A stretch of 64,000 nt of DNA from Pseudomonas sp. B33.4. GTDB lineage: Bacteria > Pseudomonadota > Gammaproteobacteria > Pseudomonadales > Pseudomonadaceae. The notes beneath the pieces are model-generated. The model made no database searches, was not told where the DNA came from, and saw nothing but the letters and a program-made list of their open reading frames with translations. The position numbers and the translations under genes are program-made. This document shows positions 1 through 64,000 of this stretch, piece by piece (the first letter of the stretch is position 1; every line of letters begins with the position of its first letter). Location: positions 4,827,001 through 4,891,000 of the forward strand of contig NZ_CP140706.1 of assembly GCF_034555375.1 (NCBI RefSeq), in the 5' to 3' direction.

Positions 1-534
1 CTCGATGGGCATCTCGAACCAGGCATAAATGAAACTGCCGAGCGGGATATCACCCATGCCGATGTCTTTTCCGGAAAGATAAGGCTGACTGGCCAAGGCA
101 TTGTCGGCCATGCTCAGCAGCCCATTGCATTCCTTGATCGCGGCGTTGATCGCGGCCCAGTCCTGCTTGTCCGCCGGCGTGCGCAACACGCCCCAGAACA
201 CCGTGCGGAAGTGACCGGCAAAACTCGACGTGGTCCAGTCCATCCATTTGTCGGCGATGGCGCGAGCTTGCGGATCGGCCGAATACCAGTTGCTGTCGGG
301 CGCATGCCTGGCCAGCAGATAGCGAACGATGGCGTTGGATTCCCACAGCACAAAACCGTCGTCTTCGATCACCGGCACCCGTCCGTTCGGGTTCATCGCC
401 CGGTATTCAGGTGTGTCGACTACGCCAAACGCGCCACCGGCATCGATCGCCTCGTAAGCCAGACCGAGTTCCTCGGCGGCCCACAATGGTTTCCTGACAT
501 TCGATGAGTTTTTCCGTCCCCAGATCTTCAGCAT
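1..534 (-). CDS. Glutathione S-transferase family protein (3' end outside window)
   Basis: The gene reads leftward from ATG at 534 and runs off the window edge in frame after 178 codons. The translation has the GST layout. An N-terminal thioredoxin-like half (residues 1-80) begins MLKIWGRKNSSNVRK and includes the glutathione-binding turn NGRVPVIEDDG and then LWESNAIVRYL, the conserved E-S pair that contacts the glutamyl part of glutathione. A helical C-terminal half follows. Family members conjugate glutathione to electrophiles in the cytosol. The substrate cannot be told from sequence. It lies 43 bp downstream of the transglutaminase-like gene on the same strand, so the two may be co-transcribed. 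Confidence 0.9.
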   Translation of the reverse strand, partial: MLKIWGRKNSSNVRKPLWAAEELGLAYEAIDAGGAFGVVDTPEYRAMNPNGRVPVIEDDGFVLWESNAIVRYLLARHAPDSNWYSADPQARAIADKWMDWTTSSFAGHFRTVFWGVLRTPADKQDWAAINAAIKECNGLLSMADNALASQPYLSGKDIGMGDIPLGSFIYAWFEMPIE

Positions 535-577
535 GACCGCCTCTTTTCAAATGAGTGGGCAGGCAGCATACGCCGGA

Positions 578-1237
578 TCAGGAGCGGCTCAAATCACTCT
601 GCATATCGCCCAGCAGTTGCGGCTGCAGATCAGTGAACAGGTGCGGATAGCACTTTTGCAGATGTTCGAAGAAGAACGTTTCCGGCACATCGGCGAATTG
701 GCCGTGATCGACCAAGTACTCCATCAACTGTGCACCGTCGCGGTTGAACGGGTGGAAAACGCTGTCGTTGACGCCATCGAACTCCAGCGGCGCGACGTTG
801 AACAGCTCGCAGAGCTTCTGGTTGAACGCCGGCGTGGCCTTGACCCAGCGATCATTGAGAAATAACTCGGTGTAGCCGTGCATGGCGAACATGTCGCTTT
901 TCAATAACTCGAGCAGACGCGGGGTCGACAGGTGATTTTTCACGTCGGCCAGCCCGATCCGCGCCGCGATTCCGCAATGCCGTGCGCAACCTGCCAGCAG
1001 CGTGGCTTTTGGTACGCAATAACTCTCCCCCGTCGCCAATGCATAACTGCCGCGCAAGGTCTGTGGATCACGGCTGAAGGTGTAGGGGTTGTAGCGCACC
1101 GCCTCACGCACGGCGTAATAAAGACTGATCGCCTGCGCGAGCGGATCGCGGCTGGCGCCCCGATGCTGTTCGGCGAACTCCACCACCGCCGGGTGGTCAC
1201 TATCGATGAAGCGGCCGGGACTCAGATACTCGCGCAT
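578..1237 (-). CDS. Transglutaminase-like domain protein
   Basis: 219 residues. ATG at 1237 is chosen because AGGAG lies 7 bases upstream; an open frame continues to 1402 without a better site. The fold is that of the bacterial transglutaminase/protease-like family: Cys74 in GESYCVPKATLLAGC, followed by His120 in MHGYTELFL. The third catalytic position, usually an Asp after the strand WVxVD, reads WVKATPAF, so the Asp is not obvious. No signal peptide is seen, so the protein is probably cytosolic. The function is not known. It is followed by the glutathione S-transferase on the same strand and is divergent from fadE. Confidence 0.8.
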   Translation of the reverse strand: MREYLSPGRFIDSDHPAVVEFAEQHRGASRDPLAQAISLYYAVREAVRYNPYTFSRDPQTLRGSYALATGESYCVPKATLLAGCARHCGIAARIGLADVKNHLSTPRLLELLKSDMFAMHGYTELFLNDRWVKATPAFNQKLCELFNVAPLEFDGVNDSVFHPFNRDGAQLMEYLVDHGQFADVPETFFFEHLQKCYPHLFTDLQPQLLGDMQSDLSRS

Positions 1238-1485
1238 GACGACAATCTCCTGGGTGAGTCCCGAGTCTAGCGACAGCTTCAGCACAGAGATAACGACGTT
1301 TCGGCCAAACTTGGACGCAAAGACGCGGGATCGTCGAACGATTTCCCACACGCGTTGCCCACCGAACCTACGAAAACCATCCGGGGTTTCCCACGATTTC
1401 AATCACCTTGGTCTGACCACCCGGTTTTACAGATGCCGTCTAAGCTCTGGAGGGTCGATTTGCCTTGGTTCACGGAGGACTGAAT

Positions 1486-3933
1486 ATGCTGTTGTTGTGG
1501 ATACTGGTTTTGATCGTTGGCGTGGCGTATCTCGCCCACCGGCGTATTTCCCCTCTGCCTGCATTGGGCATCGTTGCGGTCTACCTGTTGGCGATGGGGA
1601 TTTTCAGCCACGCGTCGGGCTGGTTGTTGCTGGTGTTCTGGGTCTTGCTGGCGGTGGTCGCTGCACCGTTGCTGCTGCCCGACCTGCGCCGTAAGCACTT
1701 CACCGCGCCGCTGTTCAACTGGTTCCAGAAAACCCTGCCACCCATGTCGCAAACCGAACGCGACGCGATCGATGCCGGCACCGTGTGGTGGGATGGCGAG
1801 CTGTTCAGCGGTCGTCCGGACTGGGACAAATTGCTGGCCTATCCCAAGGCGCAACTGAGCGAAGAAGAGCAAGCGTTCATCGACGGTCCGACCGAAGAGC
1901 TTTGCGCGATGGTCACTGACTGGCAGATCGGCCAGTCGATGGACCTGCCGGCCGAAGCCTGGGCGCACATCAAGGAACACGGCTTTTTTGCCCTGATCAT
2001 TCCGAAAGAATTTGGCGGTAAAGGCTTCTCGGCCTACGCCCACTCGCAAGTGGCGATGAAACTCGCCACCCGCAGTGGCGACCTCGCTTCCACCGTGATG
2101 GTGCCCAACTCCCTCGGCCCAGCCGAACTGCTGCTGCATTACGGCACCGACGAACAACGCAATCACTACTTGCCACGGCTGGCTCGCGGCGATGACATTC
2201 CCTGTTTCGCCCTCACCGGCCCGCTCGCCGGCTCCGATGCCGGCGCAATGCCCGACACCGGGATCATCTGCAAAGGCCAATGGGAAGGTCAGGAAGTCAT
2301 TGGCCTGCGCCTGAACTGGGAGAAGCGCTACATCACCCTCGGCCCCGTGGCCACCCTGCTCGGCCTCGCCTTCAAGGCCTACGACCCGGAGCATCTGCTC
2401 GGTGACAAAGAAGACCTCGGCATCAGTCTCGCGCTGATCCCGACCGATACCGCTGGCGTGGAAATCGGCCGTCGTCACCTGCCGCTGGGCGCGGCATTCA
2501 TGAACGGACCGAACTCCGGCAAGGACGTGTTCATCCCGCTGGACTTCCTCATCGGCGGTCAGGAAATGCTCGGCAAGGGCTGGATGATGCTGATGAACTG
2601 CCTGTCGGTAGGCCGTTCAATCTCGTTGCCGGCAGTCGGAACCGGCGCGGCTAAATTCACCAGCCTGGTCACCGGCCAGTACGCGCAGATTCGTGAACAG
2701 TTCAACGTGCCGTTGTCGGCATTCGAGGGCATTCAGGAAGCGATGGCACGTATCGGCGGTAACGCGTGGATGATGGACGCGGCGCGGATGCTCACTGCCA
2801 ACGCGGTGGACCTCGGCGAAAAACCCTCGGTGTTGTCGGCGATCCTCAAGTATCACCTGACCGAACGCGGTCGCGAATGCATCAGCCACGCCATGGATGT
2901 ACACGGCGGCAAGGCCATCATCATGGGCCCGAACAACTACCTCGGGCGCAGCTGGAACGGTGCACCGATCTTCATCACCGTGGAAGGTGCGAACATCCTG
3001 TCGCGTAACCTGATGATCTTCGGTCAGGGTGCGATTCGCTGCCATCCGTTCGTTCTCAAGGAAATGGCTCTGGCCGGTCGTGAAGACAAGGATCAGGCGC
3101 TGAAAGAATTCGATGGTCTGCTGCTCAAACACATCGGTTTCGCCGTGAGCAATGCGGCCAGCACGCTGGTGCTGAACCTCGGCTTCGGCCACTTCGAACA
3201 CGCCCCGGGCGACAAGATCAGTCAGGGTTACTTCCGCGCACTCAACCGTCAGGCAGCGGCGTTCGCCATGCTCGCGGACTTCAGCATGATGTTGCTGGGC
3301 GGCGAACTGAAACGTCGCGAACGCCTGTCGGCCCGCTTGGGGGATGTGTTGAGCAACCTGTATCTGGCCTCTGCCGCACTCAAGCGTTATCACGATCTGG
3401 ATTCGCCGGCCTACATGGACCCTTTGTTCAGATGGGCGATGGAAGAAAGCCTTGGCCAAGCGGAACGGGCCATGGATGAGTTGCTGCGCAATTTCCCCAA
3501 CAAGGTGTTCGGCTGCCTGCTGCGCGTCGTCGTCTTCCCGTTTGGCCGTCGTCACAAAGGCCCGTCGGACAAACTCGGGGCCGAAGTGGCTGGCGTCATT
3601 GGTCGCGCCAAGGGCGATCCGGCGCTGGAAGAACTGCTTGCCGGTTGCTATCGCCCGCAGTCGGCAGACGATGCAGTGGGTGCTTTGCAACACGCCAGCG
3701 ATCTGCTGAATGCTGCGCAGCCGCTGCACAAAAAACTGCACACTTCGCTGAAAAGCGGTCAGGTCAAACCGGTGGCGGGCGAACACGCCATCGATGCCGC
3801 GCTTGAGGCAGGTGTGTTGCAACCGGTGGAAGCACAGAGTCTGCGTGATGCCGAAGCGGCGCGACGCAAGGTGATCGATGTCGATGATTTCGACAAAGAA
3901 GAACTGAAACAGGCCGAGGGCAAAGTCCGCTGA
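1486..3933 (+). CDS. fadE: Large acyl-CoA dehydrogenase FadE
   Basis: 815 residues, the usual length of FadE, about twice that of a normal acyl-CoA dehydrogenase. The first step of beta-oxidation: acyl-CoA to trans-2-enoyl-CoA with FAD. ATG at 1486 follows GGAGG by 7 bases. Residues 1-65 form two or three hydrophobic helices (MLLLWILVLIVGVAYLA and a second stretch), consistent with attachment to the inner membrane. The dehydrogenase core runs from about 80 to 500 with the family pattern FALTGPLAGSDAG in the acyl-binding middle domain and AMDVHGGKAIIMGPNNYLG in the C-terminal helical domain. A further C-terminal region of about 250 residues is specific to FadE. Transcribed divergently from the transglutaminase-like gene. 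Confidence 0.96.
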   Translation: MLLLWILVLIVGVAYLAHRRISPLPALGIVAVYLLAMGIFSHASGWLLLVFWVLLAVVAAPLLLPDLRRKHFTAPLFNWFQKTLPPMSQTERDAIDAGTVWWDGELFSGRPDWDKLLAYPKAQLSEEEQAFIDGPTEELCAMVTDWQIGQSMDLPAEAWAHIKEHGFFALIIPKEFGGKGFSAYAHSQVAMKLATRSGDLASTVMVPNSLGPAELLLHYGTDEQRNHYLPRLARGDDIPCFALTGPLAGSDAGAMPDTGIICKGQWEGQEVIGLRLNWEKRYITLGPVATLLGLAFKAYDPEHLLGDKEDLGISLALIPTDTAGVEIGRRHLPLGAAFMNGPNSGKDVFIPLDFLIGGQEMLGKGWMMLMNCLSVGRSISLPAVGTGAAKFTSLVTGQYAQIREQFNVPLSAFEGIQEAMARIGGNAWMMDAARMLTANAVDLGEKPSVLSAILKYHLTERGRECISHAMDVHGGKAIIMGPNNYLGRSWNGAPIFITVEGANILSRNLMIFGQGAIRCHPFVLKEMALAGREDKDQALKEFDGLLLKHIGFAVSNAASTLVLNLGFGHFEHAPGDKISQGYFRALNRQAAAFAMLADFSMMLLGGELKRRERLSARLGDVLSNLYLASAALKRYHDLDSPAYMDPLFRWAMEESLGQAERAMDELLRNFPNKVFGCLLRVVVFPFGRRHKGPSDKLGAEVAGVIGRAKGDPALEELLAGCYRPQSADDAVGALQHASDLLNAAQPLHKKLHTSLKSGQVKPVAGEHAIDAALEAGVLQPVEAQSLRDAEAARRKVIDVDDFDKEELKQAEGKVR

Positions 3934-4007
3934 TCCTGACAAGCATGTCCAAGAGGGCGCAGGGGCTTTATACTCCCGCGCCCGTTTTGCTCTTGAGGAC
4001 TTATCTC

Positions 4008-4415
4008 GTGTCCAACGTCGTTGCCGACCATCTTGTTTTGCTCGACCACCTGCGCAGTATTCTGGTCGCCGTAGGTGAGGCCGAACAGGTTCCCGAAGAA
4101 AGCCATGCCTTGTTCCTGGAGCGCTTCGACGAACTGCTGGCATCGCTGCCGATCGATCCGATCGAAAGCCAATACCTGGGCCAGGACATCCTGACTCAAG
4201 TGATCACCCGTTATCCGCAAATCGCTCACCTGATCCCGCGCGATTTGCTGTGGTTCTTCGCCGGCGACTGCCTGCACTACCTGTCCGATGAAGAGATCGA
4301 CATGTATCAGGCCCTCGAAGAACGTCGCTACGAAGCCGAACAGAACGACGAACCGTTCGACTGGAATCAGGAAAAGCAGCTGCTGGCGATGTCTGCCCAA
4401 GACAGCAAGCACTGA
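4008..4415 (+). CDS. Conserved hypothetical protein (PA2817-type)
   Basis: 135 residues from GTG at 4008, with GAGGA 8 bases upstream. The protein is acidic and mostly helical, with no signal peptide or membrane segment. Key stretches are LDHLRSILVAVGEAEQVPEE and LIPRDLLWFFAGDCLHYLSD. The gene lies 74 bp after fadE and is followed by a strong terminator, so it probably shares the fadE transcript. The arrangement matches the P. aeruginosa PA2813-PA2817 block, where the equivalent is an uncharacterised protein (recalled, not checked). No function can be assigned. Confidence 0.8.
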   Translation: MSNVVADHLVLLDHLRSILVAVGEAEQVPEESHALFLERFDELLASLPIDPIESQYLGQDILTQVITRYPQIAHLIPRDLLWFFAGDCLHYLSDEEIDMYQALEERRYEAEQNDEPFDWNQEKQLLAMSAQDSKH

Positions 4416-4430
4416 TTTTCGCCCGGTAAT

Positions 4431-4469
4431 GAAAAGGCCCGCATGGTGATCCCTGCGGGCCTTTTCTTT
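4431..4469. terminator. Bidirectional rho-independent terminator
   Basis: GAAAAGGCCCGCA and TGCGGGCCTTTTC form a long GC-rich stem with an A-tract on the left and a T-tract on the right, so it can stop both the fadE-side transcript and the LysR gene arriving from the right. Confidence 0.9.
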
Positions 4470-4478
4470 GCGCGGGCG

Positions 4479-5477
4479 TTAAAGCAGACCTTCGCTTTCA
4501 GGCAATTCGTACTCCATCGACACTTTGCTCCCTTCGCCCGACTTGCCCGGTTTGCTCAGGGTTGGTTCCTTTTGCAGGCACTCCACCAGGAAATCGATAA
4601 ACACCCGCAACTTCGGCGGCAGATACCGCGTCGGCGAATGCAGCAACCACAGCCCGCCGTGATAGGACGCAAGGAACGTCCAGTCAGGCAAAACCTGCAC
4701 AATCAACTTTTGCTCAAGTGCATAGCGGGCGGTGAAGTACGGCAGGCTGCCAATGCCGATGTGCTGCAACACCGCGCCTAATCGCACGCCAGTGTGGTTG
4801 GCGGCATAGCGTCCGCGCACTCCCACCGTCACAGCCTTGCTGCCTTTCTTGAATTTCCAGCGCGCGTCGCTCGGGGTTTCACCCAGATAGATACAGCTGT
4901 GATTGAGCAAGTCATGAGGGTGAGTCGGTGCGCCATGTTCGGCCAGATACTGCGGCGTCGCACAGAGCAAATGGTCGATGGTCAGTAGTTGTCGACCGAC
5001 CAGCCCGGCCGGTGGCCGATCTGTGATGCGAATGGCCAGGTCAACATGATCGTCGATCAAATCGACCTGACGATCTTCCAGCAGCAACTCGACATCGACC
5101 TTGGGATAACGCCGCAGAAATTCCGGCATATGCGGATGAATCACAAAGCGCCCCACCGCTTTCGGCACGCTGACCCGCACCAGGCCTTCGGCTTCATGGG
5201 TGAACTGACCGCTGATTTCCATGACGGACTTGGCTGCACTGACCATTTCCTGACAGCGCTTGAACACCTCCTCGCCGCCGTCACTCAGACGCAGTTTGCG
5301 CGTGGTGCGCTGCAGCAGTCGTGTGGCCAAGGCTTTTTCCAGGCGCGAAATACTGCGACTGACTGCCGACGGCGAAGACCCTAACTGGCGAGCGGCTTCA
5401 GAGAAGCTGCCGGTTTCCACCACCTTGACGAAAATCGCCATTTCACCCAGCAGTGGCAACGGTAGATTGATGCTCAC
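4479..5477 (-). CDS. LysR-family transcriptional regulator
   Basis: 332 residues. GTG at 5477 is preferred: AAGGA lies 10 bases upstream, whereas a TTG at 5486 is too close to it. The winged helix-turn-helix is at residues 12-70 (FVKVVETGSFSEAARQLG, then SAVSRSISRLEKALATRLLQ). The periplasmic-binding-like effector domain follows from about 90 to 300. The C-terminus (residues 305-332) is an extra acidic tail. The protein belongs to the CrgA/DsdC-like branch of small LysR activators. It is divergent from the AlaX/oxygenase/LysE operon across an AT-rich 90-bp gap, so it is the likely regulator of that operon. Confidence 0.93.
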   Translation of the reverse strand: MSINLPLPLLGEMAIFVKVVETGSFSEAARQLGSSPSAVSRSISRLEKALATRLLQRTTRKLRLSDGGEEVFKRCQEMVSAAKSVMEISGQFTHEAEGLVRVSVPKAVGRFVIHPHMPEFLRRYPKVDVELLLEDRQVDLIDDHVDLAIRITDRPPAGLVGRQLLTIDHLLCATPQYLAEHGAPTHPHDLLNHSCIYLGETPSDARWKFKKGSKAVTVGVRGRYAANHTGVRLGAVLQHIGIGSLPYFTARYALEQKLIVQVLPDWTFLASYHGGLWLLHSPTRYLPPKLRVFIDFLVECLQKEPTLSKPGKSGEGSKVSMEYELPESEGLL

Positions 5478-5567
5478 AGCGCACAAGTCCTTTGATGTTT
5501 GAACGGATTATCACGTTATTACACGATTCATATAATAAAAATAGAAACTTTAATAAGGGCATGGAAT

Positions 5568-6194
5568 ATGACGCTTCGCCTCTTTTTCCATAGTGATGAC
5601 CTCAAGGCCAATGTGGAAGTCCTCGACTGCACGCCCCAAGAGAACGAATTTGCCGTGGTGCTGCGCGCCACATTGTTTCATCCGCAAGGTGGCGGTCAGC
5701 CGTGTGACACCGGCTGGATCGGCGAGAGCCAGGTACTGCGTGTCGTGCAGGAGCCGGAACGGATCATTCATTTTGTCGATCGGCCGGTGGCGCTCGGCAT
5801 GACCTGCATCCGCATCGACGAAGAGCGTCGCCGCTTCAACACACGCATGCATTCGGCCGGGCATCTGATCGGCCATTTCGTGCAAGCACTGGGCTGGACG
5901 CCGATCAAGGCACACCACTGGCCGGACGAAGGTCGGGTGCAATTCAAACCCGGCGATGCCGCGCAGGAAGTCGACGCAGAGACCGTTCAATACGGCATTG
6001 GCCAGTGGATCGAGCACGACCTGCCACGCCTGACCTCGCTGCGCGAAGGCGCGCGGGAAATCGGTTTTGGTGACCTGCCCGCCTATGGCTGCGGCGGCAC
6101 CCATGTACGCAGCCTGAAGGATCTGGGCACAGTCACGATCGCGGCCCTTTCGCAGAAGAAGGGCACGTTGTCCGTCCACTACAACGTGGATTGA
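5568..6194 (+). CDS. AlaX-like tRNA editing protein (alanyl-tRNA synthetase-related)
   Basis: 208 residues from ATG 5568, with AAGGG 7 bases upstream. This is a stand-alone relative of the editing domain of alanyl-tRNA synthetase. It shows GGGQPCDTG at 41-49, the zinc/active-site motif His95-x3-His99 (HSAGH) and the second pair Cys175-x3-His179 (CGGTH). Family members hydrolyse wrongly charged aminoacyl-tRNA, usually Ser-tRNA(Ala) or Gly-tRNA(Ala). Here it precedes an Fe(II)/2-oxoglutarate oxygenase and a LysE exporter, which suggests protection against a modified amino acid rather than routine serine editing. That last point is inference. Confidence 0.9.
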   Translation: MTLRLFFHSDDLKANVEVLDCTPQENEFAVVLRATLFHPQGGGQPCDTGWIGESQVLRVVQEPERIIHFVDRPVALGMTCIRIDEERRRFNTRMHSAGHLIGHFVQALGWTPIKAHHWPDEGRVQFKPGDAAQEVDAETVQYGIGQWIEHDLPRLTSLREGAREIGFGDLPAYGCGGTHVRSLKDLGTVTIAALSQKKGTLSVHYNVD

Positions 6195-6200
6195 GCATTT

Positions 6201-6253
6201 CGGACGCTGCCTCACGCAGCGTCCGTCGCCGGGGAACCGCATTCGCCGGTTCC
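6201..6253 (+). other. Two consecutive hairpins between AlaX and oxygenase genes
   Basis: A perfect 10-bp stem (CGGACGCTGC / GCAGCGTCCG, loop CTCAC) at 6201-6225 is followed by a 7-bp stem (GGAACCG / CGGTTCC) at 6233-6253. Neither has a following T-tract, so neither is a standard terminator. They sit 15 bases before the oxygenase start and could act in RNA processing, attenuation or translation control of the downstream genes. Confidence 0.5.
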
Positions 6254-6268
6254 GTTGACTATCGATAG

Positions 6269-7054
6269 ATGGACCTAAATAACATGATGCTAGACGTCGA
6301 GCGTCTCGATGAGACGTGCATAAAAAAACTGGCCAACGAAGAAGTCCTCGCCATCCGCGTCAAAGGCTTTTTGCCTGAGCCGCTGGCCATTCAGATTGGC
6401 GACAAGATTCTCGCTCCAGGCTTCGAGGGTTACATCAATGCGCCGAGCATCGGCCGTATCGGCATGGCCTTTTACGAGGCGGAGAATCAGCCACTGCTGA
6501 TCGAGGACTACTTCGAACGCGCGACCAGCAACATCGCTGAACTGCGCAATCGCTGTGCGCCCTACTCCTCACCCATCGATACCTTGCGCTGCATGCTCGA
6601 CGAATCCTGGCCGGCCGGCGCGCACCTGGAAAATCTTTACGGCCGGAAAATGTATGTCGGTCTTTCGCGAGTGGTGAAACCGGGCGTGTGCTTCCTCGCC
6701 CACCACGACATTTTCGCCAAGGATGCCCCGGACAGCTTCCAGGCACGCAGCCTGGAGGCGCAGTTCGCCTGCAATGTCTATCTGAACATGCCGACCGAGG
6801 GCGGCGCGTTGCAAATGTGGGACGACGACATCACCCCGGACCAATTCGACGAGATGCGTGGCGACAGTTACGGCATCGAACCGGAGCGGCTCGGGCCTCC
6901 CGCCCTCGAAGTGAGACCGCAACCCGGCGATTTCATCATGTTCAATTCGCGGCGCATGCACTCGGTGACCCCGGGCGTGGCCGATCCGCGTTTGAGTCTT
7001 TCCTTTTTTGTCGGCTATCGCGGCAATGCTTCACCCCTGACCTACTGGAGCTGA
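6269..7054 (+). CDS. 2-Oxoglutarate/Fe(II)-dependent oxygenase
   Basis: 261 residues. The metal triad can be read directly: His145-x-Asp147 in AHHDIF and distal His231 in MHSVTPG, with Arg241 (DPRLSLSFF) placed to bind 2-oxoglutarate. Because the Asp of the HxD pair is present, this is a hydroxylase-type enzyme and not a halogenase. It is cytosolic with no signal peptide. The substrate is unknown; the neighbours (AlaX, LysE) point to a free amino acid. The ATG at 6269 has no clear ribosome-binding site, and the twin ATG codons at 6284 and 6287 are alternatives. The stop codon lies one base before the LysE start, indicating translational coupling. Confidence 0.88.
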   Translation: MDLNNMMLDVERLDETCIKKLANEEVLAIRVKGFLPEPLAIQIGDKILAPGFEGYINAPSIGRIGMAFYEAENQPLLIEDYFERATSNIAELRNRCAPYSSPIDTLRCMLDESWPAGAHLENLYGRKMYVGLSRVVKPGVCFLAHHDIFAKDAPDSFQARSLEAQFACNVYLNMPTEGGALQMWDDDITPDQFDEMRGDSYGIEPERLGPPALEVRPQPGDFIMFNSRRMHSVTPGVADPRLSLSFFVGYRGNASPLTYWS

Positions 7055-7055
7055 G

Positions 7056-7694
7056 ATGTATTCGAATTATCTGGGCGAGTTTCTGGCGCTGGCCACCATT
7101 CACTTTCTGGCCGTGGTTGCTCCCGGCCCGGACTTCGCAGTCACGATTCGTCAAAGCGTACGCTTCGGCCGACTGGTGGGGATCTGCACGGCGCTGGGGA
7201 TCGGTGCGGGGATTTCCGTACACGTGCTCTACACGTTGCTTGGCGTCGGTGCGCTGATGCACACCACGCCGTGGTTGTTGACCGTGGCCAAAGTGGTGGG
7301 CGGTGCTTACATCCTGTATCTGGGTGTCAGTCTGCTGCGCAGCAAACCCAAGTCTGCCATCGAAGGAGAGAAAACCAGCGATGAACCGGTCGTTGAGCAA
7401 ACGCTGTTCAAAGCCTTCAGCACCGGTTTTCTGACCAATGCGACCAACCCCAAAGCCACACTGTTTTTCCTGGCCATTTTCACCACGATCATCAGCGCCG
7501 AAACACCTCTGCAAATCCAGGCGTTCTACGGTTTGTGGATGTGCTTTGTAAACGCGTTGTGGTTCGTGATCGTTGCGCTGTTTTTCTCAAGCAGCAAAGT
7601 ACGCCTGCTGTTCATGCGCATGGGCCATTGGTTTGAACGCACCATGGGCGTGGTGCTGATCCTGTTTGCCGGTCGCTTGATGCTGTCCTGGTAG
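7056..7694 (+). CDS. LysE-family amino acid exporter
   Basis: 212 residues, typical of the LysE/RhtB family of inner-membrane amino acid exporters with six hydrophobic segments. Landmarks are the N-terminal VVAPGPDFAVTIRQS, matching the family signature around the first loop, and FSTGFLTNATNPKATLFFLA in the middle, another family signature. GGAG lies 5 bases before the ATG, inside the end of the oxygenase gene, and the two genes are one base apart. The probable role is export of the amino acid handled by the upstream enzyme. Confidence 0.93.
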   Translation: MYSNYLGEFLALATIHFLAVVAPGPDFAVTIRQSVRFGRLVGICTALGIGAGISVHVLYTLLGVGALMHTTPWLLTVAKVVGGAYILYLGVSLLRSKPKSAIEGEKTSDEPVVEQTLFKAFSTGFLTNATNPKATLFFLAIFTTIISAETPLQIQAFYGLWMCFVNALWFVIVALFFSSSKVRLLFMRMGHWFERTMGVVLILFAGRLMLSW

Positions 7695-7709
7695 CAGACG
7701 CAAAAACGC

Positions 7710-7748
7710 AAAAAGGCCCGCCGAATCACTTCGGCGGGCCTTTTTCTT
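7710..7748. terminator. Rho-independent terminator after the LysE gene
   Basis: AAAAAGGCCCGCCGAA and TTCGGCGGGCCTTTTT form a 16-bp stem ending in a T-tract. It ends the AlaX/oxygenase/LysE operon. Confidence 0.92.
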
Positions 7749-7784
7749 TAGCGCTGACAGTACAGCCACAAATCGCGCGCATAC

Positions 7785-7815
7785 AAAAACGCCGCTCTGT
7801 TGAGCGGCGTTTTTG
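7785..7815 (-). terminator. Terminator of the tRNA operon
   Basis: ACAAAAACGCCGCTC and GAGCGGCGTTTTTGT surround a short loop. On the minus strand it follows the last tRNA-Gly and ends in a T-tract. Confidence 0.88.
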
Positions 7816-7821
7816 TGAATA

Positions 7822-7897
<76 letters not shown>

Positions 7898-7899
7898 AA

Positions 7900-7975
7900 T
7901 GGCGTCCCCTAGGGGACTCGAACCCCTGTTACCGCCGTGAAAGGGCGGTGTCCTAGGCCACTAGACGAAGGGGAC
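7900..7975 (-). tRNA. tRNA-Glu (TTC), copy 3 of 3
   Basis: 76 bases including CCA. The minus strand begins GTCCCCTTCGTCTAG, has the anticodon loop CCTTTCACG (anticodon TTC) and the T arm GGGGTTCGAGTCCCC, and ends GGGGACGCCA. It lies two bases upstream of tRNA-Gly in the transcript. Confidence 0.97.
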
Positions 7976-7998
7976 ACAGGCTACAACTTTCACTCAAT

Positions 7999-8027
7999 AA
8001 AAACGCCGCTCACTGAGCGGCGTTTTT
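7999..8027 (-). terminator. Terminator-like hairpin between tRNA pairs
   Basis: AAAAACGCCGCTCA and TGAGCGGCGTTTTT form a near copy of the hairpin at 7785-7815. It lies between the second tRNA-Gly and the third tRNA-Glu, so part of the transcripts may end here. Confidence 0.75.
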
Positions 8028-8033
8028 AGAATT

Positions 8034-8109
<76 letters not shown>

Positions 8110-8112
8110 AAA

Positions 8113-8188
8113 TGGCGTCCCCTAGGGGACTCGAACCCCTGTTACCGCCGTGAAAGGGCGGTGTCCTAGGCCACTAGACGAAGGGGAC
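8113..8188 (-). tRNA. tRNA-Glu (TTC), copy 2 of 3
   Basis: 76 bases, identical to the copy at 7900, with anticodon TTC and encoded CCA. Confidence 0.97.
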
Positions 8189-8292
8189 ACGCTACCCGGA
8201 ACACATGGTGTGTGTTTCGGTGTCCAGATCCGCCTCCGAAGACTTGGTTCTGGTTTCACTCAGCCCCGCCCGAAAGCAGTGCTGTTTAAAAT

Positions 8293-8368
<76 letters not shown>

Positions 8369-8370
8369 AT

Positions 8371-8446
8371 TGGCGTCCCCTAGGGGACTCGAACCCCTGT
8401 TACCGCCGTGAAAGGGCGGTGTCCTAGGCCACTAGACGAAGGGGAC
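8371..8446 (-). tRNA. tRNA-Glu (TTC), copy 1 of 3 (promoter-proximal)
   Basis: 76 bases, anticodon TTC, encoded CCA. This is the first tRNA transcribed from the promoter at 8508-8536. Confidence 0.97.
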
Positions 8447-8507
8447 ACACTACAACATTCACTCCCTGCCGCGCTTCGCTGTGTGCTTTACGCTGCAAGT
8501 GGCGCGC

Positions 8508-8536
8508 ATTCTATGGATGGATTGAGAGGTCGTCAA
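8508..8536 (-). promoter_or_regulatory. Sigma70 promoter of the tRNA operon
   Basis: On the minus strand, TTGACG (8531-8536), a spacer of exactly 17 bases, then TAGAAT (8508-8513). A GC-rich discriminator GCGCGCC follows at 8501-8507, the hallmark of stable-RNA promoters under stringent control by ppGpp. About 60 bases separate it from the first tRNA. Confidence 0.88.
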
Positions 8537-8818
8537 CCCCTTGATATAAATTTATTTAAATCAATGACTTCGACCTGCTTTACGGCAGCAATCGGGCTTT
8601 TCCGTTGCCCGACGATTGACGCCTATATTCCGCCACCCGCCAAGACGTTATAGTCCACCGCGCAGTGATGGCAATCTGCACATGCATCGCCAGCATTCAT
8701 ATAAGCAGCATGCGGCCGATACAGATTGAACCTGCCGAACCAACCAGTCGAGCGGCGCTAGGCGGTTAAATGCCCAGCCACTACACTCGCATGCGAACCC
8801 TATAAAGAGGTCTTACCG
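8537..8818. other. Intergenic region between the tRNA promoter and the next gene
   Basis: About 280 bases with an AT-rich stretch (8540-8565) just upstream of the tRNA promoter, which could be an UP element. No open frame or hairpin of note is visible in the rest. Confidence 0.4.
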
Positions 8819-9589
8819 GTGACACCACTCATGATCACCCTGCTTGTCATAGCCGGGATCGCAATTCTGATCGCCATTGGCTACATGAACCATGTGGTGG
8901 AAAACAACAAACTGGAGAAGGCCCGCACCAAGGTCGAACTCAACGACCGCCTGCGCCGCTGCGGCGAACTGACCGAAACCTTCCCGGGCCAGTTCATGAC
9001 CCCGGCACTCAAGCTGCTGCTGACGCGCCTGGAATTGAACGTCTGCCAGCGCCTGCTGAACCTGGAAAAAACCAGCGCCACCACCAAAGCGCGCATCACC
9101 GAACTGAGTGCCCTGGTCGCCCAAGGCGAATCGATTCCGGTCAACAACCCGCCGTCGCCGATTCTGACCGAAGCCAAAGCCAAAGACGTGCGCTTCCTGC
9201 TCGAAGCCCTCCACGGCCAGATCACCCGCGCCGCCCACGACGGCTTCCTGCCTCCTAACGAAGCCAAACACTGGATTCGCGAAGTCCGCCACATTCTGGT
9301 GCTACTGCACATCGAGTTCTTCAACAACCTCGGCCAACAGTCCCTGCAACAAAACCAGCCCGGCCAGGCCCGCCTCGCCTTCGAACGCGGCGTGCAATAC
9401 CTGCGCAAACAGCAGGATCCACAGATGTATGCAGAACAACTGCAATACCTGGAAAAACTGCTGGCCCGCGCCAACGCCCAAGTCATGGACAAAATCGCAC
9501 CGGTTGAAGGTGAAGAGAACCAACTGACTGCCGGCCTCAAAGATGTCGAGGCCGATGCGGACTGGAAAAAGAAAGTGATTTACGACTGA
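8819..9589 (+). CDS. Conserved membrane-anchored hypothetical protein
   Basis: 256 residues from GTG 8819, with AGAGG 8 bases upstream. Residues 4-23 (MITLLVIAGIAILIAIGYMN) form one membrane segment. The rest is a charged, helical cytoplasmic domain with two parts: about 30-100 (coiled, with RLELNVCQRLLNLEKTSATT) and 120-220 (FLLEALHGQITRAAHDGFLP to LEKLLARANAQVMDKI). The second part contains a stretch resembling a single TPR-like helix pair (QNQPGQARLAFERGVQYL). I do not recognise a named family. A terminator follows at 9608. Confidence 0.8.
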   Translation: MTPLMITLLVIAGIAILIAIGYMNHVVENNKLEKARTKVELNDRLRRCGELTETFPGQFMTPALKLLLTRLELNVCQRLLNLEKTSATTKARITELSALVAQGESIPVNNPPSPILTEAKAKDVRFLLEALHGQITRAAHDGFLPPNEAKHWIREVRHILVLLHIEFFNNLGQQSLQQNQPGQARLAFERGVQYLRKQQDPQMYAEQLQYLEKLLARANAQVMDKIAPVEGEENQLTAGLKDVEADADWKKKVIYD

Positions 9590-9607
9590 TTGCAGAAGTT
9601 GAAAGAG

Positions 9608-9631
9608 AAGCCACCGAGAGGTGGCTTTTTT
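9608..9631 (+). terminator. Rho-independent terminator
   Basis: AAGCCACC and GGTGGCTT form a stem followed by TTTTTT, 18 bases after the stop codon of the preceding gene. Confidence 0.88.
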
Positions 9632-9680
9632 GTGGGCTCGCGGGAGTGAACACGATAGACGCCCGGTGAATGTGAGAACG

Positions 9681-10196
9681 CTTTCGCGAGCAGGCTCGCT
9701 CCCACAGGGTTTGAGTACATCCGGCAGAGATTGGTCGGCTGTCAGGCCGCTTTCGCGAGCAAGCTCGCTCCCACAGAGTTTGAGTACATCCGGCAGAGAT
9801 GGGTTGGCCGCCAGGCCGAGATCGCGAGCAGGCTCACTCCTACAATGGGATTGAGCACATCTGACAGAGATTGGTCGGCTGTCAGGCCGCTTTCGCGAGC
9901 AAGCTCGCTCCCACAGGGTTTGAGTACATCCGGCAGAGATGGGTTGGCCGCCAGGCCGAGATCGCGAGCTGGCTCACTCCTACAATGGGATTGAGCACAT
10001 CTGACAGAGCTTGGTCGGCTGTCAGGCCGCCTTCGCGAGCAGGCTCGCTCCCACAGGGCTTGAGTACATCCGGCAGAGATGGGTTGGCTGCCAGGCCGCT
10101 ATCGCGAGCAGGCTCACTCCTACATTGGGACTGAGTACATCCGATAGAGGATTGGTCGGCTGTCAGGCCGCCTTCGCGAGCAAGCTAACTCCCACA
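9681..10196. repeat. Tandem REP array, eight units
   Basis: Eight REP palindromes (core GCGAGCAGGCTCGCTCC and variants GCGAGCAAGCTCGCTCC and GCGAGCAGGCTCACTCC) are spaced about 70 bases apart. Two alternating unit types differ in the linker (GGTCGGCTGTCAGGCCG versus GGTTGGCCGCCAGGCCG), which gives a higher-order period of 140 bases. The linkers also repeat (TTGAGTACATCCGGCAGAGA and the variant TTGAGCACATCTGACAGAG). Head-to-tail amplification of a two-REP block explains this arrangement. Open frames across it repeat every 140 bases and are not genes. Confidence 0.92.
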
Positions 10197-10227
10197 GAAA
10201 AGCAAAAACAACGCCCACCTCACAACC

Positions 10228-10555
10228 GCTTCCGCTTCTCACCACTCAACAGGATGAGCGTTAGCTCGGCTGCAGCTCTTGATCTTAAGGCCCGTCGGCA
10301 GGCTGAGTGGAGGGATTGATCCGGGGGTGGGAGCGCAGCGACCGTTCGACGAAGTCGAACACATCGAGAGGAGGTGCAGCGAAGCAAACCGTAGGCGATG
10401 CCCCCCGGATGAATCCCGGAGCGAAGGAACCCCGAGCTTTAGCGAGCGGGCCGAACGTCAGGGCAAAGCGTTTTGGTTACTTTTGGGCGTCTGCAAAAGT
10501 GACCCGCCGTAAGGGCGGAACCCTAATCAGCAACACCCGAAGCAACGGATATCCC
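10228..10555. repeat. Structured 330-bp dispersed repeat, copy A
   Basis: About 328 bases alignable along their whole length with 20462-20795. Conserved blocks include TCACCACTCAA at the left, AGGAGGTGCAGCGAAGCAAA in the middle, GAGCGAAGGAACCCCGAG, and AGGGCGGAACCCTAA and GCAACGGATAT at the right. Four hairpins can be drawn: 10312-10327 with 10402-10417, 10344-10360, 10479-10500 and 10504-10518. Three show compensatory changes against copy B. It ends 50 bases beyond the 3' end of the chemoreceptor gene. Confidence 0.88.
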
Positions 10556-10604
10556 CCCAAAACCCAAGAGCCTGGCCGGCCCATGGGCCGCCAAGCCCAA
10601 AGCG

Positions 10605-12572
10605 TCAAAGCCGAAAATGCCCAACCATCCCCCGCAACTCACTCCCCAACTGCGCCAGCTCAACACTCGAAGCCGCATTCCCGCGCATCGCAACCGACGA
10701 CTGATCCGCACTTGCGCGAATACTCGTCACACTGCGATTGATCTCCTCCGCCACCGAACTCTGCTCCTCGGCCGCCGCCGCAATCTGCTGATTCATCTGC
10801 TGAATCAACGACACCGCCGCCGCAATACTGCCCAGCGCACTCTCGGTCTGCAGCGCATCACTGACCGCCAGCTTCACCAACTCCCCGCTATTCTGAATCT
10901 GCTGCACCGAAGCATGCGCTGCCGAACGCAACGCACTGACCAGCCGTTCAATTTCCTCAGTAGACTGCTGCGTGCGCCGAGCCAGTGCACGCACCTCATC
11001 GGCCACCACCGCAAAGCCCCTGCCCTGCTCACCGGCCCGTGCCGCCTCGATCGCAGCATTCAACGCCAACAGGTTGGTCTGCTCGGCAACGCTTTTGATC
11101 ACCCCCAGTACCGTGCCGATGTTCTGGATTTCCGCACTGAGGCTTTCGATGCTGGAACTGGCCGACGTCGCCGAGTCGGCCAATTGTTCGATCCGCACCA
11201 TGCTCTGGCGCACCACCTGCTGCCCACTCTCGACCTTGTCGTCCGCCGTTTGCGCGGCCAGCGCCGCCTCTTCGGCGTTGCGCGCAACGTCATGCACGGT
11301 GGCGGTCATCTGGTTCATCGCCGTGGCGACCTGCTCGGTTTCTTCCTTCTGGCTGCTGACCTCAAGGTTGGTCTGCTCGGTGACCGCCGACAACGATTGC
11401 GCCGAACTGGCCAGTTGCTCGATCCCCGCCTGCAACCCGCTGACGATCGTGCTCAGCCCCGCCCCCATCTGTTGCATCGCCAGCATCAACTGGCCGATCT
11501 CGTCACGACGGGTCACTTGCACGGTTGCACTCAAGTCGCCGGCGGCAATCTGTTGCGCGACCTGAATCACGCTGCGCAATGGCGCGACGATAAGTCGGGT
11601 GATCAGCCACGCAGCGAGTAATCCCACCAGCAATGCCAGCGCCGATGAGCCGATGATCAGCAGCGAGTTTTTCTTCAGTTCCGCCTGCATCGCGCCGTCT
11701 TCAGCGACATAAGCCTGATTCACCCGCGCGACCACTTGGTCGGCACGCTGGTGCAATTGCTCGTAGACGGTCTTTTCCTGAGCGAGCAATCCGGTGTACT
11801 CAGCCAGTTTTTCGTTGAAACCGGCGATATGCCCGGACACTTCATTGAGGACGGTCAAATAGCCCTCGTCCTTGACCGTGGTTTTCAGCTCTTCGGCTTG
11901 CGTCTGAGCCTGCGCGGCTTGTTCGATATTGCCCTTGCCGGCGCTGTCAGGATCGCCCTTGCGGCTTTGATCCAGACGAATCCGCGCTTCGTTCATCGCC
12001 TGCAGCATCAATCGGGAAACCTGGTTGACCTGACTGGCCTGCTCGATGAACTGCGCCCCGTCCTTGCCCTCGGTGTCCTTCAAGGTATAGGCGCCATCAT
12101 CGGCTAGCCCTGCCTGCAACACATCAAGGTTGTTGGCCACACTGGACACCGACCAACTGGCCATTTCCAGCGCGAGGTCCTTGGCCTGAGTCAACGACAC
12201 AAACTCGTCGAACGCCTTGCGATAAGCGCCAAGCGACAGCTGCACATCATTCATGACCGGCACATTGGCCACCGACTGCGCCTTGAGCTGATCAGCCAGA
12301 GCAACCAGTTCGTCGACGCCCTTACGCAGGGCATCGGCCGTCTTCGGATTGCCCCGCAAGGCATATTCCTGCTCGAGCAGGCGCACTTTGAGCAAGCCAC
12401 TGTTGAGCGAGGACATCTGTTTCAGCCCGTCGAAGCGCTGACTGATGGTTTGCAGGGACCAGACGCCAATGGCCGCCACCAGCGCGGTCAAAAGCAAAAC
12501 CAGCACAAACCCGATACCCAGTTTTTTTGCCATACCGAGGTTGGCAAAACGTCCTTGCATGGCCGAAATCAT
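10605..12572 (-). CDS. Methyl-accepting chemotaxis protein
   Basis: 655 residues. ATG 12572 is chosen for AGGGGA 9 bases upstream. The layout is a membrane helix at about 16-38, a periplasmic ligand domain of about 260 residues (39-300), a second membrane helix at 302-324 ([20 protein letters not shown]), a HAMP linker at 325-378 and a signalling domain at 400-655 with the hairpin tip [20 protein letters not shown]. The all-helical 260-residue ligand domain is about twice the normal size, as in the helical bimodular (HBM) receptors such as McpS that sense organic acids. The ligand itself is not readable. Acts with CheA/CheW at the cell pole. Confidence 0.93.
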
Positions 12573-12681
12573 TGCGCGTAGTCCCCTGCCATTGTCAGTA
12601 GAGCGAAGAGTCGCAACGGCCATCCACCCGCACAAGTCTCTGGCGTCGGAATAATGGCAAAAAGCTACGCCCGCGTCGTTT

Positions 12682-14082
12682 TCAGAACACTTGAGGTCGA
12701 TCCGCACCGGTGTTACGGAAAAACTGCCGGGCGCGCGGATCGCAGGCGTACGCGACATTGATACGCAACCAGTCGCCCGCCTCGCCACTTGGACTGAACG
12801 CATCCGGCGCTGACAGCAACACGCCGCAGCGTTGCGCCTGCCGAAGTATTCGAGAGTGATCGGTCACGCGCGAACGTGCCCAGATGAACAGCCCGCCTGC
12901 AGGTTTGCCGAAAACCTCCCAATCGGCATCCTCCAGCGCCTGCAATGCGGCAGCCCGGTCGGCATTCAGACGTTGACGCTGGCGCTGAACCAGTTTTCGG
13001 TAAGCGCCACAGCCCATCAGGCTGGCCAGCACGGCCTCGGAAAACCTCGACGCGCCGAGGCCGCTGATCATCTTGACCTGCGCCAGCCGCCTGACAGTTT
13101 CGCTGTCGGCGAAGACGAACCCGACCCGCAACGAACTGCTCAGGGTCTTGGAAAAACTGCCCACATAGATGACTCGCCCCTCATCATCCAGCGCCGCCAG
13201 TCGTGTACCGTTACCGGTGTGCAAGTCCGCGTAGACATCGTCTTCGATCAGACGCACATCGTAGGCTTTGCTCAGTTGCAGGATGCGTTGCGCCACACTT
13301 GGCGACAGGCAACTGCCGGTGGGGTTGTGATGATGACTGTTGATGAACACCGCACTTGGCCGAAACTGTCGCAACAAACACTCCAGTGCTTCGATGTCCG
13401 GCCCGGTCGGGGTGCGGCGCACCTCAAGCATGCGCACGCCATGCAGACGCAGCAGGTCGAACAGCGGCGCATACCCGGGGGTTTCGACCACCACGCAGTC
13501 ACCGGCCTTGAACAAAGTGCGCACGATCAGATCCAGCGCATGGCTGGCACCGCAGGTACTCAACAACTGCGAACTGCGGGCCTCGATACTGAGCAGCCTG
13601 AGGCGTTTGACGATCTGCTCGCGCAGTGCTGGAAGCCCCAAGGGCGTGCTGTAGTTGAACAGGCTGGCCATGTCGGTGCGAGCCACTTCGCGCAGCGCAT
13701 AGCTGAGGTCGTCAGGCTCGCGCCAGCTTTGCGGAAGACCACCGCCCCCCAGTTTCAAGCCATCTGGGGCTTCGCAGACTGCATCGCACCAGGCATAACG
13801 GCCCTCAAAGGGCGCCAGTTCATCTTCTGCCCCCAGCATCGCTGGCGCGGCAGCGACAATGAACCCGGTGCCTTGGCATGAGCTCAAAACACCCTGCGAT
13901 ACCAGCCGTTCACACGCCTCGACCACACACGACTGGCTGAGCAGATTGCCTCGGGCAATTTGCCGAACCGAAGGCAAACGAGTAGCCGGCGGCACACCAC
14001 TTTGCAGGATCCACTCCGTCAGTCCGTCAACAATCTGCTGCACGACCGGCACCATTGCCTGTCGATCAATTCTCAATTCCAT
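12682..14082 (-). CDS. MocR-type GntR regulator with aminotransferase domain
   Basis: 466 residues from ATG 14082; AGGAG lies 11 bases upstream, and a TTG two codons earlier is possible. Residues 8-75 are a GntR winged helix ([20 protein letters not shown]). The remainder is a fold-type I aminotransferase domain with NSHHHNPTG and the PLP lysine in [14 protein letters not shown]. MocR proteins use PLP to sense amines or amino acids and control a nearby gene. Candidate targets here are the adjacent SDR gene or the chemoreceptor gene, both on the same strand. The N-terminal half has the expected length and nothing is missing. Confidence 0.92.
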
Positions 14083-14227
14083 GAGCAAGCAAACTCCTGT
14101 CCGTTTTGCTGGCGGCAGTAAATCACAGCCGCGCCGGACAGGCTGTGCGACAACGCCGCCAAAAGCGACCGTTCTAACCGTTTGATACACATTGTTTAAG
14201 GGACTTCACGGAACTGACCGTGATTCA

Positions 14228-14261
14228 CAAAAAAGCCCGCAAGGCATGCGGGCTGTTTTTC
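14228..14261 (-). terminator. Rho-independent terminator of the SDR gene
   Basis: AAAAAAGCCCGCA and TGCGGGCTGTTTTT form a stem; on the minus strand it follows the SDR stop codon by about 12 bases and ends in a T-tract. Confidence 0.85.
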
Positions 14262-14272
14262 CGGAGTTCTGA

Positions 14273-15034
14273 TCAGAATGCGGTGACACCACCATCCACG
14301 GCCAGCGAGTGGCCGGTGGTGAATGCCGCACCGTCGCTGCACAGGTACAGCACGGCGCTGGCGATTTCTTCGACTTTGCCGATACGGCCGACCGGGTGCA
14401 TGGCGTTGGCGAACTCGCCCTTCTTCGGATCGGCCTCATAGGCACGACGGAACATGTCGGTATCGATCACCGCCGGACACACCGCGTTGACGCGGATTTT
14501 TTTCTTCGCGTATTCGATGGCTGCCGATTTGGTCAAACCGATCACCGCGTGCTTCGACGCCGCGTAAATGCTCATCTTCGGCGCTGCGCCAAGCCCTGCT
14601 ACCGAAGCGGTATTGACGATCGCCCCACCGCCCTGCGCCAGCAACAGCGGCAGTTGATACTTCATGCACAGCCAGACGCCTTTGACGTTGACTCCCATGA
14701 TCGCGTCGAACTCGTCCATCGAGCCCTCAGCCAGTTTGCCCTTCTCGATTTCGATGCCGGCATTGTTGAAGGCGTAGTCGAGACGGCCGTAGGTGTTGAT
14801 GACCTCGTCCATCAGATTCTTCACTTCGCTTTCGACGGTAACGTTGCAGCGCACGAAAGTCGCTTCGCCGCCGGCTGTACGAATCAGCGCCACCGTGCCC
14901 TCGCCCCCTGCTGCGTCCAGGTCGGCGACCACCACTTTCAGGCCTTCGGCGGCGAACGCCTGCGCGGTCGCACGGCCAATACCGTTGGCCGCGCCAGTGA
15001 CTACGGCAACTTCACCGGAAAACGTCATGCTCAT
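14273..15034 (-). CDS. Short-chain dehydrogenase/reductase
   Basis: 253 residues; ATG 15034 has GAGGA 7 bases upstream. It is a classical SDR: cofactor motif TGAANGIG near residue 14, NNAGIEIE at about 88, catalytic Ser in NTASVAGLG, and Tyr-x3-Lys in YAASKHAV. Asp at the end of the second strand (VVVADLDAAGG) favours NAD over NADP. The closing region (DTDMFRRAYEADP, VLYLCSDGAAFTTGHSLAVDGG) is usual for the family. The substrate is unknown. It is divergent from the oxidoreductase gene at 15264. Confidence 0.92.
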   Translation of the reverse strand: MSMTFSGEVAVVTGAANGIGRATAQAFAAEGLKVVVADLDAAGGEGTVALIRTAGGEATFVRCNVTVESEVKNLMDEVINTYGRLDYAFNNAGIEIEKGKLAEGSMDEFDAIMGVNVKGVWLCMKYQLPLLLAQGGGAIVNTASVAGLGAAPKMSIYAASKHAVIGLTKSAAIEYAKKKIRVNAVCPAVIDTDMFRRAYEADPKKGEFANAMHPVGRIGKVEEIASAVLYLCSDGAAFTTGHSLAVDGGVTAF

Positions 15035-15263
15035 TGTTGTGTCCTCGGAGGGATAGATGCAGGGGATTTGCAGCATAGCCATTGAGGTATGAGGAGCGTC
15101 AGCACTATCCAATGGCTGTTTATGTACCCATGCGTCGCAGTGATAAAACCATCCCGGTGATCATCACTGCACTGGATCGGCGTGCATTCGCCGCATCAGC
15201 CAACCTTGCGCCAATGCCGGCGAAGGTCTATCAACAAGGCTTCATTCCGTTCGAGTGCCTGCC

Positions 15264-16268
15264 ATGACCAACCAGACCAATCGCCAGTTCCTGCTCGCCA
15301 AACGCCCGGTGGGAGCGGCCAACCGCGAGACTTTCACCTATCAGGAAGTACCGTTGGGCGAACCGGCAGCGAACCAGATTATGGTCAAGAACGAATACCT
15401 GTCCCTCGACCCGGCCATGCGTGGCTGGATGAACGAAGGCAAATCCTACATCCCGCCAGTCGGTATCGGCGAAGTCATGCGCGCGCTGGGCGTCGGCAAA
15501 GTCATCGCCTCGAACAACCCAGGGTTTGCCGTCGGCGACTACGTCAACGGTGCTATCGGCGTGCAGGATTACTTTCTCGGCGAGCCAAGAGGGTTCTACA
15601 AAGTCGATCCGAAACTGGCACCGCTGCCGGTGTACCTGTCAGCGCTGGGCATGACCGGCATGACCGCCTACTTCGCCCTGCTGGATGTCGGCGCCCCCAA
15701 GGCTGGCGACACCGTGGTGTTGTCCGGTGCAGCGGGCGCGGTGGGCAGCATTGCCGGGCAGATCGCCAAGATCAAAGGTTGCCGCGTGGTTGGCATTGCC
15801 GGCGGTGCCGACAAGTGCAAATTCCTCATTGACGAGTTGGGCTTTGATGGCGCCATCGATTACAAAAACGAAGACGTGATCGCGGGTCTCAAACGTGAAT
15901 GCCCGAAAGGCGTCGACGTGTATTTCGATAACGTTGGCGGTGACATTCTCGATGCGGTACTGAGCCGTTTGAATCTGAAAGCACGCGTTGTCATTTGCGG
16001 CGCGATCAGTCAGTACAACAATAAAGAGGCGGTCAAAGGGCCGGCCAACTATCTGTCGCTGCTGGTTAACCGTGCGCGGATGGAAGGTTTTGTGGTGATG
16101 GATTACGCGGCGCAATACGCCAGCGCGGCGCAGGAAATGGCCGGATGGATGACCAAGGGGCAGCTCAAGAGCAAGGAAGATATCGTAGAAGGTCTGGAGA
16201 CGTTCCCGGAGACGCTGATGAAATTGTTCAGCGGCGAGAACTTTGGCAAGTTGGTGCTGAAAATCTAA
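15264..16268 (+). CDS. NADP-dependent oxidoreductase (CurA/leukotriene B4 dehydrogenase-like)
   Basis: 334 residues, medium-chain dehydrogenase/reductase superfamily without the zinc ligands. ATG 15264 gives the family's usual N-terminus MTNQTNRQFLLAKRPVGA; a GTG 9 bases earlier is also open. The nucleotide fold shows SGAAGAVGSIAGQIAKIKG and, further on, the NADP-binding GGADKCKF. YFDNVGGDILDAVL is a family signature. Members reduce alpha,beta-unsaturated ketones or aldehydes with NADPH (curcumin reductase CurA in E. coli). Divergent from the SDR gene and followed by a REP doublet. Confidence 0.92.
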   Translation: MTNQTNRQFLLAKRPVGAANRETFTYQEVPLGEPAANQIMVKNEYLSLDPAMRGWMNEGKSYIPPVGIGEVMRALGVGKVIASNNPGFAVGDYVNGAIGVQDYFLGEPRGFYKVDPKLAPLPVYLSALGMTGMTAYFALLDVGAPKAGDTVVLSGAAGAVGSIAGQIAKIKGCRVVGIAGGADKCKFLIDELGFDGAIDYKNEDVIAGLKRECPKGVDVYFDNVGGDILDAVLSRLNLKARVVICGAISQYNNKEAVKGPANYLSLLVNRARMEGFVVMDYAAQYASAAQEMAGWMTKGQLKSKEDIVEGLETFPETLMKLFSGENFGKLVLKI

Positions 16269-16285
16269 AACCAGCTCAAATCAAA

Positions 16286-16376
16286 TGTAGGAGTGAGCCT
16301 GCTCGCGATACCGGTGTGTCAGTCAACATTAATGTTGTTTGACACACCGCTATCGCGAGCAGGCTCACTCCTACAG
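16286..16376. repeat. REP doublet (REPIN)
   Basis: Two inverted copies of TGTAGGAGTGAGCCTGCTCGCGA flank a 45-base interior that itself holds the inverted pair GGTGTGTCA / TGACACACC. It lies between the convergent oxidoreductase and pyrF genes. Confidence 0.93.
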
Positions 16377-16393
16377 GGTTTTGCAGTGTTTGC

Positions 16394-17092
16394 TTAAGCG
16401 ATTTCGGCGACAACCGAAGCCAGCGCCTGTGCCGGATCAGCCGCCTGGCTGATCGGACGGCCGATCACCAGATAATCGGACCCGGCATCCAGCGCCTGAC
16501 GCGGGGTCAGAATGCGGCGCTGATCGTCCTGTGCGCTGCCCGCCGGACGAATGCCCGGGGTCACCAGCTGCAGCGACGGATGTGCGGTTTTCAGCGCCGT
16601 GGCCTCCAGCGCCGAGCACACCAGACCGTCCATGCCGGCCTTCTCGGCCAGTGCCGCCAGACGCAGCACTTGTTCCTGCGGTTCGATATCCAGGCCGATA
16701 CCGGCGAGGTCTTCGCGCTCCATGCTGGTCAGCACGGTCACGCCGATCAGCAGCGGTTGCGGGCCACTGCGCTTGTCCAGCTCTTCACGGCAGGCAGCCA
16801 TCATGCGCATACCGCCGGAGCAATGCACGTTGACCATCCACACACCCATCTCGGCAGCAGCTTTCACTGCCATCGCGGTGGTGTTGGGAATGTCATGGAA
16901 TTTCAGATCGAGGAATACTTCAAAACCCTTGTCACGCAGGGTGCCGACAATTTCTGCGGCGCAACTGGTGAACAGTTCCTTGCCCACTTTGACCCGGCAC
17001 AGTTTCGGGTCCAACTGGTCGGCCAGCTTCAGTGCGGCGTCACGGGTGGGGAAATCCAGGGCGACGATGATAGGAGTCTGGCAGGCGGACAT
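16394..17092 (-). CDS. pyrF: Orotidine 5'-phosphate decarboxylase
   Basis: 232 residues, standard for the enzyme. It removes CO2 from OMP to give UMP, the last step of pyrimidine synthesis. The catalytic tetrad region is Asp62-x-Lys64-x2-Asp67 in [11 protein letters not shown], and the phosphate-binding motifs are TPGIRP near residue 180 and the final loop [12 protein letters not shown] 17092 has GAGAG upstream. It appears monocistronic. Confidence 0.97.
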
Positions 17093-17376
17093 GAATGGGC
17101 TCTCAGGCAGGTCGAAATCGGCGCGCATTGTAGCGGAACCGGCGGCGGCGCGGCACCCGATGATCGGTAAATCGTCGCCTCAACCGTGATCAGCATAGCG
17201 CTCGCTGCTATTGTGTCGACTCCGATACACAGCCGACACGCCAGCAACAAGCACCCACGCTAGCCTCGCCAGCCGCAACACGTCCTTACATCAGCACTTC
17301 CCGCCTCACGGCCGGACGCCTATGCTGAAACCACCACCTCGCAGCCCATCTTTTGTGGTTGGCGGCCTACCGGCAG
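17093..17376. other. Divergent intergenic region between pyrF and a response regulator
   Basis: 284 bases. No hairpin, promoter of good quality or recognisable binding site is visible. Confidence 0.3.
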
Positions 17377-18138
17377 ATGAACAGCCTCATGCACAACACC
17401 CAAATGACCGCGACTGATGAGCCTAAAGACGACAAGCGCTGGAGCATTCGTGCGCTGATCGTCGATGACGACGTGCCGATCCGCGAGCTGATGATCGATT
17501 ACCTCGCGCGTTTCAACATCCACGCCAGCGGCGTCACCGACGGTGCAGCCATGCGCCAGGCGATGCAGGCCGAGCATTTCGACGTTGTCGTGCTGGACCT
17601 GATGCTGCCCGGCGAAGACGGCTTGTCGCTGTGCCGCTGGCTGCGCGCCGAATCGGATATCCCGATCCTGATGCTGACGGCTCGCTGCGAACCGACCGAC
17701 CGCATCATCGGCCTCGAACTGGGCGCCGATGACTATATGGCCAAGCCGTTTGAACCGCGTGAACTGGTTGCACGCATCCAGACCATCCTGCGTCGGGTGC
17801 GCGATGACCGCACCGAACAACGCGCCAACATCCGTTTCGACAATTGGCGCTTGAACAGTGTCCTGCGCCAATTGATTGCCGACGACGGCCTGGTGGTGCC
17901 GCTATCCAACGCCGAATTCCGCCTGCTCTGGGTTTTCATCGAAAGGCCGCGCCGGGTGCTCAGCCGCGAGCAATTGCTCGACGCGGCCCGTGGCCGCTCG
18001 ATCGAAGCCTTCGACCGCAGCATCGATTTGCTGGTGTCGCGTCTGCGGCAGAAACTCGGCGACGACCCGAAAGCCCCGCAGTTGATCAAAACCGTGCGCG
18101 GTGAGGGTTACCTGTTCGACGCGCGAGACATCGGCTGA
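17377..18138 (+). CDS. OmpR-family response regulator
   Basis: 253 residues if read from ATG 17377; starts at 17389 and 17404 are equally open and no clear ribosome-binding site decides. The receiver has the acidic pocket DDD at 30-32, phospho-acceptor Asp74 (VVLDLMLPG) and Lys123 (AKPF). The winged-helix DNA-binding domain ends GEGYLFDARD. The stop codon overlaps the start of the kinase gene (TGATG), so the two are translated together. Confidence 0.93.
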   Translation: MNSLMHNTQMTATDEPKDDKRWSIRALIVDDDVPIRELMIDYLARFNIHASGVTDGAAMRQAMQAEHFDVVVLDLMLPGEDGLSLCRWLRAESDIPILMLTARCEPTDRIIGLELGADDYMAKPFEPRELVARIQTILRRVRDDRTEQRANIRFDNWRLNSVLRQLIADDGLVVPLSNAEFRLLWVFIERPRRVLSREQLLDAARGRSIEAFDRSIDLLVSRLRQKLGDDPKAPQLIKTVRGEGYLFDARDIG

Positions 18139-19187
18139 TGCGGGCGCGCTTCGACACGCTGTTCGGCCGCCTGTTTGGCGTGCTGTTCGTGGCGATCGTC
18201 CTCGCGCACCTGCTGGCCTTCACCTGGTTCCGTCTCTACGGCCCGCCCCCGCCACCACCGCCTCCGGAATTTTCCCAAGGTGCCGAGGGACAACAGCCAC
18301 CTCACGACCCACGTTACCCGCCACGGCCCCCGCGTCCATGGTTCGGTGGCCCGGTGGTGCCGCTGACCTTTCAGTTCATCACGTTGATGATCGCGGCATG
18401 GTACGGCGCCAAACTGCTCAGTCGTCCGATCCAGCGCCTCAGCGATGCTGCCGAGCGCCTCAGCGAAGACCTCGACAGCCCGCCACTTGATGAGTCCGGC
18501 CCGCGAGAAGCACGGCAAGCGGCGCACACTTTCAACCTGATGCAGCGGCGCATTCGCGAACAGGTGCAGCAACGCGCACGCATGCTCGGTGCCGTATCCC
18601 ACGACCTGCGCACGCCGCTGTCTCGGCTGAAACTGCGCCTGGAAAACATCAGCGATGAAAAGCTGCAGGGCCAGATGCGTCAGGATCTGGACGACATGAT
18701 CGGCATGCTCGACGCCACCCTCACCTACTTGCACGAACAACGCACCAGCGAAGCCTTGCAATTGATGGATGTGCAGGCGTTGGTCGAATCGCTGTGCGAA
18801 AACGCTCAGGACCAGGGCGCCGACGTGCAAGTCAGCGGCCATTGCGCACCGCTGCCGGTACAACCGATGGCGCTGCGTTCGTGCATCAATAACCTGATGG
18901 ACAATGCCCTGCGTTATGCCGGCCAGGCACGCATCGAATTGCAGGATCAGCGCGAGCAACTGCTGATTCGCGTGATCGACCACGGCCCGGGGATTGCCGA
19001 GGACAAGCGTGAAGCGGTGTTTGAACCGTTTTATCGTCTGGAAGGCTCGCGCAATCGCAATTCCGGCGGTGTGGGACTGGGAATGACCATTGCCCGCGAG
19101 GCGGCGCAGCGTTTGGGGGGACAGCTCAACCTTGAAGAAACCCCCGGCGGCGGCCTCACGGCTATCATTCGCCTGCCGCGCCCCTGA
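18138..19187 (+). CDS. Sensor histidine kinase
   Basis: 349 residues. Two membrane helices (11-30 and 75-95) enclose a short periplasmic loop that is almost all proline (PPPPPPPPE, then PRYPPRPPRPW), too small for a folded ligand domain. A HAMP linker at 95-145, phospho-acceptor His155 (GAVSHDLRTPLSRL) and the ATP-binding domain (NNLMDNALRYAG, GPGIAED, GGVGLGMTIAREAAQ) follow. The partner is the overlapping response regulator upstream. A REP doublet follows, then an EF-hand protein gene that may or may not be a target. Confidence 0.94.
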   Translation: MRARFDTLFGRLFGVLFVAIVLAHLLAFTWFRLYGPPPPPPPPEFSQGAEGQQPPHDPRYPPRPPRPWFGGPVVPLTFQFITLMIAAWYGAKLLSRPIQRLSDAAERLSEDLDSPPLDESGPREARQAAHTFNLMQRRIREQVQQRARMLGAVSHDLRTPLSRLKLRLENISDEKLQGQMRQDLDDMIGMLDATLTYLHEQRTSEALQLMDVQALVESLCENAQDQGADVQVSGHCAPLPVQPMALRSCINNLMDNALRYAGQARIELQDQREQLLIRVIDHGPGIAEDKREAVFEPFYRLEGSRNRNSGGVGLGMTIAREAAQRLGGQLNLEETPGGGLTAIIRLPRP

Positions 19188-19203
19188 GAAACACACATCC
19201 CCT

Positions 19204-19293
19204 TGTAGGAGTGAGCCTGCTCGCGATAGCGGTTTATCTGTGAGAGTTGCTTTGACTGGCACACCGCTATCGCGAGCAGGCTCACTCCTACAG
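19204..19293. repeat. REP doublet (REPIN)
   Basis: Inverted copies of TGTAGGAGTGAGCCTGCTCGCGATAGCGG face each other across a short interior. Confidence 0.93.
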
Positions 19294-19318
19294 GGGGTGG
19301 AGGTGAAATTTCAGTCTG

Positions 19319-19394
19319 TGTACCCACCGGTACAAATCCCACATATCCCCGACAACTTGCGCCCTGACGCTGCATAAGCCGGTACACCCACCGG
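19319..19394 (+). promoter_or_regulatory. Paired CCACCGGT sites upstream of the EF-hand gene
   Basis: TGTACCCACCGGTACA (19319-19334) contains the inverted hexamers TGTACC / GGTACA. A related sequence, CCGGTACACCCACCGG, is at 19379-19394, 26 bases before the EF-hand start. The two are 60 bases apart. They resemble a duplicated operator; the regulator is unknown. Confidence 0.35.
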
Positions 19395-19419
19395 TTTGCC
19401 ATTCCAGGGAGTGAGTCCG

Positions 19420-20265
19420 ATGATCGGTAGCGTCAGCAATTACACGAGCTATACCAGCACCAGCAGCACCTCCACGCAAAACGCGCGTAGCCAGCAACTG
19501 CAAAAAGAACTGTTCGCCAAACTCGACAGCAACGGCGACGGTGCGGTGGATCAGGACGAACTGAAAAGCGCTCTGTCGCAGAAGTCCGACGACGGCCTGC
19601 TGGTCAACCTGAGCAAACAATTCGGCGATCTGGACAGCGACGACAGCGGCAGCCTCAGCGCCGAAGAAATGACCGCCATGGCGCCCCCGCCACACGATCA
19701 AGCACCGGACACCGACCTCGCCGACGCGCTGATCAGCGCCCTCGACACCGATGGTGACGGCGCCATCAGCAGCGACGAACTGAGCAGCGGCCTGACCAGC
19801 GCCGGCAGCACCGCCGACAGCAACGAACTCTTCTCCGCCCTGGACAAGAACAAGGACGGCACCGTCAGCCAGGACGAACTTACCGCCAGCCTGACCCCAC
19901 CACCGCCTCCTCCCCCGCAAATCAACAGCGATGAACTGTTCAGTCAGCTCGATGCGGATGGCGATGGCAGCGTGACGGCCACCGAATCAAGCAGTGCTCT
20001 ACAGACCAGCAACGGCACCTCATCGACCAGCACCGACACCAGCGCCGCACTGCTCAAAGTACTCGACAGCGACAGCAGTGGCGGCGTGAGCAGTGATGAA
20101 CTGAAAGCGGCTTTACAGGCCGGGCGTGAACGACCGGACGAAGAACAGACGGCATCGACCCGGAGCACGACAGAAGCGCTGAATCGCATGATTGCCAATT
20201 TGAGCAAGCAGTACTCGCTCGATAGCGCAGCGCCGGTGGGCAAGTATTTGAATGTGGCGACTTGA
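19420..20265 (+). CDS. EF-hand calcium-binding protein with six loops (XopAW-like)
   Basis: 281 residues from ATG 19420, with AGGGAG 8 bases upstream. Six canonical 12-residue EF-hand loops can be counted, at 36-47 (DSNGDGAVDQDE), 72-83, 109-120 (DTDGDGAISSDE), 142-153 (DKNKDGTVSQDE), 178-189 (DADGDGSVTATE) and 216-227. They form three pairs separated by proline-rich linkers (APPPHDQAP; PPPPPPPQ). The N-terminus is Ser/Thr-rich without a signal peptide. Similar proteins in pseudomonads are annotated after the Xanthomonas effector XopAW, but no secretion signal is demonstrable here. It probably binds or buffers calcium. Confidence 0.9.
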   Translation: MIGSVSNYTSYTSTSSTSTQNARSQQLQKELFAKLDSNGDGAVDQDELKSALSQKSDDGLLVNLSKQFGDLDSDDSGSLSAEEMTAMAPPPHDQAPDTDLADALISALDTDGDGAISSDELSSGLTSAGSTADSNELFSALDKNKDGTVSQDELTASLTPPPPPPPQINSDELFSQLDADGDGSVTATESSSALQTSNGTSSTSTDTSAALLKVLDSDSSGGVSSDELKAALQAGRERPDEEQTASTRSTTEALNRMIANLSKQYSLDSAAPVGKYLNVAT

Positions 20266-20270
20266 GTCGA

Positions 20271-20436
20271 CGCCCCTCACCCTAACCCTCTCCCAGAGGG
20301 AGAGGGGACTGACCGAGGTGTTTGGGAGAGCTACGCCGACGTGAAATACCGAGTCGAACGCAAATTTTGAAAAGCTCACCAATCGGCCCCCTCTCCCTCG
20401 GGAGAGGGCTGGGCGGGCGGCGTTCCGATGAGGGGC
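20271..20436. repeat. 165-bp CTCTCCC-type inverted-repeat element, copy 1
   Basis: The ends are inverted: CCCCTCACCCTAACCCTCTCCC on one side (first 20 bases sufficient to identify it) and GGGAGAGGGCTGGG on the other, each with an internal CTCTCCC/GGGAGAG palindrome. The interior is in the opposite orientation to copies at 24655, 51886 and 61489 (TTCGACTCGGTATTTCACGTC appears on the minus strand). Confidence 0.85.
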
Positions 20437-20461
20437 AGCAACAACGCAAATCAAAAGCCGA

Positions 20462-20795
20462 ACGCGCCCCGCTCCTCACCACTCAATAGGCCGAGTGTCA
20501 GCTCGCCTGCTCTTGATCTTGAACCACGGGCGACGTCGGAAGGCTTCGTTCCGGGATTGATCCGGGCGTGGGAGCGCAGCGACCGTTTGGCGCAGCCAAA
20601 CACAGCGAGAGGAGGTGCAGCGAAGCAAACCGTAGGCGCTGCGCCCGGATCGATCCCGGAGCGAAGGAACCCCGAGCCCCAGCGAGCGGGCCGCACGCAG
20701 GAGCAAGCCTTTTGGGTTACCTTTTCGGCGTTTGGAAAAGGTGACCCGCCGTAAGGGCGGAACCCTAAGCAGCCGTTACCGCAGCAACGGATATT
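20462..20795. repeat. Structured 330-bp dispersed repeat, copy B
   Basis: This matches 10228-10555. Its hairpins are 20551-20568 with 20642-20659, 20585-20601, 20719-20742 and the invariant CCGCC-GTAAG-GGCGG near 20746-20760. It lies just past the 3' end of the permease gene, in the same relation to its neighbour as copy A has to the chemoreceptor gene. It is followed by a CCCAAA simple repeat (20798-20824). Confidence 0.88.
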
Positions 20796-20825
20796 CACCC
20801 AACCCCAAACCCAAACCCAAACCCG

Positions 20826-21878
20826 CTAGCGCCGCTCCTCAACCCGCCCCTGACTCTTGCTCCAATCCGTCAACAAACTATAAGCCACCGCCAACAGCGT
20901 AGGCCCGATAAACAACCCGATAAACCCAAACGCAATCAACCCGCCAAACACCCCAAGCAACACAATCACCAACGGCAAATTCCCGCCGCGGCTGATCAGA
21001 TAAGGCTTGAGCACGTTATCCACGCCACTGATGATGAACGTCCCCCAGATCCCGAGAAACACCGCCATCCCATACTCACCCTTCCACGCCAGCCAGGCCG
21101 TGGCCGGCACCCACACCAACGGCGGCCCCATCGGAATCAGACTCAGCAAAAACGTCACGATCCCGAGCACCAACGCCCCCGGCACCCCGGCGATCAAAAA
21201 CCCGATCAACGCCAGAACCGCCTGCGCCGCCGCCGTGCCGATCACGCCGTTAACCACCCGCTGCACCGTACCGGCCACCAACTCGATGTAATACCCGGCG
21301 CGATCACCAATCAAGCGCTCCAGCAGACTATGCACAAACGCCGCCAGTCGCGGCCCGTCGCGATAGAAAAAGAACACAAAAACGATGCTCAACGTCAGCT
21401 CGAGAATCCCGCCGCCAATCTGCGCACTGCGCGCCAGCAACCAGTTACCGACCTGCCCCAGATAAGGCTTGATCGACACCATCAGTGCGGCGCCCTGCTG
21501 ATCGATGCTGTTCCACAGTCCGACCAGCCGTTCCCCTACGAACGGCAAGGTCCCCAGCCAAACCGGCGCCTCCGGCAGACCGTCGACCTGCACATCCTTG
21601 ATAAACGCCGTGGCATCACGCACATGATCGGCCAGGTTGAACCCCAGCCACACCAGCGGCGCCGCCACCAGCAGCATCCAGCCCAACGTCAGAATCGCCG
21701 CAGCCAAGGACTCACGGCCATTGAGCCAACGGGTCAACAGGCGCATCAGCGGCCAACTGGCAAACGCCAGCACCGCGCCCCAGAACAGCGCCGACCAGAA
21801 CGGCGCCATCACCCACAGGCTGGCACCAAACAACACCAGCAGCAGGATCTGCACCAGCAGGCGATCGTTATTGAGCAT
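20826..21878 (-). CDS. AI-2E transporter family permease
   Basis: 350 residues with about eight hydrophobic helices. The family (YdiK/PerM/TqsA) is marked by the C-terminal stretch GVDNVLKPYLISRGGNLPLV and by GLFIGPTLLAVAYSLL. Inner-membrane location. The transported solute is not predictable; the family name comes from one E. coli member linked to autoinducer-2. ATG 21878 is followed directly by a normal N-terminus. The C-terminus (SKSQGRVEERR) is soluble. Confidence 0.92.
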   Translation of the reverse strand: MLNNDRLLVQILLLVLFGASLWVMAPFWSALFWGAVLAFASWPLMRLLTRWLNGRESLAAAILTLGWMLLVAAPLVWLGFNLADHVRDATAFIKDVQVDGLPEAPVWLGTLPFVGERLVGLWNSIDQQGAALMVSIKPYLGQVGNWLLARSAQIGGGILELTLSIVFVFFFYRDGPRLAAFVHSLLERLIGDRAGYYIELVAGTVQRVVNGVIGTAAAQAVLALIGFLIAGVPGALVLGIVTFLLSLIPMGPPLVWVPATAWLAWKGEYGMAVFLGIWGTFIISGVDNVLKPYLISRGGNLPLVIVLLGVFGGLIAFGFIGLFIGPTLLAVAYSLLTDWSKSQGRVEERR

Positions 21879-21947
21879 GTAAGGTCTCGAAAAAGTCAGT
21901 CAGGCAAAGAGTAGGCGAACACGCGGTTCGTGCTCGCCCGCAACAGC

Positions 21948-22754
21948 TTAACGCAACAGATCGATGCGCAGGCCAGAGCCTTCGACACTGCCGGTTTCCA
22001 TGCGCGCCGCCCGCACACCCTGATTGATCAGCGCCTGACGCCAGGCTTCGGCCTTGGGACCGGACACCGTCACGCGCAACGTCGTATCAAGGTTAAGTCC
22101 ACGGGAAATCAGCCGGAGCCAGGTGTCATCCGGCTCACTCACCCGATCGGGGAAATCCAGTTCGCCGGTGCTTTTAAGCTGACGCAACAGGGTCGCCGAG
22201 GTCTGCAGCAACTCACCCAGCGGCGCAACCGCCTCGAACTGCTCGACATGCAGATAGGCTTTGCGATTGCCACGGGTGATGCTATAGAGCGCCACCAGCG
22301 TGTTGTCCCGTGGCGCGGCCAGCCTCAACAGCAGATAGGCCTGCTGCTCGTCGGCACCATACAGCTTGGAATTGCCGAACACCTCGTTGGCCCAGAGACT
22401 GCTTTCGCCGCAATCACGCGCCTGACACCAGAACAGCAATTCGGCGTCCTGCTTTTGCAGGGCCTCGCGAGCGGCAGTGAAGGCTTCAGTGGCAGAGTGT
22501 TCGGGTGGCAACTCATAGGTCACCGCAGTGGTTTGGCCACGCGCAGTGACCTGGCCATCGAAACGCAGTTGTCCACTGATCTTGCGGATCGAACCCAGCG
22601 GATAAATCCGTTCAAGCTCAACAGCAGGGCGATAGTCGACAATTTGCGCATCGGCCAGACGCGGCACGATTTGCAGGTCATGACTGCCCGGCACATCGGC
22701 GGCGGACGAAAAGGAACTGAAGCAGCACAGCGCCAACAGCGTGAAAGACCGCAT
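21948..22754 (-). CDS. DUF4892 family exported protein
   Basis: 268 residues from ATG 22754, where GAGG is 6 bases upstream; another ATG is at 22766. Residues 1-19 are a signal peptide (SFTLLALCCFSSFSSAAD, cleavage after A-A). The mature protein matches what I recall as DUF4892, with SGQLRFDGQVTARG and a C-terminal domain with VTVSGPKAEAWRQALINQGV. Likely periplasmic or outer-membrane associated. No enzymatic motif is visible. It lies between the permease and the hydrolase genes on the same strand. Confidence 0.78.
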   Translation of the reverse strand: MRSFTLLALCCFSSFSSAADVPGSHDLQIVPRLADAQIVDYRPAVELERIYPLGSIRKISGQLRFDGQVTARGQTTAVTYELPPEHSATEAFTAAREALQKQDAELLFWCQARDCGESSLWANEVFGNSKLYGADEQQAYLLLRLAAPRDNTLVALYSITRGNRKAYLHVEQFEAVAPLGELLQTSATLLRQLKSTGELDFPDRVSEPDDTWLRLISRGLNLDTTLRVTVSGPKAEAWRQALINQGVRAARMETGSVEGSGLRIDLLR

Positions 22755-22869
22755 CGGCAGCCTCATCGGATCGGCATGGCTTGGCTAATCGGGGTCGCAG
22801 CGGTATAGAAATCCATCGTGGTTGTCTCCCATTTCAACCCGACCAGCCTCGACAGTTGCCCGCAGCAAG

Positions 22870-23724
22870 TCAAGGAATGGCGAAGAAGCGATTGAAACAG
22901 TCTGCGACAAGATCCGCGCCGGCCTCATCGTTCAAGTGCAAATGGTGCCCGCCCGCCAACTGTTCCCGGCTAAAGGGTAGACGCTCCAGCAGCTCTGGAT
23001 GTTTGGCCAGCATGCCGTCAGCCGCCACGACCAAATGCGCCGGACAACTGACCCGAAGCGCAAAAGCCATTGCCTGTTCCTGGGTCAGACGCAGCGGCGA
23101 TGGCAGGGTCAGGCGATTGTCGGTGCGCCAGGTATAACCGCCGGGGACCGGCATCAGACCGCGCTGAGCCAACAACTCAGCTGCCTCACGGCTGACGGCG
23201 ACCAGACCTTTCATGCGCGCTTCGATGGCACGGTCGAGGGTGTTGTAGACCGGTTTGCGTTTTTCCCGCAGATCCAGTTGTGCTTGCAGGGCCATGCCCA
23301 TGCGCTCGGCCGCATTTTCGCCTTTGTCCGTAGGAGGAATCACGCCGTCAATCAGCGCCAGATGGCTGATGCGTTCCGGTAACGAACCCGCCAGCACCAT
23401 CGAGACAATGGCGCCCATCGAATGCCCGAGCAGGCCGAAACGCTTCCAGCCCAGTTGTTCAGCAACTTGCAGCACGTCATGGGCGTAATCCCACAGCGCA
23501 TACCCGGCACCGTTCGGCCGGTGCCCGGAATGTCCGTGCCCGGCCATGTCCAGCGCGATGATGCGCAAGCCTTTGAGCTTGGGTGCCAGACGCGCAAAGC
23601 TGTTGGCGTTATCCAGCCAGCCATGCAGCGCGATCACCGGCATACCGTCCTCGGGGCCGAACAAATGCGCGGCCAGCTCGATATGCGGCAGGCTCAGGCG
23701 CACTTCTTCGAAGGTCGGGTTCAT
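22870..23724 (-). CDS. Alpha/beta hydrolase
   Basis: 284 residues. The ATG at 23724 overlaps the stop of the upstream hydrolase gene by four bases (ATGA), so the pair is translationally coupled. The fold is clear: HGWLDNANSF (oxyanion region), nucleophile Ser in LLGHSMGAIVS, an Asp near VVAADG and the catalytic His in GGHHLHLN. Members of this branch act on esters or epoxides; the substrate is unknown. The genomic setting (acyl-CoA ligase, thioesterase, second hydrolase) suggests lipid metabolism. The same arrangement occurs in P. aeruginosa around PA1617-PA1622 (recalled). Confidence 0.92.
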   Translation of the reverse strand: MNPTFEEVRLSLPHIELAAHLFGPEDGMPVIALHGWLDNANSFARLAPKLKGLRIIALDMAGHGHSGHRPNGAGYALWDYAHDVLQVAEQLGWKRFGLLGHSMGAIVSMVLAGSLPERISHLALIDGVIPPTDKGENAAERMGMALQAQLDLREKRKPVYNTLDRAIEARMKGLVAVSREAAELLAQRGLMPVPGGYTWRTDNRLTLPSPLRLTQEQAMAFALRVSCPAHLVVAADGMLAKHPELLERLPFSREQLAGGHHLHLNDEAGADLVADCFNRFFAIP

Positions 23725-24527
23725 GCGCAATCCTTGTCCTGACCGGTTTCCCAGCGGTTGAACAGGTTTTTCAACAGTCGCGCGGTGTCCTGTGGACGCT
23801 CAAGCGGGAACATGTGTCCGCCGGGCATGCTCAGAGCCTCGCCTTGAGCCAGACGTGAAACGAATCGGGTGTGATGGCGCATGACCACGCGGCTCTTGTG
23901 CCCGCGCACCACCGCCAGCGGCACCTGCAACTGCCGAGTGCGGCCGGGGCTGGTGTGCGGCACGCCGCGATAGATACTGATCTCGGTGGCCGGGTCGAAA
24001 CGCAGGCGCAGTTTGTCGCCAACCTTGTGCAAACCGTGCTGCAGGTAGGCGTCGAAGCATTCCGGATCGAAACCGCGAAACAGCGTCTTGCCAGCAAAAT
24101 AGCTGCGCGCACTGTCGAGATCGGCAAATTCTTCACGGCGCCCCAGCGTCCGCCCGGCCGGGGTCAGCTTGTCGATAAAACCAAAACGCTTGGCGGCACG
24201 GATCACCCATTGATCGGTGCGGGTCAGCACCGGCGAGTCAAGCATCACCACCCCGCGATACAACTCAGGACAACGCAGCGCCGCGTGCAAATGCAACACA
24301 CCGCCAAAAGAATGGCCGACGCCCCATACCGGTTGATCCTGCTGCTGCAAATGGTGGATCAGCTCGTCGACGAGGTTGTACCAGTTGTCGTCCGCAGGAA
24401 AACGCGGGTCATGGGCATGCTGTTCCAAATGTGCAACCCGGTACTCGGGCGCCAGCGCCGCGAACAACTTGCCATAGGTACCCGAGGGAAACCCGTTGGC
24501 GTGGGCGAAAAAAATCGGTTGCGACAT
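23721..24527 (-). CDS. Alpha/beta hydrolase
   Basis: 268 residues from ATG 24527. It starts MSQPIFFAHANGFPSGTYGK, an unusual opening in which the oxyanion motif HANGFPSG is almost at the N-terminus. The nucleophile elbow is GVGHSFGGVLHLHA and the catalytic His is in MPGGHMFPLERP. The 268 residues include a lid region of about 70 residues (130-200). It overlaps the second hydrolase by four bases. The substrate is unknown. Confidence 0.92.
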   Translation of the reverse strand: MSQPIFFAHANGFPSGTYGKLFAALAPEYRVAHLEQHAHDPRFPADDNWYNLVDELIHHLQQQDQPVWGVGHSFGGVLHLHAALRCPELYRGVVMLDSPVLTRTDQWVIRAAKRFGFIDKLTPAGRTLGRREEFADLDSARSYFAGKTLFRGFDPECFDAYLQHGLHKVGDKLRLRFDPATEISIYRGVPHTSPGRTRQLQVPLAVVRGHKSRVVMRHHTRFVSRLAQGEALSMPGGHMFPLERPQDTARLLKNLFNRWETGQDKDCA

Positions 24528-24654
24528 GCTGGTAAATCCATGAGCAGGAAACGTGGCGTTGATTGTCCGTAAGACCGCGCCCGACAGCAATGACCGTAAC
24601 TGCCAGGAATGATGACAGTCCGCTCAGGGCTATGGTGAGTCAGTCGGATCGCTA

Positions 24655-24816
24655 CCCCCTCACTCCAGCCCTCTCCCCCAGGGGGGCGAGGGGGAAAGAG
24701 AGCCGATCTCCGTACTTTTCCGAATCTGTATTCGACTCGGTATCTCAGGTCGATGTACTTCGAATAAACCACTCGGTCAGTCCCCTCTCCCTCTGGGAGA
24801 GGGTTAGAGTGAGGGC
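24655..24816. repeat. 165-bp CTCTCCC-type inverted-repeat element, copy 2
   Basis: It begins CCCCCTCACTCCAGCCCTCT and ends GGGAGAGGGTTAGAGTGAGG, with the interior motif TCAGGTCGATGTACTTCG shared with copy 3. The right end overlaps the last codons of the thioesterase gene. Confidence 0.87.
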
Positions 24817-25247
24817 GGCTGCTCACCCAGCGGTACCACCGCCATGGTCAGCCGCGACACACAACTGGCCTTGCCTTCATCACTGGTCAAACGAATGTCC
24901 CAGACATGCGTCGTGCGGCCAATGTGAATCGGTTTGGCCACCGCCGTCACCCGGCCACTGCGCAAGCCGCGCAAATGGTTGGCGTTGATTTCAAGCCCCA
25001 CGCAGTAGAACTTGCTGGCATCGATGCACAGATAACTGGCCATCGAACCGACGGATTCCGCCAGCACCACCGATGCACCGCCATGCAGCAAACCGTAGGG
25101 CTGATGGGTGCGATGGTCGATGACCATGCTCGCGGTCAGCGATTGCTCGTCGAACGCTTCGAAGCGAATGTCGAGTACTTCGCCGATGGTGTTTTTCTGG
25201 ATCGCGTTCAACTGCTCGATGTCGGGAGTGGTACGCCACAAGCTCAT
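24804..25247 (-). CDS. Hotdog-fold thioesterase
   Basis: 147 residues; ATG 25247 has AGGAAG 6 bases upstream. A PaaI/YbdB-type hotdog protein: the helix and active-site stretch HQPYGLLHGGASVVLAES holds the HGG motif and catalytic Glu. These enzymes release free acids from aroyl- or acyl-CoA. The last codons and the stop (PPSL and TAA) lie inside a CTCTCCC-type repeat, so the C-terminus is repeat-derived. It sits 31 bp downstream of the acyl-CoA ligase gene in the same operon. Confidence 0.92.
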   Translation of the reverse strand: MSLWRTTPDIEQLNAIQKNTIGEVLDIRFEAFDEQSLTASMVIDHRTHQPYGLLHGGASVVLAESVGSMASYLCIDASKFYCVGLEINANHLRGLRSGRVTAVAKPIHIGRTTHVWDIRLTSDEGKASCVSRLTMAVVPLGEQPPSL

Positions 25248-25278
25248 CGCAGACTTCCTTTGTTGTTTTATTGGTCGC

Positions 25279-26934
25279 TCAATCCTGCCACAGCACCGCC
25301 TCGCTGCGCTCGCTCCATTCTTCGAAGCGCGCACCGTAAGTGTCTTCGATGACGTTGCGCTTGATCTTCAGGGTCGGCGTGAGGAAGCCGTTTTCGACGG
25401 CCCAACTGTCCTTGACCACCACCAGTCGGCGCAGGCGTTCGTGCTTGTCGAGCACGGCGTTGACCTCTTCCAGCAGTTTTTCCAGGCTTGAATGCAGACT
25501 TGCCCGGCCCTCTTCCTGATTGACCGTGGACAGCACACACAAACCCAGCGGCGCACTCAGGCCATCGCCAACCACGCACACCTGTTCGATCCGCGAATGC
25601 ACGGCCAAACGATTTTCAATCGGCGCCGGAGCGACGTATTTGCCCTTGCTGGTCTTGAAGATTTCCTTGAGCCGGCCGGTCAGACGCAAACGCCCTGCGG
25701 CATCCTGTTCGCCCTTGTCGCCAGTGCGCAGAAAGCCATCCTCGGTAATCGTCTCTGCGGTTTTCAGCGGCTCCTTGAAATAGCCGAGCATGTTCGCCTG
25801 ACTGCGCACCTGCACTTCGCCCGACTCATCGATGCGCACTTCGACATCCGGGCACGGCTGGCCGATCCAGCCCTGCTTGTATTGCCCGGGCAGGCAGATA
25901 TGCGAGTAACCGCAGCCCTCGGTCATGCCATAGACTTCCAGTACATCAAGGCCGAGCTTCTGATACCAGGCGAGCAAGGTCTGCGGCACTGGCGCGGCGC
26001 CGGACAACGCCACACGCAAGGCATCCAGCCCCAACCCCGCCAGCACTTTGTGCCCGACCCGCTTGCCAATGAATGGCAGACCGAGGAGGAAATCCAGGCG
26101 CTTGGCCGGGATCTTGCCGTACACGCCCATCTGGAATTTGGTCCAGATGCGCGGCACGCCAAACATCGCGGTCGGCCGCGCACGCTTGAGATCCGTGATG
26201 AAGGTGTCGAGGCTCTCGGCAAAAAACACCGTCTGCCCGGTGTAGATCGACGCCAGCTCAACGAACATCCGTTCGGCGACGTGGCACAGCGGCAAGTACG
26301 ACAGCAGTCGGTCGTTCTCGTTGAGCCCAAACAATTGTGTGCCGCGTGTTGTAGCGAAGCCGAGGTTGGCAAAACTGTGCATGACACCTTTGGGCAGGCC
26401 AGTGGTGCCAGAGGTATAAATGATGGTCGCCAGTTGCTCGGCGGCCGGGCGTGGATCGTCCTGAATCGGTGAGCTGCGTTGCAAATCCGCCCAACTGAAA
26501 TCGAAATCCCCGGGTGGGTGCAGCGGCAGGCTGATGGTCGGCAAATCAGCCGGCACGCCTTTGGCCATGCCCGGCCAGTCATCGAGTTTGCCGATGAACG
26601 CCAGGACGCTTTCCGAATGATTGAGCACCTGCGCTACGGAGTCGGCGGTGAGATTGGGATACAGCGGAACAGAAACGTGCCCGGCCATCCAGATCGCCAG
26701 ATCGGCAATGATCCAGTGTGCGCAGTTCTTCGAGATCAGGGCGATGTGGCTGCCTTGCGGCAACTCACGCGCACGCAACCAATGTGCGGCGCAACGGGCC
26801 TGATGGCCGACATCCGCCCAGCTCAGCGTTTCAACCTGGCCGCCACCGACGGGCTGCACCAGAAAGCGCTGGCGCGGGTGTCGGGCTTCACGTTCGTAGA
26901 ACACGTCCAGCGGCAAACGGAAGGCGGCAGACAT
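25279..26934 (-). CDS. AMP-binding acyl-CoA synthetase
   Basis: 551 residues; ATG 26934 has AGGAG 8 bases upstream. The enzyme activates a fatty acid with ATP and CoA. The AMP-binding signature IIYTSGTTGLPKG is followed by EVYGMTEGCG, the LRTGDKG Asp that binds ATP ribose, and the C-terminal lysine region TPTLKIKRNVIE. The length and the FKTSKGKYVAPAPIE linker are typical of long-chain ligases of the FadD15/ACSBG type. It is the first gene of a probable ligase-thioesterase-hydrolase-hydrolase unit, and a palindromic operator candidate lies in front of it. Confidence 0.94.
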   Translation of the reverse strand: MSAAFRLPLDVFYEREARHPRQRFLVQPVGGGQVETLSWADVGHQARCAAHWLRARELPQGSHIALISKNCAHWIIADLAIWMAGHVSVPLYPNLTADSVAQVLNHSESVLAFIGKLDDWPGMAKGVPADLPTISLPLHPPGDFDFSWADLQRSSPIQDDPRPAAEQLATIIYTSGTTGLPKGVMHSFANLGFATTRGTQLFGLNENDRLLSYLPLCHVAERMFVELASIYTGQTVFFAESLDTFITDLKRARPTAMFGVPRIWTKFQMGVYGKIPAKRLDFLLGLPFIGKRVGHKVLAGLGLDALRVALSGAAPVPQTLLAWYQKLGLDVLEVYGMTEGCGYSHICLPGQYKQGWIGQPCPDVEVRIDESGEVQVRSQANMLGYFKEPLKTAETITEDGFLRTGDKGEQDAAGRLRLTGRLKEIFKTSKGKYVAPAPIENRLAVHSRIEQVCVVGDGLSAPLGLCVLSTVNQEEGRASLHSSLEKLLEEVNAVLDKHERLRRLVVVKDSWAVENGFLTPTLKIKRNVIEDTYGARFEEWSERSEAVLWQD

Positions 26935-26975
26935 GCGACTCGCTCCTGTTTTTTTGGTCTGGAGCAAGCGTAGTC

Positions 26976-26995
26976 AACCAAGCAAGTGCTTGGTT
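26976..26995. promoter_or_regulatory. Operator-like 20-bp palindrome upstream of the acyl-CoA ligase gene
   Basis: AACCAAGCA-AG-TGCTTGGTT is a perfect inverted repeat with a two-base spacer, 42 bases before the start codon. This form and size fit a TetR-family repressor of acyl-CoA metabolism. No TetR gene is adjacent. Confidence 0.6.
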
Positions 26996-27035
26996 GGAAA
27001 ATTCACACAAATAATTTCATGGTGTACGCGGTACC

Positions 27036-27126
27036 TGTAGGAGTGAGCCTGCTCGCGATAGCGGTGTATCAGCCAGCATTGATGCCGAATGAAATGGCCT
27101 CATCGCGAGCAGGCTCACTCCTACAG
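27036..27126. repeat. REP doublet (REPIN)
   Basis: Inverted copies of TGTAGGAGTGAGCCTGCTCGCGA around a 45-base interior, between the ligase promoter region and sixA. Confidence 0.93.
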
Positions 27127-27144
27127 GGGTCGGTGTTTACAATT

Positions 27145-27597
27145 TCAGGGGTGTTTGAGGCTGTTGAGGGTCATCGAGCCAATCAGCAACTCAGGGCTTT
27201 CCAGTTCAGCCAACCCGGCAGTGCTGACCTTCTCCGGCGGATACCCGGCGCCATGCTGCAGATAACTCAGCAGATTGCCCACCAGCGGGTTGTGGCTGAC
27301 CAGCAGCACATTGCTCACCGATACCAGTTGATCGGTGACCTTGTCCGGATCGACTTCCGGCGTCAGCCACTCGACCGTGCGAATCTCCGGCTCGAATCCC
27401 AGCGCTTCGCGAACAATCTGCGCGGTCTGCTGCGCGCGCAGATAAGGGCTGGCGTAAATCGCGGTCAGCGGCTGGCCGATCAAGCGGGCGGCGCTGCTCA
27501 AGGCTTCTTTGCGACCGTGATCGGTCAGCTCCCGTTCGGAATCGGGGCACGAGCCGTAAGGCACGGCCTCACCGTGACGCAATACCCAGAGTTTCAT
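27145..27597 (-). CDS. sixA: Phosphohistidine phosphatase SixA
   Basis: 150 residues of the histidine phosphatase family. Arg7-His8-Gly9 (VLRHGEA) holds the catalytic phospho-accepting His, SPYLRAQQTAQI follows, and the second His is in LLVSHNPLVGNL. SixA removes phosphate from histidine phosphotransfer domains or phosphotransferase proteins. Its start overlaps the end of the DUF4389 gene by four bases. Confidence 0.93.
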   Translation of the reverse strand: MKLWVLRHGEAVPYGSCPDSERELTDHGRKEALSSAARLIGQPLTAIYASPYLRAQQTAQIVREALGFEPEIRTVEWLTPEVDPDKVTDQLVSVSNVLLVSHNPLVGNLLSYLQHGAGYPPEKVSTAGLAELESPELLIGSMTLNSLKHP

Positions 27598-27941
27598 AGC
27601 TTGGGTTCCTCATCTCGGGCCGGGTGCGGTGTCGGCGGCACGGTGTGCGGCGCTTCACCTTCCGGGGTACGCGGCGTTGGCCAGTCGGCGAACGGCCAAG
27701 GCTTCTGGTCGCTGTGGAAACTGCCGAAACGGCCGATCTGCGCGAGAAACTGGCTCAGGCTGTCGCCGAAGTTCATCAGGCTGGCGCTCGGCGCGCCATA
27801 GATCAAACGATAGATCAATTGCACCAGCACCACCGCGCCGAGGATGAACTGCGCCACTTGCCAGACCAGCACGTAGACGATCATCCACAACACCCGCAGG
27901 AGGATGGATTCGTACTTGGCTTCGGTTTTCGGATCGTTCAT
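27594..27941 (-). CDS. DUF4389 membrane protein
   Basis: 115 residues. Two hydrophobic helices (15-47, RVLWMIVYVLVWQVAQFILG and the following segment) are joined by IYGAPSASLMNFGDSLSQFL, the region typical of DUF4389, and a proline-rich tail follows. Inner membrane. The function is unknown. It lies between gpsA and sixA and overlaps sixA by ATGA; the cluster is probably one transcript. Confidence 0.82.
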   Translation of the reverse strand: MNDPKTEAKYESILLRVLWMIVYVLVWQVAQFILGAVVLVQLIYRLIYGAPSASLMNFGDSLSQFLAQIGRFGSFHSDQKPWPFADWPTPRTPEGEAPHTVPPTPHPARDEEPKL

Positions 27942-27962
27942 GGCTTGCTACTCCCGGCTCAC

Positions 27963-28988
27963 TCAGTTGAAACCACTGGTGGAAATAAAATCGACGTCGG
28001 TTTTCGGTTCGGCTCGCATCAGTAGACCGATCACCTGCTCCAGCGTGCGTCCTTCGAACAGGATCGCGTGCAACCCGGCGACCAGCGGCATGTACACGCC
28101 GACTTCCTGGGACTTGGCCTTGAGCACCTTGAGGGTGTTCACGCCTTCGGCGACTTCGCCAAGACGCGACACCGCTTCGTCGAGGCTCAGGCCCTGACCC
28201 AGTGCGAAACCCACTTGATAGTTGCGGCTCTTCGGCGACGAACAGGTGACGATCAGATCGCCGACACCGGCCAGACCGAGGAAGGTCATGGGATTGGCGC
28301 CCTGATTCACCGCAAACCGAGTCATTTCCGCCAGTGCGCGGGTGATCAGCATGCTCTTGGTGTTCTCGCCCATTTCCAGCGCCACCGCCATGCCGGCGAT
28401 GATTGCGTAAACGTTCTTCAACGCCCCGCCCAACTCGACGCCGAATCGGTCGGCACTGGCATAAACACGAAAGGTGCGGCCATGCAGCGCGGCTTGCACG
28501 GCTTTGCACAGCTCTTCGTCTTCGCTGGCAACCACCGTGGCAGTCAGTGCGTGCTCGGCAATTTCCCGCGCCAGGTTCGGCCCGGACAACACGCCGATGC
28601 GCGCATTCGGGGCGATCTCTTCGAGGATCTGGCTCATTAGCTTGAAAGTCTGCGCTTCGATGCCTTTGGTCAGACTGACCAGCATCTTGCCGCTCAACCG
28701 CTCGGCGTGGGCGGCAAGCACCGTGCGCAATGCGCTGGACGGCAGCGCGACGAAGCACAAATCGCAGGCGTCGAGGGTTTCCTGCAGGTCGGTGACGGCG
28801 GTCACGCCCGGCAGAATCTTGATGCCTTTGAGATAACGCGGGTTTTCGCGATTGACCCGGATGGCCTCGGCCTGCTCGGGATCACGCATCCACTGCCGGA
28901 CTTGATGGCCGTTCTCGGCCAAAAGATTGGCCACGGCGGTACCAAAACTTCCGCCTCCCAGGACCGCAATCGGGCGCTGTTCAGTCAT
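27963..28988 (-). CDS. gpsA: Glycerol-3-phosphate dehydrogenase [NAD(P)+]
   Basis: 341 residues. It makes sn-glycerol 3-phosphate from dihydroxyacetone phosphate for phospholipid synthesis. The N-terminal nucleotide motif is [16 protein letters not shown], the SGPNLAREI block and the catalytic Lys region [13 protein letters not shown] follow, and the substrate loop is [22 protein letters not shown] 28988 gives the usual N-terminus [11 protein letters not shown]. Confidence 0.97.
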
Positions 28989-29184
28989 ATGCAATCCGTT
29001 AATCCATACCAGTGGCGATGGCGGCATTATACGGGGCGGCCCGGTCGCGGCCAGCCCCAGCAACAATTACCGACACTTGTAGGAAGAAGACCAATAAAAC
29101 CTAGGAAAATGCTACTAACGTGAATGGAAAAGTCACGGTGCTCGGTTAACATGCGCGCCAAATCTTTGCGATCAAGGCTGCGTC

Positions 29185-31308
29185 GTGTTTTTCGCTCCTC
29201 CCCCTCCCCGTTCGTCCCTTTTGCTGGCGCTGTTGTTTAGCCCGCTAGTGCTGGCGGACGACCTGTTCATGGACAACGAAGCACTGCCGCAGGTGCTGAC
29301 AGCCACGCGCCTGAAACAGACACCGGCGGAAGTGCCGGGGAGCATGACCGTACTCGACAGCGAATTGATCAGCGCCAGCGGCGCCCGCGACATCAGTGAG
29401 CTGCTGCGCCTGGTGCCAGGGATGATGGTCGGCAACATCAGCGGCAATCAGGCGGCGGTCAATTATCACGGCACCAACGCCAGCGAAGCGCGACGCATGC
29501 AAGTGCTGATCGACGGCCGCTCGGTGTATCGCGCCGGTTTGTCCACGGTGGACTGGAGCGATATTCCGGTGGCCATGGAAGACATCGAGCGCATCGAAGT
29601 CTTTCGCGGCCCGAACACCGTCAGTTACGGCGCCAACGCGCTGATGGCGGTGGTCAACATCATCACTCGGCACCCGGCAGACAGCCACGGCACGCGGTTG
29701 AAGTACACCCGTGGTCAGCGTGGCATCAATGACTTTTATGCCAGCCAGGGCACTGGCTGGAATGGCGGCGATCTGCGCCTGTCGCTGTCCGGTCAGGAAG
29801 ATGACGGCTTTGACAGCGATCGCAGCGGCGCCGATTACCGTGACAGCCGCCGCTTGAATCGCTTCAGTCTGGCGCTCAGCCACACCCTCAGCGATAACCA
29901 GAGTCTGGACTGGCAGGTCAACGCCAAGGACGGCACCAACCAGCGGCCCTACACCTACCGTCCGGTGTTCTCCGGGATTACCGCCGCCGGGAACAATTCC
30001 GACGTGGTCGCCAAGGATTACGCCGGCTCGGTGCGCTGGAACCTCGACATCAATCCCGAACACAGCCTCTATATACAAGGCTCGGCGCAACACTGGGATC
30101 GGCAGCAAACCTGGCGCGCCTGTGATGCCGAGGTGTCGTTCAGCCCCGAGTTGACGCAACTGTGGCAACTCAACCCCAATTACACCGAACGCCTGGCGCG
30201 CAACATCACGCAGTTCACCGGCCCCGGCGCCGCGCCCGGAACACCGCAGGAAATGGCCCTGGCCAATCAGGTGCTGAATCAATGGCGCAATGGCGCGAGT
30301 CGAACGCTGTGCGGCGACATCGACCAGAGCGCCCGCGAATCGCGCTACGACCTCGAATTGCAGGACACTCTCAGCCTGTCCGATAGCCTGCGCCTGGTCA
30401 GCGGCATGAACTATCGTTACGACCGCGCCGACTCCGAGACCTACTTCAACGGCACACTGGACGACACCACCTGGCGCGCCTTCGGCCAACTGGAATGGCG
30501 CGCCACCGAACACTGGCTGCTACAGGGCGGTGCGATGTTCGAAAACACGCGACTGATCGGCAGTTCGCTGACCCCGCGCTTCGCCGTCAATTACCTGATC
30601 AATCCGCGCCACGGCCTGCGCGCGGTGTACTCGGAGGCGATCCGCTCGCCGGACATGTTCGAGAACAATGTGAACTGGAGCTATCAGGTCAGCAACCTGC
30701 GCCCCTCGGCCTATGGCCAGTCTTCGGCGCGCTACTTCGTCAAGACTCGCGGCCCCGGCGATCTCGATCAGGAACACATGCGCTCGCGGGAGCTGGGCTA
30801 CAACGGTTATTTCGCCGAACTGGGCCTGGCCCTGGATGTGAAGCTGTTCTACGACGAGATCACCGGGATGATCAGCGAGCCGCTACGTAACAACCAGTAC
30901 ATCGCCAGCAACGCCAACAGCTCACGTTTTCGTGGCACGGAAACCCAGCTCGACTGGCACGTGAGCCTGGCCGACCGTTTGCGTTTCACCTATGCCTTTG
31001 TTGATGCCGAGGCGAGCAATCCGCTTGATCAGCAGTTCACTTCACGCAACAGCGGTTCGGCCGGCTGGCTGCGCGACTGGGGCCATGGCTGGAACAGCGC
31101 CCTCTTCTATTACGGCGACAACGCGCTCAACGGTTACCGTTTCGAACGGGTCGACACGCGCATCGCCAAACGCATCCCGCTGGGTAAAACGCAACTGCAA
31201 TTGGCCGGCGTCCTGCAGCAACGCCTCGACCATGAGCCGAGCACTTTCGTCGACAACAATTACGACGAACGCCGGGTGATGTACTTCAGCGCCGAGCTGG
31301 AGTTCTAG
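29185..31308 (+). CDS. TonB-dependent outer-membrane receptor
   Basis: 707 residues from GTG 29185, with AAGG 7 bases upstream. The signal peptide is at 1-24 (SLLLALLFSPLVLADD). A TonB-box-like segment (PQVLTATR) follows, then the plug domain (about 45-160, with RDISELLRLVPGMMVG and VEVFRGPNTVSYGANALMAV) and the barrel, ending in Phe (FSAELEF). It differs from siderophore receptors in its shorter length and the absence of a signalling N-terminal extension. The ligand is unknown. The stop is one base before the next start, so it is translationally coupled to the periplasmic protein gene. Confidence 0.93.
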   Translation: MFFAPPPPRSSLLLALLFSPLVLADDLFMDNEALPQVLTATRLKQTPAEVPGSMTVLDSELISASGARDISELLRLVPGMMVGNISGNQAAVNYHGTNASEARRMQVLIDGRSVYRAGLSTVDWSDIPVAMEDIERIEVFRGPNTVSYGANALMAVVNIITRHPADSHGTRLKYTRGQRGINDFYASQGTGWNGGDLRLSLSGQEDDGFDSDRSGADYRDSRRLNRFSLALSHTLSDNQSLDWQVNAKDGTNQRPYTYRPVFSGITAAGNNSDVVAKDYAGSVRWNLDINPEHSLYIQGSAQHWDRQQTWRACDAEVSFSPELTQLWQLNPNYTERLARNITQFTGPGAAPGTPQEMALANQVLNQWRNGASRTLCGDIDQSARESRYDLELQDTLSLSDSLRLVSGMNYRYDRADSETYFNGTLDDTTWRAFGQLEWRATEHWLLQGGAMFENTRLIGSSLTPRFAVNYLINPRHGLRAVYSEAIRSPDMFENNVNWSYQVSNLRPSAYGQSSARYFVKTRGPGDLDQEHMRSRELGYNGYFAELGLALDVKLFYDEITGMISEPLRNNQYIASNANSSRFRGTETQLDWHVSLADRLRFTYAFVDAEASNPLDQQFTSRNSGSAGWLRDWGHGWNSALFYYGDNALNGYRFERVDTRIAKRIPLGKTQLQLAGVLQQRLDHEPSTFVDNNYDERRVMYFSAELEF

Positions 31309-31309
31309 G

Positions 31310-32242
31310 ATGCGCTGCCGGCAGTCACGGAAGATGCCAACCCTTGGCCACTGGCTGGCCGGGGTTTGCCTGTTTGTGACCGCATGGCTGCATGGTGTGG
31401 CGGTGCAGGCAGCGGACATTCTGTTGACCGGCGCCGAGGAAAGTCCGGGCGTACAAGCGTTCGTCCAGGCACTCAGCGAATTGCGCCCGACTGACAACGT
31501 GCGTTTCCAGCCGCTGGCCAGCCTGCCCGCACCTGGAAAACTGCCGGCCAGTCTGCGACTGATTCTGCTCGATCTGCCGAGTCTCGACTGGCGCCTGCAA
31601 GAACCTCAGGGTCCGGCAACGCTGGTGCTGCGCATCAGTCGCCTGCAAGCCCGGCAGCGCCTTGGTGGCGCGCAACCGGCGCACCTGAGTTTGCTGTGGA
31701 GTGATCCACCGCTGAGCCGACAGTTGCAGTTGATCCGCCGCATTCTGCCCCAGGCCCGGCGAATCGGCGTGCTGTTCGATGAGCACAGCGAATTCCTCCT
31801 CAAGGAGCTGAATCTCGCCGCCGCGCCGCTGAACCTGCAAATCGTCAGTCAGCGCTGGGACAACACCCACGACAGCCGCCCCCTGCAAACCGTGCTGAGA
31901 AACAGCGACGTGCTGCTCGGGCTCGACGACCCCGATCTGTACAACCCGAAAACCGCGAAAAACCTGCTGCTCAGCAGCTACTCACGACAATTGGCACTGG
32001 TCGGTCCCAACGTCGCCTTCGTCCGCGCTGGCAGCCTCGCCAGCAGTTACAGCGACCAGAACGACTGGCTGGCAATCCTCGATCAATTGCTCGATCAACC
32101 GCCGGCCAATTGGCCGCGGACGCTCTATCCCGCACGCTTTAAAGTCTCAAGTAATGCGCAAGTCGCTCGTTCTCTGGGTATCGAACCACCCGATGACGCG
32201 TCTGTCGCCAGTACGTTGGCTGAAGGAGAACACCGCCCATGA
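31310..32242 (+). CDS. Periplasmic ABC-type substrate-binding-like protein
   Basis: 310 residues. The signal peptide is at about 15-34 ([20 protein letters not shown]). The mature domain resembles the ABC substrate-binding family of TrpX type, for example [38 protein letters not shown] and [20 protein letters not shown]. No ABC permease or ATPase lies nearby. It overlaps the following hybrid kinase by ATGA and directly follows a TonB receptor. A role as a periplasmic ligand sensor feeding the kinase is the best inference. Confidence 0.83.
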
Positions 32243-34143
32243 GTTTCCGTCGCCGTTGGGACATCAACACCCGCACCCAGCTGATCAGCCTGGGCCCGGC
32301 GTTGTTGCTGACCTTGCTGTTGATCAGCTTCTTCACCTTCGTGCGCATTCAGGATTTGCGCCAGGAGCTGAATCACACCGGCCAACTGATCGCCAACCAA
32401 CTCGCACCGGCCACCGAATACGGGGTGATTTCCGGTAACAACGAAGTGCTGGAAAGCCTGCTCAAAGCCACACTGGCCACGCCCAACGTGCGTTTTCTCG
32501 AAGTACAGGACAGCGCCAACCGAATTCTGGTGTACGTCGAACAACCCGCGGCGGCGCACGGTCGGCCGCATCAGGTCGAGGTGTTCCAGGCACCGGTACG
32601 GCTGCAGCGCATCGCCCTGCACAATGACTTCTTTCAGGACGGCAAGGTCAACAATGGCGGTGCCAGCGAGGACTATCTGGGCCGGGTGATTGTTGGCCTG
32701 TCCAACGATGCCTTCAGCCAGCGACAGCAGGAGATTCTGCTCAAGGCCGGGATTCTCGCGTTGTTCGCCCTGCTCTTCACTTTTGTGTTGGCACGGCGCC
32801 TGGCCGGCAGCCTGTCGCAGCCGATCCGTGATATCGGTGATGCGGTGAAGGCGATTCAGGACGGCGACTATAAAACCCCGCTGCCGATCGTCGATGACAC
32901 CGAACTGGGCGCGCTGTCGCAGCACATCAACAACCTCGCCCAGGCGCTGGAACAGGCCAGCCGCGAGCAGCATCAAGCCATGGCACAACTGATCCAGACC
33001 CGTGAGGAAGCGGAAAAGGCCAACAACGCAAAATCCGACTTTCTGGCGATGATGAGCCATGAACTGCGCACACCCATGAACGGCGTGCTGGGCATGCTGC
33101 AATTGCTCGAAACCACCGAGATGACTGAGGAGCAGGTCGAATACGCCGCCCTCGCCTCGGAGTCCACCGAGCACTTGCTGAAAGTCATCAACGATATTCT
33201 CGACTTCTCTCGCATCGAGCGCTCGGAGCTGGAACTGGAGCACATTCCGTTCAATCTCGCCGAACTGATCGGCGCCTGCGCGCAGTCGTTCCAGCACAGC
33301 GCGGTACAACGCGGTCTGGCGCTGAACCTGCGGATCCCGGACGACATGCGCGGTTTGCAGGTGCAGGGCGATCCGACGCGGATCCGACAGATTCTGGTCA
33401 ACCTGGTCGGCAACGCACTGAAGTTCACCGAACAGGGTCGGGTCAGCATCGAAGCGCAGTGGCAATCGCTGGATCACGAACTACTGTGGTTCACCTGTTC
33501 GGTGCGCGACAGTGGCATCGGTATTTCTTCTGAAAGTCTGGAGTTGATGTTCAACGCTTTCCAGCAGGCGGACAGCTCGATTTCACGGCGTTATGGCGGC
33601 ACTGGCCTGGGGTTGCCGATCGCACGTACGCTGGCCGAGCGCATGGGCGGCACGTTGCGTGCGCAGAGCGAGGAAGGTCGTGGCTCGGTATTCACTCTGG
33701 AAATCCCCCTGGCACTCTATAAGCAGGCGCTGCCGCCATTGGCCGCGCCGCGTGCACTGAACGGCAAGGGCCAAGGCGAAGGGCGCAATGTCTTGCTGGT
33801 CGAAGACAATCCGGTGAACCAGACCGTAATCGAAGCGATGCTGCGCAGTCTGGGCTTTACTGTCAGTGTTGCCACCGATGGCGCACAAGCGGTACGCAGT
33901 GCCGAGGGCAGCGACTTTGAAGTGATTCTGATGGATTGCCGTTTGCCGATTATCGATGGCTATGAGGCCACCCGGCAGATCCGACGCCTGCCCGGACGCA
34001 GCGACGTGCCGATCATCGCCCTGACGGCCAATGCCTTGCAGGGCGACCGCGAAACCTGTTTGTCGGCGGGCATGAACGATTATCTGGCGAAGCCGTTCAA
34101 ACGTAATGATCTGCAGCAGATTCTGCAGCGCTGGGTGTCGTAG
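32239..34143 (+). CDS. Hybrid sensor histidine kinase (PA1611-position)
   Basis: 634 residues. A membrane helix (15-35), periplasmic domain (36-170), second helix (172-195), HAMP (190-245), HisKA with His274 ([14 protein letters not shown]), an ATP-binding domain ([28 protein letters not shown]) and a receiver at 510-630 with Asp566 ([11 protein letters not shown]). No Hpt domain, so phosphate must pass to a separate transfer protein. The gene sits next to fabAB exactly as PA1611 does in P. aeruginosa, and its His and Asp positions are close to those reported for PA1611 (H269, D570; recalled). PA1611 interacts with RetS in the Gac network. The periplasmic domain resembles that of GacS. Confidence 0.92.
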
Positions 34144-34241
34144 TGTGGGCCTTTCGACCATCTGCGACTGGCGTGAAAAGCGAAAGTGCGGCAGTCTTAG
34201 GCACCCGAACGAGCCTCAAAAGGGGCTTGAATAAAAATTTC

Positions 34242-34259
34242 AGTGCACAAGTGTACATT
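34242..34259. promoter_or_regulatory. Candidate DesT/FabR-type operator upstream of fabAB
   Basis: AGTGCACA-AG-TGTACATT is an imperfect 18-bp palindrome with 6 of 8 half-site positions matching, about 130 bases before fabA. In P. aeruginosa the TetR protein DesT regulates fabAB and binds a similar AGTG...CACT-type palindrome (recalled). In the gap 34144-34390 nothing else is obvious. Confidence 0.5.
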
Positions 34260-34390
34260 CATGTCCTTGGTGCTGTGACTTTCACCACAACGCAATAGTC
34301 TATGAGTAGGCTGCCGGTTCGAGGCATGAACGCTTCGAACGGTCGGGAAGATTTGCCCCACCTGCCGCATGGGATTATTGAGGAGCTCGC

Positions 34391-34906
34391 ATGACCAAAC
34401 AAAACGCCTTTACTCGGGAAGATCTGCTGCGCTGCAGTCGCGGTGAGCTGTTCGGCCCAGGTAACGCGCAACTGCCCGCCCCGAACATGCTGATGGTTGA
34501 TCGCATCACTTTGATCAGCGAAGAAGGCGGCAAGTACGGCAAAGGTGAATTGGTCGCCGAACTGGATATCAACCCTGACCTGTGGTTCTTCGCGTGCCAC
34601 TTCGAAGGCGATCCGGTGATGCCGGGCTGCCTGGGTCTGGATGCCATGTGGCAACTGGTCGGCTTCTTCCTGGGCTGGCAAGGCTTGCCGGGCCGTGGCC
34701 GTGCGCTGGGTTCGGGCGAAGTGAAATTCTTCGGTCAGGTACTGCCGACCGCCAAGAAAGTCACCTACAACATTCATATCAAACGCGTCCTCAAGGGCAA
34801 GCTGAACCTGGCCATTGCCGATGGTTCGGTGACTGTCGACGGTCGCGAAATCTACACCGCCGAAGGCCTTCGCGTCGGCGTGTTCACCTCCACTGACAAC
34901 TTCTAA
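34391..34906 (+). CDS. fabA: 3-Hydroxydecanoyl-ACP dehydratase/isomerase
   Basis: 171 residues, the exact length usual for FabA. It dehydrates 3-hydroxydecanoyl-ACP and isomerises trans-2- to cis-3-decenoyl-ACP, the branch point to unsaturated fatty acids. Catalytic His70 ([14 protein letters not shown]) and Asp84 (GLDAMWQL) are at the canonical positions. The gene is 11 bases before fabB in one operon. Confidence 0.98.
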
Positions 34907-34917
34907 GGGTTATTCGC

Positions 34918-36138
34918 ATGCGCCGCGTCGTTATCACTGGTCTGGGCATTGTTTCGTGCCTGGGCAATGACAAAGAGACCGTCTCCGCTAACCTGCGTGC
35001 AAGCCGCCCTGGCATCCGGTTCAACCCGGAATATGCCGAAATGGGTCTGCGTAGCCAGGTTTCCGGCTCCATCGACCTCAACCTTGAAGAGCTGATCGAT
35101 CGCAAGATCTATCGCTTCGTCGGCCACGCAGCGGCTTACGCCTACCTGGCCATGAAAGACGCCATTGCTGACTCCGGCCTGACCGAAGAGCAAGTGTCCA
35201 ACCCGCGTACCGGTCTGGTGGCTGGTTCGGGTGGTGCTTCCACGCTGAACCAGATGGAAGCGCTGGACATCCTGCGCGAGAAAGGCGTGAAACGCGTTGG
35301 CCCGTACCGTGTAACGCGGACCATGAGCAGCACCGTTTCCGCTTGCCTGGCCACGCCATTCAAGATCAAGGGCCTGAACTACTCCATCGCTTCTGCCTGC
35401 GCCACCAGTGCTCACTGCATCGGTACCGCCATGGAACAGATCCAGATGGGCAAGCAGGACATCGTCTTCGCCGGTGGCGGTGAAGAAGAGCACTGGAGCC
35501 AGTCGTTCCTGTTCGACGCCATGGGCGCTCTGTCCAGCAAGCGTAACGACACTCCGGAACAAGCTTCCCGTGCCTACGACAAAGACCGTGACGGTTTCGT
35601 CATCGCTGGCGGTGGCGGCATGGTCGTGGTTGAAGAGCTGGAACACGCTCTGGCCCGTGGCGCGAAGATCTACGCCGAAATCGTTGGCTACGGCGCAACG
35701 TCCGACGGCTACGACATGGTTGCCCCGAGTGGCGAAGGCGCGATCCGCTGCATGCAGATGGCGATGTCCACCGTTGATACCCCGATCGACTACCTGAACA
35801 CCCACGGCACCTCGACTCCGGTCGGCGACGTTGCGGAAATGAAAGGTGTGCGTGAAGTGTTCGGCGACAAAGCCCCTGCGATCAGCTCGACCAAGAGCCT
35901 GTCCGGTCACTCCCTGGGCGCTGCCGGCGTTCACGAAGCGATCTACTGCATGCTGATGATGGAAGGCAACTTCATTGCCGGTTCCGCCAACATCGACGAG
36001 CTGGACCCGGAAGTGGCCGATCTGCCGGTGCTGACCAAGACCCGCGAGAACGCCACCATCAACACCGTGATGAGCAACAGCTTCGGCTTCGGCGGCACCA
36101 ACGCCACGCTGGTGCTGAAGCGCTGGGAAGGCAAGTAA
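34918..36138 (+). CDS. fabB: Beta-ketoacyl-ACP synthase I
   Basis: 406 residues. FabB extends cis-3-decenoyl-ACP with malonyl-ACP. The catalytic Cys161 is in [12 protein letters not shown], His in [12 protein letters not shown] and His in [13 protein letters not shown]; the C-terminal [11 protein letters not shown] is conserved. It follows fabA at 11 bases and is ended by a strong terminator at 36163. Confidence 0.98.
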
Positions 36139-36162
36139 TTCCCCGCTGCTGAGCCACACATG

Positions 36163-36195
36163 AAAACGCCCCGACTGGTTCGGGGCGTTTTTTTC
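36163..36195 (+). terminator. Terminator of fabAB
   Basis: GAAAACGCCCCGA and TCGGGGCGTTTTTTTC form a stem with a seven-base T-tract. Confidence 0.93.
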
Positions 36196-36231
36196 GTCTG
36201 CAGAAAACTCATGGCCGACACAAATCCCCTG

Positions 36232-36318
36232 TGTAGGAGCTGCCGAAGGCTGCGATCTTTTGACTTTGATTTTTAAAAGACAAGATCAAAAGATCGCAGC
36301 CTTCGGCAGCTCCTACAC
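36232..36318. repeat. REP-like doublet of a second family (GGCTGCGATC type)
   Basis: TGTAGGAGCTGCCGAAGGCT and its inverse flank a 35-base AT-rich interior, with the arms extending to GCGATCTTTTGA / TCAAAAGATCGC. The arms are 36 bases long and perfectly inverted. This differs from the main GAGCCTGCTCGCGA family in the window. Confidence 0.88.
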
Positions 36319-36447
36319 AAGGGTTCGCATGGGTCTGAAAATGAAACTTCTGTCATGAAACTTACCGCCCTGCGACCGAATGTCGCGGATTTAGCGGGCT
36401 GCAGCACTGTTGCAAAAAACGCAACAACACCTTGCACAAATCAGCCG

Positions 36448-36477
36448 TTTACTTAGCAAGCTAACAAATCATATAAC
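36448..36477 (+). promoter_or_regulatory. Putative sigma70 promoter of the 62-residue protein gene
   Basis: TTTACT (36448-36453), an 18-base spacer containing the palindrome TTAGC-AA-GCTAA (36453-36464), and TATAAC (36472-36477). A second inverted pair, GTTGC / GCAAC, is at about 36409-36425. Confidence 0.5.
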
Positions 36478-36528
36478 AGAGTCCTGCACACGCCTTGCTG
36501 CAGATAACTTGAGATTTGGAGCTAGCAG

Positions 36529-36717
36529 ATGACTGTAAAAGTAACTGAACGCGACGATTCACACATGTCCCACGAAGGCGTAGCCGCCGGTATCCGCATC
36601 TGGGATGTGCATCAACAAGACTTGCTGGTCGGCATGTTCCACAACGAGATCGACGCCCACAACTACAAGGCCGAACTGGAAGTGCAAGAACAGCAACGGG
36701 ATCTGAAATCCGCCTGA
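36529..36717 (+). CDS. Small conserved hypothetical protein, 62 residues
   Basis: ATG 36529 with GGAG 7 bases upstream. The protein is soluble and acidic. GIRIWDVHQQDLLVGMFHNE in the middle looks like a beta-strand pair, and the last 25 residues are helical and charged. No metal or catalytic motif. A promoter-like sequence precedes it and a terminator follows, so it is a stand-alone unit. I do not recognise the family. Confidence 0.75.
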   Translation: MTVKVTERDDSHMSHEGVAAGIRIWDVHQQDLLVGMFHNEIDAHNYKAELEVQEQQRDLKSA

Positions 36718-36738
36718 TTCAACCACAGCATTGAAAAC

Positions 36739-36769
36739 GACAAACCCCGCAAAAGCGGGGTTTGTCGTT
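36739..36769. terminator. Bidirectional terminator
   Basis: ACGACAAACCCCGC (minus) and its inverse around AAAA form the stem GACAAACCCCGC / GCGGGGTTTGTC, located between the convergent 62-residue protein gene and the DUF2058 gene. Confidence 0.85.
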
Positions 36770-36786
36770 GTTACAGCTTTATCGAT

Positions 36787-37329
36787 TTACCACATCAGAT
36801 CATCAGGGATCTGATACGCCGCGTACGGATCGTCCTCGGTGCTGACTTCTTCGGTCTGCACGTTGAGCTGGACGATGCGCTGCGGATCGCGCTCCTGGAT
36901 CTTCAGGGCCGCTTCACGCGGGATCACTTCGTAGCCGCCGGCATGGTGCACGATCGCCAGCGAGCCGCTGCTGAGCTTGTTGCGCATCAGCGTGTTGACC
37001 GAGATGCGCTTGACCTTCTTGTCGTCGACGAAGTTGTAGTAGTCCTCAGTGGTCAGCTTCGGCAGACGCGAGACTTCAATCAACTGCTTGACCTGCGCCG
37101 CACGCGCCTTGGCTTCGGCTTTTTCTTTCTGCTGACGGTTCAGCTCCTGGTCGCGCTTGACCTTCTCGGCCATGGCTTCCTGAGCCGCACGCTGCTGCGA
37201 GTCATCCAGCTCGATCTGGCCTTTATGCGCCAGACGCTGCTGCTTCTGCTTGTCCTTGCTGACCTGTTTGGCCTGCTTTTGGTTGACCAGGCCTGCTTTG
37301 AGCAACTGGTCGCGAAGGGAAATACTCAT
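36787..37329 (-). CDS. DUF2058 family protein (YaiL-like)
   Basis: 180 residues. It starts MSISLRDQLLKAGLVNQKQA followed by a long, Lys/Gln/Glu-rich helical region up to residue 100 (KKAEA-type coiled coil), then a compact C-terminal domain (YYNFVDDKKVKRISVN, GGYEVIPREAALKIQERDP). The family includes E. coli YaiL, reported as a nucleoprotein. Cytosolic. Located upstream of mazG with convergent terminator; separate function uncertain. Confidence 0.88.
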   Translation of the reverse strand: MSISLRDQLLKAGLVNQKQAKQVSKDKQKQQRLAHKGQIELDDSQQRAAQEAMAEKVKRDQELNRQQKEKAEAKARAAQVKQLIEVSRLPKLTTEDYYNFVDDKKVKRISVNTLMRNKLSSGSLAIVHHAGGYEVIPREAALKIQERDPQRIVQLNVQTEEVSTEDDPYAAYQIPDDLMW

Positions 37330-37354
37330 GGGACTTACTCACTTGGGCAGTTGC

Positions 37355-38191
37355 TCAGCCGCAGCCGGGCACATTCTTTTCCTGACGTTTGGCTTCACCC
37401 CACAGGGCGTCCAACTCTTCGAGGGTGCAATCTTCTATGGGACGGAGGGTGTCGCGCAATGCCTGTTCGATAAATCGGAAACGTCTTTCGAACTTGCCGT
37501 TGGCCCCACGCAGCGCGGTTTCCGGGTCGACCTTTAGATGCCGGGCCAGATTGACCACGGAAAACAGCAGGTCACCGATCTCGTCAGCCACGGCGACGGG
37601 ATCATTTTCGGCCATGGCTTCGAGGACTTCGTCGAGTTCCTCGCGCACCTTGTCGAGCACTGGCAAGGCGTCTGGCCAGTCGAAACCGACCTGCCCTGCG
37701 CGTTTCTGCAACTTGGCCGAACGCGACAATGCCGGCAACGTGGCCGGCACATCGTCGAGCAGTGACAGTTGCTCAGGCGCGGCGGACTTCTCGGCGCGTT
37801 CTTCGGCTTTGATCTCTTCCCAGCGTTGCTTGACCTGTTCTTCGCTCAGTCGCGGCACATCCAGCGGCGCGTACAGATCACCCGTTGGAAAAACGTGGGG
37901 ATGACGACGGATCAGCTTGCGGGTGATGCTGTCGATCACCCCGGCAAATTCGAAACGCCCTTCTTCCTTGGCCAACTGGCTGTAATACACCACCTGGAAC
38001 AGCAGATCGCCCAACTCGCCCTGCAAATGATCGAAGTCGCCACGCTCGATGGCGTCGGCCACTTCGTAAGCTTCTTCAAGGGTGTGCGGAACGATGGTCG
38101 CGTAGGTTTGCTTGATGTCCCACGGGCAACCGTACTGCGGATCGCGCAGCCGGCTCATGAGGTGGAGCAGGTCTTCAAGGCTGTAAATCAT
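37355..38191 (-). CDS. mazG: Nucleoside triphosphate pyrophosphohydrolase MazG
   Basis: 278 residues. Two MazG domains with the metal-binding EEAYE...GELGD at about 40-65 and REELDEVLEAM...DEIGD at 190-215, joined by a charged linker. It hydrolyses NTPs to NMP and pyrophosphate and in E. coli lowers ppGpp by acting on precursors. The relA gene follows upstream, as in most gammaproteobacteria, with a REP doublet in between. Confidence 0.95.
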   Translation of the reverse strand: MIYSLEDLLHLMSRLRDPQYGCPWDIKQTYATIVPHTLEEAYEVADAIERGDFDHLQGELGDLLFQVVYYSQLAKEEGRFEFAGVIDSITRKLIRRHPHVFPTGDLYAPLDVPRLSEEQVKQRWEEIKAEERAEKSAAPEQLSLLDDVPATLPALSRSAKLQKRAGQVGFDWPDALPVLDKVREELDEVLEAMAENDPVAVADEIGDLLFSVVNLARHLKVDPETALRGANGKFERRFRFIEQALRDTLRPIEDCTLEELDALWGEAKRQEKNVPGCG

Positions 38192-38213
38192 TTCTCTGTC
38201 TCACCACAAAACC

Positions 38214-38304
38214 TGTAGGAGTGAGCCTGCTCGCGATCGCGGTGTATCAGCCACCATTAATGTTGACTGACACTCCCTCATCGCGAGCAGGCTCACTCCT
38301 ACAT
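38214..38304. repeat. REP doublet (REPIN)
   Basis: Inverted copies of TGTAGGAGTGAGCCTGCTCGCGA between mazG and relA. Confidence 0.93.
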
Positions 38305-38313
38305 TGGTCATCT

Positions 38314-40557
38314 TCAGGGCGTGCGGTTACGCCGCGTTTCGATGATGTTCGGCAACTGCGAAATCCGCCCAAGCAATCGCCCCAGCGCATCCAGCCCCGG
38401 GATCTCGATAGTCAGCGACATCAGCGCAGTGTTGTCTTCCTTGTTCGAGCGGGTGTTGACCGCCAGCACGTTGATTCGCTCGTTGAGCAGCACCTGCGAG
38501 ACATCACGCAGCAGACCGGAACGGTCGTAGGCGCGGATGACGATGTCGACCGGATAGGTGAGCACCGGCACCGGGCCCCAACTGACCTGAATGATCCGCT
38601 CTGGCTCGCGCCCGCCCAGCTGCAGCACCGAGGCGCAGTCCTGACGGTGAATGCTCACGCCACGGCCCTGAGTGATATAGCCGACGATCGCATCGCCCGG
38701 CAGCGGTTGGCAGCAGCCGGCCATCTGCGTCATCAGGTTGCCGACGCCCTGGATCTGAATGTCGCCGCGCTTTCCCGGTTTGTAACCGGTGGCTTTGCGC
38801 GGGATCAGTTCCAGCTGTTCGTTGCCGCGTTCCGGCTCGACCAGTTGCTGCGCGAGGTTGACCAGTTGCGCCAGACGCAGGTCGCCGGCCCCGAGGGCGG
38901 CGAACATGTCTTCGGCGGTTTTCATGTTGGCCTTGTCGGCCAGCTTGTCGAAGTCCACCGCCGGCAGACCGAGGCGCGTCAGTTCGCGTTCGATCAGGGT
39001 TTTACCGGCGGCAACGTTCTGGTCGCGCGCCTGCAATTTGAACCAGTGAACGATCTTCGCCCGCGCCCGCGAGGTGGTGACGTAACCGAGGTTGGAGTTC
39101 AGCCAGTCGCGGCTCGGCGTGCCGTGCTTGCTGGTGATGATCTCGACCTGTTCACCAGTCTGCAGGCTGTAGTTGAGCGGGACGATGCGCCCATTGATCT
39201 TCGCGCCACGGCAGTTGTGGCCGATCTCGGTGTGCACGCGGTAAGCGAAGTCCAGCGGCGTCGCGCCTTTCGGCAAGTCGATGGCGTGGCCGTCGGGGGT
39301 GAAGATGTAGACCCGATCAGGCTCGATATCGACGCGCAGCTGTTCCGCCAGACCACCGATATCGCCCAGCTCTTCGTGCCACTCGAGGACCTGACGCAGC
39401 CAGGAGATTTTCTCTTCGTAGTGGTTCGAACCGGATTTGACGTCGGTGCCCTTGTAGCGCCAGTGCGCGCAGACGCCGAGTTCGGCCTCTTCGTGCATCG
39501 AGTGCGTACGGATCTGCACCTCAAGCACCTTACCCTCAGGGCCGATCACCGCCGTGTGCAGCGAGCGGTAGCCGTTTTCTTTCGGGTTGGCGATGTAGTC
39601 GTCGAATTCCTTCGGAATGTGCCGCCACAAGGTATGGACGATACCGAGCGCGGTGTAGCAGTCGCGCATCTCCGGCACCAGCACGCGCACCGCACGCACG
39701 TCGTAGATCTGGCTGAACTCCAGACCCTTGCGCTGCATTTTGCGCCAGATCGAATAGATGTGTTTGGCCCGGCCGCTGATGTCGGCATCGACGCCGGTGG
39801 CCTGCAATTCGTCCTTGAGCTGGGTCATCACGTCGGCGATGAAACGCTCGCGATCAAGCCGTCGCTCGTGGAGCAACTTGGCGATCTGCTTGTATTGATC
39901 AGGCTCGAGATAACGGAAGGACAAATCCTCCAGTTCCCATTTGATATGACCGATGCCGAGGCGGTGCGCGAGCGGCGCGTAGATGTCGAAGACTTCCCGG
40001 GCAACACGGTTACGCTTCTCGTCGTCGGCGGTTTTCACCGCACGGATGGCGCAGGTACGTTCGGCGAGTTTGATCAGCGCGACGCGCACATCGTCGACCA
40101 TCGCCACGAGCATTTTGCGCAGGTTCTCCACCTGCCCTTGCGTGCCCATGACCATCGACTGGCGCGGACTGAGGCTGGCACTGATCGCCGCCATGCGCTG
40201 CACGCCGTCGATCAGCTTGGCGACCACCGGGCCGAAGCGCTGGCCGACGGCCGCAAGTTCGATCTGGCCTTCGCGTACGCCGCGATACAGAACCGCCGCG
40301 ACCAGCGAATCCTGATCGAGCTTGAGGTCGGCGAGAATCTCGGCGATTTCCAGGCCCGTACTGAAACTGCCCGAGCCTTCGGCCCACAGATTCTTCTTGG
40401 CATTGGACTGTTGCTCGGCCTCGCGAGCGAACTCGCAGGCTTCTTTCAAGGCTTCGCGATCCAGTGCCAGATCGACACTGACCGCGTGATCGAGCCAAGC
40501 CTCGAGATTGATACTGCCGTCAGTGTTGATCGGCTGGTGTGCTCTCACCTGTACCAT
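38314..40557 (-). CDS. relA: GTP pyrophosphokinase RelA
   Basis: 747 residues. It synthesises (p)ppGpp on the ribosome during amino acid starvation. The N-terminal region lacks the HD residues of a working hydrolase (AAVLYRGVREGQ replaces the HD motif), so it is a synthetase only. The synthetase carries the ExDD-type signature (KEFDDYIANPKENGYRSLHT) of monofunctional RelA. Then come a TGS domain (DRVYIFTPDGHAIDLPKG), a zinc-finger/helical region with CCQPLPGDAIVG and a C-terminal ACT domain. Start ATG 40557. Confidence 0.97.
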   Translation of the reverse strand: MVQVRAHQPINTDGSINLEAWLDHAVSVDLALDREALKEACEFAREAEQQSNAKKNLWAEGSGSFSTGLEIAEILADLKLDQDSLVAAVLYRGVREGQIELAAVGQRFGPVVAKLIDGVQRMAAISASLSPRQSMVMGTQGQVENLRKMLVAMVDDVRVALIKLAERTCAIRAVKTADDEKRNRVAREVFDIYAPLAHRLGIGHIKWELEDLSFRYLEPDQYKQIAKLLHERRLDRERFIADVMTQLKDELQATGVDADISGRAKHIYSIWRKMQRKGLEFSQIYDVRAVRVLVPEMRDCYTALGIVHTLWRHIPKEFDDYIANPKENGYRSLHTAVIGPEGKVLEVQIRTHSMHEEAELGVCAHWRYKGTDVKSGSNHYEEKISWLRQVLEWHEELGDIGGLAEQLRVDIEPDRVYIFTPDGHAIDLPKGATPLDFAYRVHTEIGHNCRGAKINGRIVPLNYSLQTGEQVEIITSKHGTPSRDWLNSNLGYVTTSRARAKIVHWFKLQARDQNVAAGKTLIERELTRLGLPAVDFDKLADKANMKTAEDMFAALGAGDLRLAQLVNLAQQLVEPERGNEQLELIPRKATGYKPGKRGDIQIQGVGNLMTQMAGCCQPLPGDAIVGYITQGRGVSIHRQDCASVLQLGGREPERIIQVSWGPVPVLTYPVDIVIRAYDRSGLLRDVSQVLLNERINVLAVNTRSNKEDNTALMSLTIEIPGLDALGRLLGRISQLPNIIETRRNRTP

Positions 40558-40659
40558 CTTGCATTACCTTCCCTACGACGCAGATTCAATGCGTCAAAAT
40601 CGCTGACCTCTATTGCCCGGTTGCGCTCACGGGGCTAATGCGAGCGCTGCACGGACAGA

Positions 40660-42036
40660 TCAGACGGATTCAGACGAGCCATCCTGGCTCGCTTCAAATA
40701 ACGCCATGGCCTCGACATGTGCCGTCTGAGGAAACATATCGAGAATCCCGGCACGTTTTAACCGGTAGCCCTGCTTGATCAATTCGACCGTATCGCGCGC
40801 CAGAGTTGCAGGGTTGCACGACACATACACCAACCGTTTGGCACCCAGGGTCGCCAGCTTGCGAACCACCTCGAAAGCACCGTCACGCGGTGGGTCCAAG
40901 AGTACCGCAGAAAAGCCGTTGCCGATCCACTGGGCATCGCTCAAAGGCTGGGATAAATCGGCTTGAAAAAACTTTGTGTTATGCAAATTGTTACTGGCGG
41001 CGTTGGCTTCAGCGCGATCGACCATGGTCTGAACGCCTTCCACCGCAACGACTTCGCGCACGGTTTTGGCCAGTGGCAAGGCAAAATTGCCGAGGCCGCA
41101 GAACAGATCCAGCACGCGCTCCTCGCTACGCGGTTTCAGCCAGTCCAGCGCCTGCGCGACCATGGCTTCGTTGACGCCGGCGTTGACCTGGATGAAATCA
41201 CCTGGCCGATACGCCAGATCCAGATTCCATGTCTCCAGGCGATAACCGAGGCTCAGACCGGCATCGACCGGCTGAGGTTCACCCTCGCCATGCAGCCACA
41301 ACTGCGCTTCATGGAACTGGCAGAAGTCCTTGAGGATCGTCAGGTCCGCTTCGGACAACGGCGCCATATGCCGCAGCAATACCGCCAGTGACGAACCGCT
41401 GAACAATTCGACATGCCCCAACGCCTGCGGTTTGCTCAAACGACGGAGCATCTCCGGCAAACGGGTCATGATCGGCTGCAAGGGCTGTACCAGCACCGGG
41501 CATTCGCTGATTGCGACGATGTCCTGACTGCCAGCGGCACGGAAACCGACTTCGAGTTTCTTCGCCTTCATGTCCCAGCGCACGGCGATCCGGGCGCGGC
41601 GGCGATAGCCGAATTCGGGACCGGTCAGCGGTTCTGCCCACTCTTCAGGTTCGACACCGGCAACGCGCGACAATTGCTCGGCGAGCATGCGCTGTTTCAG
41701 GGCGAGTTGTTCTTCATGGGGCAAATGCTGCACGCTGCAACCGCCGCAACGGCCGGCGTGCTGACAGGGTGTCGGGCGGCGCAGTTCGCTGGCTTTGAAC
41801 ACGCGCTCAGTGCGCGCCTCGACCACTTTGCCGTGGGCGCCGAGCACCCGCGCTTCGACCTCTTCACCGGCAAGGGCGCCGAGGACGAACCAGGTTTTGC
41901 CTTCGAAAAACGCGATACCGCGACCGTCATTGGCCAGGCGCTCAATGCTCAAGCGCTGCTTTTTGCCGGTCGGGATTTGCGCGGCCTTGCTGCCGCCCGT
42001 GGGCTGGAAGCGCAGGCCTCTCTCGTGCTTGGCCAT
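40660..42036 (-). CDS. rlmD: 23S rRNA (uracil-1939-C5) methyltransferase RlmD
   Basis: 458 residues; ATG 42036 overlaps the cysM stop by one base (TGATG). A TRAM domain occupies 25-80. A 4Fe-4S cluster is predicted from Cys91-x5-Cys97-x2-Cys100 ([10 protein letters not shown]) with a fourth Cys at ECPVL. The SAM domain shows [14 protein letters not shown], and the catalytic Cys is in [12 protein letters not shown]. It methylates U1939 of 23S rRNA. The C-terminus continues [14 protein letters not shown] as in all members. Confidence 0.96.
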
Positions 42037-42938
42037 CAGTTGGGCGCGTCGAAAATGCCGGTCGACAGGTAACGGTCGCCACGGTCGCAAATGATCGCGA
42101 CGATCACCGCGTTTTCAACTTCTTTGGACAGGCGCAGCATCGCTGCCACCGCACCGCCCGAGGACACGCCACAGAAGATGCCTTCTTCGCGGGCCAGACG
42201 CCGGGTGACGTCTTCGGCTTCGCTTTGCGCCATGTCGACGATACGGTCGACGCGGTCGGCCTGATAGATCTTCGGCAGGTATTCCTGCGGCCAGCGACGG
42301 ATGCCCGGAATGGCCGAGCCTTCCATCGGCTGCAGACCGACGATCTGCACGCTGTCGCTCTGTTCTTTCAAGTAGCGCGAAACGCCCATGATGGTGCCGG
42401 TGGTGCCCATCGAACTGACGAAATGGGTGATAGTGCCCTGGGTCTGACGCCAGATTTCCGGGCCGGTGGTGGTGTAGTGCGCTTCAGGATTATCGCCGTT
42501 GGCGAACTGATCGAGCACCTTGCCACGGCCTTCGGCTTCCATACGCTGGGCGAGGTCGCGGGCGCCTTCCATGCCTTCTTCCTGGCTGACCAGAATCAGC
42601 TCGGCACCGTACGCGGTCATCGCCGCTTTGCGCTCGGCGCTGGAGTTGTCCGGCATGATCAGGATCATTTTGTAACCCTTGATCGCTGCAGCCATGGCCA
42701 GAGCAATACCGGTGTTACCCGAGGTCGCTTCGATCAGCGTATCGCCGGCGTGGATCTGCCCGCGCAACTCGGCGCGAGTGATCATCGACAACGCCGGACG
42801 GTCCTTGACCGAACCCGCCGGGTTATTCCCTTCGAGCTTGAGCAATAGGGTGTTGCTGGTAGCACCGGGCAGGCGCTGCAAACGCACCAGCGGCGTGTTG
42901 CCGACGCAATCGGCGATGGTTGGGTACTGCAGGGTCAT
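42036..42938 (-). CDS. cysM: Cysteine synthase B
   Basis: 300 residues; ATG 42938. It forms cysteine from O-acetylserine and sulfide or thiosulfate. PLP-binding Lys45 is in [12 protein letters not shown]. The substrate loop is [13 protein letters not shown] and the phosphate-binding motif is [12 protein letters not shown]. CysM-type features include the shorter length and the R-x-R segment near the end. Translation is coupled to rlmD. Confidence 0.96.
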
Positions 42939-43045
42939 GGCGTATTCGCAATCCAGACGTGCGGGGGCGCCTATCATACCGGCAAACCCGCGCAGGCCAT
43001 ATCACGCAAAGTGCGGTGCTTATGGTTTATGGGAATAAGCAGCGG

Positions 43046-44071
43046 TTAGTCGCTATTTTCTGCTGGCGCCGTATCCATTGCATAAAACTCATGCAACTTG
43101 GCCTGCAGCAATTGCTTATCCGGCAGACAGGTTTGATATTCCGCTATCAATGCGGGCGAAAGACTGCGATTGAGTGCGTACTCGACGACCTCATCTTCCT
43201 TGCTTGCACACAGCAGGACTCCGATGGCCGGGCTTTCGTGAGGCTTTCGGACATTGCGATCCAGCGCCTCCAGATAGAAATCCAGTTTGCCGAGGTATTC
43301 CGGCTCAAAACGGCCGACCTTGAGCTCAATGGCTACAAGGCAGTTGAGCCCTCGGTGGAAGAACAGAAGGTCGAGAGAGAAATCCCGACCGCCTACCTGC
43401 AACGGATATTCGGAACCGACAAAGCAGAAGTCGCGACCAAGTTCGATCAGGAATTCCTTGAGGCGAGATAACAGGCCTTGGTGCAGATCGGTTTCAGAAT
43501 GAGCGCCGGGCAAGTCGAGAAATTCGACCATGTAGGAATCGCGGAATATCTCGAGAGCTTCGGGGTGGGATTGCTGCAGTGCGGCGGAGGCTTTTGCAGG
43601 ATCGGTGACGCTTCGCTCAAACAAAGCAGACTTGAATTGGCGTTCCAGTTCGCGCTTCGACCACTGTTCCTGAACGGCCATTCGCAGGTAGAACCCACGC
43701 TCTTCCGGGTGTTTGCTCTGGCTCAAAATGATCATGTTATGAGTCCACGGCAATTGTCTCACCAGTGGTGAGACAATTGGATCGTCCCGATAGGTTTCAT
43801 AAAACTGGCGCATTCGGAACAGATTTGGTCGGGTGAAACCACGCAAGCCCGGTTGGGTATACGCCAGATGTGCGGCCAGTTGAGTTATGACCGAATCGCC
43901 CCACTCCGCCTGCTCAATCTTACGACTGATATGCGCTCCCACCAGCCAATAAAGCTCAATCAGCTGTGTATTGACCGCTTGCATGGCCTTATGTCTGGAA
44001 CTGTGAATCAGCGCGAGCACTTCGTTGAAACGTTCGCCATCCGGGCTGCCAGTAACGCTGGATACAGTCAT
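43046..44071 (-). CDS. PDDEXK nuclease of the YhcG/DUF1016 family
   Basis: 341 residues; ATG 44071 with AAGGAA 6 bases upstream. The N-terminal DUF1016 domain (15-180) includes YWLVGAHISRKIEQAEWGDS and FTRPNLFRMRQFYETY, and the C-terminal nuclease domain (180-341) carries Asp234 (FSLDLLFFHRG) and Glu249-x-Lys251 (VAIELKVGRFEP). Base composition appears lower in GC than the flanking genes, suggesting acquisition. In P. aeruginosa the equivalent position between cysM and the two-component pair holds the receptor gene pirA (recalled). The function may be defence or DNA processing; no partner restriction gene is adjacent. Confidence 0.9.
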   Translation of the reverse strand: MTVSSVTGSPDGERFNEVLALIHSSRHKAMQAVNTQLIELYWLVGAHISRKIEQAEWGDSVITQLAAHLAYTQPGLRGFTRPNLFRMRQFYETYRDDPIVSPLVRQLPWTHNMIILSQSKHPEERGFYLRMAVQEQWSKRELERQFKSALFERSVTDPAKASAALQQSHPEALEIFRDSYMVEFLDLPGAHSETDLHQGLLSRLKEFLIELGRDFCFVGSEYPLQVGGRDFSLDLLFFHRGLNCLVAIELKVGRFEPEYLGKLDFYLEALDRNVRKPHESPAIGVLLCASKEDEVVEYALNRSLSPALIAEYQTCLPDKQLLQAKLHEFYAMDTAPAENSD

Positions 44072-44215
44072 GCGCAATTCCTTGAAGATCAGGTGAAGCA
44101 CGAGCCTAACCCCTTCAGGAAGCTTGAAATGACCGCCGATGCAACTTGGGAAATGTCGTACAAAAAAAGGCGAGCGCTCCCGCAAAACCGGAGGATTGGC
44201 CACCCGAATGGACTA

Positions 44216-44313
44216 CATCGCGAGCAGGCTCACTCCTACAGGAGATCAGCGTTGTTCACACGATCTGCGGCGAACCGAGTTCCAATGTAGGAGCGAGCCT
44301 GCTCGCGAAGGCG
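44216..44313. repeat. REP doublet overlapping the end of a kinase gene
   Basis: One arm is CATCGCGAGCAGGCTCACTC at 44216, the other TGTAGGAGCGAGCCTGCTCG at 44286. The kinase stop codon (44256-44258) lies in the interior. The right arm is translated as part of the kinase. Confidence 0.9.
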
Positions 44314-45680
44314 TCAGTCGGCGCGACACCATCATCCGCCAGCAACCGCAGATTCAACCGCAACCCCGCCCCGCCATTCTCCGCCCAAATACTTCCGCCC
44401 TGGCGCTGCACGGCATTGCGCGCGATGCTCAGCCCCAAGCCAAAACCGCCATCACCGGGCCGCGAGCCGTCGAGTCGGGTGAACGGTGAGAAGATCCGTT
44501 CCAGATCAGCTTCCGCTACGCCGCCGCCCTGATCTTCCAGCCACAGATGCCAGAAATCGCCATCGCGCCGTCCATCAAGACGCACGATCCCGCCCGCCGG
44601 CGAATGCCGAATGGCGTTGCGCAAAATGTTCTCCAGCGCCTGCGCCAGCGTATTCAGATTGCCGCGCACCCAGCACGACTCGTCCACCGCACACTGCAAT
44701 TGCAGACTCGGCCAGCCGCTTTCATAACAGGCGTTATCAGTGAGCATTTCCCACAAGGCCTGGATCTGAATGGCTTCATCCGGCAGCGGAGTGCGATCGG
44801 TGTCGAGCCAGGCCAGTTGCAGGGTGTCTTCGACCAGTCTTTGCATACCGTCGACTTCACGACCGATGCGTTCGCGCAATTGCGGCAAACCCTGTTCGCT
44901 TTCGCTGGCAACGCGCAGTCGGCTCAGCGGCGTGCGCAATTCGTGGGACAGATCGCGTAGAAGTTGCTGTTGCAAAGCGACGGTGGATTGCAGGCGTTCG
45001 GACATCGAGTCGAACGCCCTGGCCAGCTCGCCGAGTTCGTCCGGGCGCTGAGTGATGCCGCTCGACAGCCGCACATTCAATTGATCGGCGCGCCAGGCAT
45101 TGGCCTGTTCGCGCAGGTTGTTCAGTGGCACGACCAGCAAGCGATAAAGACCGACACACAGCAATAACGTGAACAGACCGGGAATCACGCCGTTGGTGAT
45201 GACGCGCCAGAACACGCGATATTTACCCGGCAGGAATCGCTCGGGCAATTCGATCACCAAGCTGCCGGCAGACGGTTCTTTGGGAAACGGTACGCGCAGC
45301 CACGGTCGACCCTGTTTGTGAATTGGCCAGTCGAGACCACGCAAGAACGTCAGGTGCTGGATTTCCTGTTCATTCAGCGGATCGCTGCTCAACGACTGCA
45401 AGTTGCCGCCGATGACACCGACCCAACTGGCTTCACGCAACTCCATGCTCTGCAACCAGTCATCGACCCCGCTACGGCCGCCGTGCTGCCACGCTTGCTC
45501 GGCTTGCGCGGCGTAACGGCTAAGCGTGCCGCGTGCCTCGTCGGAGAGGAACTGGTTGCGCTCCTCCATATAACGTCCCCACGACCAGCTCAGCCAGATC
45601 ATCAGCAGACAAAACGCGACCAGCAGAAACGCCAGTTTCCAGAACAGCGAATGCCGCCCCGGCAGTTCAGATCGTTTCAT
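44256..45680 (-). CDS. Sensor histidine kinase (PirS-position)
   Basis: 474 residues. The start ATG 45680 overlaps the response regulator gene by 14 bases. Membrane helices are at 13-32 and 162-185, with a periplasmic domain of about 130 residues. A HAMP linker, His247 (LRDLSHELRTPLSRL) and the ATP-binding domain (NILRNAIRHSP, GGGVAEAD, FGLGLSIARNAVQ) follow. The last 18 residues (457-474, AFASRLAPTLELGSPQIV) are encoded by a REP doublet and are not part of the kinase fold. In P. aeruginosa, pirRS lies between cysM and gacS and responds to catecholate siderophores (recalled); this pair is in the same place. Confidence 0.92.
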   Translation of the reverse strand: MKRSELPGRHSLFWKLAFLLVAFCLLMIWLSWSWGRYMEERNQFLSDEARGTLSRYAAQAEQAWQHGGRSGVDDWLQSMELREASWVGVIGGNLQSLSSDPLNEQEIQHLTFLRGLDWPIHKQGRPWLRVPFPKEPSAGSLVIELPERFLPGKYRVFWRVITNGVIPGLFTLLLCVGLYRLLVVPLNNLREQANAWRADQLNVRLSSGITQRPDELGELARAFDSMSERLQSTVALQQQLLRDLSHELRTPLSRLRVASESEQGLPQLRERIGREVDGMQRLVEDTLQLAWLDTDRTPLPDEAIQIQALWEMLTDNACYESGWPSLQLQCAVDESCWVRGNLNTLAQALENILRNAIRHSPAGGIVRLDGRRDGDFWHLWLEDQGGGVAEADLERIFSPFTRLDGSRPGDGGFGLGLSIARNAVQRQGGSIWAENGGAGLRLNLRLLADDGVAPTDAFASRLAPTLELGSPQIV

Positions 45681-46386
45681 CTGCAGCACTCAAGACGTAA
45701 CCCTTGCCCCAGACGGTGCGCACTTCACGCTCGGTGTAACCGATGGCTTTGAGCTTGCGGCGGATCTGGCTGATATGCATGTCGAGACTGCGGTCATGGG
45801 CCGCGTATCCACGCTGCAGAACGTGCTGATAAAGGAAGGCTTTGCTCAGCACTTCTTCGTCATTGCGATTGAGGGTTTCCAGCAAACGGTATTCGCTACG
45901 GGTCAGCCCGGCGGCTTGCTCGCGGAAAAACACATCGCACTGTTCGTCATCGAATCGCAGCGTACCGGCCGCCACTGGCTTTGCGAGCGCGGCCGGGCGC
46001 CGATCCAGCGCGACCCGACGCAGGATCGCTTCGATGCGCACATGCAGCTCGGCCATGCTGAACGGCTTGGGCAAATAATCGTCGGCGCCGAGACGAAAAC
46101 CACTGATGCGATCGGCCTCGGCACCCAGGGCCGACATCAGCAGCACCGGCGTCGAATGGCTCTGGCGCAATTGTGTCAACACATTCAAACCGTCCAGGCC
46201 CGGCAACAGGATGTCCATCAGCACCACGTCGAACGGCTGGCGCCTGGCGATGCTCAGGCCTTCCTGGCCGTTCTGACACCAGGTCACCTGAAAGCCGCTG
46301 CGGCCCAGATGTTCGTGGACATAGGCGCCGAGAACCGGATCGTCTTCGATGGAAAGAATGCGTGGCTGGCCGGAAACAGGAGTCAT
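45667..46386 (-). CDS. OmpR-family response regulator (PirR-position)
   Basis: 239 residues from ATG 46386; a TTG 12 bases earlier is also open. The receiver carries the acidic pair EDD at 14-16, Asp58 (VVLMDILLPGLDG) and Lys107 (LPKPF). The DNA-binding domain ends VWGKGYVLSAADETI. The gene is transcribed with the kinase gene that overlaps its 3' end. A Fur-like sequence lies 25 bases upstream. Confidence 0.93.
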   Translation of the reverse strand: MTPVSGQPRILSIEDDPVLGAYVHEHLGRSGFQVTWCQNGQEGLSIARRQPFDVVLMDILLPGLDGLNVLTQLRQSHSTPVLLMSALGAEADRISGFRLGADDYLPKPFSMAELHVRIEAILRRVALDRRPAALAKPVAAGTLRFDDEQCDVFFREQAAGLTRSEYRLLETLNRNDEEVLSKAFLYQHVLQRGYAAHDRSLDMHISQIRRKLKAIGYTEREVRTVWGKGYVLSAADETI

Positions 46387-46400
46387 GAGTATCTGCAAGT

Positions 46401-46425
46401 AATTCTCAGTTGAGAGTGATTATTC
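46401..46425. promoter_or_regulatory. Candidate Fur box upstream of the PirR-position gene
   Basis: The sequence AATTCTCAGTTGAGAGTGAT continues into TATTC. It includes a 7-1-7 match TGAGAGT-G-ATTATTC overlapping ATTCTCA-GT-TGAGAGT. The consensus is TGATAAT-n-ATTATCA. Confidence 0.45.
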
Positions 46426-46605
46426 AAGATTGTCGGACAGCGGGCAACACACGGCTGCCCTTTCTGACAAACGAGCACCGGCGCCCCGACCCACTCTGAG
46501 CGCATTTTTCCGAAGATTGCCTGCGAGCAAATCGCTACACTGCGCCCATGTCGCGTGCCGGATGCACGCATGAGTCAACAGATCAGCGGGATGCAGGAGA
46601 TAGGC

Positions 46606-49359
<2,754 letters not shown>

Positions 49360-49441
49360 TCCACGGCAATGTCGATCAACGCCAGCGCCGCTAAAGTGAG
49401 CCCGGGTGCTTCAATCCGCGTCGATGTTCCAGGAGGTATTC

Positions 49442-50431
49442 ATGCGCACGATCGTTTTCAGTAGCCAGACCTACGACCGCGACAGCTTCCTCGCCGTCGA
49501 TTGCCCGGCGGGTGTCGAGCTGCAGTTTCAACCAGCGCGGCTCAGCCTCGATACGGCGGCGCTGGCCGACGCGCATGAAGTGGTTTGCGCCTTCATCAAT
49601 GATGACCTCAGCGCTCCAGTGCTCGAGCGTCTGGCCGCTGGCGGCACACGTCTGATAGCCCTGCGTTCGGCGGGTTACAACCATGTCGATCTGCTCGCCG
49701 CGAAACGCTTGGGACTGGCCGTGGTACGCGTGCCGGCCTACTCGCCGCACGCAGTGGCCGAACATGCCGTGGCGCTGATCCTGGCCCTCAACCGTCGTCT
49801 GCACCGTGCCTATAACCGCACCCGCGAGGGCGATTTCAGCCTGCATGGCCTGACCGGTTTCGACCTGGTCGGTAAAACCGTCGGGATTGTTGGCACCGGT
49901 CAGATCGGCGCGACCTTCGCGAAAATCATGCACGGTTTCGGCTGCGAGCTGCTGGCCTGCGATCCGTTCCCGAACCCGGATGTTCTGGCGTTGGGTGCGC
50001 GCTATCTGAGCTTGCCCGAACTGCTTGCGCAGTCGCGAATCATCAGCCTGCACTGCCCGCTCAACGAGCAGAGCAAACACCTGATCAACCGCGATTCACT
50101 GGCGCACATGCAGGCCGGCGCCATGCTGATCAATACCGGTCGCGGCGGTCTGGTCGATACGCCGGCATTGATTGACGCCTTGAAGGACGGCCAGCTCGGC
50201 TATCTGGGTCTGGATGTCTATGAAGAAGAGGCGCAACTGTTTTTCGAGGATCGCTCCGACCTGCCCTTGCAGGACGATGTGCTGGCGCGATTGCTGACCT
50301 TTCCCAACGTGATCATCACCGCGCACCAAGCCTTTCTGACGCGTGAAGCACTGGGTGCAATTGCCGCGACAACCTTGCACAACATCGCGACCTGGGCAGC
50401 GGGAACGCCACAGAACCAGGTCGAGGGCTGA
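49442..50431 (+). CDS. ldhA: D-lactate dehydrogenase family 2-hydroxyacid dehydrogenase
   Basis: 329 residues; AGGAGG before ATG 49442. It reduces pyruvate to D-lactate with NADH. The NAD motif is GIVGTGQIGATFA. The catalytic set Arg (TGRGGLVDT), Glu and His (ITAHQAFLT) is present, and ALRSAGYNHVDL is the substrate region. In P. aeruginosa the gene after gacS is ldhA, which supports the assignment. Confidence 0.94.
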   Translation: MRTIVFSSQTYDRDSFLAVDCPAGVELQFQPARLSLDTAALADAHEVVCAFINDDLSAPVLERLAAGGTRLIALRSAGYNHVDLLAAKRLGLAVVRVPAYSPHAVAEHAVALILALNRRLHRAYNRTREGDFSLHGLTGFDLVGKTVGIVGTGQIGATFAKIMHGFGCELLACDPFPNPDVLALGARYLSLPELLAQSRIISLHCPLNEQSKHLINRDSLAHMQAGAMLINTGRGGLVDTPALIDALKDGQLGYLGLDVYEEEAQLFFEDRSDLPLQDDVLARLLTFPNVIITAHQAFLTREALGAIAATTLHNIATWAAGTPQNQVEG

Positions 50432-50443
50432 GCGCTTTTCAGC

Positions 50444-50896
50444 TTATTTCGGTGAAAGCGAAGATGCCAGAACCAGCAACGCCAACCAGCCGAAGCCAAA
50501 AAAGCGCTGTTTCATCGAATGGCCGTAGCGCAGCAGGAACCAGACGAAAAACATCGGCAGCAGGAAGATCATGATCTTCAGCCAGCCTTCCACCGGCCGA
50601 CTGCCGTCGGCATTGGCCTGCTCGGTAACAGGTTGCTCGGTGGGCTGCTGGCGCCGACGCCGCGCAGCGGCCGGCATGACTTTCGGCAACGGTTGCGGTG
50701 CAGGTGCCAGGGCGATGGCCTCGGGAACAGACTTGTTGCGCGGCAAGCTGCCGAACGAGATTGTCGAAGCCTGAACAGGCGCCGCTACGGTCTGCGCGTG
50801 TTCTGTTTGCTCCGCCATTGGAGCCCCACAATGAATGCACGCGTTGGCTTCGGAGCTGATGCTCTTCTTGCATTCATAACATTCGATCAGCGCCAT
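50444..50896 (-). CDS. Zinc-ribbon membrane-anchored hypothetical protein
   Basis: 150 residues. An N-terminal zinc ribbon with two Cys-x2-Cys pairs (CYECKKSISSEANACIHCGA) is followed by a proline/glutamine-rich, disordered stretch (30-95) and a single membrane helix (105-128, WLKIMIFLLPMFFVWFLL) with a short tail. Convergent with ldhA. The function is unknown. Confidence 0.8.
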   Translation of the reverse strand: MALIECYECKKSISSEANACIHCGAPMAEQTEHAQTVAAPVQASTISFGSLPRNKSVPEAIALAPAPQPLPKVMPAAARRRRQQPTEQPVTEQANADGSRPVEGWLKIMIFLLPMFFVWFLLRYGHSMKQRFFGFGWLALLVLASSLSPK

Positions 50897-51029
50897 GTTC
50901 CGTTCCTTCAGAGTCGAGGCCGGCAGTTTGCCATGAGCGTCCTCTCATTTGAACCTGATCGAAGGTCACACGCGCGCATCATTCTGCAATCAAGCCCGTG
51001 CTAGCATGTCGCGCATATTTGGAGGACCC

Positions 51030-51464
51030 ATGGTCGAACACGATTTCCGCTATACCCTGATGAACCCGCAACACACCCTCACCGAATGCCGCGCCCTCGT
51101 TCCGGGCCGCTATCAGGTCACCGGCAATGGTGGCTCGATTCGCATCGGTGACGCCTTGTTGGTCACCCTCAAAGGCAGCAAGGACTTGTCCATGCGCCTG
51201 ACCGTTGAAACCGTCCGCCACCTGATCAATCCGCCGGGCCAATGGACCGCGATGACTACAGGCCCGGTGTTTGGCGAACTGGCGATTCACACCTGGCAGG
51301 TCAACTGCGACAGCTGCGCCAAAGAGCTGAGCTTCGAATTTGCGGTAGACGCCAAACTTGGCAAAAACGCCGAGAAACCAGCTGCCACGGCACGCATCGC
51401 CGAGCTGGGCTGGAAAGCCGTTGGCGACAAGCATCTGTGCCCGAAATGCCAGGAGCCTGCGTGA
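51030..51464 (+). CDS. Conserved hypothetical protein with two CxxC pairs
   Basis: 144 residues; GGAGGA before ATG 51030. The N-terminal 90 residues are beta-rich (GNGGSIRIGDALLVTLKGSK). Two Cys pairs follow (CDSCAKELSF and the terminal CPKCQEP), probably a zinc site. The stop overlaps the next start (TGATG). No family recognised. Confidence 0.8.
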   Translation: MVEHDFRYTLMNPQHTLTECRALVPGRYQVTGNGGSIRIGDALLVTLKGSKDLSMRLTVETVRHLINPPGQWTAMTTGPVFGELAIHTWQVNCDSCAKELSFEFAVDAKLGKNAEKPAATARIAELGWKAVGDKHLCPKCQEPA

Positions 51465-51868
51465 TGAAACGCCTTGCCCTGACCGCGCTGGTCGGTGTTG
51501 GTTTGGTGGGTTGCGCGGCGGAGCCTGTGCAACTGCAACAGAACCGCAGCTACATTCTGGAGTGGATCGGTGAGCGGCCATTGATGGATTACAGCCATCT
51601 GACCGTGACCCTGGGCGATGACGGCCGCGCCTACGGCAACGGTGGCTGCAACCATTGGTTCGCGCCGTACACGCTGGACGGTGACAAGCTGACTTTCGGC
51701 AAGATCGGCAAGACCCGCAAACTCTGTGCACCGGCGCTGATGGAGCAGGAGCAACGCTTCCTGCAGGCGCTGGAGCATGTCGAGCGCTGGGACATCTCGC
51801 CGATCGAGCAGATGCGTTTCTGGCCGGCTGAAGGCAAGCCGTTGCGTTGGTGGTTGGAAGAGGGCTAA
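51464..51868 (+). CDS. META/HslJ-like lipoprotein
   Basis: 134 residues. It is a lipoprotein with signal peptide and lipobox around Cys17 (VGVGLVGC). The rest matches the META domain of HslJ-type proteins, with HLTVTLGDDGRAYGNGGCNH and KTRKLCAPALMEQEQRFLQAL. The function is not established; some members are linked to heat shock or antibiotic resistance. Coupled to the preceding gene. A CTCTCCC-type repeat follows. Confidence 0.87.
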   Translation: MKRLALTALVGVGLVGCAAEPVQLQQNRSYILEWIGERPLMDYSHLTVTLGDDGRAYGNGGCNHWFAPYTLDGDKLTFGKIGKTRKLCAPALMEQEQRFLQALEHVERWDISPIEQMRFWPAEGKPLRWWLEEG

Positions 51869-51885
51869 GCCTCAAAGCCGCCAAA

Positions 51886-52126
51886 GCCCTCACCCTAGCC
51901 CTCTCCCAGAGGGAGAGGGAACTGATTGGGGGATATTGGAGAAGTACACCGACCTGACTGGCCATCGCCGAATCCATAATCGATCGAGGCCAGCTCTGGC
52001 GACTGCCTAAATGAGCGGATCTGGCTTTGGTGAATCCATAATCGACTGGTTTTTTCAGGTCGATGTACCTCGCCAGACACCTCGATCGGCTCCCTCTCCC
52101 CCCGGGAGAGGGCTGGGGTGAGGGGC
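51886..52126. repeat. CTCTCCC-type inverted-repeat element, copy 3 (expanded)
   Basis: 241 bases, longer than the other copies because the interior has a duplicated motif (ATCCATAATCGA occurs twice, at about 51970 and 52028). The ends are GCCCTCACCCTAGCCCTCTC and GGGAGAGGGCTGGGGTGAGG. It fills the gap between the META gene and the convergent thioredoxin-like gene. Confidence 0.88.
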
Positions 52127-52134
52127 TTTTGACG

Positions 52135-52602
52135 TTACTGGGTCGCCTGTAGAGCCTCAAGCTTGGCCATCACCCCCGCCGCCGTCTGCTCCCCCATCAA
52201 TTGCTCACGCACCTTGCCCTTGTTGTCGATGATGTACGTTACCGGCAGCGCTTCACTGCGCGGCAACTCGAACAGCTCCGCCGGATCCTGCGCCAGCACA
52301 GTGAACTTGATGCCCAGTTTTTCACTGGCGTCTTTCAACTCCACGCCCTGCACATTGTCGAAGTTCACCCCGAACACGCCAACGTTCTTGCTCTTGAGCT
52401 CATCAGCCAAATGGTTGAGCTCCGGGATCTCGGTCCGGCACGGGCCGCACCATTCGGCCCAGTAGTTCAGCACCACCCATTGTTTGTCCAAACGCTCGGA
52501 CGCAACCTTCTGACCGTTCTGGTCGATCCCGTAATCATTGCCGCAGCCCCCCAGCATCAACGCCCCGATTACCGTCAATGCCGCTGCCAATCGCCGTGTC
52601 AT
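52135..52602 (-). CDS. TlpA-type thioredoxin-like lipoprotein
   Basis: 155 residues. Lipobox Cys20 (ALMLGGC) followed by a thioredoxin fold with active site Trp-Cys52-Gly-Pro-Cys55 (AEWCGPCRTEIPEL). The cis-proline is in LPVTYIIDNKG. Periplasmic disulfide reductase or exchange function, membrane-anchored. Transcribed divergently from the ArsC-like gene. Confidence 0.93.
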   Translation of the reverse strand: MTRRLAAALTVIGALMLGGCGNDYGIDQNGQKVASERLDKQWVVLNYWAEWCGPCRTEIPELNHLADELKSKNVGVFGVNFDNVQGVELKDASEKLGIKFTVLAQDPAELFELPRSEALPVTYIIDNKGKVREQLMGEQTAAGVMAKLEALQATQ

Positions 52603-52715
52603 GTCGTGTTCCTTGTGAAAATTTGAAGGCGCCTGCGACCCATCGCCTCCGAAGGTTCTGGATTGCGCGCTGCACAGTTAGAATAGCCGCCACTTTACGC
52701 CAGAAGCGACCCGCC

Positions 52716-53662
<947 letters not shown>

Positions 53663-53664
53663 CA

Positions 53665-54090
53665 GTGGCGAAGAAGCCGAAAATCCTGCCCGCCGTCGAA
53701 TGGCTGGAGCCACGCGTCAAGGCAATGCGCATCATCAGTCTGCTGAGTTTTTTCGCCTTGGGCGGATTGCTCGCAGCCTACTATCTGGTTTTCGCTGACC
53801 TGCACGGCGCGCGGCCGTGGGTGATTCTGCTGGTCGAGCTGATCCCGTGGATCATCTTGGCGCCCGCGATGATCATGGGCAGCGCCCGTGGGCATTCGTG
53901 GATGTGCTTTGTGGTGAATCTGTATTTCATCAAAGGCGCACTGGCGGCGTATGACCCGAACCGGCAGTTGTTTGGCGTGCTGGAAATGGTCGCGAGCCTG
54001 GCGGTGTTCTGCTCGGCGCTGTTGTATGTGCGCTGGCGGTATCAGTTGAATCGCAAACTGGCGGGTGAAGGCGAGATCTCCGTCGCCTGA
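53665..54090 (+). CDS. DUF2069 membrane protein
   Basis: 141 residues from GTG 53665 with GGAGGG 6 bases upstream. Four hydrophobic helices (25-45, 52-72, 75-95, 100-125). It carries the DUF2069 hallmark of a compact helical inner-membrane protein located after wrbA and is common in gammaproteobacteria in this position. The function is unknown. Confidence 0.87.
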   Translation: MAKKPKILPAVEWLEPRVKAMRIISLLSFFALGGLLAAYYLVFADLHGARPWVILLVELIPWIILAPAMIMGSARGHSWMCFVVNLYFIKGALAAYDPNRQLFGVLEMVASLAVFCSALLYVRWRYQLNRKLAGEGEISVA

Positions 54091-54100
54091 CAGATCGCCA

Positions 54101-54190
54101 TCGCTGGCAAGCCAGCTCCCACAGGTTTTTGCGTCGATCACATAATTGTGTTTCAACAGAGATCCTGTGGGAGCTGGCTTGCCAGCGATT
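54101..54190. repeat. REP-like doublet of a third family (GCTGGCAAGCCAGCTCCCACAG)
   Basis: ATCGCTGGCAAGCCAGCTCC and its inverse flank a 43-base AT-rich interior. The core is a true palindrome GCTGGCAAGCCAGC. The family differs from the others in the window. Confidence 0.9.
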
Positions 54191-54204
54191 GGGGCAACTC
54201 GGTC

Positions 54205-54879
54205 TTAATGGTTGACGGTGTACGCGAGCATCATCGAAATCTGGCTCATCGCCCGCCCGCCGCTCTGCTCATGCCACTGGTTGAACACATCCTGCACGAT
54301 CGCCAGATCGCGCAGACTGGTCGGCACCTTGTCGACGATCTTCTGTGCGTTCAGCGCCGCAACCACGTCGTAGCTCGGCACAAAGGTATCCTTGCCGACC
54401 ATGCGCAAAAAGCGTGGCGCTGATAGCCCACCCAGTTGATGACCGTGCTTTTTCAGATAGGTCCACAGACCGACGATATCGGTCACCGGCCAGTCGGCAA
54501 TCAATGCCCCGAAACTGCCCTTGTCTTTCTCCACATCGAGAATGAACTGCGCATTGCGCGGCACGCTTTTCAGTTTGCCGAGATGGCGAATGATCCGCGC
54601 ATCCTGCATCAGTCGCTCAAGGTGCTCGGCACTCATCAGCACGACTTTTTCCGGATCGAACTTGAAGAACACTTCTTCGAAGGCCGGCCACTTGGCGTCG
54701 ACCAGACTGTGCTTGAGGCCGGCACGGAACACGCGCAGGGCCATGGTCGAGAGGTAGCGGTCGTCGCTGATCTTGCGCAGTTGCGCCGGAGTCTTGGGAA
54801 CGGGCAGATGGGCTTCCAGTGCAGCCGCCGAACCGAAGCGGTTCAGACAGTATTCGTGCAGCCACTTGTAATCGCGCAT
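54205..54879 (-). CDS. DNA-3-methyladenine glycosylase I-like protein
   Basis: 224 residues; AGGAGAGGG before ATG 54879. The Tag-like helical fold is suggested by MRDYKWLHEYCLNRFGSAAA and by the helix-hairpin-helix region (LRKISDDRYLSTMALRVFRA, LMQDARIIRHLGKLKSVPRN). It removes 3-methyladenine from alkylated DNA. The zinc ligands of E. coli Tag are not all apparent, so the activity is less certain. Confidence 0.78.
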   Translation of the reverse strand: MRDYKWLHEYCLNRFGSAAALEAHLPVPKTPAQLRKISDDRYLSTMALRVFRAGLKHSLVDAKWPAFEEVFFKFDPEKVVLMSAEHLERLMQDARIIRHLGKLKSVPRNAQFILDVEKDKGSFGALIADWPVTDIVGLWTYLKKHGHQLGGLSAPRFLRMVGKDTFVPSYDVVAALNAQKIVDKVPTSLRDLAIVQDVFNQWHEQSGGRAMSQISMMLAYTVNH

Positions 54880-54912
54880 GCCCTCTCCTATTGAATGAAG
54901 CGAAGAAACCAA

Positions 54913-55003
54913 TGTGGGAGCGAGCCTGCTCGCGAAAACGGTGTGTCATTCAAATGATTTGTTGACTGATACTCCCTCTTCGCGAGCAGGCTCGCTCCCA
55001 CAT
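54913..55003. repeat. REP doublet (REPIN) next to ttcA
   Basis: Inverted copies of TGTGGGAGCGAGCCTGCTCG. Its right arm and the following ttcA 3' end are duplicated at 57381-57447. Confidence 0.93.
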
Positions 55004-55013
55004 TTGAAGGTGT

Positions 55014-55838
55014 TTACAGATTGACGACGTTGACGAAGCGCGAACCCGCGGTCTCGTCGATTTTGAGGCTGGTGAAGTCGAACAGGTTGCGGTCGGCCAG
55101 TTGCGACGGGATCACGTTCTGCAGACTGCGGAAGATGCTTTCGGTTCGGCCCGGGGTCTTGCGCTCCCAGTCCACGAGCATTTCCTTGACCACCTGACGC
55201 TGCAGGTTTTCCTGCGAACCGCAGAGGTTGCACGGGATGATCGGGAATTCTTTCAAATCCGAGTAAGCCTGAATGTCCTTCTCGTTGCAGTACGCCAGCG
55301 GGCGGATCACCACGTTGCGACCATCGTCGGCGCGCAACTTCGGCGGCATTGCCTTGAGGGAGCCGTTGAAGAACATGTTGAGGAAAAATGTTTCGACGAT
55401 GTCGTCACGGTGATGACCGAGGGCCATCTTGGTCGCGCCGATTTCATCGGCAAAGGTGTACAGCGTGCCGCGACGCAGGCGCGAGCACAGCGAGCAAGTG
55501 GTCTTGCCTTCCGGGATCAGCTCCTTGACCACCGAATAGGTGTCTTTCTCGACGATGTGGTACTCGACGCCCAGCTCTTTCAAATAAGCCGGCAGCACAT
55601 GCTCGGGGAAACCCGGCTGCTTCTGGTCCATGTTCACCGCGACGATCTCGAACTTGATCGGGGCAACCTTCTGCAGGTGCAGCAGTACATCGAGCATGGT
55701 GTAGCTGTCTTTGCCCCCGGACAGGCAGACCATGACCTTGTCGCCGTCTTCAATCATGTTGAAATCGGCGACCGCTTCGCCGGCCAGGCGGCGCAGGCGC
55801 TTTTGCAGTTTGTTCTGGTTGACCGTAAGAGTGCCCAT
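55014..55838 (-). CDS. ttcA: tRNA 2-thiocytidine biosynthesis protein TtcA
   Basis: 274 residues; ATG 55838. It thiolates cytidine 32 in tRNA. The PP-loop is Ser40-Gly-Gly-Lys-Asp-Ser45 ([11 protein letters not shown]). Cys115 and Cys118 (TTCSLCSRL) plus Cys203/Cys206 (PCNLCGSQE) bind the Fe-S cluster. The C-terminus ends FVNVVNL. An N-terminal open frame extending to 55946 is not needed. Confidence 0.96.
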
Positions 55839-56126
55839 GACGCGAAATCCGTGAGGTGTGACGAAAGGCCGGCATTTTACGCAAAAACCCCGGAGTTGTG
55901 GGCACAGGTTGTCGTGGCCCAGGTTTGCATTCTTTACAGACCCCAAGGCGATTAAGCCCTGTGTTTACAGCGCGATTTGCTCTAAGCCCCTAATACCTGT
56001 GCGGGTAAGTCCTTTCTATACTGCGACATAAGGTCGCACACATCTGGAGACCTGTATTTGCTCGGCCACCTTGGCCCGTAGGCGCTCCGATGGGGGGCGA
56101 TGGCAATAACAAGAGGAGTGACTGGC
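55839..56126. other. Divergent intergenic region ttcA / Yip1
   Basis: 288 bases. A TATACT hexamer is at 56017-56022 without a good -35 partner. A stretch rich in GC palindromes (CGACATAAGGTCG, GGCCACCTTGGCC) is at 56025-56080. No open frame. Confidence 0.35.
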
Positions 56127-56729
56127 ATGATCCATCACGTAGTGGGACTTTTTACCCACCCCGATCAGGAATGGAAGGAAATCCGTGGCGACCAAGAGGA
56201 AAGCATCAGCCACATGTACCTCACCCACACGCTGATTCTGGCGGCGATCCCCGCTGTCTCGGCGTTTATCGGCACCACCCAGGTCGGCTGGGTAATCGGC
56301 AATCGCGCACCGGTGATGCTCACCGTCGAAAGCGCGATCTGGATGACGGTCATGTCGTATCTGGCGATGCTCAGTGGCGTCGCGGTCATGGGTGCCTTCG
56401 TGCACTGGATGGCCCGCACCTATGACGCCAACCCGAGTCTGGCCCGTTGCGTGGCGTTTGCCACCTACACCGCGACACCGCTGTTTGTCGGCGGCCTGGC
56501 GGCGCTGTATCCGCATATGTGGCTGGGGATGATCGTTGGTACGGCGGCCATCTGCTACACGGTGTATCTGTTGTATGTGGGGCTGCCGACGTTCATGAAC
56601 ATTCCGTCGGACGAAGGTTTTCTGTTCTCAAGCTCAGTGCTGGCGGTGGGTCTGGTGGTGCTGGTCGCCATCATGGCATTCACCGTGATTGTCTGGGGGC
56701 TGGGCGTCGGGCCTGTGTATACGAACTGA
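56127..56729 (+). CDS. Yip1-family membrane protein
   Basis: 200 residues from ATG 56127, with GAGGAG 8 bases upstream. Five membrane helices after a conserved N-terminal cytosolic piece (HPDQEWKEIRGDQEESIS). The domain (Yip1/DUF1282) is conserved in gammaproteobacteria; the function is unknown. Confidence 0.85.
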   Translation: MIHHVVGLFTHPDQEWKEIRGDQEESISHMYLTHTLILAAIPAVSAFIGTTQVGWVIGNRAPVMLTVESAIWMTVMSYLAMLSGVAVMGAFVHWMARTYDANPSLARCVAFATYTATPLFVGGLAALYPHMWLGMIVGTAAICYTVYLLYVGLPTFMNIPSDEGFLFSSSVLAVGLVVLVAIMAFTVIVWGLGVGPVYTN

Positions 56730-56856
56730 CTCGACAGGCTGATCACAGGCCGCCGCAAGGCGGCCTTGTCGTTTGGAGGATGACCATTCGGCAGCTCGGC
56801 GATTCGCAAGTCCACAGGGTTGCGGCATACTCGACGCCTCTGGAGATCCATCAAGC

Positions 56857-57351
56857 ATGCCCGAGCAACTCAATACCCGCGTCGAAGACTGTTACCAACT
56901 CGCTGAATCCTTTTTCAAACGTTCTTTCCCACGCCCTGTCGTCAGTCTCAAGCTGCGCGGGCAAAAAGCCGGTGTCGCGCATCTGCACGAGAATCTGCTG
57001 CGCTTCAACCCGCAGTTGTACCGGGAAAACGCCGAACACTTCCTCAAGCAGACCGTGGCCCACGAAGTCGCGCACCTGATCGCCCATCACTTGTTCGGCG
57101 ACCGTATCCAGCCCCATGGCGAGGAATGGCAACTGATCATGCGCGGGGTTTACGAACTGCCGCCGGATCGCTGCCACACCTATGCAATCAAGCGCCGCAG
57201 CGTGACCCGCTATATCTACAAATGCCCGTGCGCAGAAAGCGATTTTCCGTTTTCGGCGCAGCGCCATAGTCTGGTGCGGCAGGGGCGGCGGTATTTGTGT
57301 CGTAGCTGCCGGAGTACCTTGGTGTTCAGTGGTGAGATGCGGGTGGAATAG
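56857..57351 (+). CDS. SprT-like zinc metalloprotease
   Basis: 164 residues; ATG 56857. The zinc motif is His69-Glu70-x2-His73 (VAHEVAHLIAHHLFG) with a C-terminal zinc ribbon (KCPCAES and CRSCRS). It resembles bacterial SprT; eukaryotic relatives cut DNA-protein crosslinks. A single REP lies after it. Confidence 0.9.
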   Translation: MPEQLNTRVEDCYQLAESFFKRSFPRPVVSLKLRGQKAGVAHLHENLLRFNPQLYRENAEHFLKQTVAHEVAHLIAHHLFGDRIQPHGEEWQLIMRGVYELPPDRCHTYAIKRRSVTRYIYKCPCAESDFPFSAQRHSLVRQGRRYLCRSCRSTLVFSGEMRVE

Positions 57352-57380
57352 CCCGGATTTTCAGTGCCTTGGCTGGCCCC

Positions 57381-57447
57381 TTCGCGAGCAGGCTCGCTCC
57401 CACATTTGAAATGGGTTTACAGATTGACGACGTTGACGAAGCGCGAA
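57381..57447 (-). pseudogene. REP plus duplicated 3' end of ttcA
   Basis: 67 bases that match 54979-55044 with only the run GAAGGTG changed to GAAATGGG. It contains one REP arm, then TTTACAGATTGACGACGTTG and onward to GCGCGAA, the last 10 codons of ttcA (ending FVNVVNL). It sits in a short intergenic gap and has no start, so it is an inert remnant. Confidence 0.85.
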
Positions 57448-57463
57448 GAGGCCGGTACAGGCA

Positions 57464-58645
57464 CTAAAGAATGACTTTGGCAGAACGCAATTCGGCAATC
57501 CGCTCAGCACTAATCCCCAACTCCCCCAACACCTGATCCGTATGCTGCCCCAGCACCGCGCCAACATGCCGCGGGGCCGGCAACGCCTCGGAAAACTTCA
57601 ACGGACAGGCCATCTGCGCCTGCGTAGTGCCATCCCCGCGCGGCACCTGCGTCACCACCTCCCGCGCCTGCAACTGCGGATGGCGCACCGCCTCACCCAG
57701 GCTCAGCACCGGTTCGACACACGCATCGATGCCGGCAAACATCTCGCACAGTTCGGCAAAGTCATGCTTTTCGAACTCGACCGTCAGCGCGTATTTCAAC
57801 GCCCGCTGCTGTTCAGGCTTGGGCGACAGGCCCTGCGCCGCCAACTCCGGCCGCCCCAGCGCCGTACACAACTGCTGCATAAAGCCCGGTTCCAGACTGC
57901 CCACCGACATCCAGCGGCCATCGCGAGAGCGGTAGTAGTCGTAAAAGCTGCCACCGTTAAGCATCTGATCTTCCCACTCAGGCTCTTCGCCGCAAGCCAG
58001 ATAGCCAGCCCCGGCCATGGCATTCAGGCTGAACGCGCAATCGGTCATGCTCACGTCCAGATGTGTGCCCTGCCCCGTTTGCTGTCGCGCAATCACAGCG
58101 GCCAACAAGCCGATAACCCCGTGCAACGAACCACCGGCAACATCCGCCACTTGCATGCCCAACGGCAACGGCCCGCTGTCGGCGCGGCCGGTGTAACTGG
58201 CCAGCCCCGCCAGCGCCAGATAGTTGATGTCATGCCCGGCGCGTTCCTTGTACGGCCCGGTCTGGCCATAACCGGTGATCGACACATAAATCAGCTTTGG
58301 GTTGATCGCTTTCAGCGCTTCATAGCCCAGGCCCAGACGTTCCATCACACCGGGGCGAAACTGTTCCAGAACGATGTCGTAATCGCCCAGCAACTGCTTG
58401 ACCACTTCCAGTGCTTCGGGCTGTTTCAGATCCAGCGCCAGGCTGCGTTTGTTACGGTTCAGGTAGGCATGACTGGCCGATAATCCACCATCATGCGGCG
58501 GCAATACTCGCAGCAGATCCAGGCGCGTCGGCGACTCGATGCGCAGCACTTCAGCGCCCATGTCCGCCAGCAACAACGAGGCGAACGGCCCCGGCAGCAG
58601 CGTCGAGAAATCGAGAATTTTCAGTGAGGACAGCGGTGCGGACAT
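57464..58645 (-). CDS. CaiB/BaiF CoA-transferase family protein, alpha-methylacyl-CoA racemase type
   Basis: 393 residues; AAGGAG 7 bases before ATG 58645. The family III CoA-transferase fold begins LKILDFSTLLPGPFASLLLADMG (first 20 residues suffice), with YLNRNKRSLALDLK. GHDINYLALAGL is the racemase-branch motif and supports 2-methylacyl-CoA epimerisation over CoA transfer. In bacteria this prepares branched acyl-CoAs for beta-oxidation. Faces dctA across a short gap with a terminator. Confidence 0.9.
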   Translation of the reverse strand: MSAPLSSLKILDFSTLLPGPFASLLLADMGAEVLRIESPTRLDLLRVLPPHDGGLSASHAYLNRNKRSLALDLKQPEALEVVKQLLGDYDIVLEQFRPGVMERLGLGYEALKAINPKLIYVSITGYGQTGPYKERAGHDINYLALAGLASYTGRADSGPLPLGMQVADVAGGSLHGVIGLLAAVIARQQTGQGTHLDVSMTDCAFSLNAMAGAGYLACGEEPEWEDQMLNGGSFYDYYRSRDGRWMSVGSLEPGFMQQLCTALGRPELAAQGLSPKPEQQRALKYALTVEFEKHDFAELCEMFAGIDACVEPVLSLGEAVRHPQLQAREVVTQVPRGDGTTQAQMACPLKFSEALPAPRHVGAVLGQHTDQVLGELGISAERIAELRSAKVIL

Positions 58646-58750
58646 GGGCGAACTCCTTGGGCGATGCACTCAGCCTAGGCAGCGATGCCGCGCACGGCAA
58701 TCACCGCAAATGTCACCGGGTGTGACCGTTACGCTCAAACAGCAGGCAAG

Positions 58751-58776
58751 AAAAAACCCGCCGAAGCGGGTTTTTC
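58751..58776 (-). terminator. Terminator of dctA
   Basis: AAAAACCCGC and GCGGGTTTTT form a stem with A- and T-tracts, 13 bases past the dctA stop on the minus strand. Confidence 0.9.
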
Positions 58777-58788
58777 ATGACGCGAGGG

Positions 58789-60123
58789 TTACTTGACGCT
58801 GCTAGGCGTCGGGCCTTCAGCCACACCCAGGTCATCTTCCGGACGGGTATCAGCGATACCGCGACCGCCCGAGGCGAGCTCGGTTTGCAGCGTGTCGGTG
58901 TCCAGCTCTTTCACCCACTTGGCAACCACGATGGTCGCTACAGCGTTACCCACCAGGTTGGTCAGGGCACGGGCTTCGGACATGAAGCGGTCGATACCGA
59001 GGATCAGCGCCAGACCGGCCACTGGCAGGTGACCGACCGCCGACAGGGTCGCTGCCAGCACGATGAAGCCCGAACCGGTCACACCGGCTGCGCCTTTGGA
59101 GGACAGCAGCAACACCACCAGCAGAGTGATCTGGTGAGTGATGTCCATGTGCGTGTCGGTTGCCTGGGCAATGAACACAGCGGCCATGGTCAGGTAGATC
59201 GCAGTACCGTCGAGGTTGAACGAGTAACCGGTCGGAATCACCAGACCCACTACCGATTTCTTCGCGCCCAGACGCTCCATCTTGATCAGCATGCGTGGCA
59301 GTACCGATTCCGACGACGAGGTGCCGAGGACGATCAGCAGTTCTTCACGGATGTAACGAATCATCTTCAGCACGCTGAAACCGTGCATGCGGGCGATGCC
59401 GCCGAGCACGATCAGCACAAACAGCAGGCAGGTGATGTAGAAGCAGATCATCAGTTGACCCAGCTGCACCAGCGAGCCGACACCGTAAGCACCGATGGTG
59501 AAGGCCATGGCACCGAAGGCACCGATTGGCGCGAGCTTCATGATCATGTTGATGATGTTGAACATCACGTGAGCGAAGCGATCGATGAAATCGAGGATAG
59601 GCTTGCCGTAGGCACCCAGACGATGCAGGGCAAAACCGAAGATCACCGAGAACATCAGGACTTGCAGGATGTCACCGGTGGCGAACGCGCCGACGATGGT
59701 GGTCGGGATCACGTTGAGCAGGAAGCCGACAACGCTTTGGTCAGCGCCAGCCGCTACATAAGAGGCGACTTTCGAGGCGTCGAGGGTGGCAACGTCGATG
59801 TGCATGCCATTGCCCGGTTGCACGATGTTGACCACGACCAGGCCGACCAGCAGAGCGATGGTCGAAACGATTTCGAAGTACAGGAGTGCGTAACCGCCGG
59901 TCTTGCCGACCGATTTCATGTTCTGCATGCCAGCGATACCGCTGACCACGGTGCAGAAGATGATCGGGGCGATGATCATTTTGATCAGCTTGATGAACCC
60001 GTCACCCAGCGGCTTTACCGCGACACCGAACTGCGGGTAGTAGTGACCGAGCGCAATACCGATGATGATTGCGATGATCACCTGGAAATACAGGGATTTG
60101 TACAGTGGCTGACGAGTCGTCAT
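58789..60123 (-). CDS. dctA: C4-dicarboxylate transporter DctA
   Basis: 444 residues; AGGAA 8 bases before ATG 60123. A glutamate-type (DAACS) symporter of succinate, fumarate and malate with sodium or protons. Characteristic are the serine-rich hairpin [41 protein letters not shown] and the substrate-binding [18 protein letters not shown]. Inner membrane. It is expressed from a sigma54 promoter at 60268-60282. Confidence 0.97.
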
Positions 60124-60267
60124 TGCAAGTTTCCTCAAGAGTCCCGCGTGGCAACATCCATCTGTTGACCGCGAAACCTGAATTGCGAACCCTCCTGCAC
60201 TGGAGGGATTTGTTGTTGGAGCGGCGCTGTCCGGACGGGATCAACGCACGCTTCTGTCGCTCTTATC

Positions 60268-60282
60268 GCAAACCTCGTGCCA
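60268..60282 (-). promoter_or_regulatory. Sigma54 promoter of dctA
   Basis: On the minus strand TGGCACG-AGGT-TTGC is a perfect match to TGGCACG-N4-TTGC. It is about 145 bases upstream of dctA. Confidence 0.85.
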
Positions 60283-60360
60283 GTTTGGTGCAAATCGCTG
60301 CAAGCCTTTTGATATCAGGGATGACAGGTTCATGGATGTCACCGCTTGGTTACTCAAGTG

Positions 60361-60417
60361 TGGCGGATTTCCGCCAACTCGCCGCTTCTCGTCCTACAAT
60401 TTGGCGGAAATCCGCCT
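60361..60417. promoter_or_regulatory. Two palindromes, candidate activator sites for dctA
   Basis: TGGCGGA-TT-TCCGCCA at 60361-60376 is a perfect palindrome and TGGCGGAAATCCGCCT at 60402-60417 differs at one end. Their centres are 41 bases apart, four helical turns, and 85-140 bases upstream of the sigma54 promoter, where DctD-type activators bind. The AraC-family gene at 60475 lies on the other side. Confidence 0.6.
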
Positions 60418-60474
60418 TGTAGGCATGTCCAGCCCCCGGCTACCATCCGGTGCCTGAGGAAGGATTTGCCGCTT

Positions 60475-61473
60475 ATGCGCGAACGCACCATCGCCAGTCA
60501 TTTCGCCCGTGCCGCCCTCGGTGGCGCACGCCGCGTGGGTTTCGATTACTCGGGCTTGCTGCTGCAACTGGGCATCAGCCCGGAATTGCTCGATGAGCCT
60601 CGCGCTCGCATTGCTCCGGAACAATTCACCCGGCTGATTCAAGGCTTGTGGCTGGCGCTGGACGACGAATACCTGGGTTTCGGCAATGCCCCAAGCAAGC
60701 CCGGCAGTTTCGCCATGATGTGCCACGCCTCGATCCACTGCCGCAATCTGGAGAAAGCGCTGCAACGGGGTTTATTGTTTTATAGCCTATTCCCGCAAGC
60801 CCCGCGCCTGAGCCTCAGTCGCGAAGACGAATGGGTGCGTTTGAGCCTCGATGATTCGCAGATGTGGGACCCGGATCACTTTCTCACCGAGAGCCTGCTG
60901 GTGATATGGCATCGCCTCGGTAGTTGGCTGATCGGCCAGCGGATTCGTCTTGAACAGGCGACCTTCAGCTATCCGCGCCCCGAGCACGGCGCCGAATACG
61001 ATCTGCTGTTCCCCTGCCCCATGACCTTCGGCACAGAGCAGAGCAGCCTGGTGTTCCACAGTCGCTATCTGCACATGCCGCTGTTGCAGGACGAACGCAC
61101 CCTCAAGCACTTCCTCGAACGTTCCCCCGCCGACCTGCTCTCACGCCCGGACGACGGTGACAGCCTGAGCAGCCGCCTGCGCCGTTTGCTCAGCCGCGAC
61201 AGTGCGAACTGGCCGGATCTGGAAGCGGTCGCGGCGCACTTGCACATCAGCCCGCAGACCCTGCGTCGGCATTTGCGTGAGGAAGGCAGCAGTTTTCAGG
61301 AACTGAAGGATCAGCTGCGGCGGGATATCGCCATATATCATTTGGGCCGGGCGGATCTGTCGTTGCAGCAGATCGCCGAGCAGTTGGGGTTTTCCGAACC
61401 GTCGGCGTTTCACCGGGCGTTCAAGAAGTGGACGGGGCTGACGCCGGGGGCGTATCGGGCGCAGGAGCAGTGA
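60475..61473 (+). CDS. AraC-family transcriptional regulator
   Basis: 332 residues; GAGGAAGGA 10 bases before ATG 60475. N-terminal arabinose-binding-like (OruR/ArgR) domain (1-200) and C-terminal double helix-turn-helix (VAAHLHISPQTLRRHLREEG and IAEQLGFSEPSAFHRAFKKW). Transcribed divergently from dctA across the palindromes at 60361-60417. The target may be its own operon or dctA, which is inference. Confidence 0.93.
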   Translation: MRERTIASHFARAALGGARRVGFDYSGLLLQLGISPELLDEPRARIAPEQFTRLIQGLWLALDDEYLGFGNAPSKPGSFAMMCHASIHCRNLEKALQRGLLFYSLFPQAPRLSLSREDEWVRLSLDDSQMWDPDHFLTESLLVIWHRLGSWLIGQRIRLEQATFSYPRPEHGAEYDLLFPCPMTFGTEQSSLVFHSRYLHMPLLQDERTLKHFLERSPADLLSRPDDGDSLSSRLRRLLSRDSANWPDLEAVAAHLHISPQTLRRHLREEGSSFQELKDQLRRDIAIYHLGRADLSLQQIAEQLGFSEPSAFHRAFKKWTGLTPGAYRAQEQ

Positions 61474-61488
61474 GGCGCTACATCAAAA

Positions 61489-61667
61489 GCCCCTCACCCT
61501 AACCCTCTCCCGGGGGGAGAGGGGACTGATGGGGGGATGTTCAATAAATCCGCCGACCTGACAGCTCTCGCTGAATCCATATTCGACGCAAATCGCTCAG
61601 GTCGATCATTTTCGCAAGACACTTCGGTCAGTCCCCTCTACCTCTGGGAGAGGGTTAGGGTGAGGGC
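61489..61667. repeat. CTCTCCC-type inverted-repeat element, copy 4
   Basis: GCCCCTCACCCTAACCCTCT at the left and GGGAGAGGGTTAGGGTGAGG at the right. Interior ATCCATATTCGAC and CAGGTCGATCATTTTCGC match copy 3. Between the AraC gene and phoQ. Confidence 0.88.
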
Positions 61668-61676
61668 AACTTCCAA

Positions 61677-63023
61677 TCACACCGCCGGAAAATGAATCCT
61701 GAACGCCGCCCCGCCCATCGGGGAATCGCCCAACGCCAGTTTGGCGTTGTAGCTTTCAATAATGTCCTTGACCACCGCCAAGCCGATCCCCTGCCCCGGA
61801 TGCTGGGCATCCAGCCGTTCGCCACGCTCCAGAATCCGCGCGCGCTGATCCGGTGGCACGCCGGGGCCGTCATCTTCGACGCACAGTTCAATTCCCGCCA
61901 GGGTTTCGCGCACGCTGATGCGCACTTCGCCCAGACAAAGGCGATAGGCGTTTTCCAGCAGGTTGCCCATCATCTCCAGCAACGCACCCTGTTCGATTGG
62001 CACATAACAGTGTTCAGGCAGATCGAATGCCACGCGCACATGTTTATCGCGATAAACCTTGTCCAGCGTGTCGCACAAACTTTTCAGTACCGGTTGCAGG
62101 CGCACCTGGTGCCGCACCAGTCCGCTTTTGCGCAAGCTGGCCCGTTGCAGTTGGTAGCTGATCTGCTGGCTCATGCGTTCGATCTGGCTTTGCAGCACCC
62201 AGGCCTGATCGCGTTCTTCAGGACGCTGGGCCATGTCTTCGCTGACGCCCTGCAGCACGGCCAACGGGGTTTTCAGGCTATGCGCCAAGTCATCAAGGGA
62301 ATCGCGATAACGACTGCGCTGCTGGCGTTCGCTGTGCAGCAAACGGTTGAGCGAGCCGGTCAGGCGCAGCAACTCACGCGGATGTTGCTCGGTGAGGCTT
62401 TCGCGGGTGCCGCCTTCGATTTCGTCGAGTTCCTGACTGAGCCGGCGCAAGGCTTTGAGACCCCAGGTCAGGCCGATCCACAACAATGCCAGCAACACGA
62501 GCAAGGCCGCACCGAAGCCCAGATAGAGATTCTCGCGCAGACCTTCGAGGGTGGTTTCGTACTCGCGCACCGGTTGCAGGGCGACGATGCTGAACGCCGC
62601 GCTTTTGCCGCCGAGCAATTTGACTTCGACGTCGTAGACGAAGAATTCCTGGCCGTTGGTTTCACGGATCCGCGCGAACTCGTTACCGAGTCCGTCGTAG
62701 CGCGGTTTGTAGTTGATCTGCTCTTCCTGGGTAGCTTTCGAGCGCCAGACCAGATGCCCTTCGCGGTCGTAGATGTAGCCGAGCAATCGGAAATCGGTGA
62801 GGTTAAAACGCTCGTCCGGCAACTGATTGGGCATCACCAGCCGACCGTTTTCGATGCGCGCGGCAGAGATCAGCGTGGTGACGTCGGAGGCCAGGCGTTG
62901 TTCGATCGAGTCCTGCAACGCGAGGCTGAACGCGCCCTGCATCGCCGGGAGCAAGGCGAGCATGAACAACACCGCCAACGTGGTGGCGGCGAGCATCAGC
63001 CGAACGCGAAGCGAACGAATCAA
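61677..63023 (-). CDS. phoQ: Sensor kinase PhoQ
   Basis: 448 residues from TTG 63023, which overlaps the phoP stop codon by four bases (TTGA). Membrane helices at 8-28 and 165-188 flank a periplasmic sensor of about 135 residues. HAMP, His248 (DDLAHSLKTPLAVL) and ATP-binding domain (GNLLENAYRLCLGE, DDGPGVPP, GQGIGLAVVKDIIE) follow. The DDLAHSLKTP form is the PhoQ-type H-box. Senses low Mg2+ and, in P. aeruginosa, affects polymyxin resistance. The acidic patch of enterobacterial PhoQ is not clear here. Confidence 0.95.
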   Translation of the reverse strand: MIRSLRVRLMLAATTLAVLFMLALLPAMQGAFSLALQDSIEQRLASDVTTLISAARIENGRLVMPNQLPDERFNLTDFRLLGYIYDREGHLVWRSKATQEEQINYKPRYDGLGNEFARIRETNGQEFFVYDVEVKLLGGKSAAFSIVALQPVREYETTLEGLRENLYLGFGAALLVLLALLWIGLTWGLKALRRLSQELDEIEGGTRESLTEQHPRELLRLTGSLNRLLHSERQQRSRYRDSLDDLAHSLKTPLAVLQGVSEDMAQRPEERDQAWVLQSQIERMSQQISYQLQRASLRKSGLVRHQVRLQPVLKSLCDTLDKVYRDKHVRVAFDLPEHCYVPIEQGALLEMMGNLLENAYRLCLGEVRISVRETLAGIELCVEDDGPGVPPDQRARILERGERLDAQHPGQGIGLAVVKDIIESYNAKLALGDSPMGGAAFRIHFPAV

Positions 63024-63697
63024 GTGCAGCGCTCATTGAACAGGTAGCCGAGGCCGCGCACGGTGTCGATCGGCTTGAACCCGGCCGGGCCTTCGAGTTT
63101 GCGGCGCAGGCGACCGACCAGCACTTCGATGACATTCGGATCGCGCTCGTCGTCGTCCGGGTAGAGCTGCTCCATCAAGCGATCCTTGGGCACCACTTGC
63201 TGATGATGACGCATCAGGTATTCGAGGATGCGGTACTCGTAGGCGGTCAGCGCCAGCGGTTGCTCGTCGAGGGTCGCCTGTTTGCGATTGAGGTCGAGCA
63301 GCAGCGGCCCGGCGACGATGGTCGACTGGGTGAAACCGCTGGAGCGGCGCAGCAAGGCATTCAGACGCGCGTCGAGCTCTTCGAACTGGAACGGCTTGAC
63401 CACGTAATCGTCGGCGCCGGCGGCGAGACCTTCGACCTTGTCCTGCCAGTTGCCGCGCGCGGTGAGGATCAGGATCGGGAAAGTCTTGCCACCCGCGCGC
63501 AATTGGCGAATCAGGTCAAGACCGCCCATGCCCGGCAGGCCAAGATCAATCACCGCCAGGTCAAAGTTGAACTGTCCGGTCTGGTACAGCGCCTCTTCGG
63601 CATTGGCCACGGACTCGACCACGTGACCGCTCTCCGTGAGGCGGGTTTGCAGGTGATGGCGCAACAGCGCTTCATCTTCGACGACCAACAGTTTCAT
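63020..63697 (-). CDS. phoP: Response regulator PhoP
   Basis: 225 residues. Receiver with Asp51 (AVIDLGLPGMGG) and Lys101 (VVKPFQFEEL), then winged helix ending TVRGLGYLFNERCT. Long stretches such as GNWQDKVEGLAAGADDYVVK coincide with P. aeruginosa PhoP as I remember it. Transcribed with oprH upstream and phoQ downstream; a REP doublet lies between oprH and phoP. Confidence 0.97.
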   Translation of the reverse strand: MKLLVVEDEALLRHHLQTRLTESGHVVESVANAEEALYQTGQFNFDLAVIDLGLPGMGGLDLIRQLRAGGKTFPILILTARGNWQDKVEGLAAGADDYVVKPFQFEELDARLNALLRRSSGFTQSTIVAGPLLLDLNRKQATLDEQPLALTAYEYRILEYLMRHHQQVVPKDRLMEQLYPDDDERDPNVIEVLVGRLRRKLEGPAGFKPIDTVRGLGYLFNERCT

Positions 63698-63737
63698 AAC
63701 ACTCTCCCGGGTAAATCAGCATCTCCAGTCACACACC

Positions 63738-63828
63738 TGTGGGAGCGAGCCTGCTCGCGAATGCTGTGTGTCAGTCGATAAATTGATCGACTGATTCACC
63801 GCTTTCGCGAGCAGGCTCGCTCCCACAT
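63738..63828. repeat. REP doublet (REPIN) between oprH and phoP
   Basis: Inverted copies of TGTGGGAGCGAGCCTGCTCG in the 150-base gap between oprH and phoP. This splits the expected oprH-phoP-phoQ transcript with a stable hairpin. Confidence 0.92.
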
Positions 63829-63847
63829 TGAACCTGCTGGCAACTCC

Positions 63848-64000
63848 TTAGAAATTGTAGTTGGCCGACAGGTAAGTCTGCGCGCTGCTGTTCAAGTCCA
63901 GCGAACCTTGCTTGCTGCCACCGCTCTCTTTCATCTCGGTGCTGGCGTTGCTCATCAGGTAACGGTAACCGAGTTCGACCGAGGTGTTTTGCGATACTTG
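63848..64000 (-). CDS. oprH: Outer-membrane protein OprH (C-terminal fragment)
   Basis: The last 50 codons and stop of a gene that continues past the window edge. The fragment reads SVELGYRYLMSNASTEMKES and ends LSANYNF, an outer-membrane beta-barrel terminus with Phe last. Together with phoP and phoQ directly downstream this fits OprH, an eight-strand barrel that stabilises lipopolysaccharide under low Mg2+. The assignment rests on context and barrel character. Confidence 0.82.
   Translation of the reverse strand, partial: QVSQNTSVELGYRYLMSNASTEMKESGGSKQGSLDLNSSAQTYLSANYNF

Follow-up and report, generated by a model that had tools for sequence, protein, structure and literature searches.

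Two repeats, A and B, in a 64,000-nucleotide stretch of the Pseudomonas sp. B33.4 chromosome (the window) represent one arm type, type 1, of a dispersed, non-coding, chromosome-borne repeat family. The arms fold on their own + strand, with compensatory change conserving the fold, and in solo arms as well as in the better-matching member of most pairs this + strand is identical to the lagging strand. The orientation rule, together with a link to the Rfam family TwoAYGGAY, is new here, and since a non-coding repeat obeys replication direction with few exceptions and more strictly than genes do, the cause is to be sought in replication itself. The explanation that we favour, tentatively and as possible rather than probable, is that of a dispersed repeat deposited at replication forks in the form of folded single strands, which fixed its orientation, and now mostly inherited and homogenised.

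Copies, arm types and fold

The genome (G000) is a single contig of 6.60 Mb, of which the window is G000:C1:4827001-4891000. The preliminary description had placed two copies of a structured repeat at 10228-10555 and 20462-20795. The profile-defined bodies, both on the + strand, fall within these spans, the stems of both copies read in the sequence as described, and the copies end, as had been said, next to the 3′ ends of leftward ORFs, with stops at 10605 (A) and 20826 (B). The features are as follows.

10240..10552, + strand: copy A, type 1 arm, repeat body (profile match 1-318 in locus L272; 24-copy alignment)
10242..10310, + strand: 5′ domain of copy A, closed by CCACTCA (10242-10248) and TGAGTGG (10304-10310) (consensus fold of 67 copies, columns 3-9 with 72-78)
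10321..10408, + strand: middle domain of copy A, closing stem CCGGGGG / CCCCCGG enclosing hairpin b, stem 2 and hairpin c (sequence; pair table)
10344..10360, + strand: stem 2 of copy A, GTTCGAC-GAA-GTCGAAC (its GNA loop is conserved, see below)
10475..10504, + strand: stem 3 of copy A, GGTTACTTTTG / CAAAAGTGACC (sequence; pair counts, helix 2)
10504..10518, + strand: stem 4 of copy A, CCGCC-GTAAG-GGCGG (pair counts, helix 3)
10605..12803, − strand: leading-strand ORF with its 3′ end toward copy A, chemotaxis-receptor-like by reading of the sequence alone (ORF list)
20273..20437, no strand assigned: separate repeat 5′ of copy B, with hairpins CCCTCTCCC...GGGAGAGGG (sequence, alignment, by eye)
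20477..20794, + strand: copy B, type 1 arm (profile match 1-318 in locus L251)
20826..21878, − strand: leading-strand ORF of 350 aa with its 3′ end toward copy B, membrane-protein-like on the same kind of reading (ORF list)

The body of copy A is followed by a partly conserved tail, NNACCC. Directly 5′ of this copy, a REP-like array with units of ~140 bp occupies 9731-10195 of the window, and further upstream (7822-8446, minus strand) a tRNA-Gly(GCC)/tRNA-Glu(TTC) pair is present in three tandem copies. By eye, sequence similar to the CCCTCTCCC/GGGAGAGGG hairpin repeat also occurs on the 5′ side of several type 1 arms and of all but one of the six type 2 arms described next, frequently upstream of the arms or between them.

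Both copies are present as first described, but two is an undercount: among the matches listed in a search of the own genome, the chromosome has 24 full copies, which are 80-100% identical to copy B, and six shorter ones, for which the match begins only at query position 98 or 101. When all are set in the same direction and aligned, the 24 type 1 arms have a common 5′ domain that is absent from the six type 2 arms, which carry a 5′ sequence of their own and changes common to them. Five of the six type 2 arms are set 5′-to-5′ with a type 1 arm at a spacing of 238-360 bases; the sixth stands alone. Outside the own genome, arms often occur as two diverged copies, 5′-to-5′ with their 3′ ends outward, often between convergent gene ends. 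Pairs set 5′-to-5′ are present in G000 itself and in G036, G019, G017, G154 and G180.

Two copies alone are weak evidence for covariation, which was therefore tested in many copies. The full-element set comprised 67 non-redundant copies (<92% identity) out of 176 unique ones, and its consensus fold has three parts: the 5′ domain, a middle domain in which a long closing stem surrounds small hairpins, and a 3′ module made of stems 3 and 4. Double changes occur at 33 of the 93 predicted pairs, in 309 cells, compared with 16-58 when the partners are slid by 1-3 columns and at most 124 in 200 shuffles that ignore relatedness. Likewise, 94.4% of cells are paired, against 31.9-42.4% in the slid controls and a mean of 89.1% (highest 89.6%) in the shuffles, relatedness again being ignored. 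For the 3′ module, a wider set of 54 sequences gives 98.2% paired cells (shuffled, 89.2%) and 102 double-change cells, as compared with 29.8 on shuffling that ignores relatedness (0 of 500 shuffles reach the observed value) and 2-7 on sliding; further pair types in this module, at 20, are not above the shuffles (19.1; 197 of 500 reach it). Because these controls ignore relatedness, we rely on the slid controls and on pairs with several types, such as the outer pair of stem 4 (C-G 29, U-A 21, A-U 2, G-C 1). The compensatory changes first proposed from A and B are borne out in both sets, above slid and shuffled controls alike.

The selection on a folded single strand that had been proposed is also supported, and it acts on the strand on which the stems had been written. 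At 17 core pairs, picked for covariation between Watson-Crick types, G-T outnumbers A-C on the + strand by 118 to 11 in 112 type 1 sequences and by 33 to 6 in 47 type 2 sequences (the latter including drafts without known orientation), and this excess in both arm types identifies + as the folding strand. Strand-biased mutation was considered as a source of the excess and is unlikely, as type 2 arms, which mostly point the opposite way where their direction is known, show the same excess. In unpaired columns, C-to-T changes amount to 4.8% and G-to-A changes to 2.1% in type 1 (5.6% and 4.3% in type 2), a difference that falls short of the excess at paired positions. Because G-U pairs were permitted on the + strand when the fold was predicted, wider G-T counts lean toward +; a reverse-strand fold, which has the opposite lean, still has more A-C (123) than G-U (75) on its own strand. 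The folding energies of copy B (z of −4.5 as DNA and −4.8 as RNA for +; −4.1 and −3.7 for the reverse) agree weakly with + as the folding strand.

The hairpin loops are of few kinds. Stem 2 has a GNA loop in 162 of the 164 copies located by pattern among 176 searched (GCA 84, GAA 76, GTA 1, GGA 1), hairpin b in 169 of 176 (GCA 151, GTA 15, GAA 2, GGA 1; the pattern missed 7) and hairpin c in 155 of 176 (the pattern missed 21), and the 5′ hairpin has a GNNA loop in 172 of 176 (GTTA 111, GTCA 46, GCAA 13, GCCA 1, GCTA 1). The loop of stem 3 has 8 bases, and that of stem 4 is mostly GTAAG. GNA triloops are not known as a usual choice of RNA. Loops of the GNA and GNNA kinds, when combined with G-C pairs, form a described class of very stable DNA mini-hairpins (PMC4686876), which points to single-stranded DNA.

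Orientation relative to replication

In the own genome, dnaA lies at 6594 kb and the terminus was taken at the half-circle. The + strand of type 1 runs against the fork in 24/24 copies, which makes it the lagging strand there, and local GC skew in 3-kb stretches is concordant at 23 of the 24, the exception being L010. The own type 2 arms point in the direction opposite to type 1 in five of six cases. In three relatives, where type labels were assigned by match start and pairing, type 1 lies against the fork in 27/27 (G036), 27/27 (G019) and 25/25 (G034) of the candidates scored; first-look scoring covered 40 of 42 candidates in G000, 40 of 56 in G036, 40 of 47 in G019, 40 of 42 in G034 and 40 of 45 in G049, from lists that may be incomplete. 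Type labels are less clean in G005, G046 and G049, where seven obeying arms are slightly nearer type 2 according to two competing profiles.

A count that ignores arm type and distinguishes only copies alone from copies in a 5′-to-5′ pair, with rows under ~60 bits dropped in all nine genomes, gives 136 of 145 solos that obey the rule. The 96 solos of five genomes do so without exception (G000 20/20, including the lone type 2 arm; G036 20/20; G019 21/21; G034 22/22; G005 13/13), followed by G049 (13/14), G046 (13/15), G010 (7/8) and G017 (7/12), the last value being distorted because the dropped rows included mates, so that some apparent solos are members of pairs. Among pairs, the better-matching arm obeys in 36 of 42. 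When matches to the Rfam family discussed below are taken as arms, the more distant Pseudomonas G017 has 11 pairs, 10 of them with distinguishable arms, and the same arm lies against the fork in 9 of the 10; its remaining solos obey in 6 of 7 cases. In G010, 11 of 15 such matches obey, and three of the four exceptions sit in pairs. G180, a distant relative outside Pseudomonas, has no orientation bias, with 7 of 12 apparent solos concordant with local skew. G029 was left out of the totals: only 3 of its 18 copies obey by the dnaA-based count and its GC skew is patchy, while local 20-kb skew, in some cases near zero, fits the rule at 14 of 16 fetched copies. Its assembly is a single contig, the order of which is probably wrong or scrambled. 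Because species share sites, counts from different genomes are not independent, and the 24 own-genome sites form the cleanest sample.

The orientation could in principle be a by-product of gene layout, with arms following convergent genes and most genes being leading. Indeed, codon-based calls place a convergent gene on the 3′ side of 19 of the 24 own copies, and calls of this type, made over 20 stretches of 20 kb, give 209 of 334 genes (62.6%) as leading. This proportion predicts ~15 of 24 copies, however, and the chance of 24/24 is 1.3e-5. Furthermore, the five copies without a convergent 3′-side gene (L003, L006, L007, L011 and L016) obey nonetheless, so that the rule follows replication and not the neighbouring gene, and REP-like motifs, likewise intergenic, are unbiased in the same stretches and the window (41 versus 45). 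We regard gene layout as a very improbable source of the rule. The open literature, a scope narrower than print as a whole, yielded neither a description of this repeat nor one of a replication-direction rule for intergenic repeats; the nearest printed hint that we found is a remark that tandem REP arrays of the SBW25 chromosome lie in opposite orientation on its two sides (Bertels and Rainey 2011, PMC3116915).

Distribution and turnover of sites

At an E value of 0.001, the repeat is matched in 48 of 59 genomes of the genus, the own included, and has no match in the other 11. An identical 29-base core was listed at at least 80 loci (at least 120 stretches), all named Pseudomonas. The element is on one of 72,556 plasmid records, as a partial match, and on none of 50,697 phage records; pair-type queries are on one and two plasmid records and the local REP array on two. 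Chromosome restriction as a special feature was rejected, the local REP array being equally rare on plasmids.

Thirteen between-species comparisons at orthologous sites (33 copies compared) have flanks that are 88-95% identical and elements that are 81-95% alike. The orthologous elements are above the mean of the own paralogues in 8 comparisons, equal to it in 2 and below it in 3, and they are below the best paralogue in 10 of 13. Several sites are common to species though the sequences at them are not; on these comparisons, the sites seem to stay while the sequences seem to be exchanged. Site B holds the repeat, by profile, in 2 of the 19 loci that hold the gene (G000 and G016), and in G011 the same site has what is by eye a decayed remnant, without a profile match; site A holds it in 3 of 12 loci (G000, G016 and G005). 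In an empty-site comparison at two sites, the gaps differ by other repeats as well, giving no clean empty site with precise ends.

Single copies are broken by insertions. In G036, 6 of 27 type 1 copies are split at query 243-246 by 1325 bases each; two insertions were read, and the one searched encodes an IS481-like transposase (215 bits, with the cut-off at 224). In G019, insertions of 1646-1683 bases interrupt 5 of 27 type 1 copies near the stem 3 loop, and of two insertions read, the one searched encodes an IS3-family transposase. In both genomes the insertions enter the repeat at nearly fixed positions (e.g., L323, L322). An extra CTGGGCCGGCA.TCCGG-like stretch lies within the stem 3 loop at L121, L077, L130, L105, L053 and L230; CTGGGCCGGCA was not found in two G019 insertion loci.

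These distributions bear on the reading that the arms are polar chromosome sites, at which folded DNA, or else a bound protein, would act on forks, restart, segregation or fork-transcription encounters and would work in one orientation only. Between dnaA and the closest type 1 copy lie 731-823 kb in G000, G036, G019 and G034, and in G000 REP motifs are nearer to dnaA than any type 1 copy. Such a gap would suit polar sites, as would the sites common to species despite diverged sequence and the obedience of the five of 24 own sites that have no convergent 3′-side gene. However, copies lie nearer the origin in G005, G046, G049 and G010, so that the gap is not general, and the genus genomes without a match, the broken and decayed copies and G180, where the rule is absent, all count against polar sites, which we consider unlikely. 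Still less likely, in our estimate, is the specific form in which the arms are chromosome-wide polar folding DNA sites read by the replication machinery, each strand of a pair having its own folded arm, the leading-side arm being kept everywhere and selection maintaining orientation; if it were true, the TwoAYGGAY 'RNAs' would be parts of the same sites.

TwoAYGGAY, mobilising genes and known repeat systems

The statement in the preliminary description that no named RNA family fits holds for the own copies and fails for sister arms with the same 3′ module. Against Rfam, only tRNAs of the window reach the gathering score, and a permissive scan of copy A (E up to 5) gave one match at chance level. 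A covariance model of the 3′ module, under strict filters, matches 10 of 114 genomes across the class, the own included, more weakly outside the genus. G180 and G154 have many of these matches in 5′-to-5′ pairs, with starts ~370-470 bases apart, and seven loci read by eye have arms near gene ends and inverted ends. In three genomes (G017, G010 and G154) sister arms match Rfam TwoAYGGAY (RF01731), mostly above its gathering score, and the own copies have the 3′ module and the 5′-to-5′ arm pairs in common with the repeats whose arms carry TwoAYGGAY (R1 and blastn matches). Whole-genome scans gave 29 matches in G017, 15 in G010 and 30 in G154 (9 of them under the cut-off), and none in G000, G036 or G180. 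In G017, 26 of the 29 lie directly 5′ of a same-strand 3′ module, as found in the own copies. At L376 of G010 (181-379, minus strand), a C4 antisense RNA and its a1/b1 targets (RF01695, RF03163) lie beside a TwoAYGGAY pair.

We know of no function for TwoAYGGAY. Its ANGGAY loops presumably resemble Csr/Rsm protein sites, in line with the clan label given below, and Csr/Rsm-like loops in sister arms point to RNA rather than DNA. The arms may accordingly be considered as structured RNAs, whose + transcript would fold and act as RNA, for example in Csr/Rsm-type binding through ANGGAY loops, with the own version derived. In favour of such an RNA, both arm types fold on the + strand, and Rfam places RF01731, under the type label Cis-reg, in clan CL00106 together with CsrB. 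Furthermore, a published table marks TwoAYGGAY as probably RNA and probably not cis-regulatory, found in gut samples, gamma-proteobacteria and Clostridiales (Weinberg et al. 2010, PMC2864571). In the own family, by contrast, single folding of 176 copies gave 127 in which no hairpin loop of the + strand contains GGA, 43 with one such loop and 6 with two, so that the pair of ANGGAY-loop hairpins typical of RF01731 is mostly lacking. The arms have no constant upstream gene, the nearest one lying in either direction, the GNA triloops are not those usually expected of an RNA, and an RNA function does not predict the replication rule. A structured RNA is in our view unlikely. In form, TwoAYGGAY and the own repeat are alike in that a closing stem holds hairpins in both and that sister arms share the 3′ module; they differ in that the own genome has no match and that GGA hairpin loops are mostly absent from the own family. 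The results also provide a lead on TwoAYGGAY: many of its matches in G017 and G154 belong to inverted pairs as arms, and the pairs of G017 follow an orientation rule.

With modest confidence, we return to deposition at replication forks as the explanation that we prefer. A folded single strand would have been copied or inserted at forks, where the strands may differ in exposure, fixing the orientation; most copies would now be passed on at their existing sites, with gene conversion keeping them alike. Such an origin explains the orientation and the folding strand as well as the pairs, the intergenic places and the broken copies. Deposition at forks is supported by the unanimity of the 24 own copies, by the solos of the nine genomes and the pairs of G017, and by the gene and REP controls. 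The folding strand, the GNA/GNNA loops, the broken or decayed copies, the orthologues that are about as alike as average paralogues and the precedent of IS200/IS605 are further support. Weighing against it are the sites common to species with little sign of present movement, the lack of the rule in G180 and of a clean empty site at the two sites compared, the Csr-type loops of sister arms, which point to RNA, and two comparisons with transposons given below, namely the Y1 loci and the template strand of IS608. We hold the structured-RNA and polar-site readings to be each a little over half as likely as deposition at forks.

A link to RAYT/TIRYT was the strongest lead to a mobilising gene and was not borne out. 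Across 12 genomes, the Y1 transposase family (PF01797) gave 33 matches, and at none of the 30 loci fetched from these does an arm lie within 1.5 kb of the gene (0/30). The single-stranded DNA of a transposition process, one of the two forms first proposed for the folded strand, may still be involved. An autonomous element whose arms enclose a gene was rejected, as three of four long centres hold different IS genes (one of IS110 type, one of IS3 type by family search and one of IS3 type by reading) and the fourth another ORF.

With REP, REPIN and BIME sequences and their RAYTs, the repeat shares its intergenic location, many copies, inverted pairs and hairpins. According to two accounts, REPs are found chiefly between genes that are unidirectional or convergent (PMC3733652, PMC6006769). 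The own element, at ~320 nt, is several times longer than a REP, the hairpin of which has 21-65 nt and a GTAG (or GTGG) tag at its foot, its arms have no adjoining Y1 transposase at the 30 loci, and it is oriented by replication, whereas the local REP motif is unbiased. The P. fluorescens repeats R200 (320 bp) and R26 (352 bp) are similar in length, intergenic place and order of copy number, a likeness by description only (PMC2718517). That 2009 study notes a tail-to-tail bias of P. fluorescens repeats, suggested there to reflect the least harmful place, and its main text does not contain the words "replichore" or "leading strand" (PMC2718517). Finally, the transposition of the hairpin-ended IS200/IS605 elements is coupled to the fork, and IS608 uses the lagging-strand template (PMC6006769). 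The solos of the own repeat differ from IS608: their folding strand is the template of the leading strand and not, as there, that of the lagging strand. The short arms of pairs have theirs on the lagging-strand template. With IS200/IS605 and its non-autonomous derivatives, the repeat has in common its folded ends and a replication-coupled orientation.
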